From a virus: a stretch of 46,555 bases of DNA. The translations under genes and the position numbers were made by a program. A model generated the notes under the pieces. That model ran no database searches and was not told the DNA's origin. It worked only from the letters and a program-made list of their open reading frames with translations. Below, one piece after another: positions 1 through 46,555 of the stretch. Numbering within the stretch: position 1 is the stretch's first letter; each line of letters opens with the position of its first letter. The DNA lies in the IMG/VR virus record IMGVR_UViG_3300036886_000301, positions 1-46,555 of that record. One strand, written 5' to 3'.

Positions 1-62
1 TGTTGAGTTGCAGTGATAAGTTTCGACCCTGATATAGTATAACTATAACAAGGGGGCGAAAT

Positions 63-914
63 ATGAAGCTCATACGGTTCTCGTTGATATTTCTCATCGG
101 ATCGATTTTGGTGGCATGCAGCGCACCTGGCGGTGGCCCTACTAGTGGTCCCGGCAAGATTACGTTGCAGTTTTCAAACACCAATTCGGTATCCATCGCC
201 AAGAGCTCTTCAATGGCGATATCCAACTCTCGGGCTGCACTGGCTAGAAAAATCGTCCCCGTCAAAAACGATTTTGACAACGCCTATCAGGCCATTGAAG
301 ATTACGTTAAGGGAAAGGGCGGAACGATTACCTATATCACGCCCTCAAAATTTCAGGTAGTCACCCGCGGCATGGCTTTGTACAATCTCGAAGACACTAA
401 CAGTGTCCTCTTCGGGGTTGAAAATGAAGGCTCTATCGATTTTTTCAACCCGCCCTTAATCAGTACGACAATAAACGCTGACACCTATGTCTGCTTCTCG
501 TTGGATCTCTCGTTAGATCCGACAGATGGTAGTATTAGCGATGGAAGAACTCTCGGAACACTCAAAGATGATTTCGCGACTTTGCTTTTGCTTTCTAAGG
601 CAGACGCAACTTCGCTGAAAACTGACGGTCTAGGAAACCTGGCTTGGGGCGACACCCATCCCCTCAATGTCTGGGGAAAAACAGGACCATTACTGGTGGG
701 CAATTTTACTCCCATCACCATTGAGCCTTCAGGCAACTACGTAATCACGCTCAATTGGTTTCTTGGAACCGGCACTAATGACAACACTCCTGAAGGCGAT
801 GGAATCATTGCACATTACAATGTCGACGGCAAAAACTACTACACTCTACGCCGAGATTTCATGGACCGCATGGAAGTCAGCAGCACGGAAGACAGCTCCA
901 CTTCTAACCAGTAA
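63..914 (+). CDS. Secreted lipoprotein of unknown function
   Basis: This 283-residue protein opens with a charged residue, a hydrophobic stretch and a lipobox ending LVAC around residue 19, followed by a Gly/Pro/Ser-rich linker. That is the pattern of a bacterial lipoprotein signal cleaved by signal peptidase II, so the mature protein should be lipid-anchored in a membrane. The remainder has no domain I recognise. It looks like a beta-rich globular protein with a Ser/Thr-rich tail. The start has the purine-rich stretch GGGGGCGAAAT just upstream, and a strong terminator follows the stop. Base composition is more GC-rich than in the genes to the right. A phage-encoded lipoprotein could act in superinfection exclusion or virion assembly, but that is speculation. 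Confidence 0.8.
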   Translation: MKLIRFSLIFLIGSILVACSAPGGGPTSGPGKITLQFSNTNSVSIAKSSSMAISNSRAALARKIVPVKNDFDNAYQAIEDYVKGKGGTITYITPSKFQVVTRGMALYNLEDTNSVLFGVENEGSIDFFNPPLISTTINADTYVCFSLDLSLDPTDGSISDGRTLGTLKDDFATLLLLSKADATSLKTDGLGNLAWGDTHPLNVWGKTGPLLVGNFTPITIEPSGNYVITLNWFLGTGTNDNTPEGDGIIAHYNVDGKNYYTLRRDFMDRMEVSSTEDSSTSNQ

Positions 915-924
915 TACAACATCG

Positions 925-954
925 GTGGCGGAATGACAACGTTCCGCCACTTTT
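925..954 (+). terminator. Rho-independent terminator after the lipoprotein gene
   Basis: A perfect 9-bp GC-rich stem (GTGGCGGAA with TTCCGCCAC) with an 8-base loop is followed directly by TTTT. It lies 10 bases past the lipoprotein stop and separates that gene from the tRNA-like cluster. Confidence 0.9.
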
Positions 955-1012
955 GGGGTTTTAGAACAAGTTAAATAGAAAATATCTTTCATAAGGCATA
1001 AATCAATTAATC

Positions 1013-1083
1013 GTCCGGTTGGCCAAGTGGAAAGGCGGAAGGTCGCAACCCTTTCATCGGGTGTTCGATTCACCCACCGGACT
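1013..1083 (+). tRNA. tRNA-Cys (GCA)
   Basis: A complete cloverleaf is visible: acceptor GTCCGGT/ACCGGAC, D arm GCC/GGC, anticodon stem GAAGG/CCTTT, loop TCGCAAC, T arm GGGTG/CACCC with loop TTCGATT, and discriminator T. The anticodon reads GCA (Cys). Base 33 is C rather than the usual T. CCA is not encoded. Confidence 0.9.
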
Positions 1084-1114
1084 ATAAACAAATTTCGCAC
1101 ATTGAAACATTCAT

Positions 1115-1249
1115 TAGAGGATAGCTCAGATAGAAGAGCTCCAGTAAAAACAAACGTCTTTTGGTATTACCTTGCTGAATAAGCTGACACTGAGAGATTA
1201 CCGTTAACTAAGGAACTGGCGGCCGGAGGTGCAAATCCTTCTCCTCTAA
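1115..1249 (+). ncRNA. tRNA-like RNA with a Y-RNA-type insert in the anticodon loop
   Basis: The outer parts form a tRNA: acceptor TAGAGGA/TCCTCTA (7 bp), D arm GCTC/GAGC with an 8-base loop, anticodon stem CCAGT/ACTGG, and T arm GGAGG/CCTTC with loop TGCAAAT. In place of a 7-base anticodon loop there are 69 bases (1146-1214). These hold the two halves of the Y-like element of this genome in swapped order: first AACGTCTTTTGG and ACCTTGCT, then AAGCTGACACTGAGAG and ATTACCGTTAAC. GTCTTTT can pair with GAGAGAT. The layout is a tRNA whose anticodon arm is extended by a Ro-binding-type stem, closed by a short loop near GAATA. It is a topological inverse of the RNA at 18514-18648. It could also be a tRNA with an unknown small intron, but 69 bases is far too short for a group I intron. 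Confidence 0.75.
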
Positions 1250-1254
1250 AATAA

Positions 1255-1788
1255 ATGATTGGTATATATATTTTGACTAACATGACCAATAGCTTTAAAT
1301 ACGTTGGTCAATCAACTAATATTAAGCATCGATTCAAGAGTCACAAAAATAAGAAAAAATCTCTTATTGATCAAGCTATAAAAAAATATGGCTGGAAAAA
1401 TTTTCAGACTTACATTTTCGAATGTTGTGAAAAAGATCTGGATTGGCTAGAGATTGAACTAATAAAAATCTTAAATACAATGGCCCCATTTGGTTATAAT
1501 TTAGAGTCAGGAGGAAGCTTATTTAAACATCACAACTCTGAATCTAAAAATAAAATGTCAATCAGAAAAATTGGAAATAAAAATCCAATGAAGCGTTCTG
1601 CTGTTGCTAAAAAACAATCAGAGTCGTTAAAAAACAAATTTATTGGAAACAAAAATTGGAGATGGAAGGGAGAAAATGTTACTGAGCGAACTTTAAGAAA
1701 AAGAAAACAGAAACAAAGAGACGTTTTTAAATTCATAGCTGAACATAAATTACGAAAACAAAAACGAGCGCTATTAATGCATATATGA
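1255..1788 (+). CDS. GIY-YIG homing endonuclease with NUMOD3 repeats
   Basis: The 177-residue product begins with the GIY-YIG core: GIYILTN near the N-terminus, then KYVGQS, with the conserved Arg in RFKSH and a Glu in the helix near residue 68. Basic NUMOD3-type segments (SESKNKMSIRKIGNKNPM and a second copy) follow and usually contact DNA. Such proteins are site-specific nicking or cutting mobile endonucleases. The gene begins 6 bases after one odd tRNA-like RNA and ends 8 bases before another, as expected for an element that targets RNA genes. It is much more AT-rich than the flanking RNAs, which suggests separate acquisition. Confidence 0.88.
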   Translation: MIGIYILTNMTNSFKYVGQSTNIKHRFKSHKNKKKSLIDQAIKKYGWKNFQTYIFECCEKDLDWLEIELIKILNTMAPFGYNLESGGSLFKHHNSESKNKMSIRKIGNKNPMKRSAVAKKQSESLKNKFIGNKNWRWKGENVTERTLRKRKQKQRDVFKFIAEHKLRKQKRALLMHI

Positions 1789-1795
1789 ATTTATC

Positions 1796-2088
1796 GAGAG
1801 ACGAACCGTGGTGGAAATAGACACGCCGGTCGCAACCGCCGGTGCCGCCCTAAAGACAGCATGGTTAGAAGTTATAGACGTCTGTGATTCGGGCGAAAGC
1901 AATACAATGCTTGCGGCGTCAACATAGGAAAGGCTATATAGTGCTAGCGCAGCGCTTGATGTTTTTTCCATGAACTCCAATAATAGTATTTGCGCCGATA
2001 GCCTTTGAAGCTCATAGCCTCTATGGTGGCGTGGAAGTAAACGAGTCAAGGTAGTCCAGGCTCAAACCCTTCTCGGTTCGATCTCTCC
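1796..2088 (+). ncRNA. tRNA-Leu-like structured RNA with a giant variable region
   Basis: The ends pair as GAGAGA/TCTCTC stacked on CGAACCG/CGGTTCG, 13 bp with one bulged A. Inside, tRNA spacing is exact: TG, D arm GTG-GAAATAGA-CAC (very like the tRNA-Leu D arms at 17.7-18.5 kb), one base, anticodon stem CCGGT/GCCGG, and loop CGCAACC. A degenerate T arm (AGG-CTCAAAC-CCT core) precedes the closing strand. About 210 bases stand where a variable arm would be. They contain the long-range helix AAAGGCTAT/ATAGCCTTT. The loop has G at position 33 and an arguable CAA anticodon, so decoding is doubtful. This may be a regulatory tRNA mimic, an intron-bearing tRNA-Leu, or a new RNA class. It fills the whole gap between the endonuclease gene and the next gene. 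Confidence 0.6.
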
Positions 2089-2108
2089 ATTTAAAAAGAG
2101 GTGTTAAT

Positions 2109-2429
2109 ATGTTAAACGAAGATAGCTTCATGAAAGAAATGAACGAGGCATTCCACAGTATTCGGCGCGGCAGCGTTCAAAGAGTCACATCAATCACTAT
2201 AACTTTTCCTTTAAACGACGACACAACAGGCGAGCCTATCTTTAGCGCAAGCGGTGGTTATGATGATGGCTTTAATTTCACACCATCTATAAAATTAGAT
2301 GTAAGTTCAGAAATGAAAGCAGTAGCTAAGAGTCTGAGAGAAAAAGCCGAAGCACAACTCGATAATCAAAAATCGCTTTTGAAAGATAGAATGAGAGACA
2401 TTCTACTGAAGGCGGTTGCAGAGGTCTAA
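2109..2429 (+). CDS. Unknown 106-residue protein
   Basis: I do not recognise this protein. It looks soluble: the N-terminal half carries beta-type segments (VQRVTSITITFPL and a GYDDGF turn), and the C-terminal third is a charged helix. A good ribosome site (GAGGTG) precedes the start. The stop overlaps the next start as TAATG, so the two are probably translated together. Confidence 0.75.
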   Translation: MLNEDSFMKEMNEAFHSIRRGSVQRVTSITITFPLNDDTTGEPIFSASGGYDDGFNFTPSIKLDVSSEMKAVAKSLREKAEAQLDNQKSLLKDRMRDILLKAVAEV

Positions 2430-2626
2430 TGAACGGAGATCTGTCTAAAAAAGAAGGTAGCTTCCCACGCTGGATAGACGCTTTCGATGACGGCTTCAAA
2501 CCTACAACTCGAAAAGGGAAAACTAAAATACCTTCTTCTACTCAAGACAAACGGTATGAGCGTCGTTGGCGACGACACTATGGTAATGCTATATTTAATA
2601 GAGAGGAAAAATTAGACCTTCTATAG
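2429..2626 (+). CDS. Unknown small basic protein
   Basis: This 65-residue protein is rich in Lys, Arg and Trp, with a basic stretch (DKRYERRWRRHY) that could bind nucleic acid. It matches no family I know. It starts in the TAATG overlap with the preceding gene. Confidence 0.65.
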   Translation: MNGDLSKKEGSFPRWIDAFDDGFKPTTRKGKTKIPSSTQDKRYERRWRRHYGNAIFNREEKLDLL

Positions 2627-2640
2627 AATAAGATAATTCT

Positions 2641-2835
2641 ATGGATGTTTACGACTTCACGACTCTGAAAGAGCTAGTCGAAAAACTATTACTAGAACTC
2701 AAAATAGACGAACAATATTTAGAATTTTGTAGTAAAACTCCAGGACAGAAACTCTCCCAAGAAACAGCCGAAGCTATTTTAGACGTTATCCATCCCATAA
2801 GACGTGTAAAGCGCTTCTGGCATGGCTCAATTTAA
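2641..2835 (+). CDS. Unknown 64-residue protein
   Basis: A mainly helical small acidic protein of no recognised family. There is no Shine-Dalgarno. The start codon is instead preceded by AAGATAAT at 2630-2637 with a 3-base gap, a start-site motif that recurs across the window. Confidence 0.65.
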   Translation: MDVYDFTTLKELVEKLLLELKIDEQYLEFCSKTPGQKLSQETAEAILDVIHPIRRVKRFWHGSI

Positions 2836-2847
2836 AAAGGATTAAAA

Positions 2848-3660
2848 ATGAAGGCATCGCTAATTAAATATGAAAGCAACGCGTGTGGAGAAAAAGTAAT
2901 TTTTGATGTTAAGGATCATATATACAGACTTGAAAAAAACGGTAAAAGACTTATATCAGTCACACAAACTATAGACAAATTCGCTCCTGAGTTTCATACC
3001 GACATAATGGCTAAACGTTCTGAAGCTACTTATGGCGAAGACGCTAGCGTCATTAAGCATGCTTGGAGAGAACATAACGAGACGGCAAAAGAAAATGGAT
3101 CTTGGATGCACAACTACCTTGAAGCTTATGCATTAGGATTACCTACGGAGAAACCTAAAGATACTTATACGCGCGAACGTTGTAAACATATGAGAAACGT
3201 GGTAGATACTATTACTAAAGGTGCTAGAGATGTAGTAGTAGAAAAGATCTTGTTTTCAGAAAAGCTTGGTTTAGCAGGAACGGTCGATCTTTTAGTTTTA
3301 TTGGACGACGGCCTAATGATTTTAGACTGGAAGACTAGTGCACAGATTATTCAGTTTAGTCGTTACCATCAAAAGATGCTCTCACCGATTGAATACTTAG
3401 AAGACTGCAATTTCGTTCACTATTCGTTGCAGCTCAATTTCTACAAACGTCTTTTAATAGAAGAAGGTTATTATCCCGACGTTTCAAAATACGAAATGGG
3501 TATTGTGCACATACGAGATAAAACTACATTCTTTCCTGTAAATCATATGGATTCTGACATAGATAAATTACTTAACGCAGTAGCAGCACAAAACGCTGCA
3601 GCAGAACTTGCCCCCGTAGCTCAATTGGATAGAGCGCCATCCTTCGAAGTTGGAGGTTAG
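2848..3660 (+). CDS. PD-(D/E)XK nuclease, RecB/Cas4-like
   Basis: The 270-residue product has the order of motifs of the RecB/Cas4 nuclease superfamily. There is an N-terminal helical part with LISVTQTIDKFAP, a mid-protein Glu in VVVEKILFS, the acidic motif AGTVDLLV, the catalytic strand LMILDWKTS (Asp-x-Lys), and the trailing Gln helix YSLQLNFYKR. No iron-sulfur Cys cluster is seen. Such enzymes cut or resect DNA in phage recombination and replication. The last 16 residues (from about APVAQLDRAPSF) are translated from the tRNA-Arg gene at 3610-3683, so gene and tRNA overlap by 51 bases. The true functional end may lie near residue 254. The ribosome site AAAGGA is clear. Confidence 0.8.
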   Translation: MKASLIKYESNACGEKVIFDVKDHIYRLEKNGKRLISVTQTIDKFAPEFHTDIMAKRSEATYGEDASVIKHAWREHNETAKENGSWMHNYLEAYALGLPTEKPKDTYTRERCKHMRNVVDTITKGARDVVVEKILFSEKLGLAGTVDLLVLLDDGLMILDWKTSAQIIQFSRYHQKMLSPIEYLEDCNFVHYSLQLNFYKRLLIEEGYYPDVSKYEMGIVHIRDKTTFFPVNHMDSDIDKLLNAVAAQNAAAELAPVAQLDRAPSFEVGG

Positions 3661-3683
3661 CAGTTCGAACCTGCTCGGAGGTA
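3610..3683 (+). tRNA. tRNA-Arg (TCG)
   Basis: Acceptor GCCCCCG/CGGAGGT (one mismatch), D arm GCTC/GAGC, anticodon stem CCATC/GTTGG, loop CTTCGAA giving anticodon TCG, T arm AGCAG/CTGCT with TTCGAAC, and discriminator A. The 5' two thirds overlap the end of the nuclease reading frame. Confidence 0.88.
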
Positions 3684-3711
3684 CTACAAGATAATATCTA
3701 GAGGTAGTAAA

Positions 3712-4185
3712 ATGTTAAAGAACTTCCGAGATGCTCTAGACGATCAACTAAATGAATCGTTTCTTGTCGACATAATAAAGTGGGCATTATATTTTGCCGG
3801 CGCTATTTGGTTAATATGCAAAGTTTATGGCGGTGGAGATCTTTTTTCGATTGATGCACCAGGTCTTGAGTCGCTTTTAAAAAAATATCACATGCGAAAT
3901 CTTAATTCTAAGCGTGTTAAGAAGATAGTAGAAAAGCATGGTGTAAATATCGCAGACTTTAAAAAGGAAATAAGAAATCCATCTTTTACGAGAGCTATGA
4001 ACAAGTTGTTGATGGCAGCCCAGAAGCTATCCAAAAAAGACACACCACAAAATAAAGATGCAGTCATTAACGCAAAGAAAGAAGTTGAAGAAGCGATAAA
4101 TAGCTTTGAGCCTAAGCAACGAGCTTTGTTCAGAGAGCTAGTGGCAGAATTCGAACCGAATCGACCGCATTCATTTAGCAAATGA
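3712..4185 (+). CDS. Unknown membrane-anchored protein
   Basis: The 157-residue product has one hydrophobic segment near residues 22-40 (WALYFAGAIWLICKVY), then a charged, strongly helical domain. A single N-terminal anchor with a cytoplasmic helical tail is the simplest topology. Both AAGATAAT (3688-3695) and a ribosome site (GAGGTAG) lie upstream. It overlaps the next gene by ATGA. Confidence 0.75.
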   Translation: MLKNFRDALDDQLNESFLVDIIKWALYFAGAIWLICKVYGGGDLFSIDAPGLESLLKKYHMRNLNSKRVKKIVEKHGVNIADFKKEIRNPSFTRAMNKLLMAAQKLSKKDTPQNKDAVINAKKEVEEAINSFEPKQRALFRELVAEFEPNRPHSFSK

Positions 4186-5453
4186 ACCGTAAGACTTGCG
4201 ACCAGATTATAACAAAATACAAAGACTTCTTATCTATACTCCCAAATTATCAAATACTAGGATCCTATGGAAGAGGCGAGTCTGAAATAGGCGATTTAGA
4301 CATTCTTTTCAATAGAGAGCTATTCGATCTTAACGCCTATAAAAAATTCAAGCCCTTGATCAAATCTAACAATATATACCTGGAACGTGACAAAAAACGT
4401 ATTCTCATTAAGGGTCACTTAGACTCACTTAAGATTGAAGCTTATGGCGTTGATAAAAAATACATGTCAGCTTTCAGTTGTCTAATGATAGGGCCACACG
4501 ATCGATTTGATAGACTACTTAAAGATGCAAAGAAGCATGGTTATTATATGACGCACTTTGGTCTACTAAAGTCAAATGAAATCATGGATCGTGAAATGTC
4601 TGAGGATGTATGTTTTGATTCTGAAGATAAAATTCTATTTGACGTGCCCGAAAAGTATGAACGATTCATATATAGCCAACCAATGAATTATGAAATAAGA
4701 GAGTTCAATCTCATTAAAAAGTATTGGAAAAATGAATACTTCTATTGCACAGAAAGATCTTTCTACATTGAGCCGACTACAAGATGTAATAGTAATTGCG
4801 TTATGTGTACAAGAAGAGACACGCCTGCTAGTGATTTAACGTTTGACTCTTTCAAATTCATACTTGATAAGCTTGAACCTTTACATGTAAAATTTTGGGG
4901 TCGAGGTGAATCTCTAATACACAAAGATTGTTGGCGTATGATTGACGAAATGAAAAAACGGGCAATTATAATCTACTTAACGACGAACTTCAACTTGGAC
5001 ATTGATTGGCAAAGTATTTCTAATGCTGATGTTATCTATATATCCCTCCATACATTTAACGAGAAGAACTATTTCAAAATTACTGGTCAGAAAATTAACA
5101 AGGTTTTAGATAACATTTTAAAAGCAAAAAGCATGAGATTGAATATTGCTATAAAAGCCGTCGTTCAAGAAACTAACAAAAACGACATAAATGAATTTAT
5201 AGAAATAGCTGAAAAACATCAAATCAAATATATGGCCACAAACGTTAGACATATAGGTATCCCTCAGAAAACTGATTTCTATAAATGTGCCCAACCAAAC
5301 TTTCCATTCGTTGCAGCTAATGGAGATATTCATCCGTGTTGTATGACACCGGGTAAAATAGGCAACATATTTCAAGATAATATTGACTACACAATAATCA
5401 ATTCCGCTAAAGCCAGAAAATTAGATAGATGTTTGACCTGTGAATTGAACTAG
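4182..5453 (+). CDS. Polymerase-X-like nucleotidyltransferase fused to a radical SAM/SPASM enzyme
   Basis: Two enzyme modules share one 423-residue chain. Residues about 1-165 resemble the palm and thumb of family X DNA polymerases: the nucleotide-binding motif GSYGRGESEIGDLDIL supplies two carboxylates, LKIEAYGV gives a Glu at the third acidic position, and KHGYYMTHFGLLKS matches the family signature near the thumb. Residues about 195-423 are radical SAM. They hold the cluster motif CNSNCVMC (CxxxCxxC), a GRGES stretch, and a C-terminal Cys set (YKCAQ, HPCCM, DRCLTC) like a SPASM auxiliary-cluster domain. Radical SAM/SPASM enzymes usually modify peptides or sugars. The substrate is unknown, and I know of no standard family with this fusion. 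A nucleotidyl-transfer step coupled to radical chemistry is an inference. The gene overlaps its upstream neighbour. Confidence 0.8.
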   Translation: MNRKTCDQIITKYKDFLSILPNYQILGSYGRGESEIGDLDILFNRELFDLNAYKKFKPLIKSNNIYLERDKKRILIKGHLDSLKIEAYGVDKKYMSAFSCLMIGPHDRFDRLLKDAKKHGYYMTHFGLLKSNEIMDREMSEDVCFDSEDKILFDVPEKYERFIYSQPMNYEIREFNLIKKYWKNEYFYCTERSFYIEPTTRCNSNCVMCTRRDTPASDLTFDSFKFILDKLEPLHVKFWGRGESLIHKDCWRMIDEMKKRAIIIYLTTNFNLDIDWQSISNADVIYISLHTFNEKNYFKITGQKINKVLDNILKAKSMRLNIAIKAVVQETNKNDINEFIEIAEKHQIKYMATNVRHIGIPQKTDFYKCAQPNFPFVAANGDIHPCCMTPGKIGNIFQDNIDYTIINSAKARKLDRCLTCELN

Positions 5454-5463
5454 GAGCAAGAGA

Positions 5464-5775
5464 ATGAGTATAACCTACGACACAGACACTGTAGGTTCAT
5501 GGGCTGAGATGAAATCTTACATGGATGAGCCAATTGATAAAGATTATGTTTCTGGAAGCGGGACATGGGCTATAGCTGGTGAAATGAGCACAGAAAGATT
5601 TCGCACTAAACCTCAAGCCTATGGAACTTTTCTTGCAAGATTACTCGAGCACGACCAACTTGAAGATTTTTTCAAACAAGCTAGCCCAGAAGATATAAAT
5701 GAGCTCAGACTTAGTAAAGGCATGTATGAATTAATAAAAATGATTCTTAGAGGAGAAGTAGATGTTAGAGCATGA
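5464..5775 (+). CDS. Unknown protein, paralogue of the next gene
   Basis: The 103-residue acidic helical protein shares a pattern with its downstream neighbour: KDYVSGSGTWAIAGE, a Thr-Lys-x-x-Ala-Tyr segment, then FFKQASPEDINEL. The pair looks like a local duplication. A ribosome site (GGAGCAAGAG) precedes the start, and the end overlaps the next start. Confidence 0.75.
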   Translation: MSITYDTDTVGSWAEMKSYMDEPIDKDYVSGSGTWAIAGEMSTERFRTKPQAYGTFLARLLEHDQLEDFFKQASPEDINELRLSKGMYELIKMILRGEVDVRA

Positions 5776-6166
5776 TGTTACTAGGGTAGGCACTTATGAC
5801 GAAATCATGGCGCCCATAATAGCTGGTCAACCAATGAGCGCTAAGGAAAAGAAAGATTGGGAAAAAGAATATGTTAGCGGCAAAGGTGATTGGGCTGTAG
5901 GTGGAGAAACTAATCTCGATAGATATAAGACCAAAGAAGAAGCCTATAAGGCTTTCATAGACGATCTGAATAGTTGGGGTAACAACCAATTTAAAGAATT
6001 CCTTAAGAATGCTAAACCCGAAGAGTTACAAGAGCTTATGTTAGGCTTGGGCGCTAAAGCGTTGGGTAAAGGTGTTGATGATAAAAAGATTCTAATAAGG
6101 TCTATCTTTGCAAAGAGAGAAATTTTAATAAAATATCTAGTTTTAAGATTCCCACCTGAAACCTAA
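5762..6166 (+). CDS. Unknown protein, paralogue of the preceding gene
   Basis: This 134-residue protein repeats the neighbour's core (KEYVSGKGDWAVGGE, TKEEAYKAF, FLKNAKPEELQEL). Its C-terminus carries LIRSIFAKRE, like the C-terminal helix shared by many mini-proteins here. Function unknown. Confidence 0.75.
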   Translation: MLEHDVTRVGTYDEIMAPIIAGQPMSAKEKKDWEKEYVSGKGDWAVGGETNLDRYKTKEEAYKAFIDDLNSWGNNQFKEFLKNAKPEELQELMLGLGAKALGKGVDDKKILIRSIFAKREILIKYLVLRFPPET

Positions 6167-6221
6167 AATCTTAGGCATAATTAAGTTCACCCAATCATAA
6201 TATTTTTCCAAAGGCGATAAA

Positions 6222-7241
6222 ATGAAAATTGAAGAAGATATAAAGTTAGATTTTGACGACGTACTTATCCGTCCTCAACGAAGCACATTAAAATCACGAC
6301 AAGAAATAGAGCTGACTAGAGAAGATGATAAACCTTTCAAGTTCAAGTGGTCTACACAAACTTGGAATGGTATCCCTATCGTTGCTGCAAATATGGATAC
6401 GGTAGGCACTTTCGAAATGGCCAAAGCTTTATCCAATAGGGGAATGCTGACCTGTATTCACAAATATTATTCAACTAAGGATTGGCTTAAGACAGATATA
6501 GATTTCAATCACACTATTCCTTCTATAGGCGTGAAAAGAGAAGATCTTACGAAGTTCAAGAAGATTTATAAGGACAAGCCTACTAAGTTCCTTTGTATAG
6601 ACGTGGCGAATGGCTATGGCGAATATTTACCTCAACATATTAAGAAAATTAGAAAGCTCTTTCCTGACATCATTTTAATAGCTGGCAACGTAGTAACTGC
6701 AGATATGACGCAAGAACTTATACTTGCCGGAGCCGACATAGTAAAGATAGGCATTGGTCCAGGCATGGGATGCTCTACTACAGACGTGACGGGTATTGGT
6801 TATCCTCAACTTTCAGCAGTAATAGATTGTGCTGATGCTGCCCACGGCTTAGGTGGTCATATAATCTCAGATGGTGGTTGTAAAAAGTTTGGTGACATCA
6901 TAAAAGCCTTTGCGGGTGGGGCAGATTTTGTAATGCTCGGTGGCATGTTGGCTGGACACGACGAGGGCTTGAAAGAAAACGATATCATTATCGATAAAAG
7001 TGGCAAGAAGTTTATTAAATTCTACGGTATGTCTTCTAGGTTCGCTAATGAAAAATACAATGGAGGCATGAAAGATTATAGAGCTTCTGAGGGTAAAGAA
7101 ATTATGATGCCCGTCAAGGGCCCAGTCGATGAGACACTACTTGAGATGATGGGCGCGATGAGATCGGCATGCACTTACCTTGGTGCGAAGAGACTGAAGG
7201 AAATTCCAAGACGGGCAACTTTTATAAAAAGATTTCGGTAG
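6222..7241 (+). CDS. guaC: GMP reductase
   Basis: The 339-residue product matches GMP reductase across its length: DFDDVLIRPQRSTLKSR at the N-terminus, ANMDTVGTFEMA, the catalytic-Cys loop IGPGMGCSTTDVTGIGYPQ, the phosphate-binding ISDGGC, FVMLGGMLAGHDE, and the C-terminal RSACTYLGAKRLKEI. It lacks the CBS domains of IMP dehydrogenase, and the wording of the conserved blocks favours GMP over IMP dehydrogenase. The enzyme converts GMP to IMP and ammonia with NADPH. In a phage it would shift purine pools during infection. Its ribosome site is weak (AAAGGCGATAAA). Confidence 0.92.
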   Translation: MKIEEDIKLDFDDVLIRPQRSTLKSRQEIELTREDDKPFKFKWSTQTWNGIPIVAANMDTVGTFEMAKALSNRGMLTCIHKYYSTKDWLKTDIDFNHTIPSIGVKREDLTKFKKIYKDKPTKFLCIDVANGYGEYLPQHIKKIRKLFPDIILIAGNVVTADMTQELILAGADIVKIGIGPGMGCSTTDVTGIGYPQLSAVIDCADAAHGLGGHIISDGGCKKFGDIIKAFAGGADFVMLGGMLAGHDEGLKENDIIIDKSGKKFIKFYGMSSRFANEKYNGGMKDYRASEGKEIMMPVKGPVDETLLEMMGAMRSACTYLGAKRLKEIPRRATFIKRFR

Positions 7242-7294
7242 AAACTGCAAAAAGAAAAAGCACCCCGTAAGATAAATAATAAGCGAAGGATAAT

Positions 7295-7561
7295 ATGACA
7301 GACGAAGAATTTATAGCAAGGTTAAAAAAAAGATTTCCCAATCAACCTCTTACCTTTGAAAGAACTAACGAAAAACTAATAGTCAAAGTAAGAGATGAAA
7401 TTATTTCATTAAGCTGGGAAAAAGATTTAGATGAAAAACTTAATCGGCTCTACGGCATTAATGCCGAGGAGGAAATCCTAGAAGTATTTTGTCTAGAATT
7501 AGAAGCAATACTGGAAGGAAGCACTTCTACAAACAACACGAGCGGCACTCAGTCGCCTTAA
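7295..7561 (+). CDS. Unknown 88-residue protein
   Basis: A soluble, charged protein with a Ser/Thr/Gln-rich tail and no family I know. AAGATAAATA lies about 20 bases upstream together with a ribosome site (GCGAAGGA). Confidence 0.7.
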   Translation: MTDEEFIARLKKRFPNQPLTFERTNEKLIVKVRDEIISLSWEKDLDEKLNRLYGINAEEEILEVFCLELEAILEGSTSTNNTSGTQSP

Positions 7562-7598
7562 CATATTATTAAACCAAAAAGAAAATAGAGGAATTAAA

Positions 7599-8624
7599 AT
7601 GAACGAAGATCTTCAGAAAGAAGAGGAGCCCCCAAGTTCGTGGCAAAAGCAGTTGCAAAATAGATTAATTAACACGGAAATGAAAAATTTGAGAGTGCCA
7701 TTCGCCGTGACACAATATTATCATGATGTTATTTCACATTCTCCAGAACTACAAAAAACAGTAATCCCATCAGAACTAGAATCAATAATTCAACCCGAAG
7801 AAATGAACGACTCACTTGGTGAAGAGCACGATTCACCAGTTAAGTGTATAGTTCACCGTTATCCTGACCGTGTGTTGTTCTTAGCTACTGACCGATGTGC
7901 TACCTATTGTAGGTATTGCACAAGATCACGTTTGATAGAAAGTGACGGCTTTACTAAAACAGATTGGGATGAAGGTATTAACTATATAAAGCAACATAAA
8001 GAAGTTAGAGACGTTATAATAAGCGGCGGCGATCCTTTGACATTATCAGATGCTAAACTTGAATACTTGCTGTTAAATCTAAGGGACATTGAACACTTAG
8101 AAATTATAAGGATTGGAACTAAAATTCCCGTAGTGATGCCAGCTAGAATTACTGATATCCTTGTAAACATACTTAAAAAATACCATCCACTTTATATGAG
8201 TATTCACTTTACACATCCAGACGAGATCACCGAAGAAGTTAAGTCGGCTTGCAACAAATTAGCTGATGTAGGTATCCCTTTAGGAAGTCAAACGGTTTTG
8301 TTAAAAGGCGTCAACGACAATGTAGAAACAATGGGCAAACTGATGAAGAAACTATTGACAATTCGAGTTAGACCATACTACATATATCAAGCAGACTTAG
8401 CAGCAGGTACAAGTCACTTCAGGACGTCAGTAAAGACGGGCCTTGACATTATTAAAGGCTTGCGAGGATTTATATCAGGATACGCAGTTCCACAATTTGT
8501 TATAGATTTACCAAACGGCGGTGGGAAAGTTCCTTTATTGCCCGAATATTACGTCGGACAAGAAAACAATGATATGATCTTTAAGAACTATGAAGGTGAA
8601 AAGTTTAAGTATCCAGCAGAATAA
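7599..8624 (+). CDS. Lysine 2,3-aminomutase-like radical SAM enzyme
   Basis: The 341-residue protein carries the radical SAM motif CATYCRYC (CxxxCxxC), the SAM-binding GGDPLTLSD, the substrate-region segment YYIYQADLAAGTSHFRT, and FVIDLPNGGGKVPLLPEYY typical of the KamA/EpmB family. These PLP-dependent enzymes move the alpha-amino group of lysine to the beta position. Length is near EpmB, which supplies beta-lysine for elongation factor P, and shorter than clostridial KamA. No EpmA ligase is visible nearby. Free beta-lysine production or modification of a host protein are both possible. Confidence 0.88.
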   Translation: MNEDLQKEEEPPSSWQKQLQNRLINTEMKNLRVPFAVTQYYHDVISHSPELQKTVIPSELESIIQPEEMNDSLGEEHDSPVKCIVHRYPDRVLFLATDRCATYCRYCTRSRLIESDGFTKTDWDEGINYIKQHKEVRDVIISGGDPLTLSDAKLEYLLLNLRDIEHLEIIRIGTKIPVVMPARITDILVNILKKYHPLYMSIHFTHPDEITEEVKSACNKLADVGIPLGSQTVLLKGVNDNVETMGKLMKKLLTIRVRPYYIYQADLAAGTSHFRTSVKTGLDIIKGLRGFISGYAVPQFVIDLPNGGGKVPLLPEYYVGQENNDMIFKNYEGEKFKYPAE

Positions 8625-8633
8625 GATAATCTT

Positions 8634-8852
8634 ATGGTAATATATTATGAGCCCGGCCGCGGTGGCCGATATGAAGCATGGCAAATTAACCGAGACCTAT
8701 ATTTAATCTACAATAAGGACAACCCTAACTATCCTCGAATAGGTGTAAGTCGCAAATATATGGCATTGGATGAAGAAGCCACTGAATCAAAAATACATAG
8801 GCTCATAACAGTCATTTTTAAAGTTAAAACACCATATAATATGGACACATAA
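8634..8852 (+). CDS. Unknown mini-protein with C-terminal IF-K helix
   Basis: This 72-residue protein has a beta-rich N-terminus and the C-terminal motif IHRLITVIFKVK seen in many small proteins of this window. The start lacks a Shine-Dalgarno and is preceded by AAGATAAT (8623-8630) with a 3-base gap. Function unknown. Confidence 0.72.
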   Translation: MVIYYEPGRGGRYEAWQINRDLYLIYNKDNPNYPRIGVSRKYMALDEEATESKIHRLITVIFKVKTPYNMDT

Positions 8853-8904
8853 TTAGTCATTATGCTCAAAGGTAAGTTATCTGCGCAGGTTGCAAGATAA
8901 TTGC

Positions 8905-9609
8905 ATGATAATTTACAAAACCACAAATTTAATAAATAACAAAATTTATGTTGGTAAACAACTTCATAATGACCGCCAAAATTATTTAGGCTCAGGCAAA
9001 ATTTTAAAACAGGCCATTTCTAAATATGGCCAACAAAACTTCAAAAAAGAAATTTTACAAGAATGCTCTTCTAAGCCCGAATGGTTAGAGGCAGAACAAC
9101 TCTGGATAGAAAAACTAAATTCTCGTGATAAAGAAGTTGGTTACAACTTAGCTATCGGCGGAGACGGCGGAAAAACTTGCGAAAAGCCTTGGAATAAAGG
9201 TTTAAAACTTGGGCCATTATCAGAAGAACAAAAAAAGAAACAATCAGAAACTCTAAAAAAGAGATATCAAATTTTACCACATCCAACTCTGGGTCATATT
9301 CCTTGGAACAAAGGTAAAAAATGCAAACCACCCTGGAACAAAGGATTAAAGTTGGGTGCGATGTCCGAAGAGCAAAAAATAATTCATTCTATAGCTATGA
9401 AGGGCAAGAACAAAAGACCAAAGTCAGAAGAACACAAAGAAAAATTATCTCGGGCCCTCAAGGGTAAAAGACTGCCTGAAGAGTCCATAAGAAAATCAGC
9501 AGCTGCGCGAAAGGGAAAACCACAAAGGAAAATACAATGTCCACACTGTGGTAAAATCGGTGGGACTACTATGTATCGTTGGCACTTTGACAATTGCATA
9601 ATTCTATGA
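8905..9609 (+). CDS. GIY-YIG homing endonuclease with NUMOD3 and zinc finger
   Basis: The N-terminus has MIIYKTTNLINNKIYVGKQ, a GIY-YIG core variant, with a Glu in the EWLEAEQLW helix. Several NUMOD3-like basic segments follow (PWNKGLKLGPLSEEQKKK and similar). The C-terminus is a compact Cys2-His-Cys finger (CPHCGK then HFDNC). I start at ATG 8905, giving about 234 residues, because it begins the conserved core and is preceded by AAGATAAT with a 3-base gap. An upstream TTG at 8890 is in frame but less likely. This is probably a free-standing mobile endonuclease. Confidence 0.87.
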   Translation: MIIYKTTNLINNKIYVGKQLHNDRQNYLGSGKILKQAISKYGQQNFKKEILQECSSKPEWLEAEQLWIEKLNSRDKEVGYNLAIGGDGGKTCEKPWNKGLKLGPLSEEQKKKQSETLKKRYQILPHPTLGHIPWNKGKKCKPPWNKGLKLGAMSEEQKIIHSIAMKGKNKRPKSEEHKEKLSRALKGKRLPEESIRKSAAARKGKPQRKIQCPHCGKIGGTTMYRWHFDNCIIL

Positions 9610-9622
9610 AAGGGAGATTACA

Positions 9623-10009
9623 ATGGGTAAGGTAAAACAAGTCATAGCTGTTAGAAAAGACTTACACATGAGATGCGGAAAGCAAATTGCTCAAGGAGCT
9701 CACGCTGCGATGAAAGTCTTTTTTGACAAAGGCGAATGGTATGGCCACTCTTTTGAAATCAGCGGACTCTCTGATTCAATGGTTGAGTGGATGAAAGGTG
9801 CTTTCACTAAAGTTGTCGTCGGTGTCAATTCTGAAGATGCTATTTATCAACTAGCTGAAAAAGCCAGAGAAGCGGGAATACCCCACGCTGTCATCATTGA
9901 TTCTGGATTCACTGAGTTTCATGGTAACAAGACTACTACCTGTATTGCCATTGGGCCAGATGACGGCGATAAAATCGACAAGATTACTGGAGATCTAGAA
10001 CTAATATGA
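9623..10009 (+). CDS. pth2: Peptidyl-tRNA hydrolase 2
   Basis: The 128-residue protein matches the archaeal/eukaryotic-type PTH2 family: KQVIAVRKDLHMRCGKQIAQGAHAA at the N-terminus, VVVGVNSEDAIYQLAEKAREAG in the middle, and the signature HAVIIDSGFTEFHGNKTTTCIAIGP. The enzyme releases tRNA from stalled peptidyl-tRNA. Most bacteria use the unrelated Pth1, so a Pth2 in a phage is notable, although jumbo phages are known to carry it. A ribosome site (AGGGAG) precedes it, and it overlaps the next gene. Confidence 0.92.
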   Translation: MGKVKQVIAVRKDLHMRCGKQIAQGAHAAMKVFFDKGEWYGHSFEISGLSDSMVEWMKGAFTKVVVGVNSEDAIYQLAEKAREAGIPHAVIIDSGFTEFHGNKTTTCIAIGPDDGDKIDKITGDLELI

Positions 10010-10491
10010 TCTATGTTTATCTCGCAATGATTCTAATAGCTTTACTCGTAATCGGTGCTTATCTGAAAAGAATGTTGCCTTTATGGCTTTTAGTTCGAGG
10101 AATACAAAGAGCTAATGAGGAAGAAGAAAAACGAAGCCGAGAAGAATATGAAGCACACCAAAAATGGGAAGAGCAATACCATAAAGAGAAGCAAGCCAAA
10201 ATAGGCCACATGATTAGTAAAGGTTATGAAGAAGTAATAGGCACGTATAACAATCCTCAAGGACTTTGGATCTTACGAGTAAACGGTCGTATTGCAGCTC
10301 TTTTCGATCTTAATGAAAAGAGAGTGCCTTTAGCTGAATTAGCGCAATCAGACTACGCCGAAGTCATAGGAAATATTCCTAGCATTTGGTATAAAGGTGC
10401 TGGTAAAAAAGAATGCATTACAAGCGGCGAGCTCAGCCATGATGATTGGGATGTAAAGAAAGTCAACGGTGAGTTCCAAAGAAATAACTAA
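10006..10491 (+). CDS. Unknown membrane-anchored coiled-coil protein
   Basis: Residues about 2-34 form a hydrophobic anchor (YVYLAMILIALLVIGAYL and more). A strongly charged helix rich in Glu and Arg follows, probably a coiled coil, then a soluble domain. No family recognised. It overlaps PTH2 by ATGA, suggesting coupled translation. Confidence 0.75.
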   Translation: MIYVYLAMILIALLVIGAYLKRMLPLWLLVRGIQRANEEEEKRSREEYEAHQKWEEQYHKEKQAKIGHMISKGYEEVIGTYNNPQGLWILRVNGRIAALFDLNEKRVPLAELAQSDYAEVIGNIPSIWYKGAGKKECITSGELSHDDWDVKKVNGEFQRNN

Positions 10492-10693
10492 GAATTTACT
10501 CAAAAATAGAACCTGTGAAAATTGCTCTAATGATTGCGCTCCCGACTCTTCGCATGGAAGAGCAATTGAAGGAACTTGTAAAGATTGGCGTAAGTGGCCA
10601 TGGTGGATCTCCCCATCTAAAGCAATAGAACTTGAACTTGTGGAAAAACAAAAGTGTGAACAAAGAAATCGTCAAGAATCTGCTAAAAAATAG
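10469..10693 (+). CDS. Cys-rich LLK-family mini-protein 1
   Basis: This 74-residue protein opens with KEITKNLLKNRTCENC and has further Cys residues ending in TCKDWRKW. That layout (basic helix, CxxC, spaced Cys, CxxW) recurs in seven genes here. The Cys spacing suggests a small metal-bound knuckle. It starts at GTG inside the end of the preceding gene. Confidence 0.72.
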   Translation: MSSKEITKNLLKNRTCENCSNDCAPDSSHGRAIEGTCKDWRKWPWWISPSKAIELELVEKQKCEQRNRQESAKK

Positions 10694-10907
10694 AACTTGT
10701 AAAAACTGTATTGGAGTTTGTGATGATATAATTGACAAAGTTTATCATCCTGCGTGTTTTGAACCAGAAAGTGGAACATGCGAGAATTGGCAGCTGAAGA
10801 GACGATGGCACTGTCAATATAACACCAACACAATTTTGCTTGATCCAAACGAACCACATGACGATGGTTGTTTTTGTGATCCCGTAGAAATAAATGACGC
10901 GAAATGA
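10656..10907 (+). CDS. Cys-rich LLK-family mini-protein 2
   Basis: I place the start at GTG 10656 so the protein begins MNKEIVKNLLKNRTCKNC, in line with its relatives. A TTG 24 bases upstream is in frame. The family end TCENWQL is present, followed by an extra C-terminal tail with two more Cys. It begins inside the upstream paralogue. Confidence 0.7.
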   Translation: MNKEIVKNLLKNRTCKNCIGVCDDIIDKVYHPACFEPESGTCENWQLKRRWHCQYNTNTILLDPNEPHDDGCFCDPVEINDAK

Positions 10908-11106
10908 AATAACCAAGAATCTCCTAAAAAATAAAGTCTGTCGAAATTGTCAATATAGAAGTATTATACCCGACGATTGCATAAAAGGAGATATTCCGAA
11001 AGGCACAATCACTTGTGAAAAATGGGAAGGCGAACGAATCTACTGGATGAAAATGATTTATGGAAAGACAGATAACGAAGAACCTACTAAAGGGAAAGAC
11101 TTGTGA
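10894..11106 (+). CDS. Cys-rich LLK-family mini-protein 3
   Basis: A 70-residue member: NEITKNLLKNKVCRNC, an internal Cys, then ITCEKWEGE. It overlaps both neighbours in a different frame, part of a staggered cascade of paralogues. Confidence 0.72.
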   Translation: MTRNEITKNLLKNKVCRNCQYRSIIPDDCIKGDIPKGTITCEKWEGERIYWMKMIYGKTDNEEPTKGKDL

Positions 11107-11254
11107 ATCTTGTAAATATGCAGTATGGTATTTAGATAAAGATCATATTAAATTCGCTTATGGTAATTCACAATTTCAAGACTATCATTTTAGTGAAGAT
11201 GGCTGGTTAGCCGTCTGTGATGAAGATGCTGTCTATAATCTCAGCATATATTAA
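11060..11254 (+). CDS. Cys-rich LLK-family mini-protein 4
   Basis: A 64-residue member: RQITKNLLKGKTCESCKYA, then a diverged C-terminal half with a single further Cys. It overlaps the upstream paralogue by 47 bases. Confidence 0.7.
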   Translation: MERQITKNLLKGKTCESCKYAVWYLDKDHIKFAYGNSQFQDYHFSEDGWLAVCDEDAVYNLSIY

Positions 11255-11281
11255 TACCCAAAATAGGAACTTGTCCAAAAT

Positions 11282-11527
11282 ATGCCAGATTCGATTTTCG
11301 GCCCTAAAGAAGTAACGCTGAATCTCCTCAAGGGAATAGTCTGTGAAAATTGTGTTTTCTCTAAAAGAGACATGTGTTCTTTTGGTGATCAGATGAATGA
11401 TTGGCCCAAAGAGCAAACTTGCGAAGATTGGAGTAAAAAACCTAAATGGATGGATGACTATATGCCAAGGTACACGATGCGCTTGCAGCAGCTGAAAAGC
11501 ATGAGAGTTTTTTACAACGACTTCTAG
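11282..11527 (+). CDS. Cys-rich LLK-family mini-protein 5
   Basis: An 81-residue member: KEVTLNLLKGIVCENC, an internal Cys at DMCSF, and TCEDWSKKPKW, followed by a longer C-terminal tail. It is the last of the tandem run; two more copies lie at 14708 and 37052. Confidence 0.72.
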   Translation: MPDSIFGPKEVTLNLLKGIVCENCVFSKRDMCSFGDQMNDWPKEQTCEDWSKKPKWMDDYMPRYTMRLQQLKSMRVFYNDF

Positions 11528-11573
11528 CAAAAAAGCATCGATAATTCGCTATAATAGGTATTGAGGTAAGATC

Positions 11574-11747
11574 ATGAAAAGCACAGTCGAATTCTATAGT
11601 CCCAGTGGGCAACGAATCAACACAATAACGAACGTCGAGCGAGTCACTATTTTTCAGGGCTATATCCGGGTCACCTATCGGGAAGAAAAGAAGATAAAGG
11701 TCTTAGAGTCGAATCTGCCTTTTATCTATTACGACGGTGAAAAGTAA
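11574..11747 (+). CDS. Unknown 57-residue protein
   Basis: A complete short frame with a ribosome site (TTGAGGTAAG) upstream. The product alternates polar and hydrophobic residues like a small beta barrel ([25 protein letters not shown]). No family recognised. It sits directly before dnaJ. Confidence 0.65.
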
Positions 11748-11761
11748 AAATAGGAAGAGGT

Positions 11762-12856
11762 ATGGCAAAAAGAGACTATTATGAAGTTCTGGGTGTAGAC
11801 AAAAAAGCGTCCAAAGACGAAATCAAAACAGCTTACAGAAAATTAGCTCTTCAATTCCACCCCGATAGAAATCCTTCAAAAGAAGCTGAGGAATCTTTCA
11901 AAGAAGGGACTGAAGCGTATGAAATCCTCATGGATGATAATAAAAGAAGTCAATATGATCAATTTGGTTTTGAAGGTCTGAGCAAAGGGCGTTCTAATCC
12001 AAATGTTTATCAGGGGTTTGAAGACATTTTTGGAAACAGCGGTGGATACACAGATTTTTTCAACCGAATGTGGGGTGGAAATCCCTTCGAAGATATTTTT
12101 AGACAACAGCGTGGACAATCTCGACAAAAAACTCCGGGATCTAATGCCCAATATCGTCTTACATTTGAATTGAAAGATATTCTTGTTGAAAAGAAGGTTG
12201 AATTTGATTTTGCAAGAAAAGAGGTTTGCGAATCTTGCAAAGGAACTGGCACTGCACCTGACGGTAAAGAAATAAAATGCGAACACTGCTCAGGCACTGG
12301 TCAAATACGAAGTCAACAGGGATTTTTCTCTATTCAAACTGGTTGTCAAAAATGTCGAGGCACCGGGGTAATTATTGACAAGCCTTGCACCAACTGTCAT
12401 GGTGAGAAACTTGCTACAAAGACTAAGACTGTCAAAATAAAAATTCCACCCGGAATTAGCGATGGTGCAATGTTAAAAATAAATAGTGAAGGGCATCAGA
12501 GCTTTAATGGCGGACCCCCTGGAGATCTATTCATTACTGTAAAAGTGAAATCTAATCCCCACTTCAAACGTGATGGTAATAGACTCTCTTGTTTGGCGGA
12601 AGTCCCACTCACTCAAGCTCTATTGGGAGACACAATAAATTTGACTTGGTTAGATGGTTCCATAATACCCGTCACCATTCCACCCAACACAAAAAATGGA
12701 GAAATCATAAAAATCCAGGGGAAGGGTATTGCAGGCGATGAGCTTTATATAAACGTGCTTGTCAAAATACCTCGAAAATTGACACAATCGCAAAAAGATA
12801 TAATCAATTCTCTAAACCTTGAAAAAGATACAGATCTACAACTCAAGCGGATTTAG
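11762..12856 (+). CDS. dnaJ: Chaperone DnaJ
   Basis: The 364-residue protein has all type I DnaJ parts: J domain (residues 1-70) with HPD at 33-35, a Gly/Phe-rich linker, a zinc domain with four CxxCxGxG-type repeats ([32 protein letters not shown]), and the C-terminal substrate domains. It would recruit and stimulate host DnaK. No dnaK or grpE is nearby. It could aid folding of large virion or vault-type assemblies, but that is inference. Confidence 0.96.
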
Positions 12857-12864
12857 GAGGCTTT

Positions 12865-13032
12865 ATGTTTTACGACGTTGTCCGAGCTATCTTCTGGGCA
12901 TTCATTGCCCTTCTCATCATCGGCGCAATCCTCAGTTCAGTTCTCAAGATCAATATCGCAACTGAGATTGCTAACTACGGACTGAAGCACACCATTGAAC
13001 GGATTTGGAACGGTCCAGAGCAAACCAGATGA
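12865..13032 (+). CDS. Small single-pass membrane protein
   Basis: A 55-residue protein with one hydrophobic helix near residues 7-27 (AIFWAFIALLIIGAILSS) and a polar C-terminus. A strong ribosome site (AGGAGG) lies just upstream, inside the spacer after dnaJ. It overlaps the next start by ATGA. Function unknown. Confidence 0.7.
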   Translation: MFYDVVRAIFWAFIALLIIGAILSSVLKINIATEIANYGLKHTIERIWNGPEQTR

Positions 13033-13256
13033 AGTTTACTATCGAATGTGAGATGAATGATAAATGGGTTGCCGCTTTTCTGGGCATGTTAAGATACATG
13101 GAAAAATTGGGGCAAATGGGTAGCTCACGTATCGTGGCCATTTATAGCGATGGTGATGGTAGTTTCAGACCAGAATTTAAATGGGATCCGACATTGCCAG
13201 TATCCATAAGGCCTAAAAAAGAAAACAAAGGCAATGTTCTATTCGACAATTACTAA
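13029..13256 (+). CDS. Unknown 75-residue protein
   Basis: I start at ATG 13029, in the ATGA overlap, rather than an in-frame ATG 24 bases upstream. The protein starts MKFTIECEMNDKW, contains an acidic turn (YSDGDGSF) and resembles no family I know. Confidence 0.68.
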   Translation: MKFTIECEMNDKWVAAFLGMLRYMEKLGQMGSSRIVAIYSDGDGSFRPEFKWDPTLPVSIRPKKENKGNVLFDNY

Positions 13257-13265
13257 GATAAATGA

Positions 13266-13502
13266 GTGAAGGTTTGGATTGCATATACAAGCACAGGTTT
13301 TGAGAACGCAGGTGAAAATGCTACTAACTGGTGGGATGTAGAATATCAGGGCAAAGTCTTTTCCTTCAACTTCAATTATGACACTAAAGCCTTTGCTTAT
13401 AGCAGTGGGAAATATGACGCCTATGACGCTAAGTTAGGCACGAATGAGGATCTAAAGGAATTAATTCGAAGCATTTTTAATGCTAAACGCATAGATCATT
13501 GA
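13266..13502 (+). CDS. Unknown mini-protein with C-terminal IF-K helix
   Basis: A 78-residue protein starting at GTG. It has a beta-rich body and the C-terminal motif LKELIRSIFNAK shared with many genes here. AAGATAAA (13255-13262) precedes the start with a 3-base gap; there is no Shine-Dalgarno. Confidence 0.7.
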   Translation: MKVWIAYTSTGFENAGENATNWWDVEYQGKVFSFNFNYDTKAFAYSSGKYDAYDAKLGTNEDLKELIRSIFNAKRIDH

Positions 13503-13507
13503 TAAAT

Positions 13508-13592
13508 GCAAGGTTGGCGAAATTTTGGTAGACGCAGCATCTTCAGAAGGTGCCGGACTTATGTCCTAAGGGTTCGAATCCCTTACCTTGCA
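13508..13592 (+). tRNA. tRNA-Leu (CAG)
   Basis: Acceptor GCAAGGT/ACCTTGC, Leu-type D arm, anticodon stem GCATC/GGTGC with loop TTCAGAA (CAG), a long variable arm, and T arm AAGGG/CCCTT with TTCGAAT. Discriminator A. Confidence 0.93.
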
Positions 13593-13642
13593 AAAGTCAA
13601 ACGTATAAGATAAAAATCTAATGCGTCTCACAAGATAATCTC

Positions 13643-14116
13643 ATGATAAAGATTATCAAAGAAATAATGGCCACTTGCATAGAATCTAGTTTGTCTATGA
13701 GACAGGCTTGGGTTAAATACGAGCCCAGGGTCGACTACAAGACTTTCAAAAGATATGCAAAAATTTTTGGTCTATGGAAACCTAATCAAGGTGGCAAAGG
13801 TAAAAGCTCTTCAAAGAAATTTACAAAAGAAGAATTCATAAAAATTGTTTTGATTCTAAATGGCAAACGAGGATGGAAAACACAATTTAAAGATAGGCTA
13901 TTTGAATATAGCTTAAAAGAAGAAAAATGTGAAGTCTGTGGATTGGCCACTTTCTGGAATAATCATCCTTTGATTCTACAGATTGATCACATAAATGGTA
14001 ATAGAAAGGATAACAGGCTAAGTAACCTTCGGATCATATGTCCGAATTGTCACAGCCAAACTGAAACATTCAGTTGTAGAAAACGCGGAAATGGCGTAAC
14101 CCGGCAGCCGCGCTAG
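13643..14116 (+). CDS. HNH homing endonuclease overlapping tRNA-Leu
   Basis: The 157-residue product has an N-terminal helix-turn-helix-like part, then an HNH domain near residues 94-145: CEVCG, the metal-binding LQIDHINGNRKDNRLSNL, and CPNCHSQ. Two CxxC pairs would bind zinc. The last 10 codons lie inside the tRNA-Leu gene at 14085. The start follows AAGATAAT (13632-13639) by 3 bases. It is likely a mobile endonuclease whose target is the tRNA region. Confidence 0.88.
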   Translation: MIKIIKEIMATCIESSLSMRQAWVKYEPRVDYKTFKRYAKIFGLWKPNQGGKGKSSSKKFTKEEFIKIVLILNGKRGWKTQFKDRLFEYSLKEEKCEVCGLATFWNNHPLILQIDHINGNRKDNRLSNLRIICPNCHSQTETFSCRKRGNGVTRQPR

Positions 14117-14169
14117 GCTTAGGCCCTAGTGGAGTCAAACCCGTGGGGGTTCAAATCCCCCTTTCCGCA
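14085..14169 (+). tRNA. tRNA-Leu (TAG)
   Basis: Acceptor GCGGAAA/TTTCCGC, anticodon stem CTAGG/CCTAG with loop CTTAGGC (TAG), a long variable arm, T arm GGGGG/CCCCC with TTCAAAT, and discriminator A. Its 5' 32 bases also encode the end of the HNH protein. Confidence 0.93.
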
Positions 14170-14224
14170 TTAAGCAATCTGCGAATACTTTGTCCAAACT
14201 GTCATACACAGCATATTTAATTTC

Positions 14225-14449
14225 ATGAGGCAATATAGATATTCTCGTGCACTTAACTGCAAGAAATGTAAAAACGGTCTCCGCAAGCTCGAAGATTACG
14301 ACGTTCTTCCAACTAGTCTACCCGCATGGCCTCCCGATGGCTGGAAGTTCGAAGATTTATGCTCCTGCATTAGAGAACAGATTCATGATCCTATAGGCTG
14401 CACAATTTTTTGGGAAGATAACGAACCTCATGTAACGGAGTGGCTCTAA
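14225..14449 (+). CDS. Unknown small Cys-containing protein
   Basis: A 74-residue protein with CKKC near the N-terminus and CSC in the middle, perhaps a small zinc site. No family recognised. Its stop overlaps the next start as TAATG. Confidence 0.68.
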   Translation: MRQYRYSRALNCKKCKNGLRKLEDYDVLPTSLPAWPPDGWKFEDLCSCIREQIHDPIGCTIFWEDNEPHVTEWL

Positions 14450-14730
14450 TGGGTCTCGGCGAAGCATGGGAAGCCTTTTGCATGACGCATACCCAAAAAG
14501 AAATTGACGACCACATAGCCAAGAATGATCCTGAAGGTAAGAGATTCGAGAGAATCGAACTCGCTGGTAAAAAAGAATTACTCTGGCGGAAATGTAAAGA
14601 GTGGATAGAAAAAGAAGAAGTGCTCTGTGCTGAGGCTATTCTTCAAAACGACGGGGTAAATCAAGCTCTACCTGACTTAGCTGAAATTGTATGTGAAATC
14701 ATAGGCTATGCCGAATACCACGAAGACTGA
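14449..14730 (+). CDS. Unknown helical protein
   Basis: About 93 residues, charged and helical (KEIDDHIAKNDPEGKRFERI). I choose ATG 14449 in the TAATG overlap over an in-frame GTG 9 bases upstream. Function unknown. The end overlaps the next gene. Confidence 0.68.
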   Translation: MGLGEAWEAFCMTHTQKEIDDHIAKNDPEGKRFERIELAGKKELLWRKCKEWIEKEEVLCAEAILQNDGVNQALPDLAEIVCEIIGYAEYHED

Positions 14731-14902
14731 AGTCATCAATCTACTAAAATCTCGTAATTGTTATAGTTGTGAAGATTTTATACCCGGACAATCCTGGGGA
14801 CACATGGCATATTGCATGTGTGAATATCTTGGCGAAGATGTTCAAGGTAGCTACTGCCTCAAAGACTCAAAAAACATAAGGATAATAAATGCTGAGCGCT
14901 AA
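14708..14902 (+). CDS. Cys-rich LLK-family mini-protein 6
   Basis: A 64-residue dispersed member of the tandem family at 10.5-11.5 kb: TEVINLLKSRNCYSC, then four further Cys. It overlaps its upstream neighbour, as the other copies do. Confidence 0.68.
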   Translation: MPNTTKTEVINLLKSRNCYSCEDFIPGQSWGHMAYCMCEYLGEDVQGSYCLKDSKNIRIINAER

Positions 14903-15065
14903 AATATGCGGCATCCCAGTGACGCTAGAGAAAACCGAAGAAGATGAATGGTTAATGATTGGCCGCACGTGGATCGGAGATTGGACCATGCGCTTTCTTC
15001 TTTTCATCAAAAAGCATATTCTAAACGAGAGTCCCGCAATTACCGACATAAAGGAAAGGAAATGA
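14889..15065 (+). CDS. Unknown 58-residue protein
   Basis: A short complete frame overlapping the end of the previous gene and followed 1 base later by the next. Amphipathic, with a Trp-rich middle (RTWIGDWTMRF). Supported mainly by the tight gene packing. Confidence 0.55.
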   Translation: MLSAKICGIPVTLEKTEEDEWLMIGRTWIGDWTMRFLLFIKKHILNESPAITDIKERK

Positions 15066-15066
15066 A

Positions 15067-15324
15067 GTGATCATAGACGAAGTTTATAATAACGTCACAG
15101 AGGATGACTTCAACAAGGCTGCCTTTGTAATTTTTGTGAGGGCTCTTCTTGCAATTTTGAAAGATCGTGAAGGTGTAGTTGTAGACAATATAAAAGGCAA
15201 TACAGTTATTGTGTGGCATAGAGAGTCAACTGGTGAATTAGTCGTCACAGAGAACGTCAAAGATATACCCAAAGGCGCAATGGTTTGGGTAGACGAAAAC
15301 GAAGAAAATGTCGGGGACGTTTAG
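15067..15324 (+). CDS. Unknown 85-residue protein
   Basis: Starts at GTG with a ribosome site (AAAGGAAA) before it. The N-terminal half is helical and the C-terminal half beta-rich. It overlaps the YkgJ-like gene. No family recognised. Confidence 0.7.
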   Translation: MIIDEVYNNVTEDDFNKAAFVIFVRALLAILKDREGVVVDNIKGNTVIVWHRESTGELVVTENVKDIPKGAMVWVDENEENVGDV

Positions 15325-15616
15325 ATGTATTCGCTGTGGTAAGTGTTGCCACGACATTCCATTACATCCAACAGAATTTGACATGTTCCGTTATATTCTT
15401 CAACTAGAAGGAAAATGGGAACAACACAAAGCCGTCTATCATCCTGACAGAAGACAATATAAACTAGAGGGTATCTGCCCATTCTTAGAAACTAGTGCTA
15501 CTGATCCCAATATTACGGCTTGCAAAATCTATAGCTTCAGGCCAACTGTCTGCAAATTGTATCCGCTAACTGGTAAATGCTACTGCGTAAATGATCAAGA
15601 TAATATAGCGGAGTAA
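15308..15616 (+). CDS. YkgJ-family Cys-cluster protein
   Basis: The 102-residue protein starts with RCIRCGKCCHDIPLHP, the CxxCxxCC signature of the YkgJ (UPF0153) family, and ends with the second Cys group CKIYSFRPTVCKLYP. Members bind zinc or an iron-sulfur cluster, and their exact role is unsettled. The context, an operon-like run of small genes, adds no clue. Confidence 0.82.
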   Translation: MSGTFRCIRCGKCCHDIPLHPTEFDMFRYILQLEGKWEQHKAVYHPDRRQYKLEGICPFLETSATDPNITACKIYSFRPTVCKLYPLTGKCYCVNDQDNIAE

Positions 15617-15622
15617 CATTTA

Positions 15623-16576
15623 ATGATTTATACATACATAGCTTCTGGCAGAGCTGTATTAAGCGGAATCGCTATAACTTCTCGAAGCGCAATTTTCAGG
15701 TATACAGCTTCTGGTATTGCTGCGTTAAACGGAGCTGCAACAACATTACAAACAACAAGTTTTAATCCTAACTTGGAAACTATAACTGGTGCAGTAATTG
15801 CTGCCGCTACTATAATAAATGTTGCTGGTGCTTTAAGTTTTAGTGGGCGAGATTCAAGAGGTTATTACCAATATGATCAGCGACTTAATGCGTTGGCTGG
15901 TTTAATTCTAGAACTTATTCCTTCAGATAATCCGTCATATGATTATATCACAATTGGTGGATTATACGTTAGAAGTAATTGGGTCAATCAAGTTCAAGTT
16001 CAAGTGTTATGGAACTTAATCGCTCCTAATACTCAAGTTCAAGTAAGCACTGACAATGTAAATTGGCAAAATGCCTATTTTGATTTATATGACCCATTAG
16101 ATCCAAATCAGCAATTCTATTATGTTTGGGATGATGGTAGAACATCTTATTCGCACTTAAATACGGCACAAGTTGAAGAAGTAACCTGCATACCAGCTCT
16201 TACATTAAACAGCAAATATTTCACGATCTATAATGGAACTGATCGACAGTATTATGTTTGGTTTAACGTTGCGGCTAATGGGATAGACCCAGGCTTAGTT
16301 GGAGGGCCGTTTTTTGGAACACACGCAACTGGTATTCAAGTTCTATTACTGAACGCCGATAAAGCTACTGATGTTGCTATTAAGCTTAAAGTCACAATGG
16401 CCGGCACTCCTGGATTTTCAGCCACCATAAAACCCAACGATTCTACAACAGTAGCAATAGCTAGTACGACAGTGGCTAGAACCTATGCACCGAATGCAGA
16501 AAATTCTGGTTTGACAATCTCAGTAGTTACAGAAGGCAACGACGAAATTGGTTATAAATACGCTAGATTAGCATAG
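15623..16576 (+). CDS. Probable phage structural protein (tail or decoration)
   Basis: This 317-residue protein is rich in Ala, Thr, Ser, Asn, Val and Tyr, poor in Lys and free of Cys except one. It has repeated short beta motifs (YIASGRAVLSGIAITSRSA then YTASGIAALNGAATT). The C-terminal half looks like a beta-sandwich. Such composition is typical of tail, fibre or capsid decoration proteins. No specific family recognised. Confidence 0.6.
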   Translation: MIYTYIASGRAVLSGIAITSRSAIFRYTASGIAALNGAATTLQTTSFNPNLETITGAVIAAATIINVAGALSFSGRDSRGYYQYDQRLNALAGLILELIPSDNPSYDYITIGGLYVRSNWVNQVQVQVLWNLIAPNTQVQVSTDNVNWQNAYFDLYDPLDPNQQFYYVWDDGRTSYSHLNTAQVEEVTCIPALTLNSKYFTIYNGTDRQYYVWFNVAANGIDPGLVGGPFFGTHATGIQVLLLNADKATDVAIKLKVTMAGTPGFSATIKPNDSTTVAIASTTVARTYAPNAENSGLTISVVTEGNDEIGYKYARLA

Positions 16577-16596
16577 ATAGAGAGTAAGGAGTTAAT

Positions 16597-16836
16597 ATGG
16601 CTTTTATAAGTGTCGGGGAAAATGAAACAATTGACTCGGCAATCCGGAGGTTTAAGAAGTTACAGGAGAAAGAAGGCATTTTGAAGGATTACCGGAAGAA
16701 GGAATACTTCATAAAGCCAAGCATGATCGAACACACGAAGATTCGTGATGTAGTTCACAAGCATGCAAGAAGGATGTTGAAGGTGAAGCATAAAAAGCCG
16801 AACTATGACAGAAATGATAAAGAGAGGCGCGACTAA
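16597..16836 (+). CDS. Small basic protein
   Basis: A 79-residue Lys/Arg-rich protein. It starts FISVGENETIDSAIRRFKK, which resembles the opening of bacterial ribosomal protein bS21 (a short strand, then a basic helix), and it keeps a basic C-terminal tail. Phages do encode bS21 homologues, so this is a reasonable candidate, but the match is by eye. A ribosome site (AAGGAG) precedes it. Confidence 0.6.
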   Translation: MAFISVGENETIDSAIRRFKKLQEKEGILKDYRKKEYFIKPSMIEHTKIRDVVHKHARRMLKVKHKKPNYDRNDKERRD

Positions 16837-16999
16837 ACTAAGAGAACAAATCCGCCTCTGCAAAGAAGCGTGGAAAGAAATCTTAGTTATAATTTCAGTT
16901 GCCATTTTTGCTTCATTTCTCTTCGTATGGCTTTCTAGTATTATGCCGACTCCGCATCACTATCAACATCAACGCTATGAGCAAATAGTAAGGAAATGA
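16805..16999 (+). CDS. Small single-pass membrane protein
   Basis: 64 residues with a basic N-terminus, one hydrophobic helix near residues 26-46 (ILVIISVAIFASFLFVWL) and a His/Tyr-rich tail. It overlaps the upstream gene by 32 bases. Function unknown; small size and location would suit a lysis or membrane-modulating protein. Confidence 0.65.
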   Translation: MTEMIKRGATKLREQIRLCKEAWKEILVIISVAIFASFLFVWLSSIMPTPHHYQHQRYEQIVRK

Positions 17000-17000
17000 A

Positions 17001-17390
17001 ATGAAAGATCCTTGCGGTTGTCCAGAAGAAAAAAAATATCCACCAGTTTATCCTTTCCCTGGTGAAATTGAAATTTCTGAACAATATTGGCATCAGGTTA
17101 ACGATAACAAGTATCAGGTCATTAAATATTGTGATGGTCGTTATCAAATAACCGTCAATGATGAAATCCAATACAAAACTATAAATGTGAGATACGGGTA
17201 TTACAAACGTGAGCCTCTTATATTCAAAACACTAGCAGATGCTAGACTAGCGCTGGCTAGAATAAAAGCAAAGGATTATCAATCATTTAAAGAGACTGAG
17301 CAAAGATATAGGCAAGCTAGACCTTATTACAAGGTGGCTAAGACGATACCACTCCATGAAAAAATCGACCTCGGACATGAATGCCCATAA
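17001..17390 (+). CDS. Unknown 129-residue protein
   Basis: Starts MKDPCGCPEEKKYPP and is rich in Tyr, Lys and Arg, with a mixed alpha/beta body. No family recognised. It overlaps the next gene by 35 bases. Confidence 0.7.
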   Translation: MKDPCGCPEEKKYPPVYPFPGEIEISEQYWHQVNDNKYQVIKYCDGRYQITVNDEIQYKTINVRYGYYKREPLIFKTLADARLALARIKAKDYQSFKETEQRYRQARPYYKVAKTIPLHEKIDLGHECP

Positions 17391-17742
17391 CAATCTAAGT
17401 CTTCGGAAGTCTATGTATAAAACTGCTGGTGAAAGACCGATTAGTGCAAGCGGAGTAGGTTCGCTGTTTATATCATATAGAGAAATAGCTGAAGTAATTG
17501 GCGACATAAATGTAGATGATGAAGATTGGAGAGGGTATCTTTGGAATGGACTTTATTTCACTATTTACCCGGCTAATTATGATAAGATATGGTCAGTCGA
17601 TGGTCTGAAAAGAAATAGAGATTGGCGTGTAGGCGGAAACGAAAAAGTCGTCTATCCATTAGTGGCCTTCATGGTTGGACACCTTTTAGAGCATAGTATT
17701 ATTGATATCATTTTTAGAAAGACATATAAGAATCCAGATTGA
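17356..17742 (+). CDS. Unknown 128-residue protein
   Basis: Soluble protein with an acidic centre (DINVDDEDW) and a hydrophobic C-terminal helix. No family recognised. It stops 1 base before a tRNA-Leu gene, so it shares a transcript with the tRNA cluster. Confidence 0.68.
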   Translation: MKKSTSDMNAHNNLSLRKSMYKTAGERPISASGVGSLFISYREIAEVIGDINVDDEDWRGYLWNGLYFTIYPANYDKIWSVDGLKRNRDWRVGGNEKVVYPLVAFMVGHLLEHSIIDIIFRKTYKNPD

Positions 17743-17743
17743 C

Positions 17744-17827
17744 GCCGTCATGGTGAAATGGCAGACACACTAGTCTCAAGAACTAGCGAGCGAAAGCTCA
17801 TTCTCGGTTCAAGTCCGAGTGGCGGTA
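17744..17827 (+). tRNA. tRNA-Leu (CAA)
   Basis: Acceptor GCCGTCA/TGGCGGT, D arm GTG/CAC, anticodon stem CTAGT/ACTAG with loop CTCAAGA (CAA), variable arm GAGC/GCTC, T arm CTCGG/CCGAG with TTCAAGT, and discriminator A. Confidence 0.94.
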
Positions 17828-17831
17828 ATAG

Positions 17832-17914
17832 GCCGGAGTGGCGGAACTAGGCAGACGCACGAGATTTAAAACCTCGCACCGCAAGGCGTACGGGTTCAAT
17901 TCCCGTCTCCGGCA
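17832..17914 (+). tRNA. tRNA-Leu (TAA)
   Basis: Acceptor GCCGGAG/CTCCGGC, D arm GCG/CGC-type, anticodon stem CGAGA/CCTCG (one mismatch) with loop TTTAAAA (TAA), a long variable arm, T arm ACGGG/CCCGT with TTCAATT, and discriminator A. It lies 4 bases after the preceding tRNA-Leu. Confidence 0.9.
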
Positions 17915-17926
17915 AAAGGGAATAAT

Positions 17927-18229
17927 ATGGCATACGAGAAATGTCTCAAGTGTGGTGAATATCATTTTAGCACTGATAGATGCAAACCTCTCTTTGAATA
18001 TCAAATTCCAGAATTCGGTCCTGAGTGGCTTAGCATTCGCGCATTGAGTTTTCAAGATGCTGCAGAAAAAGCATGCGAAAAAGATGACAATGATAGTGGC
18101 GAATATACAATCGTCAAGCGTGGTAATTTAGATAAAATTCTTGTAAGAGATGGAACGGGCACGGTGAAAGAATTTTCCGTTGAGGCAGAAACTGTCCCTG
18201 AATATTATGCGCAAGAGATTAAAGCATAA
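17927..18229 (+). CDS. Unknown protein with N-terminal zinc-knuckle-like Cys
   Basis: 100 residues beginning with CLKCGEYHFSTDRC, a CxxC plus Cys arrangement that may hold zinc. A globular part follows. No family recognised. The ribosome site AAAAGGGAA is present. The gene ends one base before the next start. Confidence 0.72.
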   Translation: MAYEKCLKCGEYHFSTDRCKPLFEYQIPEFGPEWLSIRALSFQDAAEKACEKDDNDSGEYTIVKRGNLDKILVRDGTGTVKEFSVEAETVPEYYAQEIKA

Positions 18230-18424
18230 ATGAGACAATACGCTTTAATACGATTTATAGGCGATGAGAATCTATATCCATTTAAGCAAAATGTGACCTA
18301 CATATATTTTGGAGAAATTCCCAATATGCCTGGTCATATTATTTTAATGGAAATGGTTACTGGAAAATTCTTTGCTGGATGGCACGAAGAGAATTTTGAA
18401 GAAGTTCCAGAAGATGAAACATAA
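18230..18424 (+). CDS. Unknown 64-residue protein
   Basis: Beta-rich small protein (RQYALIRFIGDENLYPF) ending in acidic residues. It abuts the upstream gene and stops 1 base before a tRNA-Leu. Confidence 0.65.
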   Translation: MRQYALIRFIGDENLYPFKQNVTYIYFGEIPNMPGHIILMEMVTGKFFAGWHEENFEEVPEDET

Positions 18425-18425
18425 T

Positions 18426-18510
18426 GCCGCAGTGGTGAAATGGCAGACACAACGGTCTTAAGAATCGTTGCTGTGTAAACGGCGTGAGAGTTCAAGTCTC
18501 TCCTGCGGTA
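18426..18510 (+). tRNA. tRNA-Leu (TAA), second copy
   Basis: Acceptor GCCGCAG/CTGCGGT, D arm GTG/CAC, anticodon stem ACGGT/ATCGT with loop CTTAAGA (TAA), variable arm, T arm GAGAG/CTCTC with TTCAAGT, and discriminator A. It lies 3 bases before a Y-RNA-like gene whose D arm is nearly the same. Confidence 0.93.
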
Positions 18511-18513
18511 AAG

Positions 18514-18648
18514 ACTAGCTGACGATAAGAGATTATCGAGAAATTGATATTGCAGGTTCGAAGCCTGCCCCCGTAGCGTAAGCTACCCGGTGGTGGAATG
18601 TGGCAGACACACAATTGGAAGACACAGCTTTTATCATTGCTTGCTAGT
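18514..18648 (+). ncRNA. Y-RNA-like RNA with circularly permuted tRNA-Leu module (YrlA-like)
   Basis: The ends pair as ACTAGC/GCTAGT, then GATAAGAG/CTTTTATC (8 bp). AGCTGAC before the second helix and ATTATCG after it match the Y-like array at 32.5-34.5 kb. Inside lies a tRNA in permuted order: anticodon 3' strand AATTG (18542-18546), T arm GCAGG/CCTGC with TTCGAAG, acceptor stem GTAGC/GCTAC capped by a GTAA tetraloop, TG, Leu-type D arm GTG/CAC, and anticodon 5' strand CAATT (18612-18616). The anticodon loop therefore opens into the Y stem. Known bacterial YrlA RNAs carry a tRNA-like module on a Ro-binding stem. The D arm nearly matches the adjacent tRNA-Leu, suggesting local origin by duplication and permutation. 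Confidence 0.85.
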
Positions 18649-18665
18649 TTATTTGAGGAGCTAAT

Positions 18666-18809
18666 ATGTTAGCATCTATAGAAAAATATATAGAAGAAGA
18701 ATTGAAGCGATTAATTATTGCCGCAACTACTGAGGGGGCAGTTACTTCAACAGAAAATTATAAAATTAGGCTAGAAGCCCTAAAATTACTAGCTGAAATA
18801 ATGAAGTAA
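18666..18809 (+). CDS. Unknown 47-residue helical protein
   Basis: A short complete frame with a good ribosome site (GAGGAG). The product is mostly helical and acidic (ASIEKYIEEELKRLIIA). It begins 18 bases past the Y-RNA-like gene. Function unknown. Confidence 0.6.
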   Translation: MLASIEKYIEEELKRLIIAATTEGAVTSTENYKIRLEALKLLAEIMK

Positions 18810-18821
18810 ACAGGGGTTAAT

Positions 18822-19211
18822 ATGTTCATAAGTTTTTTGCCGTTTATACTCGCTCTTGAATCAAATTCAATAGATTTCTCTTTTCTATCCATCTCGACAC
18901 CAAACGGAATGAGATCTCTTTTTAGAATCAAAGTAAACGTTAATGAATTTCTTATTCACATCTTTTGGCATTTTAATTGGCAATGGTGTAAAAAGAACAC
19001 TAATTGCATTGAGGCCGAATCTGCTCTAGCAACACAAGCCCATATGATAGAATTAAAACAACAGTTACCTGAAGCTGTAAAAACAGATGATATAGGGCGA
19101 ATGAAATCAAGTGGCATTCGCCATCACACAGACACTCCAGAAATAATACCACAACCTCATAAGAAAAGAAAAGGAGGAAAACGTGGTAACTCTAGCACAC
19201 TTCCTAACTGA
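18822..19211 (+). CDS. Unknown 129-residue protein with basic tail
   Basis: The N-terminus is hydrophobic and beta-prone, the middle is helical, and the C-terminus is strongly basic (KKRKGGKRG). No family recognised. Preceded by AGGGG; overlaps the next gene. Confidence 0.62.
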   Translation: MFISFLPFILALESNSIDFSFLSISTPNGMRSLFRIKVNVNEFLIHIFWHFNWQWCKKNTNCIEAESALATQAHMIELKQQLPEAVKTDDIGRMKSSGIRHHTDTPEIIPQPHKKRKGGKRGNSSTLPN

Positions 19212-19401
19212 AACTTGTTTAAAAGTAGAAGGTTTTCTTTTCGATAGTTATTACAAAATTCCAACTAACCTCACAGCCGAAGATCTAATAATTTTAAAAT
19301 CTCTGGTAGATGAAAAATTTCCCATATTCACATTGGTTATTGGCGGTAACAGAAAGTTATATAAGTTTCTAAAAATACACAATGCTGAAAAAATTCTCTA
19401 G
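19183..19401 (+). CDS. Unknown 72-residue protein
   Basis: Starts at GTG with a strong ribosome site (AAGGAGGAAA) located inside the upstream gene, which supports this start. Mixed alpha/beta, no family recognised. Confidence 0.65.
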   Translation: MVTLAHFLTETCLKVEGFLFDSYYKIPTNLTAEDLIILKSLVDEKFPIFTLVIGGNRKLYKFLKIHNAEKIL

Positions 19402-19464
19402 ATAAAGAACATATATCATTATAGACAAATCCACTTGAAAGGTGGGAAAATTTAGGAGATAATA

Positions 19465-20262
19465 ATGGAGAATACTAAAAAGATTAAAACCTATGCAGCT
19501 ATCATTCTTGATAAGAGTGGTTCAATGGGTTCTATTAGAGAGCAGGCGATCAACAACTTTAACGAACAAATTCAGACATTAAAAAATGAATCAAACGACC
19601 CCAAAGCAATCACAAAGAAGTTACTTCATGGAAGTGAGAATCCAGTTGGAGTTGAAACACTCGTCACGCTTGTTTCGTTCGCTGATGATGTGACGTTTCA
19701 TACCTTCAACGAAGACGTAAATAAAGTAGATGAGTTTCCCGCCAATGAATATAAGCCGAATGGCTCTACAGCTCTTCGTGACGCAATTGGCGATACAATC
19801 GATCGCCTTGTAAAAGAGGCCACTGATCTAGATCAACCAGACGTTGGTGTTTTAATGATCGTCGTTACAGATGGTCAAGAAAATGCTTCTAAGAGATATG
19901 GTGGAGAAGAAGGTAGAAAGCTTCTAAAGTCAAGAGTAGAAGAGTTAGAGAAAACTGGCAAATGGACCATTACATTCATGGGTTGTAAAGATGCTTTCGA
20001 AGAGTCAAGAAGTTTAGGTATGTCGGCCGGCAATACGCAAGCTTGGGTAGCTACTGCAGCAGGAGCTACTATGTCTACGGCTAGTCAAAATATCGGAACA
20101 CGAAATTACATGAGCGAAAGGCTCATGCACAAAACTAGCGTTCAAAACTTCTATGCTAGTGTTGACCAAGATGAATTGAAAGAAGAAGAATCTAATCTGC
20201 TAAAGAAATACGCAAAGAAAACGCCCCCAGCAGATGAAACGGATAAGAAGGACAATGTTTAA
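19465..20262 (+). CDS. von Willebrand factor A domain protein
   Basis: A 265-residue protein made largely of one vWA domain. The metal-ion site is complete: DKSGS at residues 16-20 (DxSxS), a Thr in GSTALRDAI, and the Asp in VVTDGQENAS. vWA domains mediate metal-dependent protein contacts. The C-terminal tail is charged and rich in Lys/Glu. Ro60 and several vault proteins also carry vWA folds, but no physical link to those genes can be read from sequence. A ribosome site (AGGAGATAAT) precedes it. Confidence 0.88.
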   Translation: MENTKKIKTYAAIILDKSGSMGSIREQAINNFNEQIQTLKNESNDPKAITKKLLHGSENPVGVETLVTLVSFADDVTFHTFNEDVNKVDEFPANEYKPNGSTALRDAIGDTIDRLVKEATDLDQPDVGVLMIVVTDGQENASKRYGGEEGRKLLKSRVEELEKTGKWTITFMGCKDAFEESRSLGMSAGNTQAWVATAAGATMSTASQNIGTRNYMSERLMHKTSVQNFYASVDQDELKEEESNLLKKYAKKTPPADETDKKDNV

Positions 20263-20476
20263 TTTTCAACCCATAAACAAAAACCAAATTAGCAAGCTCT
20301 TACTTGCTTGGGGTATCAAAGACCACAAAGTTATGGAAGAAGATGGCAATGTCATCGTAGTAATTCCCAAACTTAGATACCCACACATAAACGAACAAAT
20401 AAGTGAGCTTCAAGAGCGAGTCCCTGTCAGTTGTATTGTTAAGCTGCGCAGGGATGTTAATTGGTTTTGGTTATAG
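20255..20476 (+). CDS. Unknown 73-residue protein
   Basis: I start at ATG 20255, overlapping the vWA stop, rather than an in-frame ATG 21 bases upstream. The core has a beta strand pair (GNVIVVIPKL) and ends in aromatic residues. No family recognised. Confidence 0.65.
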   Translation: MFNFQPINKNQISKLLLAWGIKDHKVMEEDGNVIVVIPKLRYPHINEQISELQERVPVSCIVKLRRDVNWFWL

Positions 20477-20504
20477 ACTTTCGACAACGACTTAAGATTT
20501 CTAC

Positions 20505-21197
20505 ATGTCATTACGCGGCTATGAAAAAACATTCCGCATAACTACGCCCAACTACCGAGTGCCAGGCAAACTGACGCTGTCTGATAAAGATCAGAAAGTG
20601 CTTCTCAGAGGGACGCTTGAGATCACTGAAAAAGTTGATGGCGCTAACACGGCAATTCTTCGTGGTGAAGGTTCCGAGTGGACACTTCAGAAGAGGAGAG
20701 GTATTGCAACACAGCAACATCCTCAGTTTTCTTTTTTCTGGAGCTGGGCTCGGGCCAACGAGGACAAGATTCTTAGCATTCCAGAAAATTGGATCATCTA
20801 CGGTGAGCTAACCTACGCCAAGCACAATATTTTCTATGATCACTTGCCATCTTATTTCTTGGTCTTCGATGTTTGGACTGGCAAGGAATATTTGGACACG
20901 AATGATAGACTGGATCTTTGCTCCGAGCTAGAACTTCAGCATGTCCCAATGCTTTATTACGGTCGCCTTGAAGGCGATGAAAACGAACATCTTCATCAAT
21001 TGGAAAAACTGATTGGGCCTTCAAAAGTTTCAACTACTGTGACCATGGAAGGCATAGTTGTAAAGAATGCTGTCAAACAAATGAGGGGCAAACTAGTTCG
21101 ACCCGAGTTCATGAAGCAGCTTGAAGAAGACGATCATTGGCTATACAAAAGATTGGTCAAGAATCAACTGACACCAGGAGTCGATGCTTACAACTGA
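20505..21197 (+). CDS. RNA ligase (Rnl2-like nucleotidyltransferase)
   Basis: The 230-residue protein has the covalent nucleotidyltransferase motif I EKVDGAN with the AMP-accepting Lys at residue 43. Further motifs follow: WTLQKRR, WIIYGELTY (motif III), YFLVFDVW (motif IIIa), MEGIVVKN (motif IV), and a basic strand GKLVRPE (motif V). It matches the adenylyltransferase domain of small RNA ligases. Such enzymes seal nicked RNA and in phages often repair cleaved tRNAs. With many tRNAs and a Ro60 gene here, a role in RNA repair or quality control is plausible. Base composition is GC-richer than in its neighbours. Confidence 0.88.
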   Translation: MSLRGYEKTFRITTPNYRVPGKLTLSDKDQKVLLRGTLEITEKVDGANTAILRGEGSEWTLQKRRGIATQQHPQFSFFWSWARANEDKILSIPENWIIYGELTYAKHNIFYDHLPSYFLVFDVWTGKEYLDTNDRLDLCSELELQHVPMLYYGRLEGDENEHLHQLEKLIGPSKVSTTVTMEGIVVKNAVKQMRGKLVRPEFMKQLEEDDHWLYKRLVKNQLTPGVDAYN

Positions 21198-21208
21198 AAG
21201 GAGACTTT

Positions 21209-21415
21209 ATGTCTTACAGGTGCGGAGTTTGTGGCAGGGCGCAGAAGGTTGGCGCAAAGCCGGAGTTGGTCATCACAAGCAAGAGGCCGAAGTCTTATCC
21301 GGAGCGGTTCGGTCCTGACGGTAAGACGATCGACAAGGGTGGACAGGGTTGGGAGATCGCTGCCGTCAAGCAGGTATGCTCTACTTGTCTTCCGACAATG
21401 GCGAAGATCGCCTGA
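21209..21415 (+). CDS. Small zinc-ribbon-like protein
   Basis: 68 residues with CGVCG at the start and CSTC near the end, a zinc-ribbon spacing. I start at ATG 21209 after the ribosome site AAAGGAGA, not at the earlier in-frame ATG inside the ligase gene. Function unknown. Confidence 0.7.
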   Translation: MSYRCGVCGRAQKVGAKPELVITSKRPKSYPERFGPDGKTIDKGGQGWEIAAVKQVCSTCLPTMAKIA

Positions 21416-21672
21416 ACGAAGACCGCTGGGCCTCGGCAATCGCACATGCCGAGGCCATCCTTCAACAATACAAAGATTTACCCAATGCCCAAGAATATTC
21501 TTGGGTCATTTGGTCTATAGACAACTGGCTTTACCTCGCCGAAGTCTGGAAACACACAGTCATAAAAGTTCTCGAAGAACTTGAGGCTGTCAGTTTTGAC
21601 CTAATTAAATTTCGGGACAGACGAACTTCTGGGCCTCTAGGTAAAGGCGGGCGTCAAGTGATCAATGAATGA
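21376..21672 (+). CDS. Unknown helical protein
   Basis: About 98 residues, helical and Trp-rich (EYSWVIWSIDNWLYLAEVW). It overlaps the end of the preceding gene in another frame. The start is uncertain: ATG 21376 is preceded by AGCAGG, and an earlier in-frame ATG is at 21349. Confidence 0.62.
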   Translation: MLYLSSDNGEDRLNEDRWASAIAHAEAILQQYKDLPNAQEYSWVIWSIDNWLYLAEVWKHTVIKVLEELEAVSFDLIKFRDRRTSGPLGKGGRQVINE

Positions 21673-21705
21673 ATAAGGCATAATTCTTTTTGAGGAGAAA
21701 TCATA

Positions 21706-21942
21706 ATGGCAAAAAAGAGGCCCATCAAATATGTCGTGTGGCTAAAGAATTTCGTCAACACCAACAATGATGAATGGATGACGACCTTCGCCAAATCCTC
21801 GGCTGAGGCTGAAGCAAAATGCACAGGTAAGTTCGATGCTACCAGATTTAGCTTCGGTCCAATCATGACGGTCAAAGCTTTTCGGAAAGCAAACGGCAAT
21901 CGTTTCCCTCTCGGCAGAAAATGCAATAGGTTGCCTGGGTAA
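21706..21942 (+). CDS. Unknown 78-residue basic protein
   Basis: Starts MAKKRPIKYVVWLKNF after a clear ribosome site (GAGGAG). A helical Ala/Glu middle and a basic C-terminus. No family recognised. Confidence 0.68.
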   Translation: MAKKRPIKYVVWLKNFVNTNNDEWMTTFAKSSAEAEAKCTGKFDATRFSFGPIMTVKAFRKANGNRFPLGRKCNRLPG

Positions 21943-21953
21943 AGGATAGCAAC

Positions 21954-22109
21954 ATGGTATTCAACCCGATAATGTCAATCCTGCCAATCATAATGGCAAA
22001 TAACAGTATGCAAATGATGTTGCACAACCAGCGGATGCAGGACGAAGAAGATCAGAGAAGGCGCAGGAGGATCCATGAAGAAGAAGATCGAAAGCGCAAC
22101 GAAAGATGA
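21954..22109 (+). CDS. Unknown Met/Arg-rich 51-residue protein
   Basis: A short frame with a hydrophobic Met-rich N-terminal half and a very charged C-terminus (DEEDQRRRRRIHEEEDRKR). AAAGGATAG precedes it, and it overlaps the next start by ATGA. Confidence 0.55.
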   Translation: MVFNPIMSILPIIMANNSMQMMLHNQRMQDEEDQRRRRRIHEEEDRKRNER

Positions 22110-22327
22110 CAAAAACTTTCACAATAGATTTCCACGACATCAGCGATGTTCAGCCTGGTAAAAAAGTTCAGTTTTGCTATGTTCTTGTCAACAAGGACCT
22201 CGAACTTCGGACGGCTTGGTGGGATCCTAGTGATAACGGCTTTTGGAACAGCATGGCTGAAGATGCCATGGGCGTAGGTGATGTCCATTACTGGGCCCTA
22301 AGTAAGGAAGTAAAAGTTTCAAGATAA
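22106..22327 (+). CDS. Unknown 73-residue protein
   Basis: Beta-rich small protein (KTFTIDFHDISDVQPG), no family recognised. Translationally coupled to the preceding frame. Confidence 0.65.
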   Translation: MTKTFTIDFHDISDVQPGKKVQFCYVLVNKDLELRTAWWDPSDNGFWNSMAEDAMGVGDVHYWALSKEVKVSR

Positions 22328-22332
22328 ACTCT

Positions 22333-22674
22333 ATGGGATTCACTTTCAATGGAGTTAAACCTGGCGAGTTCTATGAGTCGAGTAGCTTTGGGCCGACGGA
22401 TTTCATGTGGATTATTAAAGACTATTCCACGTCTGAACCTTCACATGCTTACGAAGACGACACAATACAGGTTCATACTTTTGAACACGCCTTTGATACA
22501 AAATTCAAAACTCTTGTCCTCAACAGATTCATAACCTCGAATTCATGGTATTCTATTGGTTATGAAGATGCTGAGTATTCGTTGAGCACTAAAGATCCGA
22601 ATCGTGTTTTGATTGAGTGTATATTTAAAGCAGATAAGATAATTGGGAAGATGAAGAAGAAAATAGAGAGTTGA
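22333..22674 (+). CDS. Unknown mini-protein with C-terminal IF-K helix
   Basis: 113 residues with an aromatic-rich body and the C-terminal motif VLIECIFKADK shared by many small proteins here. Its last 10 bases lie inside the tRNA-Ser gene, which supplies the stop codon. Confidence 0.7.
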   Translation: MGFTFNGVKPGEFYESSSFGPTDFMWIIKDYSTSEPSHAYEDDTIQVHTFEHAFDTKFKTLVLNRFITSNSWYSIGYEDAEYSLSTKDPNRVLIECIFKADKIIGKMKKKIES

Positions 22675-22751
22675 CGGAGTTCGGTTAATCGTCGCCGCCC
22701 TGAAAGCGGATGGGTGTAACAGCCACGGGGGTTCAAATCCCTCACTCTCTG
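22665..22751 (+). tRNA. tRNA-Ser (TGA)
   Basis: Acceptor AGAGAGT/ACTCTCT, D arm ACG/CGT, anticodon stem GCCGC/GCGGA with loop CCTGAAA (TGA), long variable arm, T arm GGGGG/CCCTC with TTCAAAT, and discriminator G. Base 33 is C, as in the tRNA-Cys. Confidence 0.88.
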
Positions 22752-22752
22752 T

Positions 22753-22986
22753 ATGGATAACGATACATATGAAGTTCTTTGGGAAAATTGGGTAATCGCT
22801 AACGGCACGATTGATGAGTTCATAGCTAAATTCCAACATTGGAAAGAAGTATTTACGAAAAAGGGCTACAAAGAAATCTATTTGATGAGCCCTAAAGATT
22901 TAGGAAACGAACACTATACTTTAACTGATGGACGGCCCAAAGATACACCAATGCATACTTCTTTCTACGTTGTTGGAAAGAAGTAG
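22753..22986 (+). CDS. Unknown 77-residue protein
   Basis: Begins 1 base after tRNA-Ser and has no Shine-Dalgarno. Mixed alpha/beta with aromatic residues (WENWVIANGTIDEF). No family recognised. Confidence 0.62.
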   Translation: MDNDTYEVLWENWVIANGTIDEFIAKFQHWKEVFTKKGYKEIYLMSPKDLGNEHYTLTDGRPKDTPMHTSFYVVGKK

Positions 22987-22997
22987 CACTTTCTCCA

Positions 22998-23723
22998 TTG
23001 CCAATGCATCACAAAAGAATATGCGAAAAATTTATTTGCCCTAAATGTAATCAGGAAATAAAAAGTAGCCGACAAAAGCATTTATCTTACTGCACAGGCC
23101 AAGGTCCTCGAAGACTAGTTGTTCACACTTATGGATGTAAGCGAGGCTCAAAAGAATTTTCTAAGAGAATCTCTGAAGGGATTAAAAATAGATATCTTAA
23201 TGACTCTGATTACAAAAACAGAATTCTTAGGTCTAGAATAAAAAATGGGACTCTTAATAATAGCTGGGACAAAGTAAGTCCTGAAAACAAAAAACTTCAA
23301 TCTGAGCGAGCAAGATTTAATATACAAAGACGATATGAAAACGGATGGGATCCTAAGGCTGGCCGAGCCCCAAAATACAAATATAGAGATTTTACAGTAG
23401 ATGGAAGTTGGGAACTAACTTTTTGTGAATGGGCCGACAAGAGTAATATAAGTTTCTCAAGAAACAAGCAGAGATTTGATTATATCGACGAGGCAGGAAT
23501 TCACAGAAAATATAAACCCGATTTTTTAATAGATGATGTTTATGTAGAGGTAAAAGGATACGAAACAGAAAGAGATAGATGTAAGTGGAAAAGCTTTCCG
23601 CATAATTTGATAGTATTGAAAAGACCAGAAATAAAAATGATAAGAAAAGGTCTGTTTACAATAAAAGACCTTTTTGAACACAAATGGGGTGATGCCGTAA
23701 TTGGTAGCGGAGAAGATTGCTAA
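22998..23723 (+). CDS. PD-(D/E)XK homing-type endonuclease ending in tRNA-Ser
   Basis: The 241-residue protein starts with a zinc finger (FICPKCNQEIKSS, then HLSYC), followed by a basic NUMOD3-like segment (KEFSKRISEGIKNRY). The C-terminal half has the nuclease core: GSWELTFCEW helix, YKPDFLIDDVYVEVKG (PD then ExK), and a final strand. This is the layout of phage mobile endonucleases rather than a host enzyme. The final 12-13 codons are read from the tRNA-Ser gene at 23686, an overlap of 38 bases. Confidence 0.8.
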   Translation: MPMHHKRICEKFICPKCNQEIKSSRQKHLSYCTGQGPRRLVVHTYGCKRGSKEFSKRISEGIKNRYLNDSDYKNRILRSRIKNGTLNNSWDKVSPENKKLQSERARFNIQRRYENGWDPKAGRAPKYKYRDFTVDGSWELTFCEWADKSNISFSRNKQRFDYIDEAGIHRKYKPDFLIDDVYVEVKGYETERDRCKWKSFPHNLIVLKRPEIKMIRKGLFTIKDLFEHKWGDAVIGSGEDC

Positions 23724-23777
23724 TCTTCCAGCGGGCCTAATCAGGAACGCTTCCGGGTTCGAGTCCCGGTCATCCCG
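23686..23777 (+). tRNA. tRNA-Ser (GCT)
   Basis: Acceptor GGGGTGA/TCATCCC, D arm CCG/CGG, anticodon stem GAAGA/TCTTC with loop TTGCTAA (GCT), long variable arm, T arm CCGGG/CCCGG with TTCGAGT, and discriminator G. Confidence 0.93.
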
Positions 23778-23800
23778 GATAATATTATGAAGGTGATAAT

Positions 23801-24877
23801 ATGGATGAGAACGAAATAGTCGAGACAGTAGAAGACACGTTAGATAATTTCGGGACAGAACTAAGAGAAGACGGAGATGAGGGAAAACAAGCTCCCTCAC
23901 CTTGCGGTGTAGCAGAAGACTCTCCGAAAAAATCTTTTAATTATATTCAGTGGACTAATCTTGGGGACGGTGTTTATACACATACTGGGCGCACACAGAA
24001 AGCTTTAGATCCATCAGCTTATAGTCTCTTCGAAGATAACCATGGCACTATATATCTTCGAAAAGAAGATGTCAATTCCGATGAGCTTATTGAATTCAAA
24101 GACTCAATTACCGATCAAATTCTTTCAGAAATTGAAACATTCTGGGGTGCAAAAGAGATATTCCAACATTATGGATTCTTGCATAGGCGAGGATATCTTT
24201 TCTACGGCAAAGCTGGCTGTGGTAAATCTGGAATCATTTATTTGATCATTAATAAGATCATCAAACGCGGCGGTATAGTTTTATTTTGTGATCATCCCAA
24301 AATGCTTTCAGAAGAAGTAAAGATCATTCGTCATATCGAGCCACATAAACACATCGTATGTGTCTTTGAAGATATTGATGCTATTATAGCCAAGCATGGC
24401 GAGAATGGTGTCCTATCATTTTTAGATGGCGAATCACAGGCTGATGATATTCTCAATATTGCCACCACCAATTATCCTGAGCGACTTGATAAGAGGATCG
24501 TGGCAAGGCCGAGAAGGTTTGATAGACGCATTAAGATCAATCCTCCCAGTGCTTCAATACGACAAGAATTTTTCACTAAGAAGCTTGGTATAACTGAAGA
24601 TATTGATAAATGGGTTAAGGCAAGCGAAGGTTTCTCCTTCGCTGGTATGACAGAGCTAGTTATTTCGATCAAAGCTCTTGGAATAGAATTCCATACGGCT
24701 GTAAAAGAAATCAACAACCTTATCAAGAAAGCGCCACCTACCTCAGAATCAGAGGGTGAAATTGGTTTTGGTAATGACGACGATGATGATAAGCCCAGAC
24801 CAAAGAGGTTAAAAGATGGATCTGATGACTTCTTTATACCAGTTAGAAAAGCACTACCAGCTAGAAAAGAGTCGTGA
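23801..24877 (+). CDS. AAA+ ATPase, BCS1/AAA-type
   Basis: The 358-residue protein has a Walker A motif FYGKAGCGKSG near the middle, Walker B VCVFEDIDAI, a sensor-1 region IATTNYPERL and an arginine-rich RPRRFDRRI block. The order matches classical AAA proteins such as the BCS1 group. The N-terminal 100 residues are acidic and may bind a partner; the C-terminus has an Asp run. Such ATPases remodel or unfold protein complexes. Substrate unknown. It overlaps the next gene. Confidence 0.86.
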   Translation: MDENEIVETVEDTLDNFGTELREDGDEGKQAPSPCGVAEDSPKKSFNYIQWTNLGDGVYTHTGRTQKALDPSAYSLFEDNHGTIYLRKEDVNSDELIEFKDSITDQILSEIETFWGAKEIFQHYGFLHRRGYLFYGKAGCGKSGIIYLIINKIIKRGGIVLFCDHPKMLSEEVKIIRHIEPHKHIVCVFEDIDAIIAKHGENGVLSFLDGESQADDILNIATTNYPERLDKRIVARPRRFDRRIKINPPSASIRQEFFTKKLGITEDIDKWVKASEGFSFAGMTELVISIKALGIEFHTAVKEINNLIKKAPPTSESEGEIGFGNDDDDDKPRPKRLKDGSDDFFIPVRKALPARKES

Positions 24878-25200
24878 TGTTTGACAAAAAGATTGAAATT
24901 CCTTGGCGACGAAGTAACGCAGGAAATGGCCCCGCTAATTGGAATTGGCCAACTCCGGGTCAAATTTGTTTGATCTATTTCTTCTATACTGGATTTAGTA
25001 TTAGTGAATATGACGAGTCTGATTATCTTGGTGATGGTAAAAAATACACTGATCACGTGTTTTCAGACTATGAAGGATTCTTAGGCGATGATGATGTTTT
25101 ATGGATCCCTCTCAATGAGTTACCGCCAGTGGGATCTTTCAAGAGTATTCTAATACCCGATTCCTATCTCAAAGATCCTAAGTTTGCCAAAGATAAATAA
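24877..25200 (+). CDS. Unknown 107-residue protein
   Basis: Asp- and Tyr-rich acidic protein with no recognised family. I start at ATG 24877, in the TGATG overlap with the ATPase gene; a GTG lies 3 bases upstream. It stops directly before tRNA-Ser. Confidence 0.68.
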   Translation: MFDKKIEIPWRRSNAGNGPANWNWPTPGQICLIYFFYTGFSISEYDESDYLGDGKKYTDHVFSDYEGFLGDDDVLWIPLNELPPVGSFKSILIPDSYLKDPKFAKDK

Positions 25201-25285
25201 GGAGCTAGTCCGGCTTGGTCGAGGAACCCGTTTCGAAAACGGCTGGAGGTAAAATCTCTCGGGAGTTCAAGTCTCCCTGGCTCCG
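25201..25285 (+). tRNA. tRNA-Ser (CGA)
   Basis: Acceptor GGAGCTA/TGGCTCC, anticodon loop TTCGAAA (CGA) on a CCGT/ACGG stem, long variable arm, T arm GGGAG/CTCCC with TTCAAGT, and discriminator G. It begins at the base after the preceding stop codon. Confidence 0.92.
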
Positions 25286-25305
25286 TCAAAGCTCAAGATA
25301 ATTAA

Positions 25306-25680
25306 ATGGGCACAGATACAAAAGCACTCTTCTCAAATGTCAATCGCGAACAAGTCATTAAGCTCATAAAAATGTGGGACCCAACAGCTAAAGTCAAATC
25401 GGGCGATGATTCTAATTCTGTCTATTTCAAATACAAAGACAATGATGATCGAATGCTTCATCTCAGCGACTTTTATTTTACTAGAGGGACTGATGATGGG
25501 ATACCGCCTAATGCTAAAGGCACTTGGTCAAGCTTTGGCGCTTATGGTAGAGCCGTTGAAATAGTCACGATGATTTGCTACATGTTTGGCGGCTATGTTC
25601 TAGAAAGAGACATTGAAGACAAGCCTTACTATAGAGTCAACAAAAGTCGCCACAAATTCGTAAAACTAATATTTCAATGA
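25306..25680 (+). CDS. Unknown 124-residue protein
   Basis: No recognised family. It ends in FVKLIFQ, a short form of the IF-type C-terminal helix. AAGATAAT (25295-25302) lies 3 bases before ATG with no Shine-Dalgarno. It overlaps the next gene by ATGA and heads a run of five similar small genes. Confidence 0.72.
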   Translation: MGTDTKALFSNVNREQVIKLIKMWDPTAKVKSGDDSNSVYFKYKDNDDRMLHLSDFYFTRGTDDGIPPNAKGTWSSFGAYGRAVEIVTMICYMFGGYVLERDIEDKPYYRVNKSRHKFVKLIFQ

Positions 25681-25964
25681 AAATAGTTTATCGACCAGTC
25701 ACGCCAAAATATAGTAAAGCTTATATGTACGCTCAAATTTCAGCTGGTAAGAGTAAAGTTTTAACGATTGAATTTACTTGTACTTTCAAATCAGACTCAT
25801 ATAAATATGAGGTCGATAAACCAACTGGTTCCCTTACGTATAAAATTGAGAAGGGCCATTTAAGTTTGATCGACAACAAACATACGGCTAAACCAGAAGA
25901 GCTTCATACCATAATAGATGCTATATTCATAAGCGATAACGATATAGGTCCAGCACCCAAATGA
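25677..25964 (+). CDS. Unknown mini-protein with IF-type C-terminus
   Basis: 95 residues, beta-rich body and C-terminal LHTIIDAIFISDND. Coupled to both neighbours by ATGA overlaps. Function unknown. Confidence 0.7.
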   Translation: MKIVYRPVTPKYSKAYMYAQISAGKSKVLTIEFTCTFKSDSYKYEVDKPTGSLTYKIEKGHLSLIDNKHTAKPEELHTIIDAIFISDNDIGPAPK

Positions 25965-26200
25965 AAGTCTATTTAAACAGACACGCAATAATATCGCCTA
26001 TAAAAATTGGCGATAAAGAAGAGCTAGAAGTTATAGATACAGAATATCGCTACACTATAGGTGATAAAATATTTGTCTACTCTAAAGCACATCGTAAGTA
26101 TCAATATGAGCGTAAATTTGGTACTAGACCTGAAGGTAAAGAAATATCGCCAAACAACATAATTGATAAAGAAGGTCTAGTAAAATTCATATGGCGGTAA
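25961..26200 (+). CDS. Unknown mini-protein with IF-type C-terminus
   Basis: 79 residues, basic, ending EGLVKFIWR. It shares the YRYTIGDKIFVYSK pattern with the next gene (YYYLVGNWVFTYST), so the two are likely duplicates. Confidence 0.7.
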   Translation: MKVYLNRHAIISPIKIGDKEELEVIDTEYRYTIGDKIFVYSKAHRKYQYERKFGTRPEGKEISPNNIIDKEGLVKFIWR

Positions 26201-26502
26201 AAGTAATGCAACGCGACATTGTAAGGTCGCACCTTCATGACAAGACAGCTGAGTATTTTCGGACAGAATACTATTACTTAGTTGGTAATTGGGTCTTTAC
26301 ATATTCCACAATAGATCCTAAAAAAGTAGAAAACTATGTGACGAGTTCAGAGTGGCACAATGTATATGACCGTGTCATATCAAAGAAAGGGGCTAAATAT
26401 GAAATAGGGTGGAAAAAATCAGAATGGAAAACTGTTAAGGAGATGCCCGATAAAGAAGAGTGCATAAAGTTCATCTTTAGGTGGTTCAGGAGGACAAGAT
26501 AA
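26191..26502 (+). CDS. Unknown mini-protein with IF-type C-terminus
   Basis: 103 residues, paralogue of the preceding gene, ending ECIKFIFRWFRR. Overlaps its neighbour by 10 bases. Function unknown. Confidence 0.7.
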   Translation: MAVKVMQRDIVRSHLHDKTAEYFRTEYYYLVGNWVFTYSTIDPKKVENYVTSSEWHNVYDRVISKKGAKYEIGWKKSEWKTVKEMPDKEECIKFIFRWFRRTR

Positions 26503-26508
26503 ATAGAG

Positions 26509-26790
26509 ATGGACATAAAGAAAGGTGATTATTTTTATCGATATAAACCAAGAAACGCAGGTGGAAATATATACTGGGATATAATTAAGATTGTAAAAAT
26601 ACAGGGCATATGGTTTAGTCACCGAACTGTGATAGACTTTACTGAGACTTCAAAGAAAGGAATTTTTTCAGTCACAGAAGAGCTGCTTACGAGTATGGGT
26701 TGGAAGCCTCTCTTCACACAAGCTCATGATGTCGTTAGAGATATATTTATTCACGCTAAAGAATTAGGAGATAAGAGATTTTATATATAA
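26509..26790 (+). CDS. Unknown mini-protein with IF-type C-terminus
   Basis: 93 residues with C-terminal VVRDIFIHAKE. The start is preceded by AAGATAAA with a 5-base gap. It ends 1 base before tRNA-Ser. Function unknown. Confidence 0.7.
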   Translation: MDIKKGDYFYRYKPRNAGGNIYWDIIKIVKIQGIWFSHRTVIDFTETSKKGIFSVTEELLTSMGWKPLFTQAHDVVRDIFIHAKELGDKRFYI

Positions 26791-26791
26791 T

Positions 26792-26884
26792 GGAGAGTTC
26801 GCCTAGTCTGGTTTATGGCGCTCGCTTGGAAAGCGAGTGATCGGTTTAAAACCCGGTCCGGAGGTTCGAATCCTCTACTCTCCG
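26792..26884 (+). tRNA. tRNA-Ser (GGA)
   Basis: Acceptor GGAGAGT/ACTCTCC, D arm GCC/GGC, anticodon stem CTCGC/GCGAG with loop TTGGAAA (GGA), long variable arm, T arm GGAGG/CCTCT with TTCGAAT, and discriminator G. Confidence 0.94.
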
Positions 26885-26896
26885 TATAGGTAACAA

Positions 26897-27214
26897 ATGT
26901 CATTAGACTCATGGGGTTCTGAAAAATTCAAATGGATAAAAGGCAAAACCTATTATAGACAACACGACGATCGTAGTCATCGAGCCCTAATGATAATGCT
27001 CTTTAAGATTGATGAAATTAAAGGCAACTTTTTAATTGGTAAAGAACTCTTGACAAATCGGCCAATAAGAATTCATTACAAATCATATCAAGCACAAGAG
27101 TTCGAGCCTTTGTGGAAAGACCGTCGTTATTTGATAAAACATTTTTTTGGTGACTATCTAGATGGTAGCGCTATTAGGACTTGGGATCCAAGTGAAGACA
27201 CTGGATGGGTATAG
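26897..27214 (+). CDS. Unknown 105-residue protein
   Basis: Basic, aromatic-rich (KWIKGKTYYRQHDDRSHR). Contains RYLIKHFFGDYL near the C-terminus, loosely like the IF-type helix. No family recognised. It overlaps the next frame. Confidence 0.65.
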   Translation: MSLDSWGSEKFKWIKGKTYYRQHDDRSHRALMIMLFKIDEIKGNFLIGKELLTNRPIRIHYKSYQAQEFEPLWKDRRYLIKHFFGDYLDGSAIRTWDPSEDTGWV

Positions 27215-27375
27215 AAGGTAAAAGTGCTCGTGAAATATTCAATCAAATCAAAGGTTATTATGAACAGTGGAAAAAGAATGGACCTGGCATACGCCAAATT
27301 TTAGGAAACGAGGAATTCAAATACAACGTGATAAAAGAATGTTTTGAAAAACATAACATTATTCTTGATCTCTGA
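27205..27375 (+). CDS. Unknown 56-residue protein
   Basis: A short helical protein (SAREIFNQIKGYYEQWKK) that overlaps the gene before it and joins the HNH gene after it by TGATG. Supported by packing on both sides. Confidence 0.6.
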   Translation: MGIEGKSAREIFNQIKGYYEQWKKNGPGIRQILGNEEFKYNVIKECFEKHNIILDL

Positions 27376-27662
27376 TGCGAAAAACTATAGTGGGAAGAAA
27401 GAAAGTTAAGAACGACAAGGATAAGATCCGACGAAAATTGAAGCAGATAAAGTCCAAAAGTAAATGTCATACTTGCGGCGAAGCAGATATTGCCTGTCTC
27501 GAATTTCATCACAAAGATTCCACTATTAAGAACGGCGAATTAAACTCAATGATCAGTAAGTTTACATACGATGAAATAATGAGAGAGCTAGAGAACTGCA
27601 CAGTCCTATGTTCAAATTGTCATCGGAAATTGCATTGGAAAGAAACACATGATATATTATGA
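27375..27662 (+). CDS. Small HNH endonuclease
   Basis: 95 residues: a basic N-terminal helix, CHTCGE, the metal site LEFHHKDSTIKNGELNSM, and CSNCHRKLHW. This is a minimal HNH domain with a zinc-binding Cys4 frame. A mobile nicking enzyme is the likeliest role. It overlaps both neighbours. Confidence 0.85.
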   Translation: MRKTIVGRKKVKNDKDKIRRKLKQIKSKSKCHTCGEADIACLEFHHKDSTIKNGELNSMISKFTYDEIMRELENCTVLCSNCHRKLHWKETHDIL

Positions 27663-27858
27663 CACATTTGGCTACACTATAAAAGACGGAGATAAAGGCT
27701 TAGCTCTGTTATGGGGACCAAATTATCTTCATATACACGACGAAGAAGACCTCATTAAGACAGGTTCTAAAAAAATAGCTAGTGAAGAAATTGTGCACCG
27801 GCTGATTAAAATATTGTTTGAGGAAAAACTTAAAGATCATAGAAACGAGCCCTCATAG
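27649..27858 (+). CDS. Unknown mini-protein with C-terminal IF-K helix
   Basis: 69 residues, starting YYDTFGYTIKDGDKG and ending in IVHRLIKILFEEKL, the C-terminal helix shared by many small genes here. Function unknown. Confidence 0.7.
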   Translation: MIYYDTFGYTIKDGDKGLALLWGPNYLHIHDEEDLIKTGSKKIASEEIVHRLIKILFEEKLKDHRNEPS

Positions 27859-27919
27859 CTCAATCTCAAAAATAATTCGAACGCTACTGGATAATACACT
27901 GTTTCCACAAGATAATTAC

Positions 27920-28822
27920 ATGAACATAGAATATTGTCCGTTTTGCAATTTAAGTATATCCGATCTAGATTGGCCTCTTCGGGCGAACCATGTTAGGTGG
28001 TGCAAAGAAAACCCCAAGAGAAATACTTATATTGATTCTGGCAAAGAAAAAGCTAAATTAATGTATGAGGCTAAAGTTAAAAAATACGGACAAGCGGGTT
28101 GGAATAAGGGTCTAACAAAATATACAAACGACAGTGTGGCCAAAGGCGCTGCTAATCTTCGAGGCAAGAAAAAGAAAAGAGATAATGAATATTTTGAGAA
28201 TCGTAAAATTTACAAAGGTGCATGTAAATTTAGATTTGATGTAAGAAAATATTGTAGTGATGAAGATTTAGCTCTATTGAAAAAATATAAAATGTATTCG
28301 CCCGGAGGAGGATGCAAGAAACCAGAGAATTTAGATGGCGTAAGCAGAGATCACTTATTTTCAATTAATGATGGATTAAAAAATAATATCCCACCAGAGA
28401 TTATGAGACATCCAGCTAATTGCCGCCTTATTCTGCATAAAGACAATATGTCTAAACACAAAAATAGTATAATAACTTATGACGAATTAATAAATAAAAT
28501 AAAAAACTACAAATCGGCTGAATTTATAATTGAACAAGATGAAATAAATAAAATCAGAATAATAGAGATTACACCAACTAAAAAAAACAAAAAATTAGAA
28601 AGGAGACGACATAAATTAGAAGTAAAGAAAGAAGCTATAGATAAAATCAAAAACCAATTAAAATCGTCCAACATTAATTTTAACAAATTTGGATGGGTTT
28701 CAAAAGCATCTGAAATAATAGGTATTCCTACTCAGCACGTTAATAATTGGATGAAAAAATATTGGCCAGATTTTTATATTAATTGTTTTATGAAACAACC
28801 GCGCCTGTCGATCAACGGATAG
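27920..28822 (+). CDS. HNH-type homing endonuclease ending in tRNA-Arg
   Basis: About 300 residues. The N-terminal zinc finger (YCPFCNLSISDLDWP then HVRWC) is followed by basic segments (AGWNKGLTKYTND, KGAANLRGKKKKR). A compact nuclease core follows with SRDHLFSINDGLKNN, then HPANCRLILHKDN, which resembles an HNH variant. A C-terminal helix-turn-helix (ASEIIGIPTQHVNNWMKKYW) probably reads DNA. I start at ATG 27920, 3 bases after AAGATAAT, instead of an upstream ATG at 27818. The last 22 bases lie in tRNA-Arg. Confidence 0.78.
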   Translation: MNIEYCPFCNLSISDLDWPLRANHVRWCKENPKRNTYIDSGKEKAKLMYEAKVKKYGQAGWNKGLTKYTNDSVAKGAANLRGKKKKRDNEYFENRKIYKGACKFRFDVRKYCSDEDLALLKKYKMYSPGGGCKKPENLDGVSRDHLFSINDGLKNNIPPEIMRHPANCRLILHKDNMSKHKNSIITYDELINKIKNYKSAEFIIEQDEINKIRIIEITPTKKNKKLERRRHKLEVKKEAIDKIKNQLKSSNINFNKFGWVSKASEIIGIPTQHVNNWMKKYWPDFYINCFMKQPRLSING

Positions 28823-28872
28823 GTCCTGGGTCTACGAAACCCATAATAGGAGTTCAAACCTCCTCGGGCGTA
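28801..28872 (+). tRNA. tRNA-Arg (ACG)
   Basis: Acceptor GCGCCTG/CGGGCGT, D arm GATC/GGTC, anticodon stem TGGGT/ACCCA with loop CTACGAA (ACG), T arm AGGAG/CTCCT with TTCAAAC, and discriminator A. Confidence 0.92.
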
Positions 28873-28905
28873 AAATCAAGATAAATAATAAAGGAGAATG
28901 CGCAT

Positions 28906-29259
28906 ATGACAGAACAATTGACTAAAGCAAGTTTTATAGATAAAGTATTTGATTACGAAAATGTAGCTGCCTGGAAATTTAAAGGCACTTTACCTTCTAT
29001 CATTGATTTCTGGGCTGAGTGGTGTGGACCTTGTAAAATGATCTCGCCTGTACTAGAACAAATAGCCAAAGAAAATGAAGGCAAGATTAACGTCTTCAAA
29101 GTAAATGTAGATCAAGAAACAGAATTAATGTCGTTTTTCAAAATCAATAGTATACCCTCTCTATTATTTATACCTGTAGATGGCGAACCAAAAATGTCTA
29201 TAGGCGCAATACCCAGAGCTAACATCCTAAAGCTCGTCAAAGATATACTCAAGGTTTAA
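28906..29259 (+). CDS. Thioredoxin
   Basis: 117 residues with the active site WAEWCGPCKM, the following helix VLEQIAKEN, the cis-Pro loop SIPSLLFI and a C-terminal helix, all in standard thioredoxin order. It reduces disulfides, for instance in ribonucleotide reductase. The short N-terminal extension is usual for phage versions. A ribosome site (AAAGGAGA) precedes it. Confidence 0.93.
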   Translation: MTEQLTKASFIDKVFDYENVAAWKFKGTLPSIIDFWAEWCGPCKMISPVLEQIAKENEGKINVFKVNVDQETELMSFFKINSIPSLLFIPVDGEPKMSIGAIPRANILKLVKDILKV

Positions 29260-29274
29260 ACCAAGATATATAAT

Positions 29275-29862
29275 ATGAAACTTTATCAGCTATCTGAAGA
29301 TGCTACTAAACCTGAAATTGGTATTAAATATACACATACCAGCGAAGGCTTAGTAGTAAAAATAACTTCAGCCAAACGATTAGCCGTTGACGTTATGAGT
29401 ATAGACAAGCTTTGGAATAAACGAAACACGAGCAGACTATTAGATCAAATCATAAAAGCTACTATTAGGCCCACTGGTAAAGAAGTAAGACTAAGCTCTT
29501 TAAAAGAAACGGCTTATAAGTTATCCCAGTCGGAAGAAAATCTTGACATAGTTTTTTACTTAAGCCCCGGCTTTAAACTCGATGACCTATATAGCAACAA
29601 ATTCAGCATAGAACGAGTAGAATACAGAAACACAAAAATAGAAGAATCCAAAAATGATGTTCAAGTCATATCCACACATAGAGAGATGCCAGATGACCCA
29701 TTGGTTGTAGTAGTTAGAGTAAAGGATCTTTACTATCGTTATAAATATGTAGGCTACGACGATCTAGAAACCTTCCGCTGGATGCTTAAAAAGGGTGCTG
29801 GCTTTAAGGCTCTTAACTGGTTCAAAAAGAAAGGCTACGAATACGAGAAAGTAGACAGATGA
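29275..29862 (+). CDS. Unknown 195-residue protein
   Basis: Mixed alpha/beta protein with no recognised family. The C-terminal third (YYRYKYVGYDDLETFRWML and KKKGYEYEKV) is aromatic and basic. AAGATATA lies 4 bases before the start. Followed closely by two more unknown genes. Confidence 0.72.
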   Translation: MKLYQLSEDATKPEIGIKYTHTSEGLVVKITSAKRLAVDVMSIDKLWNKRNTSRLLDQIIKATIRPTGKEVRLSSLKETAYKLSQSEENLDIVFYLSPGFKLDDLYSNKFSIERVEYRNTKIEESKNDVQVISTHREMPDDPLVVVVRVKDLYYRYKYVGYDDLETFRWMLKKGAGFKALNWFKKKGYEYEKVDR

Positions 29863-29877
29863 GAAGGTAATAATCAT

Positions 29878-30282
29878 ATGAAATTAAACGAGGCTATAGA
29901 GGACAACAGACTAGATGAAGTCATTGGGCCTATTATGATTAGTGCTGCACTAATCTTATTAAGCAAAATAGTGCCTAGAGCTGTAAAGCTATTTAAGGTG
30001 TGGGCAGAAATCAAGCAGCTACGTAAAGAGGGTGAAAGACTAAAGGCCACTCAAGCCAAACAAAAGGCCGAAATGAGCGCTTTAGATCTAGCCCACAAAA
30101 TCATAGACACTCAAAAGGACGACCCTATCCTAAACAAAATCGCTGATAAAATGAAAGCAGCCGCTGAGAAGATGCCAGAAAAAGACCCTAAAGAAATGCT
30201 CAGTTGGGTTAAACAAGACCTTGCTTACTATGATAAGATCTTCAAAGAGCTTATTGACTACGTCAAGAGCTACACTAACTGA
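29878..30282 (+). CDS. Unknown membrane-anchored helical protein
   Basis: 134 residues: a hydrophobic helix near residues 16-36 (VIGPIMISAALILLSKIV), then a charged coiled-coil region rich in Lys/Ala/Glu. It resembles the 3712-4185 protein in layout. The end overlaps the next start. Confidence 0.7.
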   Translation: MKLNEAIEDNRLDEVIGPIMISAALILLSKIVPRAVKLFKVWAEIKQLRKEGERLKATQAKQKAEMSALDLAHKIIDTQKDDPILNKIADKMKAAAEKMPEKDPKEMLSWVKQDLAYYDKIFKELIDYVKSYTN

Positions 30283-30560
30283 TGAAAGTAGGTGACCTGT
30301 TCATTTTCATATATAGCAATAAAGAGTTTCACTTTTCTAGAGTTGAAAGTATAGCGCCTGCGACTGTATCTTCAGCTATTCCAGGTAAATACGTATTAGT
30401 GCCAGGCATAACAATCCTTATGCTATATCCAGATCAAGGTGAGCTTAGGCAGTTTGCCTTGAGCTCACCATATTACAAACGATTTGAGGCTCTAATCAAA
30501 GGCAACAAAAGCCGAGTTTCTAAGCGCCAAGTAATCAGAAAAGCGTTTAATCTCAACTGA
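30282..30560 (+). CDS. Unknown 92-residue protein
   Basis: Beta-rich protein with a basic C-terminal helix (SKRQVIRKAFNLN). No family recognised. It is the last + strand gene before the convergent minus-strand pair. Confidence 0.68.
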   Translation: MKVGDLFIFIYSNKEFHFSRVESIAPATVSSAIPGKYVLVPGITILMLYPDQGELRQFALSSPYYKRFEALIKGNKSRVSKRQVIRKAFNLN

Positions 30561-30586
30561 CAAAAAAGGCCGCCAGAGAGCGGCCT
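30561..30586 (-). terminator. Terminator between convergent genes
   Basis: Stem AGGCCGC/GCGGCCT with a 6-base loop. The adjoining A-run at 30562-30567 reads as a T-run on the minus strand, so it mainly ends minus-strand transcription. Confidence 0.82.
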
Positions 30587-30611
30587 AATTCAAAACAAAG
30601 GAGAAACTCCT

Positions 30612-31478
30612 TTACTTGTCTTTAGAGTCCTGCTTAGACGGTATAGTCCAAGTCTTGAAGGCGTTATAGTACTTATAAGCCTCTGCGAAATCGCCCGTCT
30701 TGAAAGCCGAATCAGGTATCTGACCCTCTCCGTTCTTCCAATACTTTGCCATAACGTCATAGACATTAGTGAACTTAGCATACAATGCCCAATCCACTCT
30801 GCCATTGAACGTCAGTAGCAAATCGTCAAATTCCGCTACTAAAAGCTTAATAGACATATCAGAGTTAAGCAGCGTTTCACTTCCTTTAAATACTACCTGG
30901 AAGGCTTGATCTGTCTTTACTCTACTCAGGTTAGCTGCTTGGTCTGCTTCCTTGAAGTAAAGACCAGCAATACCCGACTGATAGCCATTACCAAACGCTG
31001 GATTGAAGTTCGTCTTCACCTTCATATAGGCAACGGGCAAGAAGAAGTTAACTGAGTTCACTCTTGATGTAGTTTCCCAAAGCGAATTGAAGGTAGACAT
31101 TATCTGATCGTCGTTCAGTTTCTGGTTGGGGGCTACGTTAGTCGTATAGTATCTCACGATCTGAAAATACTGATCCTGTAGCCTTTCTCTTTTTTGGCTA
31201 GGAGACAATTGCTCCCAGGCGTTAGCTGATTCCATATTAGAACGAGCCAAGATGACGCTTTCCGTATTTTTTTGATACGTTTCTCGCATCACTGCAACAG
31301 CCCGTATGGCGACTATGCCTACTATGATGCAGATCACAACTGAAACAGCAAATCCGGCGATAAACGTCTTGATAAGCGTTGCGTTTGAACCTGCGCTAGT
31401 TGCATCGGCAGCCAACATCCTTTGCAGAGTTTGGACATCATTCTGTTCTGGTGTCTTCTCCTGCTGCTCTTCGTTCAT
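30612..31478 (-). CDS. Membrane-anchored protein of unknown function
   Basis: 288 residues. An acidic, Gln-rich N-terminus, one hydrophobic segment near residues 37-65 (IKTFIAGFAVSVVICIIVGI), and an outside domain rich in Asn, Tyr and Lys. The single-pass layout places most of the protein beyond the membrane. It lies 8 bases after the M23 peptidase gene on the same strand, so the pair is probably co-transcribed and works together at the cell envelope or in the virion. No family recognised. Confidence 0.75.
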   Translation of the reverse strand: MNEEQQEKTPEQNDVQTLQRMLAADATSAGSNATLIKTFIAGFAVSVVICIIVGIVAIRAVAVMRETYQKNTESVILARSNMESANAWEQLSPSQKRERLQDQYFQIVRYYTTNVAPNQKLNDDQIMSTFNSLWETTSRVNSVNFFLPVAYMKVKTNFNPAFGNGYQSGIAGLYFKEADQAANLSRVKTDQAFQVVFKGSETLLNSDMSIKLLVAEFDDLLLTFNGRVDWALYAKFTNVYDVMAKYWKNGEGQIPDSAFKTGDFAEAYKYYNAFKTWTIPSKQDSKDK

Positions 31479-31486
31479 ATAGCCTC

Positions 31487-32431
31487 CTAATAATTAACGG
31501 TTAAGAACGACATAGGGTCAATAGCTACACCATCCTTGCGAATCTCATAGTGCAAGTGGTAGCCAGTAGCCATGCCCGTATTACCAAGTTGTCCTATCTT
31601 ATCTCCTCGTTTAATGTGTTGGCCCATAGTAACTAATACTTTGTCTAAGTGAGCGTATCTTGTTTCAAAGCTATATTTATGCCTTACGGTGATGAAATTT
31701 CCATAATCAGAAGATTGCCCCTCTTGTCCTGGGCCCCATGTGCCTATTTCCACTACTACGCCATCAGCGGTAGCAAATACAGGATCATCTGGATTACCAG
31801 CTATGTCAATACCAGCATGGTAACTGAGCTTTTTCTCATTAAAAGGATCCGGTCTAAAACCATATCCCGATGTGATCCTGGGTATTCCCGATTTAAGCGT
31901 AGGCCAGACAAACGGGAAGTTTTGAATGAAATCTTGTCTAGCAACTAAATAATCTTTTACTTCGCCCAACCACTTTTGGTCATCTCCCATGGTGTCTACA
32001 GCGCTGCGGAGCTGAAGCAATACAGCTTCGTCACTATCAGCAACTTTGATTGACGAACCACCAACGGCTAAATAAGTATCCTTATTATAGAGCATTTGTA
32101 CAATGTCTTTAATAGAAGATCGGAACTCGTTTTTGAGTTTTAGAACGTTTTGGTATTGATCTTTGTAGTCTTTGTTGATGTTTTTCTGATCGGCTATTTG
32201 CACTTGCAAAGCCTCTTTATCAGCATCAAACTTCGCACCTGCGATTGCAGTGCTACCAAACAGAATGATAAAAGCTATGATTGCAGTGGAGGATGCAATA
32301 ATGAGGAGAACTGCTGATAGCTTTACCTTTGTTTGGAGGAATTTAGCCCAGACCTGCTTCAAGCGACCCGTGCGATGGCCATTCATGAAGTGGACTATGG
32401 CATCTAAAAACGTATGTATTTTCATAATCAA
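31487..32431 (-). CDS. M23 family peptidase, membrane-anchored
   Basis: 314 residues. A basic N-terminus and one hydrophobic helix near residues 37-60 precede a coiled-coil stretch (about 75-115). The C-terminal LytM domain has the zinc motif HAGIDIAG (HxxxD), the ARYAHLDKV strand and the terminal HLHYEIR (HxH). These enzymes cut peptidoglycan cross-bridges. The membrane anchor and coiled coil resemble host-type cell wall hydrolases or virion-associated lysins. An alternative ATG lies two codons further in. Transcription runs away from the Y-RNA-like array. Confidence 0.9.
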   Translation of the reverse strand: MIMKIHTFLDAIVHFMNGHRTGRLKQVWAKFLQTKVKLSAVLLIIASSTAIIAFIILFGSTAIAGAKFDADKEALQVQIADQKNINKDYKDQYQNVLKLKNEFRSSIKDIVQMLYNKDTYLAVGGSSIKVADSDEAVLLQLRSAVDTMGDDQKWLGEVKDYLVARQDFIQNFPFVWPTLKSGIPRITSGYGFRPDPFNEKKLSYHAGIDIAGNPDDPVFATADGVVVEIGTWGPGQEGQSSDYGNFITVRHKYSFETRYAHLDKVLVTMGQHIKRGDKIGQLGNTGMATGYHLHYEIRKDGVAIDPMSFLTVNY

Positions 32432-32549
32432 AAATATGCCTCCTGTAGGGGGTTTATCTTGGTTGCAGCTCTCTACAAAATACTTCTAAATAATATAGAA
32501 GATTTCCTCAAGTTTTCCAAAATATGCTCAAGATACTAATATAACGCAT

Positions 32550-32659
32550 ACTTAAAAACGACTAAAGCTGACAGCGAGAAATTACCGTTTACCACAATCG
32601 AACGTCTTTGGAAACAAAGAATCATTTTTTGCTATTTCTTGCTTTAGTTATTCTTAAGT
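32550..32659 (+). ncRNA. Y-RNA-like element A
   Basis: Nested pairing: ACTTAA/TTAAGT, then ACTAAAGC/GCTTTAGT (8 bp), a 5' bulge TGACAGC, then GAGAAAT/ATTTCTT, followed by TTACCGTTTACC. The apical part holds CTTTG-GAAA-CAAAG. The bulge, second helix and TTACCG are shared with elements D, F, G and H and with the RNAs at 1115 and 18514. The strand is inferred from the shared primary motif and from the downstream Ro60 gene. Confidence 0.75.
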
Positions 32660-32690
32660 AGGCACATACTTAAAGCTGTAAAGGCTATTA

Positions 32691-32760
32691 AAACTTGCTT
32701 GTTTAGGGAGGTGATATAAACTACAAGCTAAACCAAGTTTTTGAGGACTGATTAGTCCTC
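32691..32760 (+). ncRNA. Two strong hairpins between Y-like elements A and B
   Basis: AAACTTG-GTTTAG pairs with CTAAAC-CAAGTTT (13 bp with a 3-base bulge), followed directly by the perfect hairpin GAGGACT-GATT-AGTCCTC. The start at 32663 (TAAAGCTGTAAAG) may be a decayed copy of the Y-like 5' motif. They may be part of a longer RNA or processing signals. Confidence 0.5.
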
Positions 32761-32900
32761 TCTTAGCGTTAGTTCTGAAAAGTCTAGCTGTTCTAGGGTG
32801 ATTACCGACAAACTGAATATCGCGGCCCCATAGCTATAGTGGCATGGAGGCTAGGTTCTTGACGGAGTCAATGGCACTGACTAATGAATGCCCGCTAAGA
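32761..32900 (+). ncRNA. Y-RNA-like element B
   Basis: Closed by TCTTAGCG/CGCTAAGA (8 bp) and TTAGT/ACTAA. Inside is the family motif TAGCTGTTCTAGGGTG followed by ATTACCGACAAAC. It is larger and more branched than the other elements and contains a hairpin TTGAC-GGA-GTCAA. The match to the family is in sequence more than in helix layout, so confidence is lower. Confidence 0.55.
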
Positions 32901-32937
32901 AATTCATCCTATTTTCCTTTTGCTAGCATTTTTTGTT

Positions 32938-32977
32938 GTATGCCGCTGAATCAACGGCGACTTGGCGGCATACTTTT
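32938..32977 (+). terminator. Strong hairpin, possible terminator after element B
   Basis: GTATGCCGC/GCGGCATAC (9 bp perfect, 18-base loop) followed by TTTTC. A TGCTAGCA palindrome with a T6 run lies just upstream (32921-32934). Confidence 0.6.
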
Positions 32978-33270
32978 CACAAGAATCAGAAGGGGACGAA
33001 TTACGACCCCTTGGCCTTAGGGCCTTTATCTGGTTCTGTTCTTTGAAACTTTTAGGGTTGGTAAGTCTATATCTGTTGAGACCAGAAGTAGCTGCGCTTC
33101 ATCTTACACTTAAATGATGAAATAATACAGTTAATTTGGTTTAATAAATAGAGATGATTATTATGGCAGGCGAAAGGATGACTCAATAGACGAAGCCTTA
33201 TATTTATAGAAGACAAAATGCTTCTATAAAATTTAATGGTAAAAATAGGCGGACTTGGCATTGAAAAACG
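32978..33270. other. Gene-poor stretch with small hairpins
   Basis: No convincing reading frame. Visible structures are AGGGG/CCCCT around an ACGAATTACGA loop near 32991 and ATAGAAG/CTTCTAT near 33205. I cannot assign a function. It may hold decayed Y-like copies or the promoter for the endonuclease gene that follows. Confidence 0.4.
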
Positions 33271-33310
33271 AGAAGCTGACTTTTTAATCTGAAATCAGCT
33301 TTCTTTTTTT
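33271..33310 (+). terminator. Terminator upstream of the HNH gene
   Basis: AAGCTGA/TCAGCTT stem followed by a run of seven T. It separates the first part of the RNA array from the HNH gene. Confidence 0.75.
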
Positions 33311-33327
33311 ACGAAAACTCATAAGTT

Positions 33328-33909
33328 ATGAGACCAAAAACTTTTTTAGAAAAAACAATTCTTTCAAAAAATTGTTTGGATTGCAACGAACAAATACAAG
33401 TGGTTGTTAGATCCGACGGAAGTAATATTCACAAGAAAGATCTATTTCTTTTTAATTCTCGAAAATATTGTAAAGTATGTGGAGACAAGAAAAGACTTGA
33501 GGGGAAACGACTAAAAGGTTTTAGACATAAGCCAACTTCAATTGAAACTAAAATAGAGCTTTCGAAAGCAGCCGTTAAACATCGCAACGAGAGATATGAC
33601 AGTTTTACTTCAATAGATCAGATATCATTGATAATTGGCAAGAGAATAATAAAACGCTTAAATAAGGGCTGTTCTATTTGTGGGTGGAATAAAGGTCGTG
33701 GTGATTACCACCACATAAAATCAAAAAGTGATGGAGGCAAAAATTCATACTCTAATATCACTTACATTTGTCCAAATTGTCATAGACTTATACACTCTGG
33801 TACTTTGAAGGAAAGTTTAATAAGCCTAGACAATTACATTAATATAGAAGAAATAAAAACCTTTGTCAAAAGCAAAGGTAAAAGTAAAAGCATATATAAA
33901 GATGAGTAA
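33328..33909 (+). CDS. HNH endonuclease inserted in the Y-RNA-like array
   Basis: 193 residues. The N-terminus has CLDCNEQ and CKVCGDKK, a Cys4 zinc motif. A basic linker leads to the HNH domain near residues 118-155: CSICGWNKGRGDYHHIKSKSDGGKNSYSN split around the His pair, then CPNCHRLIH. A Lys-rich tail follows. It stops exactly 1 base before element D and sits between Y-like elements, so it looks like a homing endonuclease that uses this RNA locus as its site. It is AT-rich compared with the RNA elements. Confidence 0.86.
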   Translation: MRPKTFLEKTILSKNCLDCNEQIQVVVRSDGSNIHKKDLFLFNSRKYCKVCGDKKRLEGKRLKGFRHKPTSIETKIELSKAAVKHRNERYDSFTSIDQISLIIGKRIIKRLNKGCSICGWNKGRGDYHHIKSKSDGGKNSYSNITYICPNCHRLIHSGTLKESLISLDNYINIEEIKTFVKSKGKSKSIYKDE

Positions 33910-34024
33910 GAAGCTGAATGGAAAAGGTTACCGGATAACAAACCAATCTTAAAAATTAGTTTCAGTGGGATTCGATGCCCACAACCCTAGCAATAGGGAC
34001 TTACCTTTTTCAGACTATTGCTTC
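33910..34024 (+). ncRNA. Y-RNA-like element D with partial tRNA-like module
   Basis: GAAGC/GCTTC, bulge TGAAT, GGAAAAGGT/ACCTTTTTC (9 bp), then TTACCGG. The apical part holds a T-arm-like hairpin GTGGG/CCCAC with loop ATTCGATG, and a second stem CCCTA-GCAA-TAGGG that would stand for a capped acceptor stem. No D arm is seen. It resembles a reduced version of the 18514 RNA. The T-run TTTTT after 34024 would serve as a terminator. Confidence 0.75.
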
Positions 34025-34039
34025 TTTTTATTCGCCCAG

Positions 34040-34073
34040 TCTGCCCCTCTTCTTTTAAGAGGGGATGGGCAGA
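34040..34073 (+). other. Strong hairpin between Y-like elements
   Basis: TCTGCCC/GGGCAGA with an inner CCCCTCTT/AAGAGGGG alternative pairing. It could be a processing site or an independent small RNA. A further hairpin, GAATC..GATTC with ACAG/CTGT, lies at about 34078-34113. Confidence 0.55.
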
Positions 34074-34123
34074 AATGAATCTGAAACAGTGCTAGACGCT
34101 GTAGTAGGATTCCCCCGGAGCGA

Positions 34124-34225
34124 GATTCACTCCATTTGTTCAAAGCTGTCCGGAGGACGTTACCGTTATACAAACAAAAAACGTTCTTCACCAAGTTTGC
34201 TTTGATCAAATGGGCTGAGTCAATC
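34124..34225 (+). ncRNA. Y-RNA-like element F
   Basis: A long imperfect stem: GATT/AATC, ACTC/GAGT, CATTTG/CAAATG, CAAAGC/GCTTTG. Then the bulge TGTCCG and GAGGACGTT/AACGTTCTT (with G-T pairs), followed by TTACCGTTATAC. The bulge and helix are like those of vertebrate Y RNA (GCTGGTCCGAAGG), where a bulged C marks the Ro60 site. That comparison is from memory and is by sequence only. Confidence 0.78.
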
Positions 34226-34247
34226 TCTTTTATTGTTTGGATTAACT

Positions 34248-34306
34248 CAAAGCTGTTCGAAGGACTTTATCGCAATTTGACATAGTTCTTTAACTCCCTT
34301 GCTTTG
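34248..34306 (+). ncRNA. Y-RNA-like element G
   Basis: CAAAGC/GCTTTG, bulge TGTTCG, AAGGACT/AGTTCTT, then TTATCGCAATTTGACA. A T-rich tail (TTTATTTTT) follows. The stretch AGCTGTTCGAAGGAC is strikingly close to the start of human Y1 as I recall it. Base pairs change in step with elements F and H (GGACT with AGTTC, GGACGT with ACGTTC). Confidence 0.78.
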
Positions 34307-34385
34307 TTTATTTTTCATGAATCTGCAGTGGCGATTCATGTGTATCTCCTTTTACTTAGGATAAGATTAATCCTGAGTTCACACA
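34307..34385 (+). other. Linker with two hairpins
   Basis: CATGAATC/GATTCATG (8 bp perfect, 34316-34340) and CTTAGGAT/ATCCTGAG (34355-34377) lie between elements G and H. There is no reading frame. They may punctuate processing of a polycistronic precursor. Confidence 0.5.
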
Positions 34386-34449
34386 AGAGCTGACAGAGGG
34401 ACGTTATCGTTAAATGGTAACAAAAATACGTTCTTCATATCCTTGCTCT
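34386..34449 (+). ncRNA. Y-RNA-like element H
   Basis: AGAGC/GCTCT, bulge TGACAG, AGGGACGT/ACGTTCTT, then TATCGTTAAATGG with an inner GTTA/TAAC hairpin. The TTTTT of TCTTTTTC follows. It is the last array member before the Ro60 leader. Confidence 0.78.
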
Positions 34450-34647
34450 ATCTTTTTCTATAAACAAAGCAAAGACGTATTACATTTTTCACACCTGAGT
34501 CCAAGGACCTTAACCTCTAAGGACAAGGGCGCATAAGTATGGTTGTTAGCCAAGCCGTATATACCTTATTTAATAGAAGATTTCTCGACAGTTAGTCGGG
34601 AGACTAATAAAGTTTTTGTCCTATTATAGGACTGAAGGAGGAAACAC
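34450..34647 (+). promoter_or_regulatory. Structured leader of the Ro60-like gene
   Basis: The 198-base leader has no gene. It carries hairpins TTAGTC-GGGA-GACTAA (34592-34607) and GTCCTAT/ATAGGAC (34618-34632), the latter with a preceding T5 run, right before the ribosome site GAAGGAGG (34634-34641). The last hairpin could modulate ribosome access, for example if bound by the Ro protein or a Y-like RNA. Confidence 0.55.
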
Positions 34648-36264
34648 ATGAGTGCACCGTATTCTAAGTCTACTAGCAAAGTTCGAGCTACTCGAACACC
34701 ACAGTCAATGCCAATTCCAGGTCGAGAAGCAGAGATGACTCAAAACCTAGCCGGCGGATTCAGCTTCAAAGCTGATGAGTGGCAGGCCTTGCGAAGATGG
34801 TTGCTTGTAGGTAGCATGTCTGGTGCGTATTACCAGAATGCACAGGAAATGACCGACGGCAATAAGAAGTTGCTTATGAAGCTCATCGCTTCAGATCCAG
34901 CGCGAGTTGGACAGGAGATTCTTGACGCTTCAAAGAAGGGCATTTCTGTTCACACGCCGATTTATGCTCTTACCTATTTGTCTATGGGAGACATGAAGGC
35001 AAAGAACGTTTTCAAGGAAGTGTTTGCCAACGTCATCCGAAATGGCAGCCACTTGTATGAGTTCTTCAACTACACGAAGAACGAGCGAGGATTGGGTTCA
35101 CTGATCCACAAGACGGTCGAAAACTGGATTTCAGGTAAGGACGCCAAAGAGCTGGAGTATCAGTTCCTGAAGTATCAGAGTAGGTATGACTGGAGCGCAA
35201 AGGACATCCTTCGAACTGTCAGGCCTACCCCAAGGACTGATCTGCAGAAAGCAGTGTTCAACTGGGTAATCGGTGGCACCAAGAAGAATCCTCTAATGGA
35301 AAGCTTCCCGGTCGAGCTTGCTCGAATCAACGCTTACGAGCAGTTGAAGAAAGGTGCAAGTGAAACCGACGTCATCGACGCCATCCAGAGGTTCAAGATG
35401 ACTTGGGAAATGATGCCTGGTAACCTAAAGATGACCAATAAGATCTGGGAAGCCCTCTTCCTTCAGATGCCTGTCGGCGCGACTATCAGGAACTTGGGTA
35501 ACCTTACTGACAAGGATGTCTTTAAGAACAAGGCGAATCTAGATCTGCTTGAGGCAAGATTCTCGAAGGAGAATTTGGCAAAAGCCTATATTCACCCAAT
35601 CGTATTCGCATCTGCCCTGAAGATTTACGGCATGGGTGGCGAAGGCGGAAAGAGCAAGCTCAGATGGTCACCAATCGCTCGAGTAAAGGATATCATGGAA
35701 GACGGTATTGAGAAGTGTTTCGACGCTCTCGAACCAACTGGCCTTGATTTCTTCTATGCCCTCGACATATCAAGCTCTATGTTGGGGAATAGCGTTGGCC
35801 AATTGCACATGAGTCCATACGAGGTCGAAGGCGTCATGGCGTTAGCTTCTGTCCGATCGGAGAAGAATTACTTCGTCGGCGGATTCAACACTAACTTCGT
35901 AGAGATTCCGAAGTTCACCAAGAAGATGGGTTACAGGGATTCAATGAATTTCTGGCACGGTGGCTTCGGTGGAACAGATGCGGCCCAAGCCTATCTCTAT
36001 GCTCTCAAGAACAGGATCAAGACAGACGTCTTCGTATTCTTTACAGATTCGGAGTCGTGGGCCGGGTATCGACACCCAGCTGAAGCTCTGAAGGAATACA
36101 GGTCGAAGATCAATCCCAAGGCAAAAGCGATCTATACGACACTTACGGCCTACAGTGATCACATTTCTCTTGTAGATCCAAAAGATCCAAAGAGTTATGA
36201 TATCGCAGGGTTCACCGGCGAAACTCCAAAAATGATCCAGTTAATGGCCAAAGACCTTCTCTAA
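34648..36264 (+). CDS. rsr: Ro60/Rsr-like TROVE domain protein
   Basis: At 538 residues this is the full size of Ro60 proteins. The N-terminus has the family block TPQSMPIPGREAEMTQN followed by AGGFSFKADEW. Residues about 20-365 form the TROVE ring of HEAT-like helices that binds Y RNAs on its outer face and misfolded RNA ends in its hole. Residues about 366-538 form the vWA domain with a complete metal site: D373-x-S375-x-S377 in ALDISSSM, a Thr in GFGGTDAAQ, and FFTDSES. Known bacterial Rsr proteins bind Y RNAs encoded beside the gene and act with exonucleases in RNA decay and stress. The Y-RNA-like array directly upstream fits that exactly. Codon use is GC-richer than in most neighbours, hinting at strong expression. 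A GNRA-loop terminator follows. Confidence 0.96.
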   Translation: MSAPYSKSTSKVRATRTPQSMPIPGREAEMTQNLAGGFSFKADEWQALRRWLLVGSMSGAYYQNAQEMTDGNKKLLMKLIASDPARVGQEILDASKKGISVHTPIYALTYLSMGDMKAKNVFKEVFANVIRNGSHLYEFFNYTKNERGLGSLIHKTVENWISGKDAKELEYQFLKYQSRYDWSAKDILRTVRPTPRTDLQKAVFNWVIGGTKKNPLMESFPVELARINAYEQLKKGASETDVIDAIQRFKMTWEMMPGNLKMTNKIWEALFLQMPVGATIRNLGNLTDKDVFKNKANLDLLEARFSKENLAKAYIHPIVFASALKIYGMGGEGGKSKLRWSPIARVKDIMEDGIEKCFDALEPTGLDFFYALDISSSMLGNSVGQLHMSPYEVEGVMALASVRSEKNYFVGGFNTNFVEIPKFTKKMGYRDSMNFWHGGFGGTDAAQAYLYALKNRIKTDVFVFFTDSESWAGYRHPAEALKEYRSKINPKAKAIYTTLTAYSDHISLVDPKDPKSYDIAGFTGETPKMIQLMAKDLL

Positions 36265-36273
36265 ACATTTCAG

Positions 36274-36299
36274 GCCCACCCGAAAGGGTGGGCTTCTTT
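36274..36299 (+). terminator. Terminator after the Ro60-like gene
   Basis: GCCCACCC-GAAA-GGGTGGGC, a perfect 8-bp stem with a stable GAAA tetraloop, followed by TTCTTT. Confidence 0.9.
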
Positions 36300-36331
36300 G
36301 TGCGTAGCATACTTCAGTTCAGGAGATAACA

Positions 36332-36835
36332 ATGAACGCTAGAGATTTTGATTTAGAAATGCTTCTAAAGTCTAACATTGATATTGCAAAAATCTTAAAG
36401 CAATTTGAAAGCTATAGATCAATGGCAAAGGAAAGAAACGCTAGAGGCACTGCTGTAATGAAATTTTTTGATTCTATCATCTATATAGCAATTAGACAAT
36501 CAGGCCTAAATCTTTCAGACTTTCTTCTCAAAAGTCGGAACGGCAAAAGCTATAATCTCGATCTTTATGTTCATTATAAAGATAAATTAGTCTTAGCCAT
36601 AGAATCCAAGAGCTATGTCGACACAGCGCAATTTAGTAGATTTATTTTAGGTTCTAGAACACTCAAAGATGAATCTCCAGGCATTGAATGCGCAATGCTA
36701 GGCATTGAGTGGGCAATATCAGAAAAAGCTCTAGATAAGTATCCAGAAGAAAAAAAAGATGTTTTTGTTTTATTGGGCAATAGAAATAGAACTTACAGCA
36801 ATACGACTACAAGAACTCATAGACGTATTTATTAG
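36332..36835 (+). CDS. Putative PD-(D/E)XK-type nuclease
   Basis: 167 residues. A helical N-terminal half precedes YNLDLYVHYKDKLVLAIESKS, which fits the D...ExK strand pair of PD-(D/E)XK nucleases. The C-terminus is Thr/Arg-rich. The match rests on one motif and remains tentative. It follows the Ro60-like gene after a terminator and has its own ribosome site (AGGAGA). Confidence 0.55.
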   Translation: MNARDFDLEMLLKSNIDIAKILKQFESYRSMAKERNARGTAVMKFFDSIIYIAIRQSGLNLSDFLLKSRNGKSYNLDLYVHYKDKLVLAIESKSYVDTAQFSRFILGSRTLKDESPGIECAMLGIEWAISEKALDKYPEEKKDVFVLLGNRNRTYSNTTTRTHRRIY

Positions 36836-36846
36836 CTTTTTCAAAA

Positions 36847-37059
36847 ATGTCGCAACTAGAACGCAAAAAACGTCGAACTAAACATTTACTCCATGATGAA
36901 ATTCAATGTTCGGTTTGTAACGAATGGTTTAAGTCTAGTGAGATACGCGAAGATGGTAAGTGTTGGAGATGCACTAACGCTTGCGAACCGGATCACAACA
37001 TAAAGACGCGATCCTGGTATCCGGGTGGTGATCAATACTTTATTTTAAATGATGACTAA
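36847..37059 (+). CDS. Small zinc-ribbon protein
   Basis: 70 residues with a basic N-terminus (ERKKRRTKH) and two CxxC pairs (CSVC, CWRC) in zinc-ribbon spacing. Probably binds nucleic acid. It overlaps the next short frame. Confidence 0.72.
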   Translation: MSQLERKKRRTKHLLHDEIQCSVCNEWFKSSEIREDGKCWRCTNACEPDHNIKTRSWYPGGDQYFILNDD

Positions 37060-37144
37060 TAAAGAAGACATTAAACGACTTCTAAAAGATAGGACTTGTG
37101 ACTCTACAAGAAAAGAGGCGTGGGGGAGGCATGAACAATTTTAG
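37052..37144 (+). pseudogene. Truncated Cys-rich LLK-family gene
   Basis: A 30-codon frame starts NKEDIKRLLKDRTCD, clearly a member of the tandem family at 10.5 kb, but the second Cys is lost and the frame stops early. It looks like a remnant of a dispersed seventh copy. Confidence 0.6.
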
Positions 37145-37186
37145 TTTCGAGCCCGTCTTATATTTAGGGCATTAAAAGAGGAGTCT

Positions 37187-37348
37187 ATGAATAACAATGC
37201 TGTCATACCCAAGTTGATTACTCCTCTCAAGTATTGTCCCATTTGCGATAATAGGCTGGGACCTATAGAGCCCAGCGGCAAATACCGTTGCCACAAATGC
37301 AAGACCGTTCTAGTCGTTGATAAGCAAAACAAGATCTTTATCGATTAA
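37187..37348 (+). CDS. Small zinc-ribbon protein
   Basis: 53 residues with CPIC and CHKC separated by about 15 residues, a classical zinc ribbon. A strong ribosome site (AGAGGAG) precedes the start. It may bind RNA or DNA. Confidence 0.72.
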   Translation: MNNNAVIPKLITPLKYCPICDNRLGPIEPSGKYRCHKCKTVLVVDKQNKIFID

Positions 37349-37360
37349 GGAAATAATCAC

Positions 37361-38218
37361 ATGATGTTCTATAATTTGAACGGTCAAAGTGTATCTGTCA
37401 AGCCAGACGCTATTACCATTTCTGCCGAAGAAGTAAAAAGCTTTGAGTCAAGAAGCGTTTGGAATCATTCGAACTATCGAGAACTCTATGACAGAGTAAA
37501 CAAGTTCAGGGCCTCAAAATCGGCAACAATCGCTTTCACTTCAAACATCCAGCCGCCAACTGACCAATATTTGTGGCAGAATAGCAACGAAGTATGGTGG
37601 AATCTGTTTCACCATATTGATGCTGCCGTCGACAAGCGGATGGCTCCAATCCTTGACCGAGTCTATATCCAAGAAAATCTCTATAAAGCATTTCAAGATC
37701 GTTTCGAACGCACCAAAGAAAATGTACTACGTTTCGACCAAAACACAAAAGATGCAGCCAAGCGTAAAAAAGAACGCGATATTTTGAGTAAGAACGTCGT
37801 GACGAATCAGACCCAACTCTCAACAGTAATGCCGGTTATGATTCCAGAAATCGGAACGAAGATGATCCTTGCCGAAGACTGGCACATGGAGCTTCACAAT
37901 GAGTATCGCAACTCTAGCGTTTTGGAATTGACAGAGATTGTGAAGAAGAAGCGAAATTGGGATGAGCTTTATGGCGCCAACACTAGCAAGCACACGGAGC
38001 TCGTTTTCCCAAAGGGAACAATCCTATCAGTCGATCGTATCTATATCAGAAAGGGTGCTTCTGGCTTTTCGTCATTGACTTTCTATGCCGACAAAAAAGT
38101 CAAAATTCTTAGAGACGGCAAGGAATACATTTCGACAAAATCTCTCCGATTTTGGGCAAAGCTAAAAGACGTCAATAACATGAAAGTCCAGTTTGTAGAA
38201 GAAACTGTAGTAAAATAA
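37361..38218 (+). CDS. Unknown 285-residue protein
   Basis: A larger protein with no recognised family. The middle is charged and helical (DRFERTKENVLRFDQNTKD) and the C-terminal third is beta-rich and basic (ILSVDRIYIRKGASGFSS). Composition and length would suit a virion or virion-assembly protein, but nothing proves that. Codon use is GC-richer than that of the small genes around it, as for the Ro60 and vault genes. Confidence 0.72.
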   Translation: MMFYNLNGQSVSVKPDAITISAEEVKSFESRSVWNHSNYRELYDRVNKFRASKSATIAFTSNIQPPTDQYLWQNSNEVWWNLFHHIDAAVDKRMAPILDRVYIQENLYKAFQDRFERTKENVLRFDQNTKDAAKRKKERDILSKNVVTNQTQLSTVMPVMIPEIGTKMILAEDWHMELHNEYRNSSVLELTEIVKKKRNWDELYGANTSKHTELVFPKGTILSVDRIYIRKGASGFSSLTFYADKKVKILRDGKEYISTKSLRFWAKLKDVNNMKVQFVEETVVK

Positions 38219-38252
38219 GACATAAGATAAATACTACAGGAGTCGTATCAAA

Positions 38253-38579
38253 ATGGCAGAAGATTTAAACAAAGTTCTAAGAATGTTGCAAGAAGACCTC
38301 CCGCCTATAATAAAGCCCGAGTATAAAAAACCCAACCCCAATGATTGGAGAAGCAAGCAGAAACAGCTTCTAGCCAATATAAATAGCGATGAATTTGCTA
38401 AGCAGCATGGCTTCAAAGTAGAAGAAGAAGGCCCTGACAAATGGGCTATCACATACGCAGACGGCCAGAAAGACGTTGGGAACTTCTTGTCTATAGTTCA
38501 AAAATGTATTGAAATAGCTACAAAACCTGATATACTAAAAAAACATCAAAAGAAAACAGGTCCAGTTCCAACAGAATGA
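38253..38579 (+). CDS. Unknown 108-residue protein
   Basis: A Lys/Pro-rich soluble protein with a beta-hairpin-like middle (GPDKWAITYADGQKD). AAGATAAATA and a ribosome site (CAGGAG) lie upstream. It overlaps the next gene by ATGA. Confidence 0.7.
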   Translation: MAEDLNKVLRMLQEDLPPIIKPEYKKPNPNDWRSKQKQLLANINSDEFAKQHGFKVEEEGPDKWAITYADGQKDVGNFLSIVQKCIEIATKPDILKKHQKKTGPVPTE

Positions 38580-38860
38580 AAATCTCCAATCAAGAAATGC
38601 ATCAAGTTATAAAAGACGCGTTTGAAAATTATGGCTACATAGATTTAGATACTACTGAGCCAAAAGATGAGGGCCTACTTAGATTTATGAAGGACCATTT
38701 TATCATACGAAAATATTTGGGTACAGGTACTCAAGCCGGTTGGGATTATCGTTATTATGGCGTTCGTATTTGGTTGTTGCAAATGGGCAAAGAATTCTGG
38801 GGAGACAATTTTAAAAATTATTTCAAAATTCTAATTTTTTCTAAAAGTTCGCATACATGA
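38576..38860 (+). CDS. Unknown 94-residue protein
   Basis: Helical N-terminus, then aromatic-rich (GTQAGWDYRYYGVRIWLL). No family recognised. The same frame stays open after its TGA stop for a further 62 codons without a start codon, which is reported as a separate oddity. Confidence 0.65.
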   Translation: MKISNQEMHQVIKDAFENYGYIDLDTTEPKDEGLLRFMKDHFIIRKYLGTGTQAGWDYRYYGVRIWLLQMGKEFWGDNFKNYFKILIFSKSSHT

Positions 38861-39049
38861 TTATACAAGAAAAGAGATGGCCCAAATACGCTCGATGGCG
38901 TAAGGCATATCTGGGACGAAGAGTCTTGGGTAGTAGCAGGGCAGACGAGGATAAGACACAAAGGCCAGTTGGAAGTCGTACAACTTCTGGGGCATGGTCG
39001 AAAGACCAACAGCTGGAGCGGTAGTTTCGCAGAAGTCCCCGAAACATAA
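38861..39049 (+). other. Orphan open frame lacking a start codon
   Basis: Directly in frame after the preceding stop, 62 codons read like a real protein (TLDGVRHIWDEESWVVAG, LEVVQLLGHGRKTNSW) but contain no ATG, GTG or TTG near the beginning. It could be a second half reached by stop-codon readthrough, a frameshift product, or a decayed gene. The base composition is GC-richer than upstream. Confidence 0.4.
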
Positions 39050-39069
39050 TACATGGCTATTCGCTGCGA

Positions 39070-39190
39070 AACTCGGTGGTAAACAATCCACCCGCTATTC
39101 AACCTTTGGGATTCGCGGTCCTGAAGGGGCGTGGTTGAACAATCCGAATCTGTTCCGTTAGCTTAGTGGTAAATGCTAATCCACTTCTTT
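39070..39190 (+). ncRNA. Candidate structured RNA with tRNA-like arms
   Basis: Hairpins GGTGG/CCACC (39075-39092) and TTCAACC/GGTTGAA (39098-39139), the latter enclosing a T-arm-like TGGGA-TTCGCGG-TCCTG. They are followed by GAACA/TGTTC and a D-arm-like TTAGC-TTAGTGGTAAAT-GCTAA. T arm before D arm is again a permuted order. It lacks the Y-like motif and could be a decayed tRNA region. Confidence 0.4.
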
Positions 39191-39193
39191 TTT

Positions 39194-39225
39194 ACAAGGG
39201 ACTTCGCAAGAGGTCCCTTGTTTTG
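39194..39225 (+). terminator. Rho-independent terminator
   Basis: ACAAGGGAC/GTCCCTTGT, a perfect 9-bp stem with a 10-base loop, followed by TTTTG. It ends the structured region at 39070-39190. Confidence 0.82.
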
Positions 39226-39332
39226 TGTGTAGCGACAAGATAATTATAATTGTATATTTGGATAAACCTCTTCCCGCGAGCGTAAAACAAATCAGAAAAT
39301 TAGTGAAGCTAGTTTTCAAGGATTATACATGA
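39225..39332 (+). CDS. Possible 35-residue mini-protein
   Basis: A short frame ends SVKQIRKLVKLVFKDYT, like the IF-K C-terminal helix family, and overlaps the next gene by ATGA. The start is unclear: GTG at 39225 touches the terminator, and TTG at 39258 would leave 24 residues. It may be a truncated family member. Confidence 0.38.
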   Translation: MCSDKIIIIVYLDKPLPASVKQIRKLVKLVFKDYT

Positions 39333-39895
39333 GAGGAACCCCACCAACCAAAATAGATTACTTAAGCCCCAAATCGAAAAAGGGACTAATCGTAGTCATA
39401 ACTGGAAACGGCAAAGGTAAAACTACAGCTGCACTAGGGATTGTTCTTAGATCAGTAGGTTATGGCTTAAGTGTCTGTATGATTCAATTCATGAAAGGCG
39501 ATATTCATGCCGGTGAATGGGACAGCCTAAAGCTTTTACCCAATGTTGAATTACATACTACAGGCAAAGGATTTTGTGGCATACAAGGTAATCCTTATTC
39601 ATGGAAAGAACATAGAGCCAATGCTCAAGACGCTATTGATTTAGTGCATGAAAAGTTAAATGCTTTTGATGTAGTAATTCTTGATGAAATAAACAATGCT
39701 TTAAAATTGAAACTAGTAGATCTTGAGCAAGTCATAAACGTTATCAAGTCTAAGCCCATTGATACTCACTTAATTCTTACAGGACGAGATGCTCATTCTC
39801 AAATTATTGAATTAGCCGATACTGTCAGCGAAGTAAATGAAATAAAACACGCTTGGCGAAAAGGTATAGAACCACAACCAGGCATTGATTATTAG
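39329..39895 (+). CDS. Cob(I)alamin adenosyltransferase, CobA/BtuR type
   Basis: 188 residues that follow the CobA/CobO/BtuR family closely: P-loop VVITGNGKGKTTAALG, the strand VCMIQFMKG, VVILDEINNALKLKLV (Walker B-like), and HLILTGRDA followed by IELADTVSEV near the end. The enzyme transfers adenosyl from ATP to cobalamin, making coenzyme B12. No B12-dependent enzyme is visible in the window, so it may boost a host pathway or serve a phage enzyme encoded elsewhere. Confidence 0.92.
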   Translation: MRGTPPTKIDYLSPKSKKGLIVVITGNGKGKTTAALGIVLRSVGYGLSVCMIQFMKGDIHAGEWDSLKLLPNVELHTTGKGFCGIQGNPYSWKEHRANAQDAIDLVHEKLNAFDVVILDEINNALKLKLVDLEQVINVIKSKPIDTHLILTGRDAHSQIIELADTVSEVNEIKHAWRKGIEPQPGIDY

Positions 39896-39908
39896 TAAGA
39901 TAATTCAA

Positions 39909-40175
39909 ATGAAGCATCCTGTAACTGAACAAAAACAGAAGTTCGTCTTTTATATTTACCTTGGGAAAAAGCACTGGCAAATTTACTACGTAATTGGCAG
40001 AGATGATCCAGAAAGCGGTAATATTGATCTTTTTTACGTTGATGAAATCAACCCAATAGTAGGAAGCAACAATTCAAGATTACGCAACGAACATCCATTT
40101 ATAATAGGCGTGGGTGATACATTCAAGACTATGGAAAAAGCAAAACGTGAGTTGATGAGAAGAGTTTGGAAATGA
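39909..40175 (+). CDS. Unknown 88-residue protein
   Basis: I start at ATG 39909, 4 bases after AAGATAAT (39897-39904), not at an upstream in-frame codon inside cobA. Beta-rich body (KFVFYIYLGKKHWQIYYV), C-terminal helix AKRELMRRVWK. Function unknown. Confidence 0.68.
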   Translation: MKHPVTEQKQKFVFYIYLGKKHWQIYYVIGRDDPESGNIDLFYVDEINPIVGSNNSRLRNEHPFIIGVGDTFKTMEKAKRELMRRVWK

Positions 40176-40444
40176 AAATAGAAACAGGTCGTTGGTTTAA
40201 TACCAAAACGTGGGAGCGCAAAGGTCTAATTATCAGGGTAGAAGATCAAGATGATTTTTCTTCTATGATTATAGTTTATATTGGCTTTGATTATAGGTCC
40301 GCCATTAGTGATGAGCCAACAGCCGTTAGTGATGAGTTTACAATACTTTTCAAAACTGATGAATTAATTAATTACAAGCCCAACCAAAAAGAAGTTCATT
40401 CTGCTTTAAAGTTTATCTTTACAGATTGGGAGTTATTAGAATAA
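40172..40444 (+). CDS. Unknown mini-protein with IF-type C-terminus
   Basis: About 90 residues; ATG 40172 is preferred to a TTG two codons upstream. C-terminus VHSALKFIFTDWE. It overlaps both neighbours by ATGA-type junctions. Confidence 0.68.
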   Translation: MKIETGRWFNTKTWERKGLIIRVEDQDDFSSMIIVYIGFDYRSAISDEPTAVSDEFTILFKTDELINYKPNQKEVHSALKFIFTDWELLE

Positions 40445-40710
40445 TGAGAGCATTTTATAGAGCTAGCGTAGAAAAGTTTCAAAAAGGAAAAACCTATACC
40501 TCAATAGATTGGGTGATCCGAGATCCTAAGACCAAAGACAAATTCAAGCCTTGGAAAATATTTGCTTGGTCTGATGGTCTCGCAACTGATCGCGAGTTGG
40601 CAGTTTATAACTATGGCGAACTCTCTCAATTGCCCGATCTTGAAGAAGCTACAATAATAAATCTTCGTCAGCTTATAAGATTTACATTCAAGGCCAAATA
40701 TGAGTTATAG
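40444..40710 (+). CDS. Unknown mini-protein with IF-K C-terminus
   Basis: About 88 residues; start at ATG 40444 in the TAATG junction. Ends LRQLIRFTFKAKYEL, matching the shared C-terminal helix. Function unknown. Confidence 0.7.
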   Translation: MRAFYRASVEKFQKGKTYTSIDWVIRDPKTKDKFKPWKIFAWSDGLATDRELAVYNYGELSQLPDLEEATIINLRQLIRFTFKAKYEL

Positions 40711-40730
40711 TAAATCTTCAAGATAAATAT

Positions 40731-41063
40731 ATGGCAATATTCTTTCGTGATTTACAAAAGAAGAACTTACTCAATAAATGGATTGCTGAAGACATTTCAG
40801 AATCGATGGGTAGCGAAGAACAACTTTATTCCGTCATGTTCTTAGTGAAAATGGAAAAAGACATAGGCATGTTTACTTTTATTGGAAGTGAAGATCCACC
40901 TCTTCTGAGTTTTATGCCTAAAACTAAAACAGATGCTTTTTTAGAAAATGTAACTGTATTGAACCCCAAAAATGGATGGCATCCATATATGCACGCTCCT
41001 CAAAACAAAGTCAATAGAGCTATGATTAAAACATTATTTGGAGAAGATGAGGTTGCAGTATGA
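40731..41063 (+). CDS. Unknown mini-protein with IF-type C-terminus
   Basis: 110 residues with C-terminal VNRAMIKTLFGED. AAGATAAA (40720-40727) lies 3 bases before ATG, with no Shine-Dalgarno. It overlaps the next gene by ATGA. Confidence 0.7.
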   Translation: MAIFFRDLQKKNLLNKWIAEDISESMGSEEQLYSVMFLVKMEKDIGMFTFIGSEDPPLLSFMPKTKTDAFLENVTVLNPKNGWHPYMHAPQNKVNRAMIKTLFGEDEVAV

Positions 41064-41491
41064 CAAATATATATGATGTTCTAAACGAAGAAACACCCGA
41101 AAAAATACCAGCTGAAAAATACAAATGGACTAAAAACGATCCAAAAGGGTTTAAGTCCTACGTAATAATAGTTGAAGATACAGACGGTGTAATATACATT
41201 GGTAAAATGCCCAAGGGAGTTTTCAAGAGACTTTATAAACAATCTGGATATGCACAAGACGACGATGATCATATTACAGAGGGCAATGGCTCTTACTTCT
41301 GTTGGGTGTTAGAAAAAGAAGATGCGCAATTCTATCCGACTTTGTGGGAAGCTATGCAAGAAATAGTCAATTATCAACCTCAACAAAGACTACCTGATCC
41401 TAAGAAAATTACATTATTAGAGAGCTATCTCGGCAAGCCTTTATATATAACTGAAACTGAAGATGAGTTTTTTGATTGGCTTACTGCTTGA
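41060..41491 (+). CDS. Unknown 143-residue protein
   Basis: Acidic alpha/beta protein with no recognised family (KSYVVIIVEDT-like strand and a TLWEAMQEIV helix). It is the last + strand gene before a four-gene minus block and overlaps the first by 11 bases tail to tail. Confidence 0.7.
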   Translation: MTNIYDVLNEETPEKIPAEKYKWTKNDPKGFKSYVIIVEDTDGVIYIGKMPKGVFKRLYKQSGYAQDDDDHITEGNGSYFCWVLEKEDAQFYPTLWEAMQEIVNYQPQQRLPDPKKITLLESYLGKPLYITETEDEFFDWLTA

Positions 41492-41879
41492 GAATTTTCC
41501 AATGTTTTTCTTTTGAAAAAAGAATATTGAATAATTCGCCCTTATCTTCCATAAGATGAGCTAAGGCTTGTTTTTTAGTTGCAAAAATATGTCTAGGAAA
41601 TAACCACCACTCATCATCTTTAAAGTCATAATTCAAATATATATTATCGCCCTCTCGGGCTGATTTAGCTTCTGTCGCTATTATAATGTGTCTGACATAA
41701 GTATCTGTAGATTTCTGTTTCGCAATTATTTCTTGTGTTCTATCTTTTAAAGCTTTTTTAATTAGATCCTTATTTTCGTCAGTTTGTTTGTCAAACTCTA
41801 AAGTGCCTAAAAAGAAATGATCACCTTTTTCTACATATGAGGAATATAGGATTTTGCTTTTACCAGTTTTGTGTATCAT
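41481..41879 (-). CDS. Unknown 132-residue protein
   Basis: Lys-rich alpha/beta protein with no recognised family. It is the last gene of a minus-strand operon of four, joined to its upstream neighbour by an ATGA overlap. Confidence 0.7.
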   Translation of the reverse strand: MIHKTGKSKILYSSYVEKGDHFFLGTLEFDKQTDENKDLIKKALKDRTQEIIAKQKSTDTYVRHIIIATEAKSAREGDNIYLNYDFKDDEWWLFPRHIFATKKQALAHLMEDKGELFNILFSKEKHWKILKQ

Positions 41880-42181
41880 TTAAATATTAATGTAATAACT
41901 CTGACATAGTCTTGTGGCCTCATTTCGTGTAGCTCATTAAACTGATAATCTCTATACATAATCATTGAGTCGGCGTATTCATCTTCACTAGTTAGATTTT
42001 CGGCAAATCTTACACCGCTAAAAGTTACCATTTTTTGATCTGCTTGTTTTATACCAGTTATATAATAATACTTGGCTAGTATGCTCGGTAGAGTTTTAGG
42101 AGCCCTTTCTTTATGCATTCTTTGCAGGTCAAACTTTATGCACTTGCCTATGTATTGTTTTAAGGAGTCATCAAGTCTCAT
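41876..42181 (-). CDS. Unknown mini-protein with IF-type C-terminus
   Basis: 101 residues ending YVRVITLIFK, the C-terminal helix common to many small genes here. It overlaps both neighbours in the minus-strand operon. Confidence 0.7.
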   Translation of the reverse strand: MRLDDSLKQYIGKCIKFDLQRMHKERAPKTLPSILAKYYYITGIKQADQKMVTFSGVRFAENLTSEDEYADSMIMYRDYQFNELHEMRPQDYVRVITLIFK

Positions 42182-42528
42182 AGCTTAAACCGAGAGTCAA
42201 GGCCATCAAAAAATTTGTGTGCGAATATGAGATTAATAGCCCTACGTCCTTTTATAGCAGCCATCACCAGAGTATAAGAATTTTTACCATTAGGGCCACC
42301 TATATGCCACAGAATATTTTCTTCGGGATCTTTCCCATAATTCTTATAGTCGTAAATGCGAGCTGCAATATTATTGAATTTAATGATCCATTCAGCTTGA
42401 ACTTTATTGTCTCCGCTAGGACCCTCTGGTTCGCCAAATAATTCATACAGCTCATCATAGTCGGTCATGACCTTACCAACATATCCGCCTAAAGATATAT
42501 CCTTGTGAGTTGCTTTTTGGACCTTCAT
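42178..42528 (-). CDS. Unknown mini-protein with IF-type C-terminus
   Basis: 116 residues with RRAINLIFAHKFF near the C-terminus. Starts at the base of the upstream stop. Function unknown. Confidence 0.7.
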   Translation of the reverse strand: MKVQKATHKDISLGGYVGKVMTDYDELYELFGEPEGPSGDNKVQAEWIIKFNNIAARIYDYKNYGKDPEENILWHIGGPNGKNSYTLVMAAIKGRRAINLIFAHKFFDGLDSRFKL

Positions 42529-42782
42529 TATACGCTCTTAGAAACTTCTACTACTCTTTCCATTATAGTTTTAAAACTACCTTTTTGGACTTTACCGTCA
42601 AACTCAACTTCCCACTGGTCTTTATCTAGCTGCTTAATTTTTATTCTTCCATTATGAGAAGTATAGGTCAATTTATTATCTTTTCTTTCCATCCCTTCGC
42701 TAGGCAAATAACCTATTTCTGCAGCAGTAGTCGTGTCTTTTAATTCTCTACCTATAGCCTCAAGTAGTTTGTTTAGTTCCAC
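42528..42782 (-). CDS. Unknown 84-residue protein
   Basis: First gene of the minus-strand operon. Acidic N-terminal helix and a beta-rich middle (GRIKIKQLDKDQWEVEF). No family recognised. Confidence 0.68.
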   Translation of the reverse strand: MELNKLLEAIGRELKDTTTAAEIGYLPSEGMERKDNKLTYTSHNGRIKIKQLDKDQWEVEFDGKVQKGSFKTIMERVVEVSKSV

Positions 42783-42826
42783 TTATTGCGCCTCATATAG
42801 TTATCTTTCTGGCATATAAGTTAAAT

Positions 42827-43132
42827 ATGAGTATGAAAAAAATCGCACATGGCAATATCATCTTTATTACATGGGACGAAATAGATGAAGCTCAAAAACA
42901 CTGGAATGACTCTGAGGGCGAAAAATATAAAGATTTATGGCGCGCATTTCACTACGGCTTAGTCATTGCTTTAAAGAAAAAAGGCCGCTACAATTTATGG
43001 ACACAAATAAGCGATTCGCATAGATGGAAAAAATTATTCGAAGGTGATTGGGGTAAAAAACTAAATACTCTCAAAGGCTGGAAGAAAGAAGTCACCAAAA
43101 TTTTATTAGAGAACGGAACCGATTCAAATTAA
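42827..43132 (+). CDS. Unknown 101-residue protein
   Basis: Trp- and Lys-rich protein with no recognised family. It diverges from the minus-strand operon across a 44-base gap, which must hold both promoters. Ends WKKEVTKILLENG. Confidence 0.68.
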   Translation: MSMKKIAHGNIIFITWDEIDEAQKHWNDSEGEKYKDLWRAFHYGLVIALKKKGRYNLWTQISDSHRWKKLFEGDWGKKLNTLKGWKKEVTKILLENGTDSN

Positions 43133-43168
43133 AAATCCTGTGCATATATAAACTTGAAAAGGGGCCAA

Positions 43169-43486
43169 ATGAAACTCTTTGATATTGCTAATATGAGCCG
43201 AAGAGGACACTGGATAATTGCCGAAAGTGAAGAAGATGCAAAGGCAGTATTTTCTAATCTCTTCCCTCGTTCAAAAATTAGAGACGTAGTTGAACTTGAT
43301 GCAAGCAAAGAAGACACATCACTTACTATGCTCTTGAACGGTGAACATAAAGGATGGATTGGCAAAGAAGCGACTGTAGTGACAGCTCAAAAAATGCTCC
43401 AACAACTTCGCGATACAGTTTTACTTAAACAACCAGTCAAAATACCCCAAGGCAAATGGTTTTTTCTGAAAGAACATACCAAATAA
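43169..43486 (+). CDS. Unknown 105-residue protein
   Basis: I start at ATG 43169 after AAAAGGGG, not an in-frame TTG 15 bases upstream. Alpha/beta fold likely, with a helix EEDAKAVFSNLF. It ends 11 bases before the vault protein gene and is probably co-transcribed with it, so it may be a partner. Confidence 0.7.
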   Translation: MKLFDIANMSRRGHWIIAESEEDAKAVFSNLFPRSKIRDVVELDASKEDTSLTMLLNGEHKGWIGKEATVVTAQKMLQQLRDTVLLKQPVKIPQGKWFFLKEHTK

Positions 43487-43497
43487 AAGGAGATAAT

Positions 43498-45996
43498 ATG
43501 GAACCATCAAGAGATCGAGAAAGAGACTTAATTCTCGGTCCAGGAGAATATGCCAATATCCTGGATGAAACAAAAGGGCACGTGACCGTCTGGGTCGGCC
43601 CATCAAAAGCTAGCTTGTCACAGACTGACCGACCAGTTCAGTTCGACCCCAAGGTAAGGAAATTTGTTGCTTGTAAATTGGAAGAGTCAATTTTGACTTT
43701 CCCGTTCGCAGAGAAGGGGTCTTACATTGTTCTTCACAATCCTACCCTCACCAACTCAAGCGATCCCATCCATCCCAATCAGGGCTCTAATGTCCACACC
43801 AAATTGGACCAGGGCAACAAGATCAACATTGAAGGACCACAAACTTTCGCTTTGTATCCTGGTCAATTTGCTGTGACTCTGTCCGGCCATCGCATGCGAA
43901 GCAATCAATATCTGATTGTTCGAGTCTATGACGAAGACGCTGCTAGAGAAAACTGGGGCAAAGCAACTATGAAGCTCCAGACCAAGGGTAAGGATGGCAA
44001 GGACCCAACTGAAGCGGAAAAAGCTGAAGCACTCGGCAAGATGCCTGACCTGACAATGGGCCGATTGCACATCATCGAAGGCACCAAAGTTTCATTCTAC
44101 ATTCCGCCAACTGGTATCGAAGTCATTGCTGATGAAGTTGGTCAATACGTTCGAGATGCCATCACTCTAGAACGACTAGAATATTGTATCCTTCTCGACG
44201 AAGACGGTAACAAGAGATACGTCCAGGGACCAGACGTGGTATTCCCACGCCCAACTGAAAATTTTGTTGAGAAGAGCAATTCCAGAAAATTCAAAGCTAT
44301 CGAGCTCAATGAGTTGATGGGTATCTACGTCAAAGTCATTGCTGACTATGATGATTACAAAGCTGGTGATGAACTTTTCATCACTGGCAAAGACCAGAAG
44401 ATCTACTACCCTCGACCCGAACACGCCATCGTGAAGTATGGCGATCAAATGGTCTCTTACGCTATTGCCATTCCAGAAGGAGAGGCAAGATATATTCTCA
44501 ACAGAAACACTGGAGAGATCAACCTGAAGAAGGGTCCGGCAATGATGCTACCCGATCCCAGAAGCGAAGTGGTAGTGAGGAGAATTCTTTCACCCAAGCA
44601 AGTAGAGCTCTGGTTCCCTGGCAACACCGAAGCCAAAGCCTACAACAACGCTCTCAGCGACATCTCCTCAAGAGAAGAGAGCTCGATGAACTACGTTTCT
44701 GAGAAGAGCCTCGGAAGGTCCATGGCAATGGCCACCTCAATGAGAACCGCCAAGCTTCAAGGCATTGATGAAACCGAGACCTATGGTCTAGCGACAACAG
44801 AAGAGTTAAAGAGGGGAAGTAAATTCACTCCGCCCCGCACAGTTACCCTAGACACCAAGTATGATGGAGCAGTAGCCATCGATGTCTGGCCAGGATACGC
44901 CGTTCAAGTTGTAAGCAAGACTGGAAAAAGAAAAGTTATCGTTGGTCCACAGGTCTATCTGTTGGAATACGATGAAACTCTAGAGAAGATGTCTTTCTCT
45001 ATGGGTACACCGAAGAACGAAGACAGACTGAAGAACGATGTCTATCTAAGAGTTCTCCAGAATAGCATTTCCGACTTGATCAAGGTTGAGACCAAGGATC
45101 TTTGCCCAATGAACATTTTGGTTTCCTACCGAGTCAACTTCGAGGGCGAGAAAGAACTCTGGTTTAACGTAGAGAACTACGTCAAATTCCTCACTGATCA
45201 CATTCGATCATTGCTCAGGAATAGAGTCAAGCAGCTTGGCATTGAACAGTTCTACAGCAACTACATCGACATCATCCGTGATACAATCCTCGGCAAACAT
45301 CCAGAAGGTGCCGAACCGAGGCCCGGTCTTTCGTTCAAAGAAAATGGAATGAGAGTCTATGATCTTGAAGTTCTTGGTATTCAAATCGAGAACGAAGAGA
45401 TTTCTGAGCTCTTGGAAGAATCTCAGCATGAGGCAGTTTCACAAAGGTTGATGGTTGAGAAGAAGCAGAACGAGCTGGTAACCACTCAGAAGACTGAGAA
45501 GATCCAGAGAGAAATCGAAGAAGCTAGAACTGAAACCCTCAGGAATAAGCTCCAACTTCAAATCGGTAACTGCGATCTCCAACTGAAAGCCGGACTCGCC
45601 GACCTCAACGTCAAGGCAGAAGTTGAGAAACAGAGGATCCAAGATGTCAGCGTCAAGCAGAACATCGAGCTCGAGATCGAGACCAAGAGGTTAGATCAGG
45701 ACAAGCTCAAAGAGAAACAGACTCTAGAGCTAGCCAACGAAAAACTCGAACAGCTGATCAAAGAAATGAACACCGAAGCTGATACAACGATTCGGAAGGC
45801 GCAGGCAGTCAGCCCGGACCTTATCGCTGCTCTTCAGGCCTTTGGGGACAAAGAGCTTATGGGCAAACTGGCTGCAAACCTCAACGTTCTCAGTATTCTC
45901 GGCGGAGAAAGCGTTCTGGAAATCTTACAGAAGCTTCTTGGCGGCACGAACATTGCTGAAGCTCTCAAGAACATGAACTTTCACCTACACAAGTAG
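43498..45996 (+). CDS. mvp: Major vault protein homologue
   Basis: The 832-residue product matches eukaryotic major vault protein (about 890 residues) over its whole length. Residues about 1-455 show successive MVP-type beta repeats (LGPGEYANILDE, VTVWVGPSKASL, FALYPGQFAV, LNELMGIYVKVIADYDDY, FITGKDQKIYYPRPEHAIV). Residues about 459-635 match the SPFH-like shoulder: AIDVWPGYAVQVVSKTG, KVIVGPQVYLLEYDE, LVSYRVNFE, NYVKFLTDHIRSLLRNRV. From about 638 a long coiled coil forms the cap helix, ending in the cap-ring region AVSPDLIAALQAFGDKELM. In eukaryotes 78 copies form the hollow vault. I start at ATG 43498 after AAAGGAGATAAT; an upstream in-frame ATG lies in the preceding gene. Codon use is GC-rich, suggesting high expression. 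A terminator follows. Confidence 0.94.
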   Translation: MEPSRDRERDLILGPGEYANILDETKGHVTVWVGPSKASLSQTDRPVQFDPKVRKFVACKLEESILTFPFAEKGSYIVLHNPTLTNSSDPIHPNQGSNVHTKLDQGNKINIEGPQTFALYPGQFAVTLSGHRMRSNQYLIVRVYDEDAARENWGKATMKLQTKGKDGKDPTEAEKAEALGKMPDLTMGRLHIIEGTKVSFYIPPTGIEVIADEVGQYVRDAITLERLEYCILLDEDGNKRYVQGPDVVFPRPTENFVEKSNSRKFKAIELNELMGIYVKVIADYDDYKAGDELFITGKDQKIYYPRPEHAIVKYGDQMVSYAIAIPEGEARYILNRNTGEINLKKGPAMMLPDPRSEVVVRRILSPKQVELWFPGNTEAKAYNNALSDISSREESSMNYVSEKSLGRSMAMATSMRTAKLQGIDETETYGLATTEELKRGSKFTPPRTVTLDTKYDGAVAIDVWPGYAVQVVSKTGKRKVIVGPQVYLLEYDETLEKMSFSMGTPKNEDRLKNDVYLRVLQNSISDLIKVETKDLCPMNILVSYRVNFEGEKELWFNVENYVKFLTDHIRSLLRNRVKQLGIEQFYSNYIDIIRDTILGKHPEGAEPRPGLSFKENGMRVYDLEVLGIQIENEEISELLEESQHEAVSQRLMVEKKQNELVTTQKTEKIQREIEEARTETLRNKLQLQIGNCDLQLKAGLADLNVKAEVEKQRIQDVSVKQNIELEIETKRLDQDKLKEKQTLELANEKLEQLIKEMNTEADTTIRKAQAVSPDLIAALQAFGDKELMGKLAANLNVLSILGGESVLEILQKLLGGTNIAEALKNMNFHLHK

Positions 45997-46016
45997 GAGA
46001 TGGTAAAAGACATTTT

Positions 46017-46045
46017 GGCTGCCGGTTTCGGCCGGCAGCCCTTTT
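46017..46045 (+). terminator. Terminator after the vault protein gene
   Basis: GGCTGCCGG/CCGGCAGCC, a perfect 9-bp GC-rich stem, followed by CTTTT. Confidence 0.9.
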
Positions 46046-46066
46046 GTATCGAAAGGAATATATAAT

Positions 46067-46555
46067 TTGAGTATGGATATTGTAGAGCGAGCAAAAGAGT
46101 ACGCAACACTCAAACACACAGGGCAAATACGGAAGCTTAGCAAATCTCCTTATATAGTCCATCCCGCCGATGTCGCTGAACTCGCCTCTGCGGCAACTGA
46201 TGATGTTGAACTAACTGCTGCTGCTTGGCTTCACGATGTAGTAGAAGACACCAATACTTCCCTTGAAGAAATCCGAAACGAGTTCGGTAACACAATAGCC
46301 AGCCTTGTAGACGAAGTTACCAAGAATGCTGAAGAACAGGGCAATCGTTCAAAGAAGGAATACTATCACGAAAAGGTCCGTAAAATAACATCAAAGGCCT
46401 TGACACTCAAGCTCTTTGATAGACTCGCTAATATAATGTCGGTAGTAGCTGATTTGAAAAGAGATTCCAAAAGCAATGAAGTAATAGACTTTGCCAAATA
46501 CTACAAGAAGCAAACTCAATATATTTTTGAAGACTTGGATCAAGACAGAGAATTA
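46067..46555 (+). CDS. RelA/SpoT-type HD hydrolase (partial)
   Basis: The frame runs off the window after about 160 residues. It has the metal-binding HD core of (p)ppGpp hydrolases: KHTGQIRK, SPYIVHPADVAEL, AAWLHDVVEDT, SLEEIRNEFG, VDEVTKN, and KLFDRLANI with the later Asp. The order matches the MESH1/SpoT hydrolase domain, which removes the alarmone pyrophosphate. No synthetase part is seen so far. I use TTG 46067, 8 bases after the ribosome site AAAGGAA; ATG 46073 is the alternative. A phage alarmone hydrolase could block the host stringent response. Confidence 0.88.
   Translation, partial: MSMDIVERAKEYATLKHTGQIRKLSKSPYIVHPADVAELASAATDDVELTAAAWLHDVVEDTNTSLEEIRNEFGNTIASLVDEVTKNAEEQGNRSKKEYYHEKVRKITSKALTLKLFDRLANIMSVVADLKRDSKSNEVIDFAKYYKKQTQYIFEDLDQDREL

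What the first reader, a model, noticed from the sequence alone, without database searches (positions are those of the whole stretch)
32550..36264. Ro60/TROVE gene with an upstream array of Y-RNA-like elements
At least five elements (A, D, F, G, H), and probably B, share the 5' motif AGCTG, a bulge of about 5-7 bases, a helix of the GGAC/GTTC kind, TTAYCG, and a closing TTGCTY. The helices are kept while their bases change (GGACGT with ACGTTC, GGACT with AGTTC, GAGAAAT with ATTTCT), which signals selection on structure. They sit directly upstream of a full-length Ro60 gene, as known bacterial Y RNAs do. Elements F and G look unusually like vertebrate Y RNA 5' ends.
Basis: partly seen in the sequence, partly recalled or inferred. 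Interest (0 to 1): 0.95.

Follow-up and report, generated by a model that had tools for sequence, protein, structure and literature searches.

The report
Phage Ro60 with tRNA-shaped Y RNAs
A large uncultured phage carries the RNA-binding ring protein Ro60 with at least seven likely partner RNAs; two are built from tRNA parts, one in the known circularly shuffled order and one in ordinary tRNA order with the partner-binding hairpin in place of the anticodon loop, an arrangement also found at most cyanobacterial Ro60 genes examined here.

Summary
The finding holds and is larger than reported. The 34648-36264 gene is a full-length Ro60 (TROVE + vWA). A covariance model built only from other phages finds five Y-type RNAs in the reported region (my A, E, F, G, H; E 6e-7 to 1e-5) and a sixth at 18.5 kb. 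C is probable, B fails, D is a plain hairpin. Covariation is strong in related phages. No vertebrate Y RNA model matches.

Phage Ro60 with Y RNAs, and the circularly permuted tRNA mimic YrlA, are already known. What looks new is the tRNA link. Element P (18512-18650) is a permuted tRNA mimic directly after a tRNA-Leu. Element T (1115-1249) has ordinary tRNA order, with the Ro60-binding hairpin replacing the anticodon loop. A model of this non-permuted class, built without the window, finds T at E = 7e-14, and the class in 79 of 80 cyanobacterial Ro60 loci (15 of them training loci) and several phages. Across the window and pieces of three related contigs, 7 of 8 Y elements away from Ro60 start 3-5 positions after a tRNA.

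Best reading: Y RNAs made and matured as tRNAs, linking Ro60 to tRNA-handling enzymes. Expression, binding and processing are untested.

The parts
34648..36264 (+). Ro60 (TROVE + vWA), 538 aa
   Evidence: 67/60/41% identity to the Ro60 of phage contigs G004/G005/G006
34140..34205 (+). Y RNA F, plain type
   Evidence: R1 E 2.3e-6 at 34141-34204; folding z -2.53
34248..34306 (+). Y RNA G, plain type
   Evidence: R1 E 1.4e-6; z -2.04
34384..34451 (+). Y RNA H, plain type
   Evidence: R1 E 6.8e-7 at 34385-34450; z -3.16
32560..32649 (+). Y RNA A, plain type with a hairpin in the loop
   Evidence: R1 E 1.2e-5 at 32563-32646; z -4.85
33908..34026 (+). Y RNA E: Y stem enclosing a T-arm-like hairpin and a closed acceptor-like hairpin, no clear D-arm
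   Evidence: R1 E 6.3e-7 at 33909-34025; z -3.28; same layout at L190:2163-2286 of phage G004
32781..32932 (+). probable Y RNA C with a large inner domain
   Evidence: both Y stems present by eye; counterpart at L190:1606 with a compensatory change in the lower stem; not found by R1, z +0.44
18512..18650 (+). Y RNA P: Y stem enclosing T-arm, closed acceptor hairpin and D-arm (YrlA-type circularly permuted tRNA mimic)
   Evidence: R1 E 7.5e-5 at 18514-18648
18425..18511 (+). tRNA-Leu(taa) directly before P; by eye its D-arm TGGTGAAATGGCAGACACA resembles P's TGGTGGAATGTGGCAGACACA
   Evidence: (ARAGORN)
1115..1249 (+). Y RNA T: tRNA in ordinary order (7 bp acceptor, D-arm, T-arm) with the Y module in place of the anticodon loop; a 5 bp anticodon stem CCAGT/ACTGG is possible by eye but is not in the minimum-energy fold
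   Evidence: R2 E 7.1e-14, 64.2 bits, full length; cloverleaf+Y in 0 of 100 shuffled windows; fold
33328..33909 (+). HNH endonuclease ORF inside the array, probably a mobile insertion, not part of the RNA system
   Evidence: Pfam HNH 1e-9

Best explanation
The window encodes a phage Ro60 and a set of at least seven Y RNAs that share one Ro60-binding module (lower stem, asymmetric internal loop, 9 bp upper stem, conserved TTAYC and TTGC) but carry different effector parts: bare hairpins (A, F, G, H), a T-arm/acceptor stub (E), a circularly permuted tRNA mimic (P) and a tRNA in normal order whose anticodon loop is the Y module (T). Shown by sequence and covariation: the protein family, the RNA structures, their conservation next to Ro60, and the two tRNA topologies. 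Inferred: (1) Ro60 binds each module; (2) bare Y RNAs gate the Ro60 ring, while tRNA-like ones tether it to enzymes that handle tRNA ends or to host PNPase, as in known bacterial Ro60 complexes; (3) T would be matured as a tRNA by RNase P and tRNA 3' processing, and Y elements lying just after a tRNA would get their 5' end from that tRNA's 3' processing; (4) during infection the complex would sort, protect or degrade structured or damaged RNA, next to the phage's own tRNAs and RNA ligase. Tandem copies of the T type, read in the shifted register, give the permuted YrlA order, which offers a simple origin for YrlA's permutation.
For: Ro60 identity. Module: covariation 24 against 7.6; a model without window sequences finds 6 window elements and 74 hits in 62 viral Ro60 loci, all 74 on the Ro60 strand and 73 upstream of it, 42 of 62 loci hit (five hits are training sequences, L245 repeats L202, L197 with five hits is the window's own phage, and further loci are near copies of each other). 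A search by RNA pattern alone gave three clear tRNA-mimic contigs (picked by eye from 119 stretches); 3 of these 3 encode Ro60 (the other stretches were not checked). T class: R2, built from 24 non-window units, finds T at 7.1e-14; 123 cells with changes on both sides against 36.3; RNAalifold predicts the arms unaided; Rfam's tRNA model matches 5 of 12 sister units end to end above its threshold. Units delimited without using the acceptor: 100 of 106 have 7/7 acceptor pairs within the unit against 7 of 50 between neighbours. In 146 cyanobacterial genomes 15 carry the class and all 15 carry Ro60 (18 carry Ro60; one of the 15, G007, is a genome I started from). tRNA-linked Y elements: 7 of 8 away from Ro60 (7 of all 20) start 3-5 positions after a tRNA, about 0.003 expected per element.
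Against: No transcript, binding or processing data. T is a poor tRNA by Rfam's model (no match at E <= 5), its D-loop lacks GG, its T-loop reads TGCAAAT, its possible anticodon stem is not in the best fold, and its folding z is only -1.69. Within its Ro60 clade T is seen in one phage (the window and the colinear contig G001, same motif letters and spacing); the fetched pieces of its relatives G004 (58 of 78 kb) and G005 (57 of 158 kb) show no unit above the tRNA range. 20 of 62 viral loci have no R1 hit. 3 of 18 Ro60-bearing cyanobacterial genomes lack the class and in one it lies downstream. The training set of R2 was picked by perfect acceptor pairing, so its 100% acceptor pairing is by choice; one search is the test free of that choice. 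Models were calibrated briefly, so E-values are rough. PNPase tethering is borrowed from other bacteria.
Confidence: 0.78

Rival explanations
1. T and its relatives are ordinary tRNA genes with a long intron or inserted hairpin in the anticodon loop, and serve as tRNAs after splicing.
For: Rfam's tRNA model matches 5 of 12 sister units in four loci as tRNAs with a long insert; the acceptor, D- and T-arms are kept.
Against: The insert is the covarying Y module; whole-genome hits (9 in 3 genomes) all lie at Ro60 loci and all 15 genomes carrying it carry Ro60; RNAalifold finds no conserved anticodon stem. ARAGORN calls no whole unit in 8 loci, but one of its two L226 calls overlaps the 3' half of a unit, and it also misses an ordinary tRNA in L257 that Rfam finds, so its silence is weak.
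Confidence: 0.06
2. The tandem units are really permuted YrlA RNAs and the normal-order reading is an artefact of reading an array in the wrong register.
For: Rfam YrlA gives four sub-threshold matches (27-41 bits, gathering 69) in three loci, all four across the junction of two units; in L257 both readings overlap.
Against: Acceptor pairing 7/7 in 100 of 106 within units against 7 of 50 between; T in the window stands alone and I see no second unit beside it; the Y module is closed by its own short loop.
Confidence: 0.1
3. The RNAs are decoys that absorb host anticodon nucleases or tRNA enzymes, with Ro60 as a stabiliser.
For: No anticodon to cut; the phage also carries an RNA ligase and 11 tRNAs. 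PMC7790460 (passages read) raises the idea of YrlA as inhibitor of an anticodon nuclease.
Against: No direct test; bare Y RNAs (A, F, G, H) have nothing tRNA-like.
Confidence: 0.2
4. Vault-like particle: the phage's major vault protein, Ro60 (TROVE) and Y RNAs form one RNP.
For: A major vault protein homologue lies at 43456-45996; vault TEP1 has a TROVE domain (recalled).
Against: The pair is not kept outside this phage: of 3 other records with the vault protein none has a full Ro60 (G003 has only a weak partial match in the vWA part), and none of 8 Ro60-bearing relatives shows the vault protein; these 8 and G003 are contigs that may be fragments, so absence is weak.
Confidence: 0.04

Closest known systems
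Bacterial Y RNAs with Ro60/Rsr (Deinococcus, Salmonella YrlA, RYPER)
   Same: Ro60 orthologue with adjacent Y RNAs; permuted tRNA mimic (element P); modular Ro60-binding stem plus effector domain
   Different: At least seven elements; some far from Ro60 directly after tRNA genes; a normal-order tRNA form (T) besides the permuted one
Phage-encoded Ro60 and Y RNAs (mycobacteriophages and other phages)
   Same: Same gene pair; read by eye, arrays upstream of Ro60 are present in Magritte, Tonenili, FuzzBuster and Forza
   Different: Ro60 only 21-31% identical in the rows listed; the window's group lies next to cyanobacterial Ro60 plus phage L204 (28-row group 100/100); no normal-order unit in 8 named phages by my detector, and no R2 score above the tRNA range there
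tRNA (RF00005)
   Same: Acceptor, D-arm, T-arm and, in most sister units, D-loop and T-loop letters
   Different: No anticodon; a Ro60-binding hairpin in its place
tmRNA
   Same: tRNA-shaped RNA with another functional part inserted (recalled comparison)
   Different: Insert is a Ro60-binding hairpin, not an mRNA-like stretch; no tmRNA reported in the window

Membership tests
Ro60 / Rsr (TROVE) | TROVE ring plus vWA domain, full length | tested here: met
Bacterial Y RNA | Encoded next to Ro60 on the same strand | tested here: met
   A, C, E, F, G, H; not met for P and T, which lie 16 and 33 kb away on the same strand. In other loci 73 of 74 hits upstream
Bacterial Y RNA | Conserved Ro60-binding stem with covariation | tested here: met
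   on related phages; window elements match that model
Bacterial Y RNA | Bound by Ro60 in the cell | not testable with these tools
   needs pull-down
YrlA (RF02553), element P | T-arm, acceptor, D-arm in permuted order inside the Y stem | tested here: met
   permuted topology of YrlA from PMC11472068 (passages read)
YrlA (RF02553), element P | Reaches Rfam's gathering score | tested here: not met
   no RF02553 match at E <= 5; described as YrlA-like, not as an Rfam member
YrlA (RF02553), element T | Permuted order | tested here: not met
   order is acceptor, D, Y, T, acceptor
tRNA, element T | Cloverleaf with anticodon | tested here: not met
   three arms present but no anticodon loop; no RF00005 match
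Non-permuted tRNA-Y class (model R2) | Full-length match to R2 well above tRNA genes | tested here: met
   64.2 bits against 32.4 for the best tRNA gene in the window and about 49.5 for the best tRNA gene elsewhere
Vertebrate Y RNA (RF00019) | Rfam match | tested here: not met
   none at E <= 10 in 32400-34700

The most novel reading that the evidence does not exclude
There is an unrecognised, widespread class of Y RNA that is a whole tRNA in normal order with its anticodon loop replaced by the Ro60-binding hairpin. It is matured by the tRNA machinery, is the main Y RNA of cyanobacteria, has moved between cells and phages, and by tandem duplication and a register shift has given rise, more than once, to the circularly permuted YrlA.
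Probability: 0.5. Interest if true: 0.85.

Novelty: new variant of a known kind. Interest (0 to 1): 0.72.

Why it matters
Bacterial Y RNAs of the YrlA type are circularly permuted tRNA mimics; I found no account of how a tRNA came to be permuted, though the core papers could not be read. A normal-order form, in tandem at cyanobacterial Ro60 genes and coexisting with the permuted form in one phage, supplies a plausible intermediate and testable predictions: RNase P leader removal, CCA at the 3' end, Y RNA 5' ends set by the tRNA before them. It would also help explain why phages keep Ro60 together with large tRNA sets, and points to cultivable cyanobacteria in which to test the function of Ro60.

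Tried and rejected
B (32669-32704) and D (33268-33309) as Y RNAs: rejected (D folds well, z -3.05, but as a plain hairpin and T-run). Vertebrate Y RNA kinship: no Rfam match. Vault particle: vault protein and Ro60 were not found together outside this phage. The window's Ro60 alone as a query of genome contigs found nothing; the four-sequence profile did. Promoters in the array: 8 found, 6.8 expected, uninformative; terminator-like sites 8 found against 1.4 expected, none placed to end A, F, G or H. Literature: Chen 2014 (again by its PMC id), Wang 2018, Sim and Wolin 2018 and Sim 2020 are not held, so I could not check whether they describe the normal-order form. Searches on Y RNA with cyanobacteria (2 papers), with Nostoc (0), on YrlA/Rsr/permuted (20) and on TROVE/Ro60/Nostoc/Anabaena (12 listed of 2,273) showed no title or abstract start that describes it; I opened only passages of some. 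That is no proof of absence.

A strict pattern detector of my own found permuted elements in 14 and normal-order elements in 9 of 63 viral loci, and in 2 and 52 of 80 cyanobacterial loci; model R2 is more sensitive (79 of 80, my count of the table; L310 is without a hit). On the Ro60 tree the three labels need at least 7 changes, and the normal-order label at least 5; 53 of 84 rows carried no label, labels come from 3 kb flanks only, clustering of the permuted label was not clear (40 of 500 shuffles as low), and L240 has a very long branch. There I put L217, L220 and L259 (identical proteins) in the normal-order group on their R2 score, not on the detector.
Full report
What is there. The window is a 46,555-base virus record, probably a fragment: contigs of 62.8 and 106 kb carry the same Ro60 (100%). 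It has 11 tRNA genes by ARAGORN. The gene at 34648-36264 encodes 538 aa with a TROVE domain and a Ro60-type vWA domain, and its family profile matches solved Ro60 and Rsr chains. Upstream lie elements with a shared layout. In the six elements used for alignment A4, all from other phages, this is a lower stem ending in AGC or GGC, an asymmetric internal loop, a 9 bp upper stem running into GGTTAYC, a loop, and a 3' strand with CTTGC.

Is it more than chance? The motif occurs 8 times against 0.13 expected, six of these in the 32.5-34.5 kb region. In A4, 95.7% of cells pair, 10 of 16 pairs have changes on both sides, and 24 cells do so (7.6 in shuffles; slid controls 2-5). A seventh aligned element, G004a, was dropped before this count because the aligner set its 3' strand one base off. 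Model R1 from the six, without any window sequence, finds exactly six window places at E <= 7.5e-5: A, E, F, G, H and 18514-18648. B scores 0.69; C and D are not found. C keeps both stems by eye and has a counterpart in phage G004; I list it as probable.

Two elements far from Ro60. At 18512-18650 (P) the Y stem encloses a T-arm, an acceptor stem closed by a GTAA loop, and a D-arm that by eye is close to that of the tRNA-Leu ending at 18511. This is the circularly permuted tRNA layout known for YrlA (PMC11472068, passages read; PMC8394870, passages read), although Rfam's YrlA model does not reach it. At 1115-1249 (T) the order is that of an ordinary tRNA: TAGAGGA/TCCTCTA acceptor, D-stem, T-arm; the anticodon loop is replaced by about 70 bases holding the Y module with its 3' strand first and closed by a short loop. 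The best fold has acceptor, D-arm, Y hairpin and T-arm; a possible anticodon stem CCAGT/ACTGG is seen by eye only. Such a cloverleaf with a long insert arises 0.03 times per shuffled window, and never with the Y motif in 100 shuffles.

Relatives. A profile of the four Ro60s then gave 63 viral and 80 cyanobacterial loci (the latter the best 80 of 197). R1 found 74 elements at E <= 0.1 in 62 of the 63 viral loci (L198, a further contig of the window's phage, was left out): all 74 on the Ro60 strand, 73 upstream, 42 loci with at least one. Five of the 74 are training sequences, L245 repeats L202, five are the window's own elements on L197, and several loci are near copies of each other, so the loci are not independent.

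The non-permuted class. Phage contig G006 (L194/L204) has three tandem normal-order units and one plain Y RNA directly upstream of Ro60. A detector (T-arm, 7/7 acceptor pairs, D-stem, Y motif inside) found on the Ro60 strand 1 site in the window, 11 in 63 viral loci, 107 in 80 cyanobacterial loci and 0 in 8 named phages; on the opposite strands 0 in each of these sets. RNAalifold on 24 units (6 viral, 18 cyanobacterial, none of the window; the three of G006 included) predicts acceptor, D-stem, T-stem and the Y cap, with both-side changes in all 7 acceptor pairs; in the full structure 123 cells change on both sides against 36.3 in shuffles and 11-24 in slid controls. Since these 24 were chosen by acceptor pairing, I also cut units by D-arm, Y motif and T-arm alone in the cyanobacterial set: 106 units in 52 of 80 loci, 100 with 7/7 acceptor pairs inside the unit, against 7 of 50 between neighbouring units (in the viral set 7 of 10 inside, only one neighbour pair). 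So the unit is the normal-order tRNA rather than a permuted RNA read wrongly. Model R2 from the 24 finds T in the window at 64.2 bits, E 7.1e-14, about twice the best tRNA gene there. In viral loci outside the training set, units above the tRNA range (best tRNA gene about 49.5 bits) include L226, L217/L220/L259, L237, L212 and L248; others between 50 and 58 bits are unclear. In the cyanobacterial loci R2 gives 244 matches at E <= 1e-9, all on the Ro60 strand, in 79 of 80 loci by my count (15 loci gave training units; 64 of the other 65 match); ten lie downstream of Ro60. In 146 cyanobacterial genomes 17 had a match; two are 73-base ordinary tRNAs, the other 15 all have Ro60, out of 18 with Ro60. 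In 14 the copies are upstream on the same strand, in G053 downstream; G030, G050 and G136, with more distant Ro60s, have none. Of 12 units in four loci Rfam 15 labels 5 as tRNA above threshold (45-50 bits) and gives YrlA only below threshold, four times, each across a unit junction. ARAGORN reports no whole unit in 8 loci (two calls in L226, one overlapping a unit's 3' half).

Link to tRNA genes. Of 20 R1 elements in the window and the fetched pieces of G004-G006, 8 are away from Ro60 (window, G004, G005); 7 of these start 3-5 positions after the last base of a tRNA gene on the same strand, the exception being L189:1737 (81 tRNA calls in about 165 kb, one counted twice where pieces overlap; about 0.003 expected per element). 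This suggests that the Y RNA 5' end is made by tRNA 3' processing, and T would be made wholly as a tRNA. T itself starts 32 positions after tRNA-Cys.

History. In a tree of 84 Ro60 proteins the window groups with L203 (G004), L199 (G005) and L201 (100/99), next to phage L204 plus cyanobacteria (100/99); the 28 rows together have 100/100 (root drawn at the midpoint). The two topologies are scattered: at least 7 label changes on this tree, though 53 rows have no label. The window has both. Tandem normal-order units read from Y to Y give the permuted order, so a shift in where the RNA is cut would turn one into the other.

How it works, and what is known. Phage Ro60 is known: 341 phage records match, and PMC12282133, PMC7765460 and PMC7824862 (passages read) speak of Y RNAs, YrlA or TROVE proteins in phages. 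In Deinococcus, Y RNA tethers Rsr to PNPase (PMC7790460, PMC4726728, passages read). I take over that mechanism: bare Y RNAs as gates, tRNA-like ones as tethers to enzymes that know tRNA. That part is inference; the structures and their conservation are shown.

Against. No expression or binding data; T fails Rfam's tRNA model and lacks GG in its D-loop; within its clade it is known from the window's phage only, and the searched pieces of G004 and G005 show none. The core papers could not be read, so the novelty claim for the normal-order class is provisional.

Noticed in passing
window 43456-45996: Phage-encoded major vault protein homologue, 846 aa (MVP_shoulder 5e-25; solved vault protein 7.6e-10), about 46% identical to proteins of the uncultured 735 kb and 462 kb phages LR756501 and LR756500.
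   Followed up: partly
window 1255-1788: ORF that looks by eye like a GIY-YIG homing-type nuclease, starting 6 positions after element T; several HNH- or GIY-YIG-like ORFs (most named by eye) sit near tRNAs in this window.
   Followed up: no
window 20505-21197, 9623-10009, 4182-5453: RNA ligase, PTH2 peptidyl-tRNA hydrolase, and an ORF with radical SAM, SPASM and a weak polymerase-beta-type palm match below Pfam's cut-off.
   Followed up: no
L027 6471-6538 (Gordonia phage Forza): Annotated tRNA-Gln that by eye reads as part of a permuted Y RNA (T-arm, closed acceptor, Y motif GCTGATTCGGTTACC).
   Followed up: partly
window 33107-33207: Weak match to U6 spliceosomal RNA (21.1 bits, E 0.03, gathering 44); probably chance.
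   Followed up: no
L257 2616-2680: A phage Y RNA matches the Rfam nematode sRNA family ceN72-3_ceN74-2 just under its threshold (33.9 bits, gathering 38).
   Followed up: no
L188 15239-15311 (phage contig G004): ARAGORN calls a tRNA-Pyl with anticodon cta, possibly a stop-codon suppressor; recoding not examined.
   Followed up: no
cyanobacterial loci, about 4620-5040 (e.g. L293, L330): Further R2 matches downstream of Ro60, so some arrays flank the gene on both sides.
   Followed up: no
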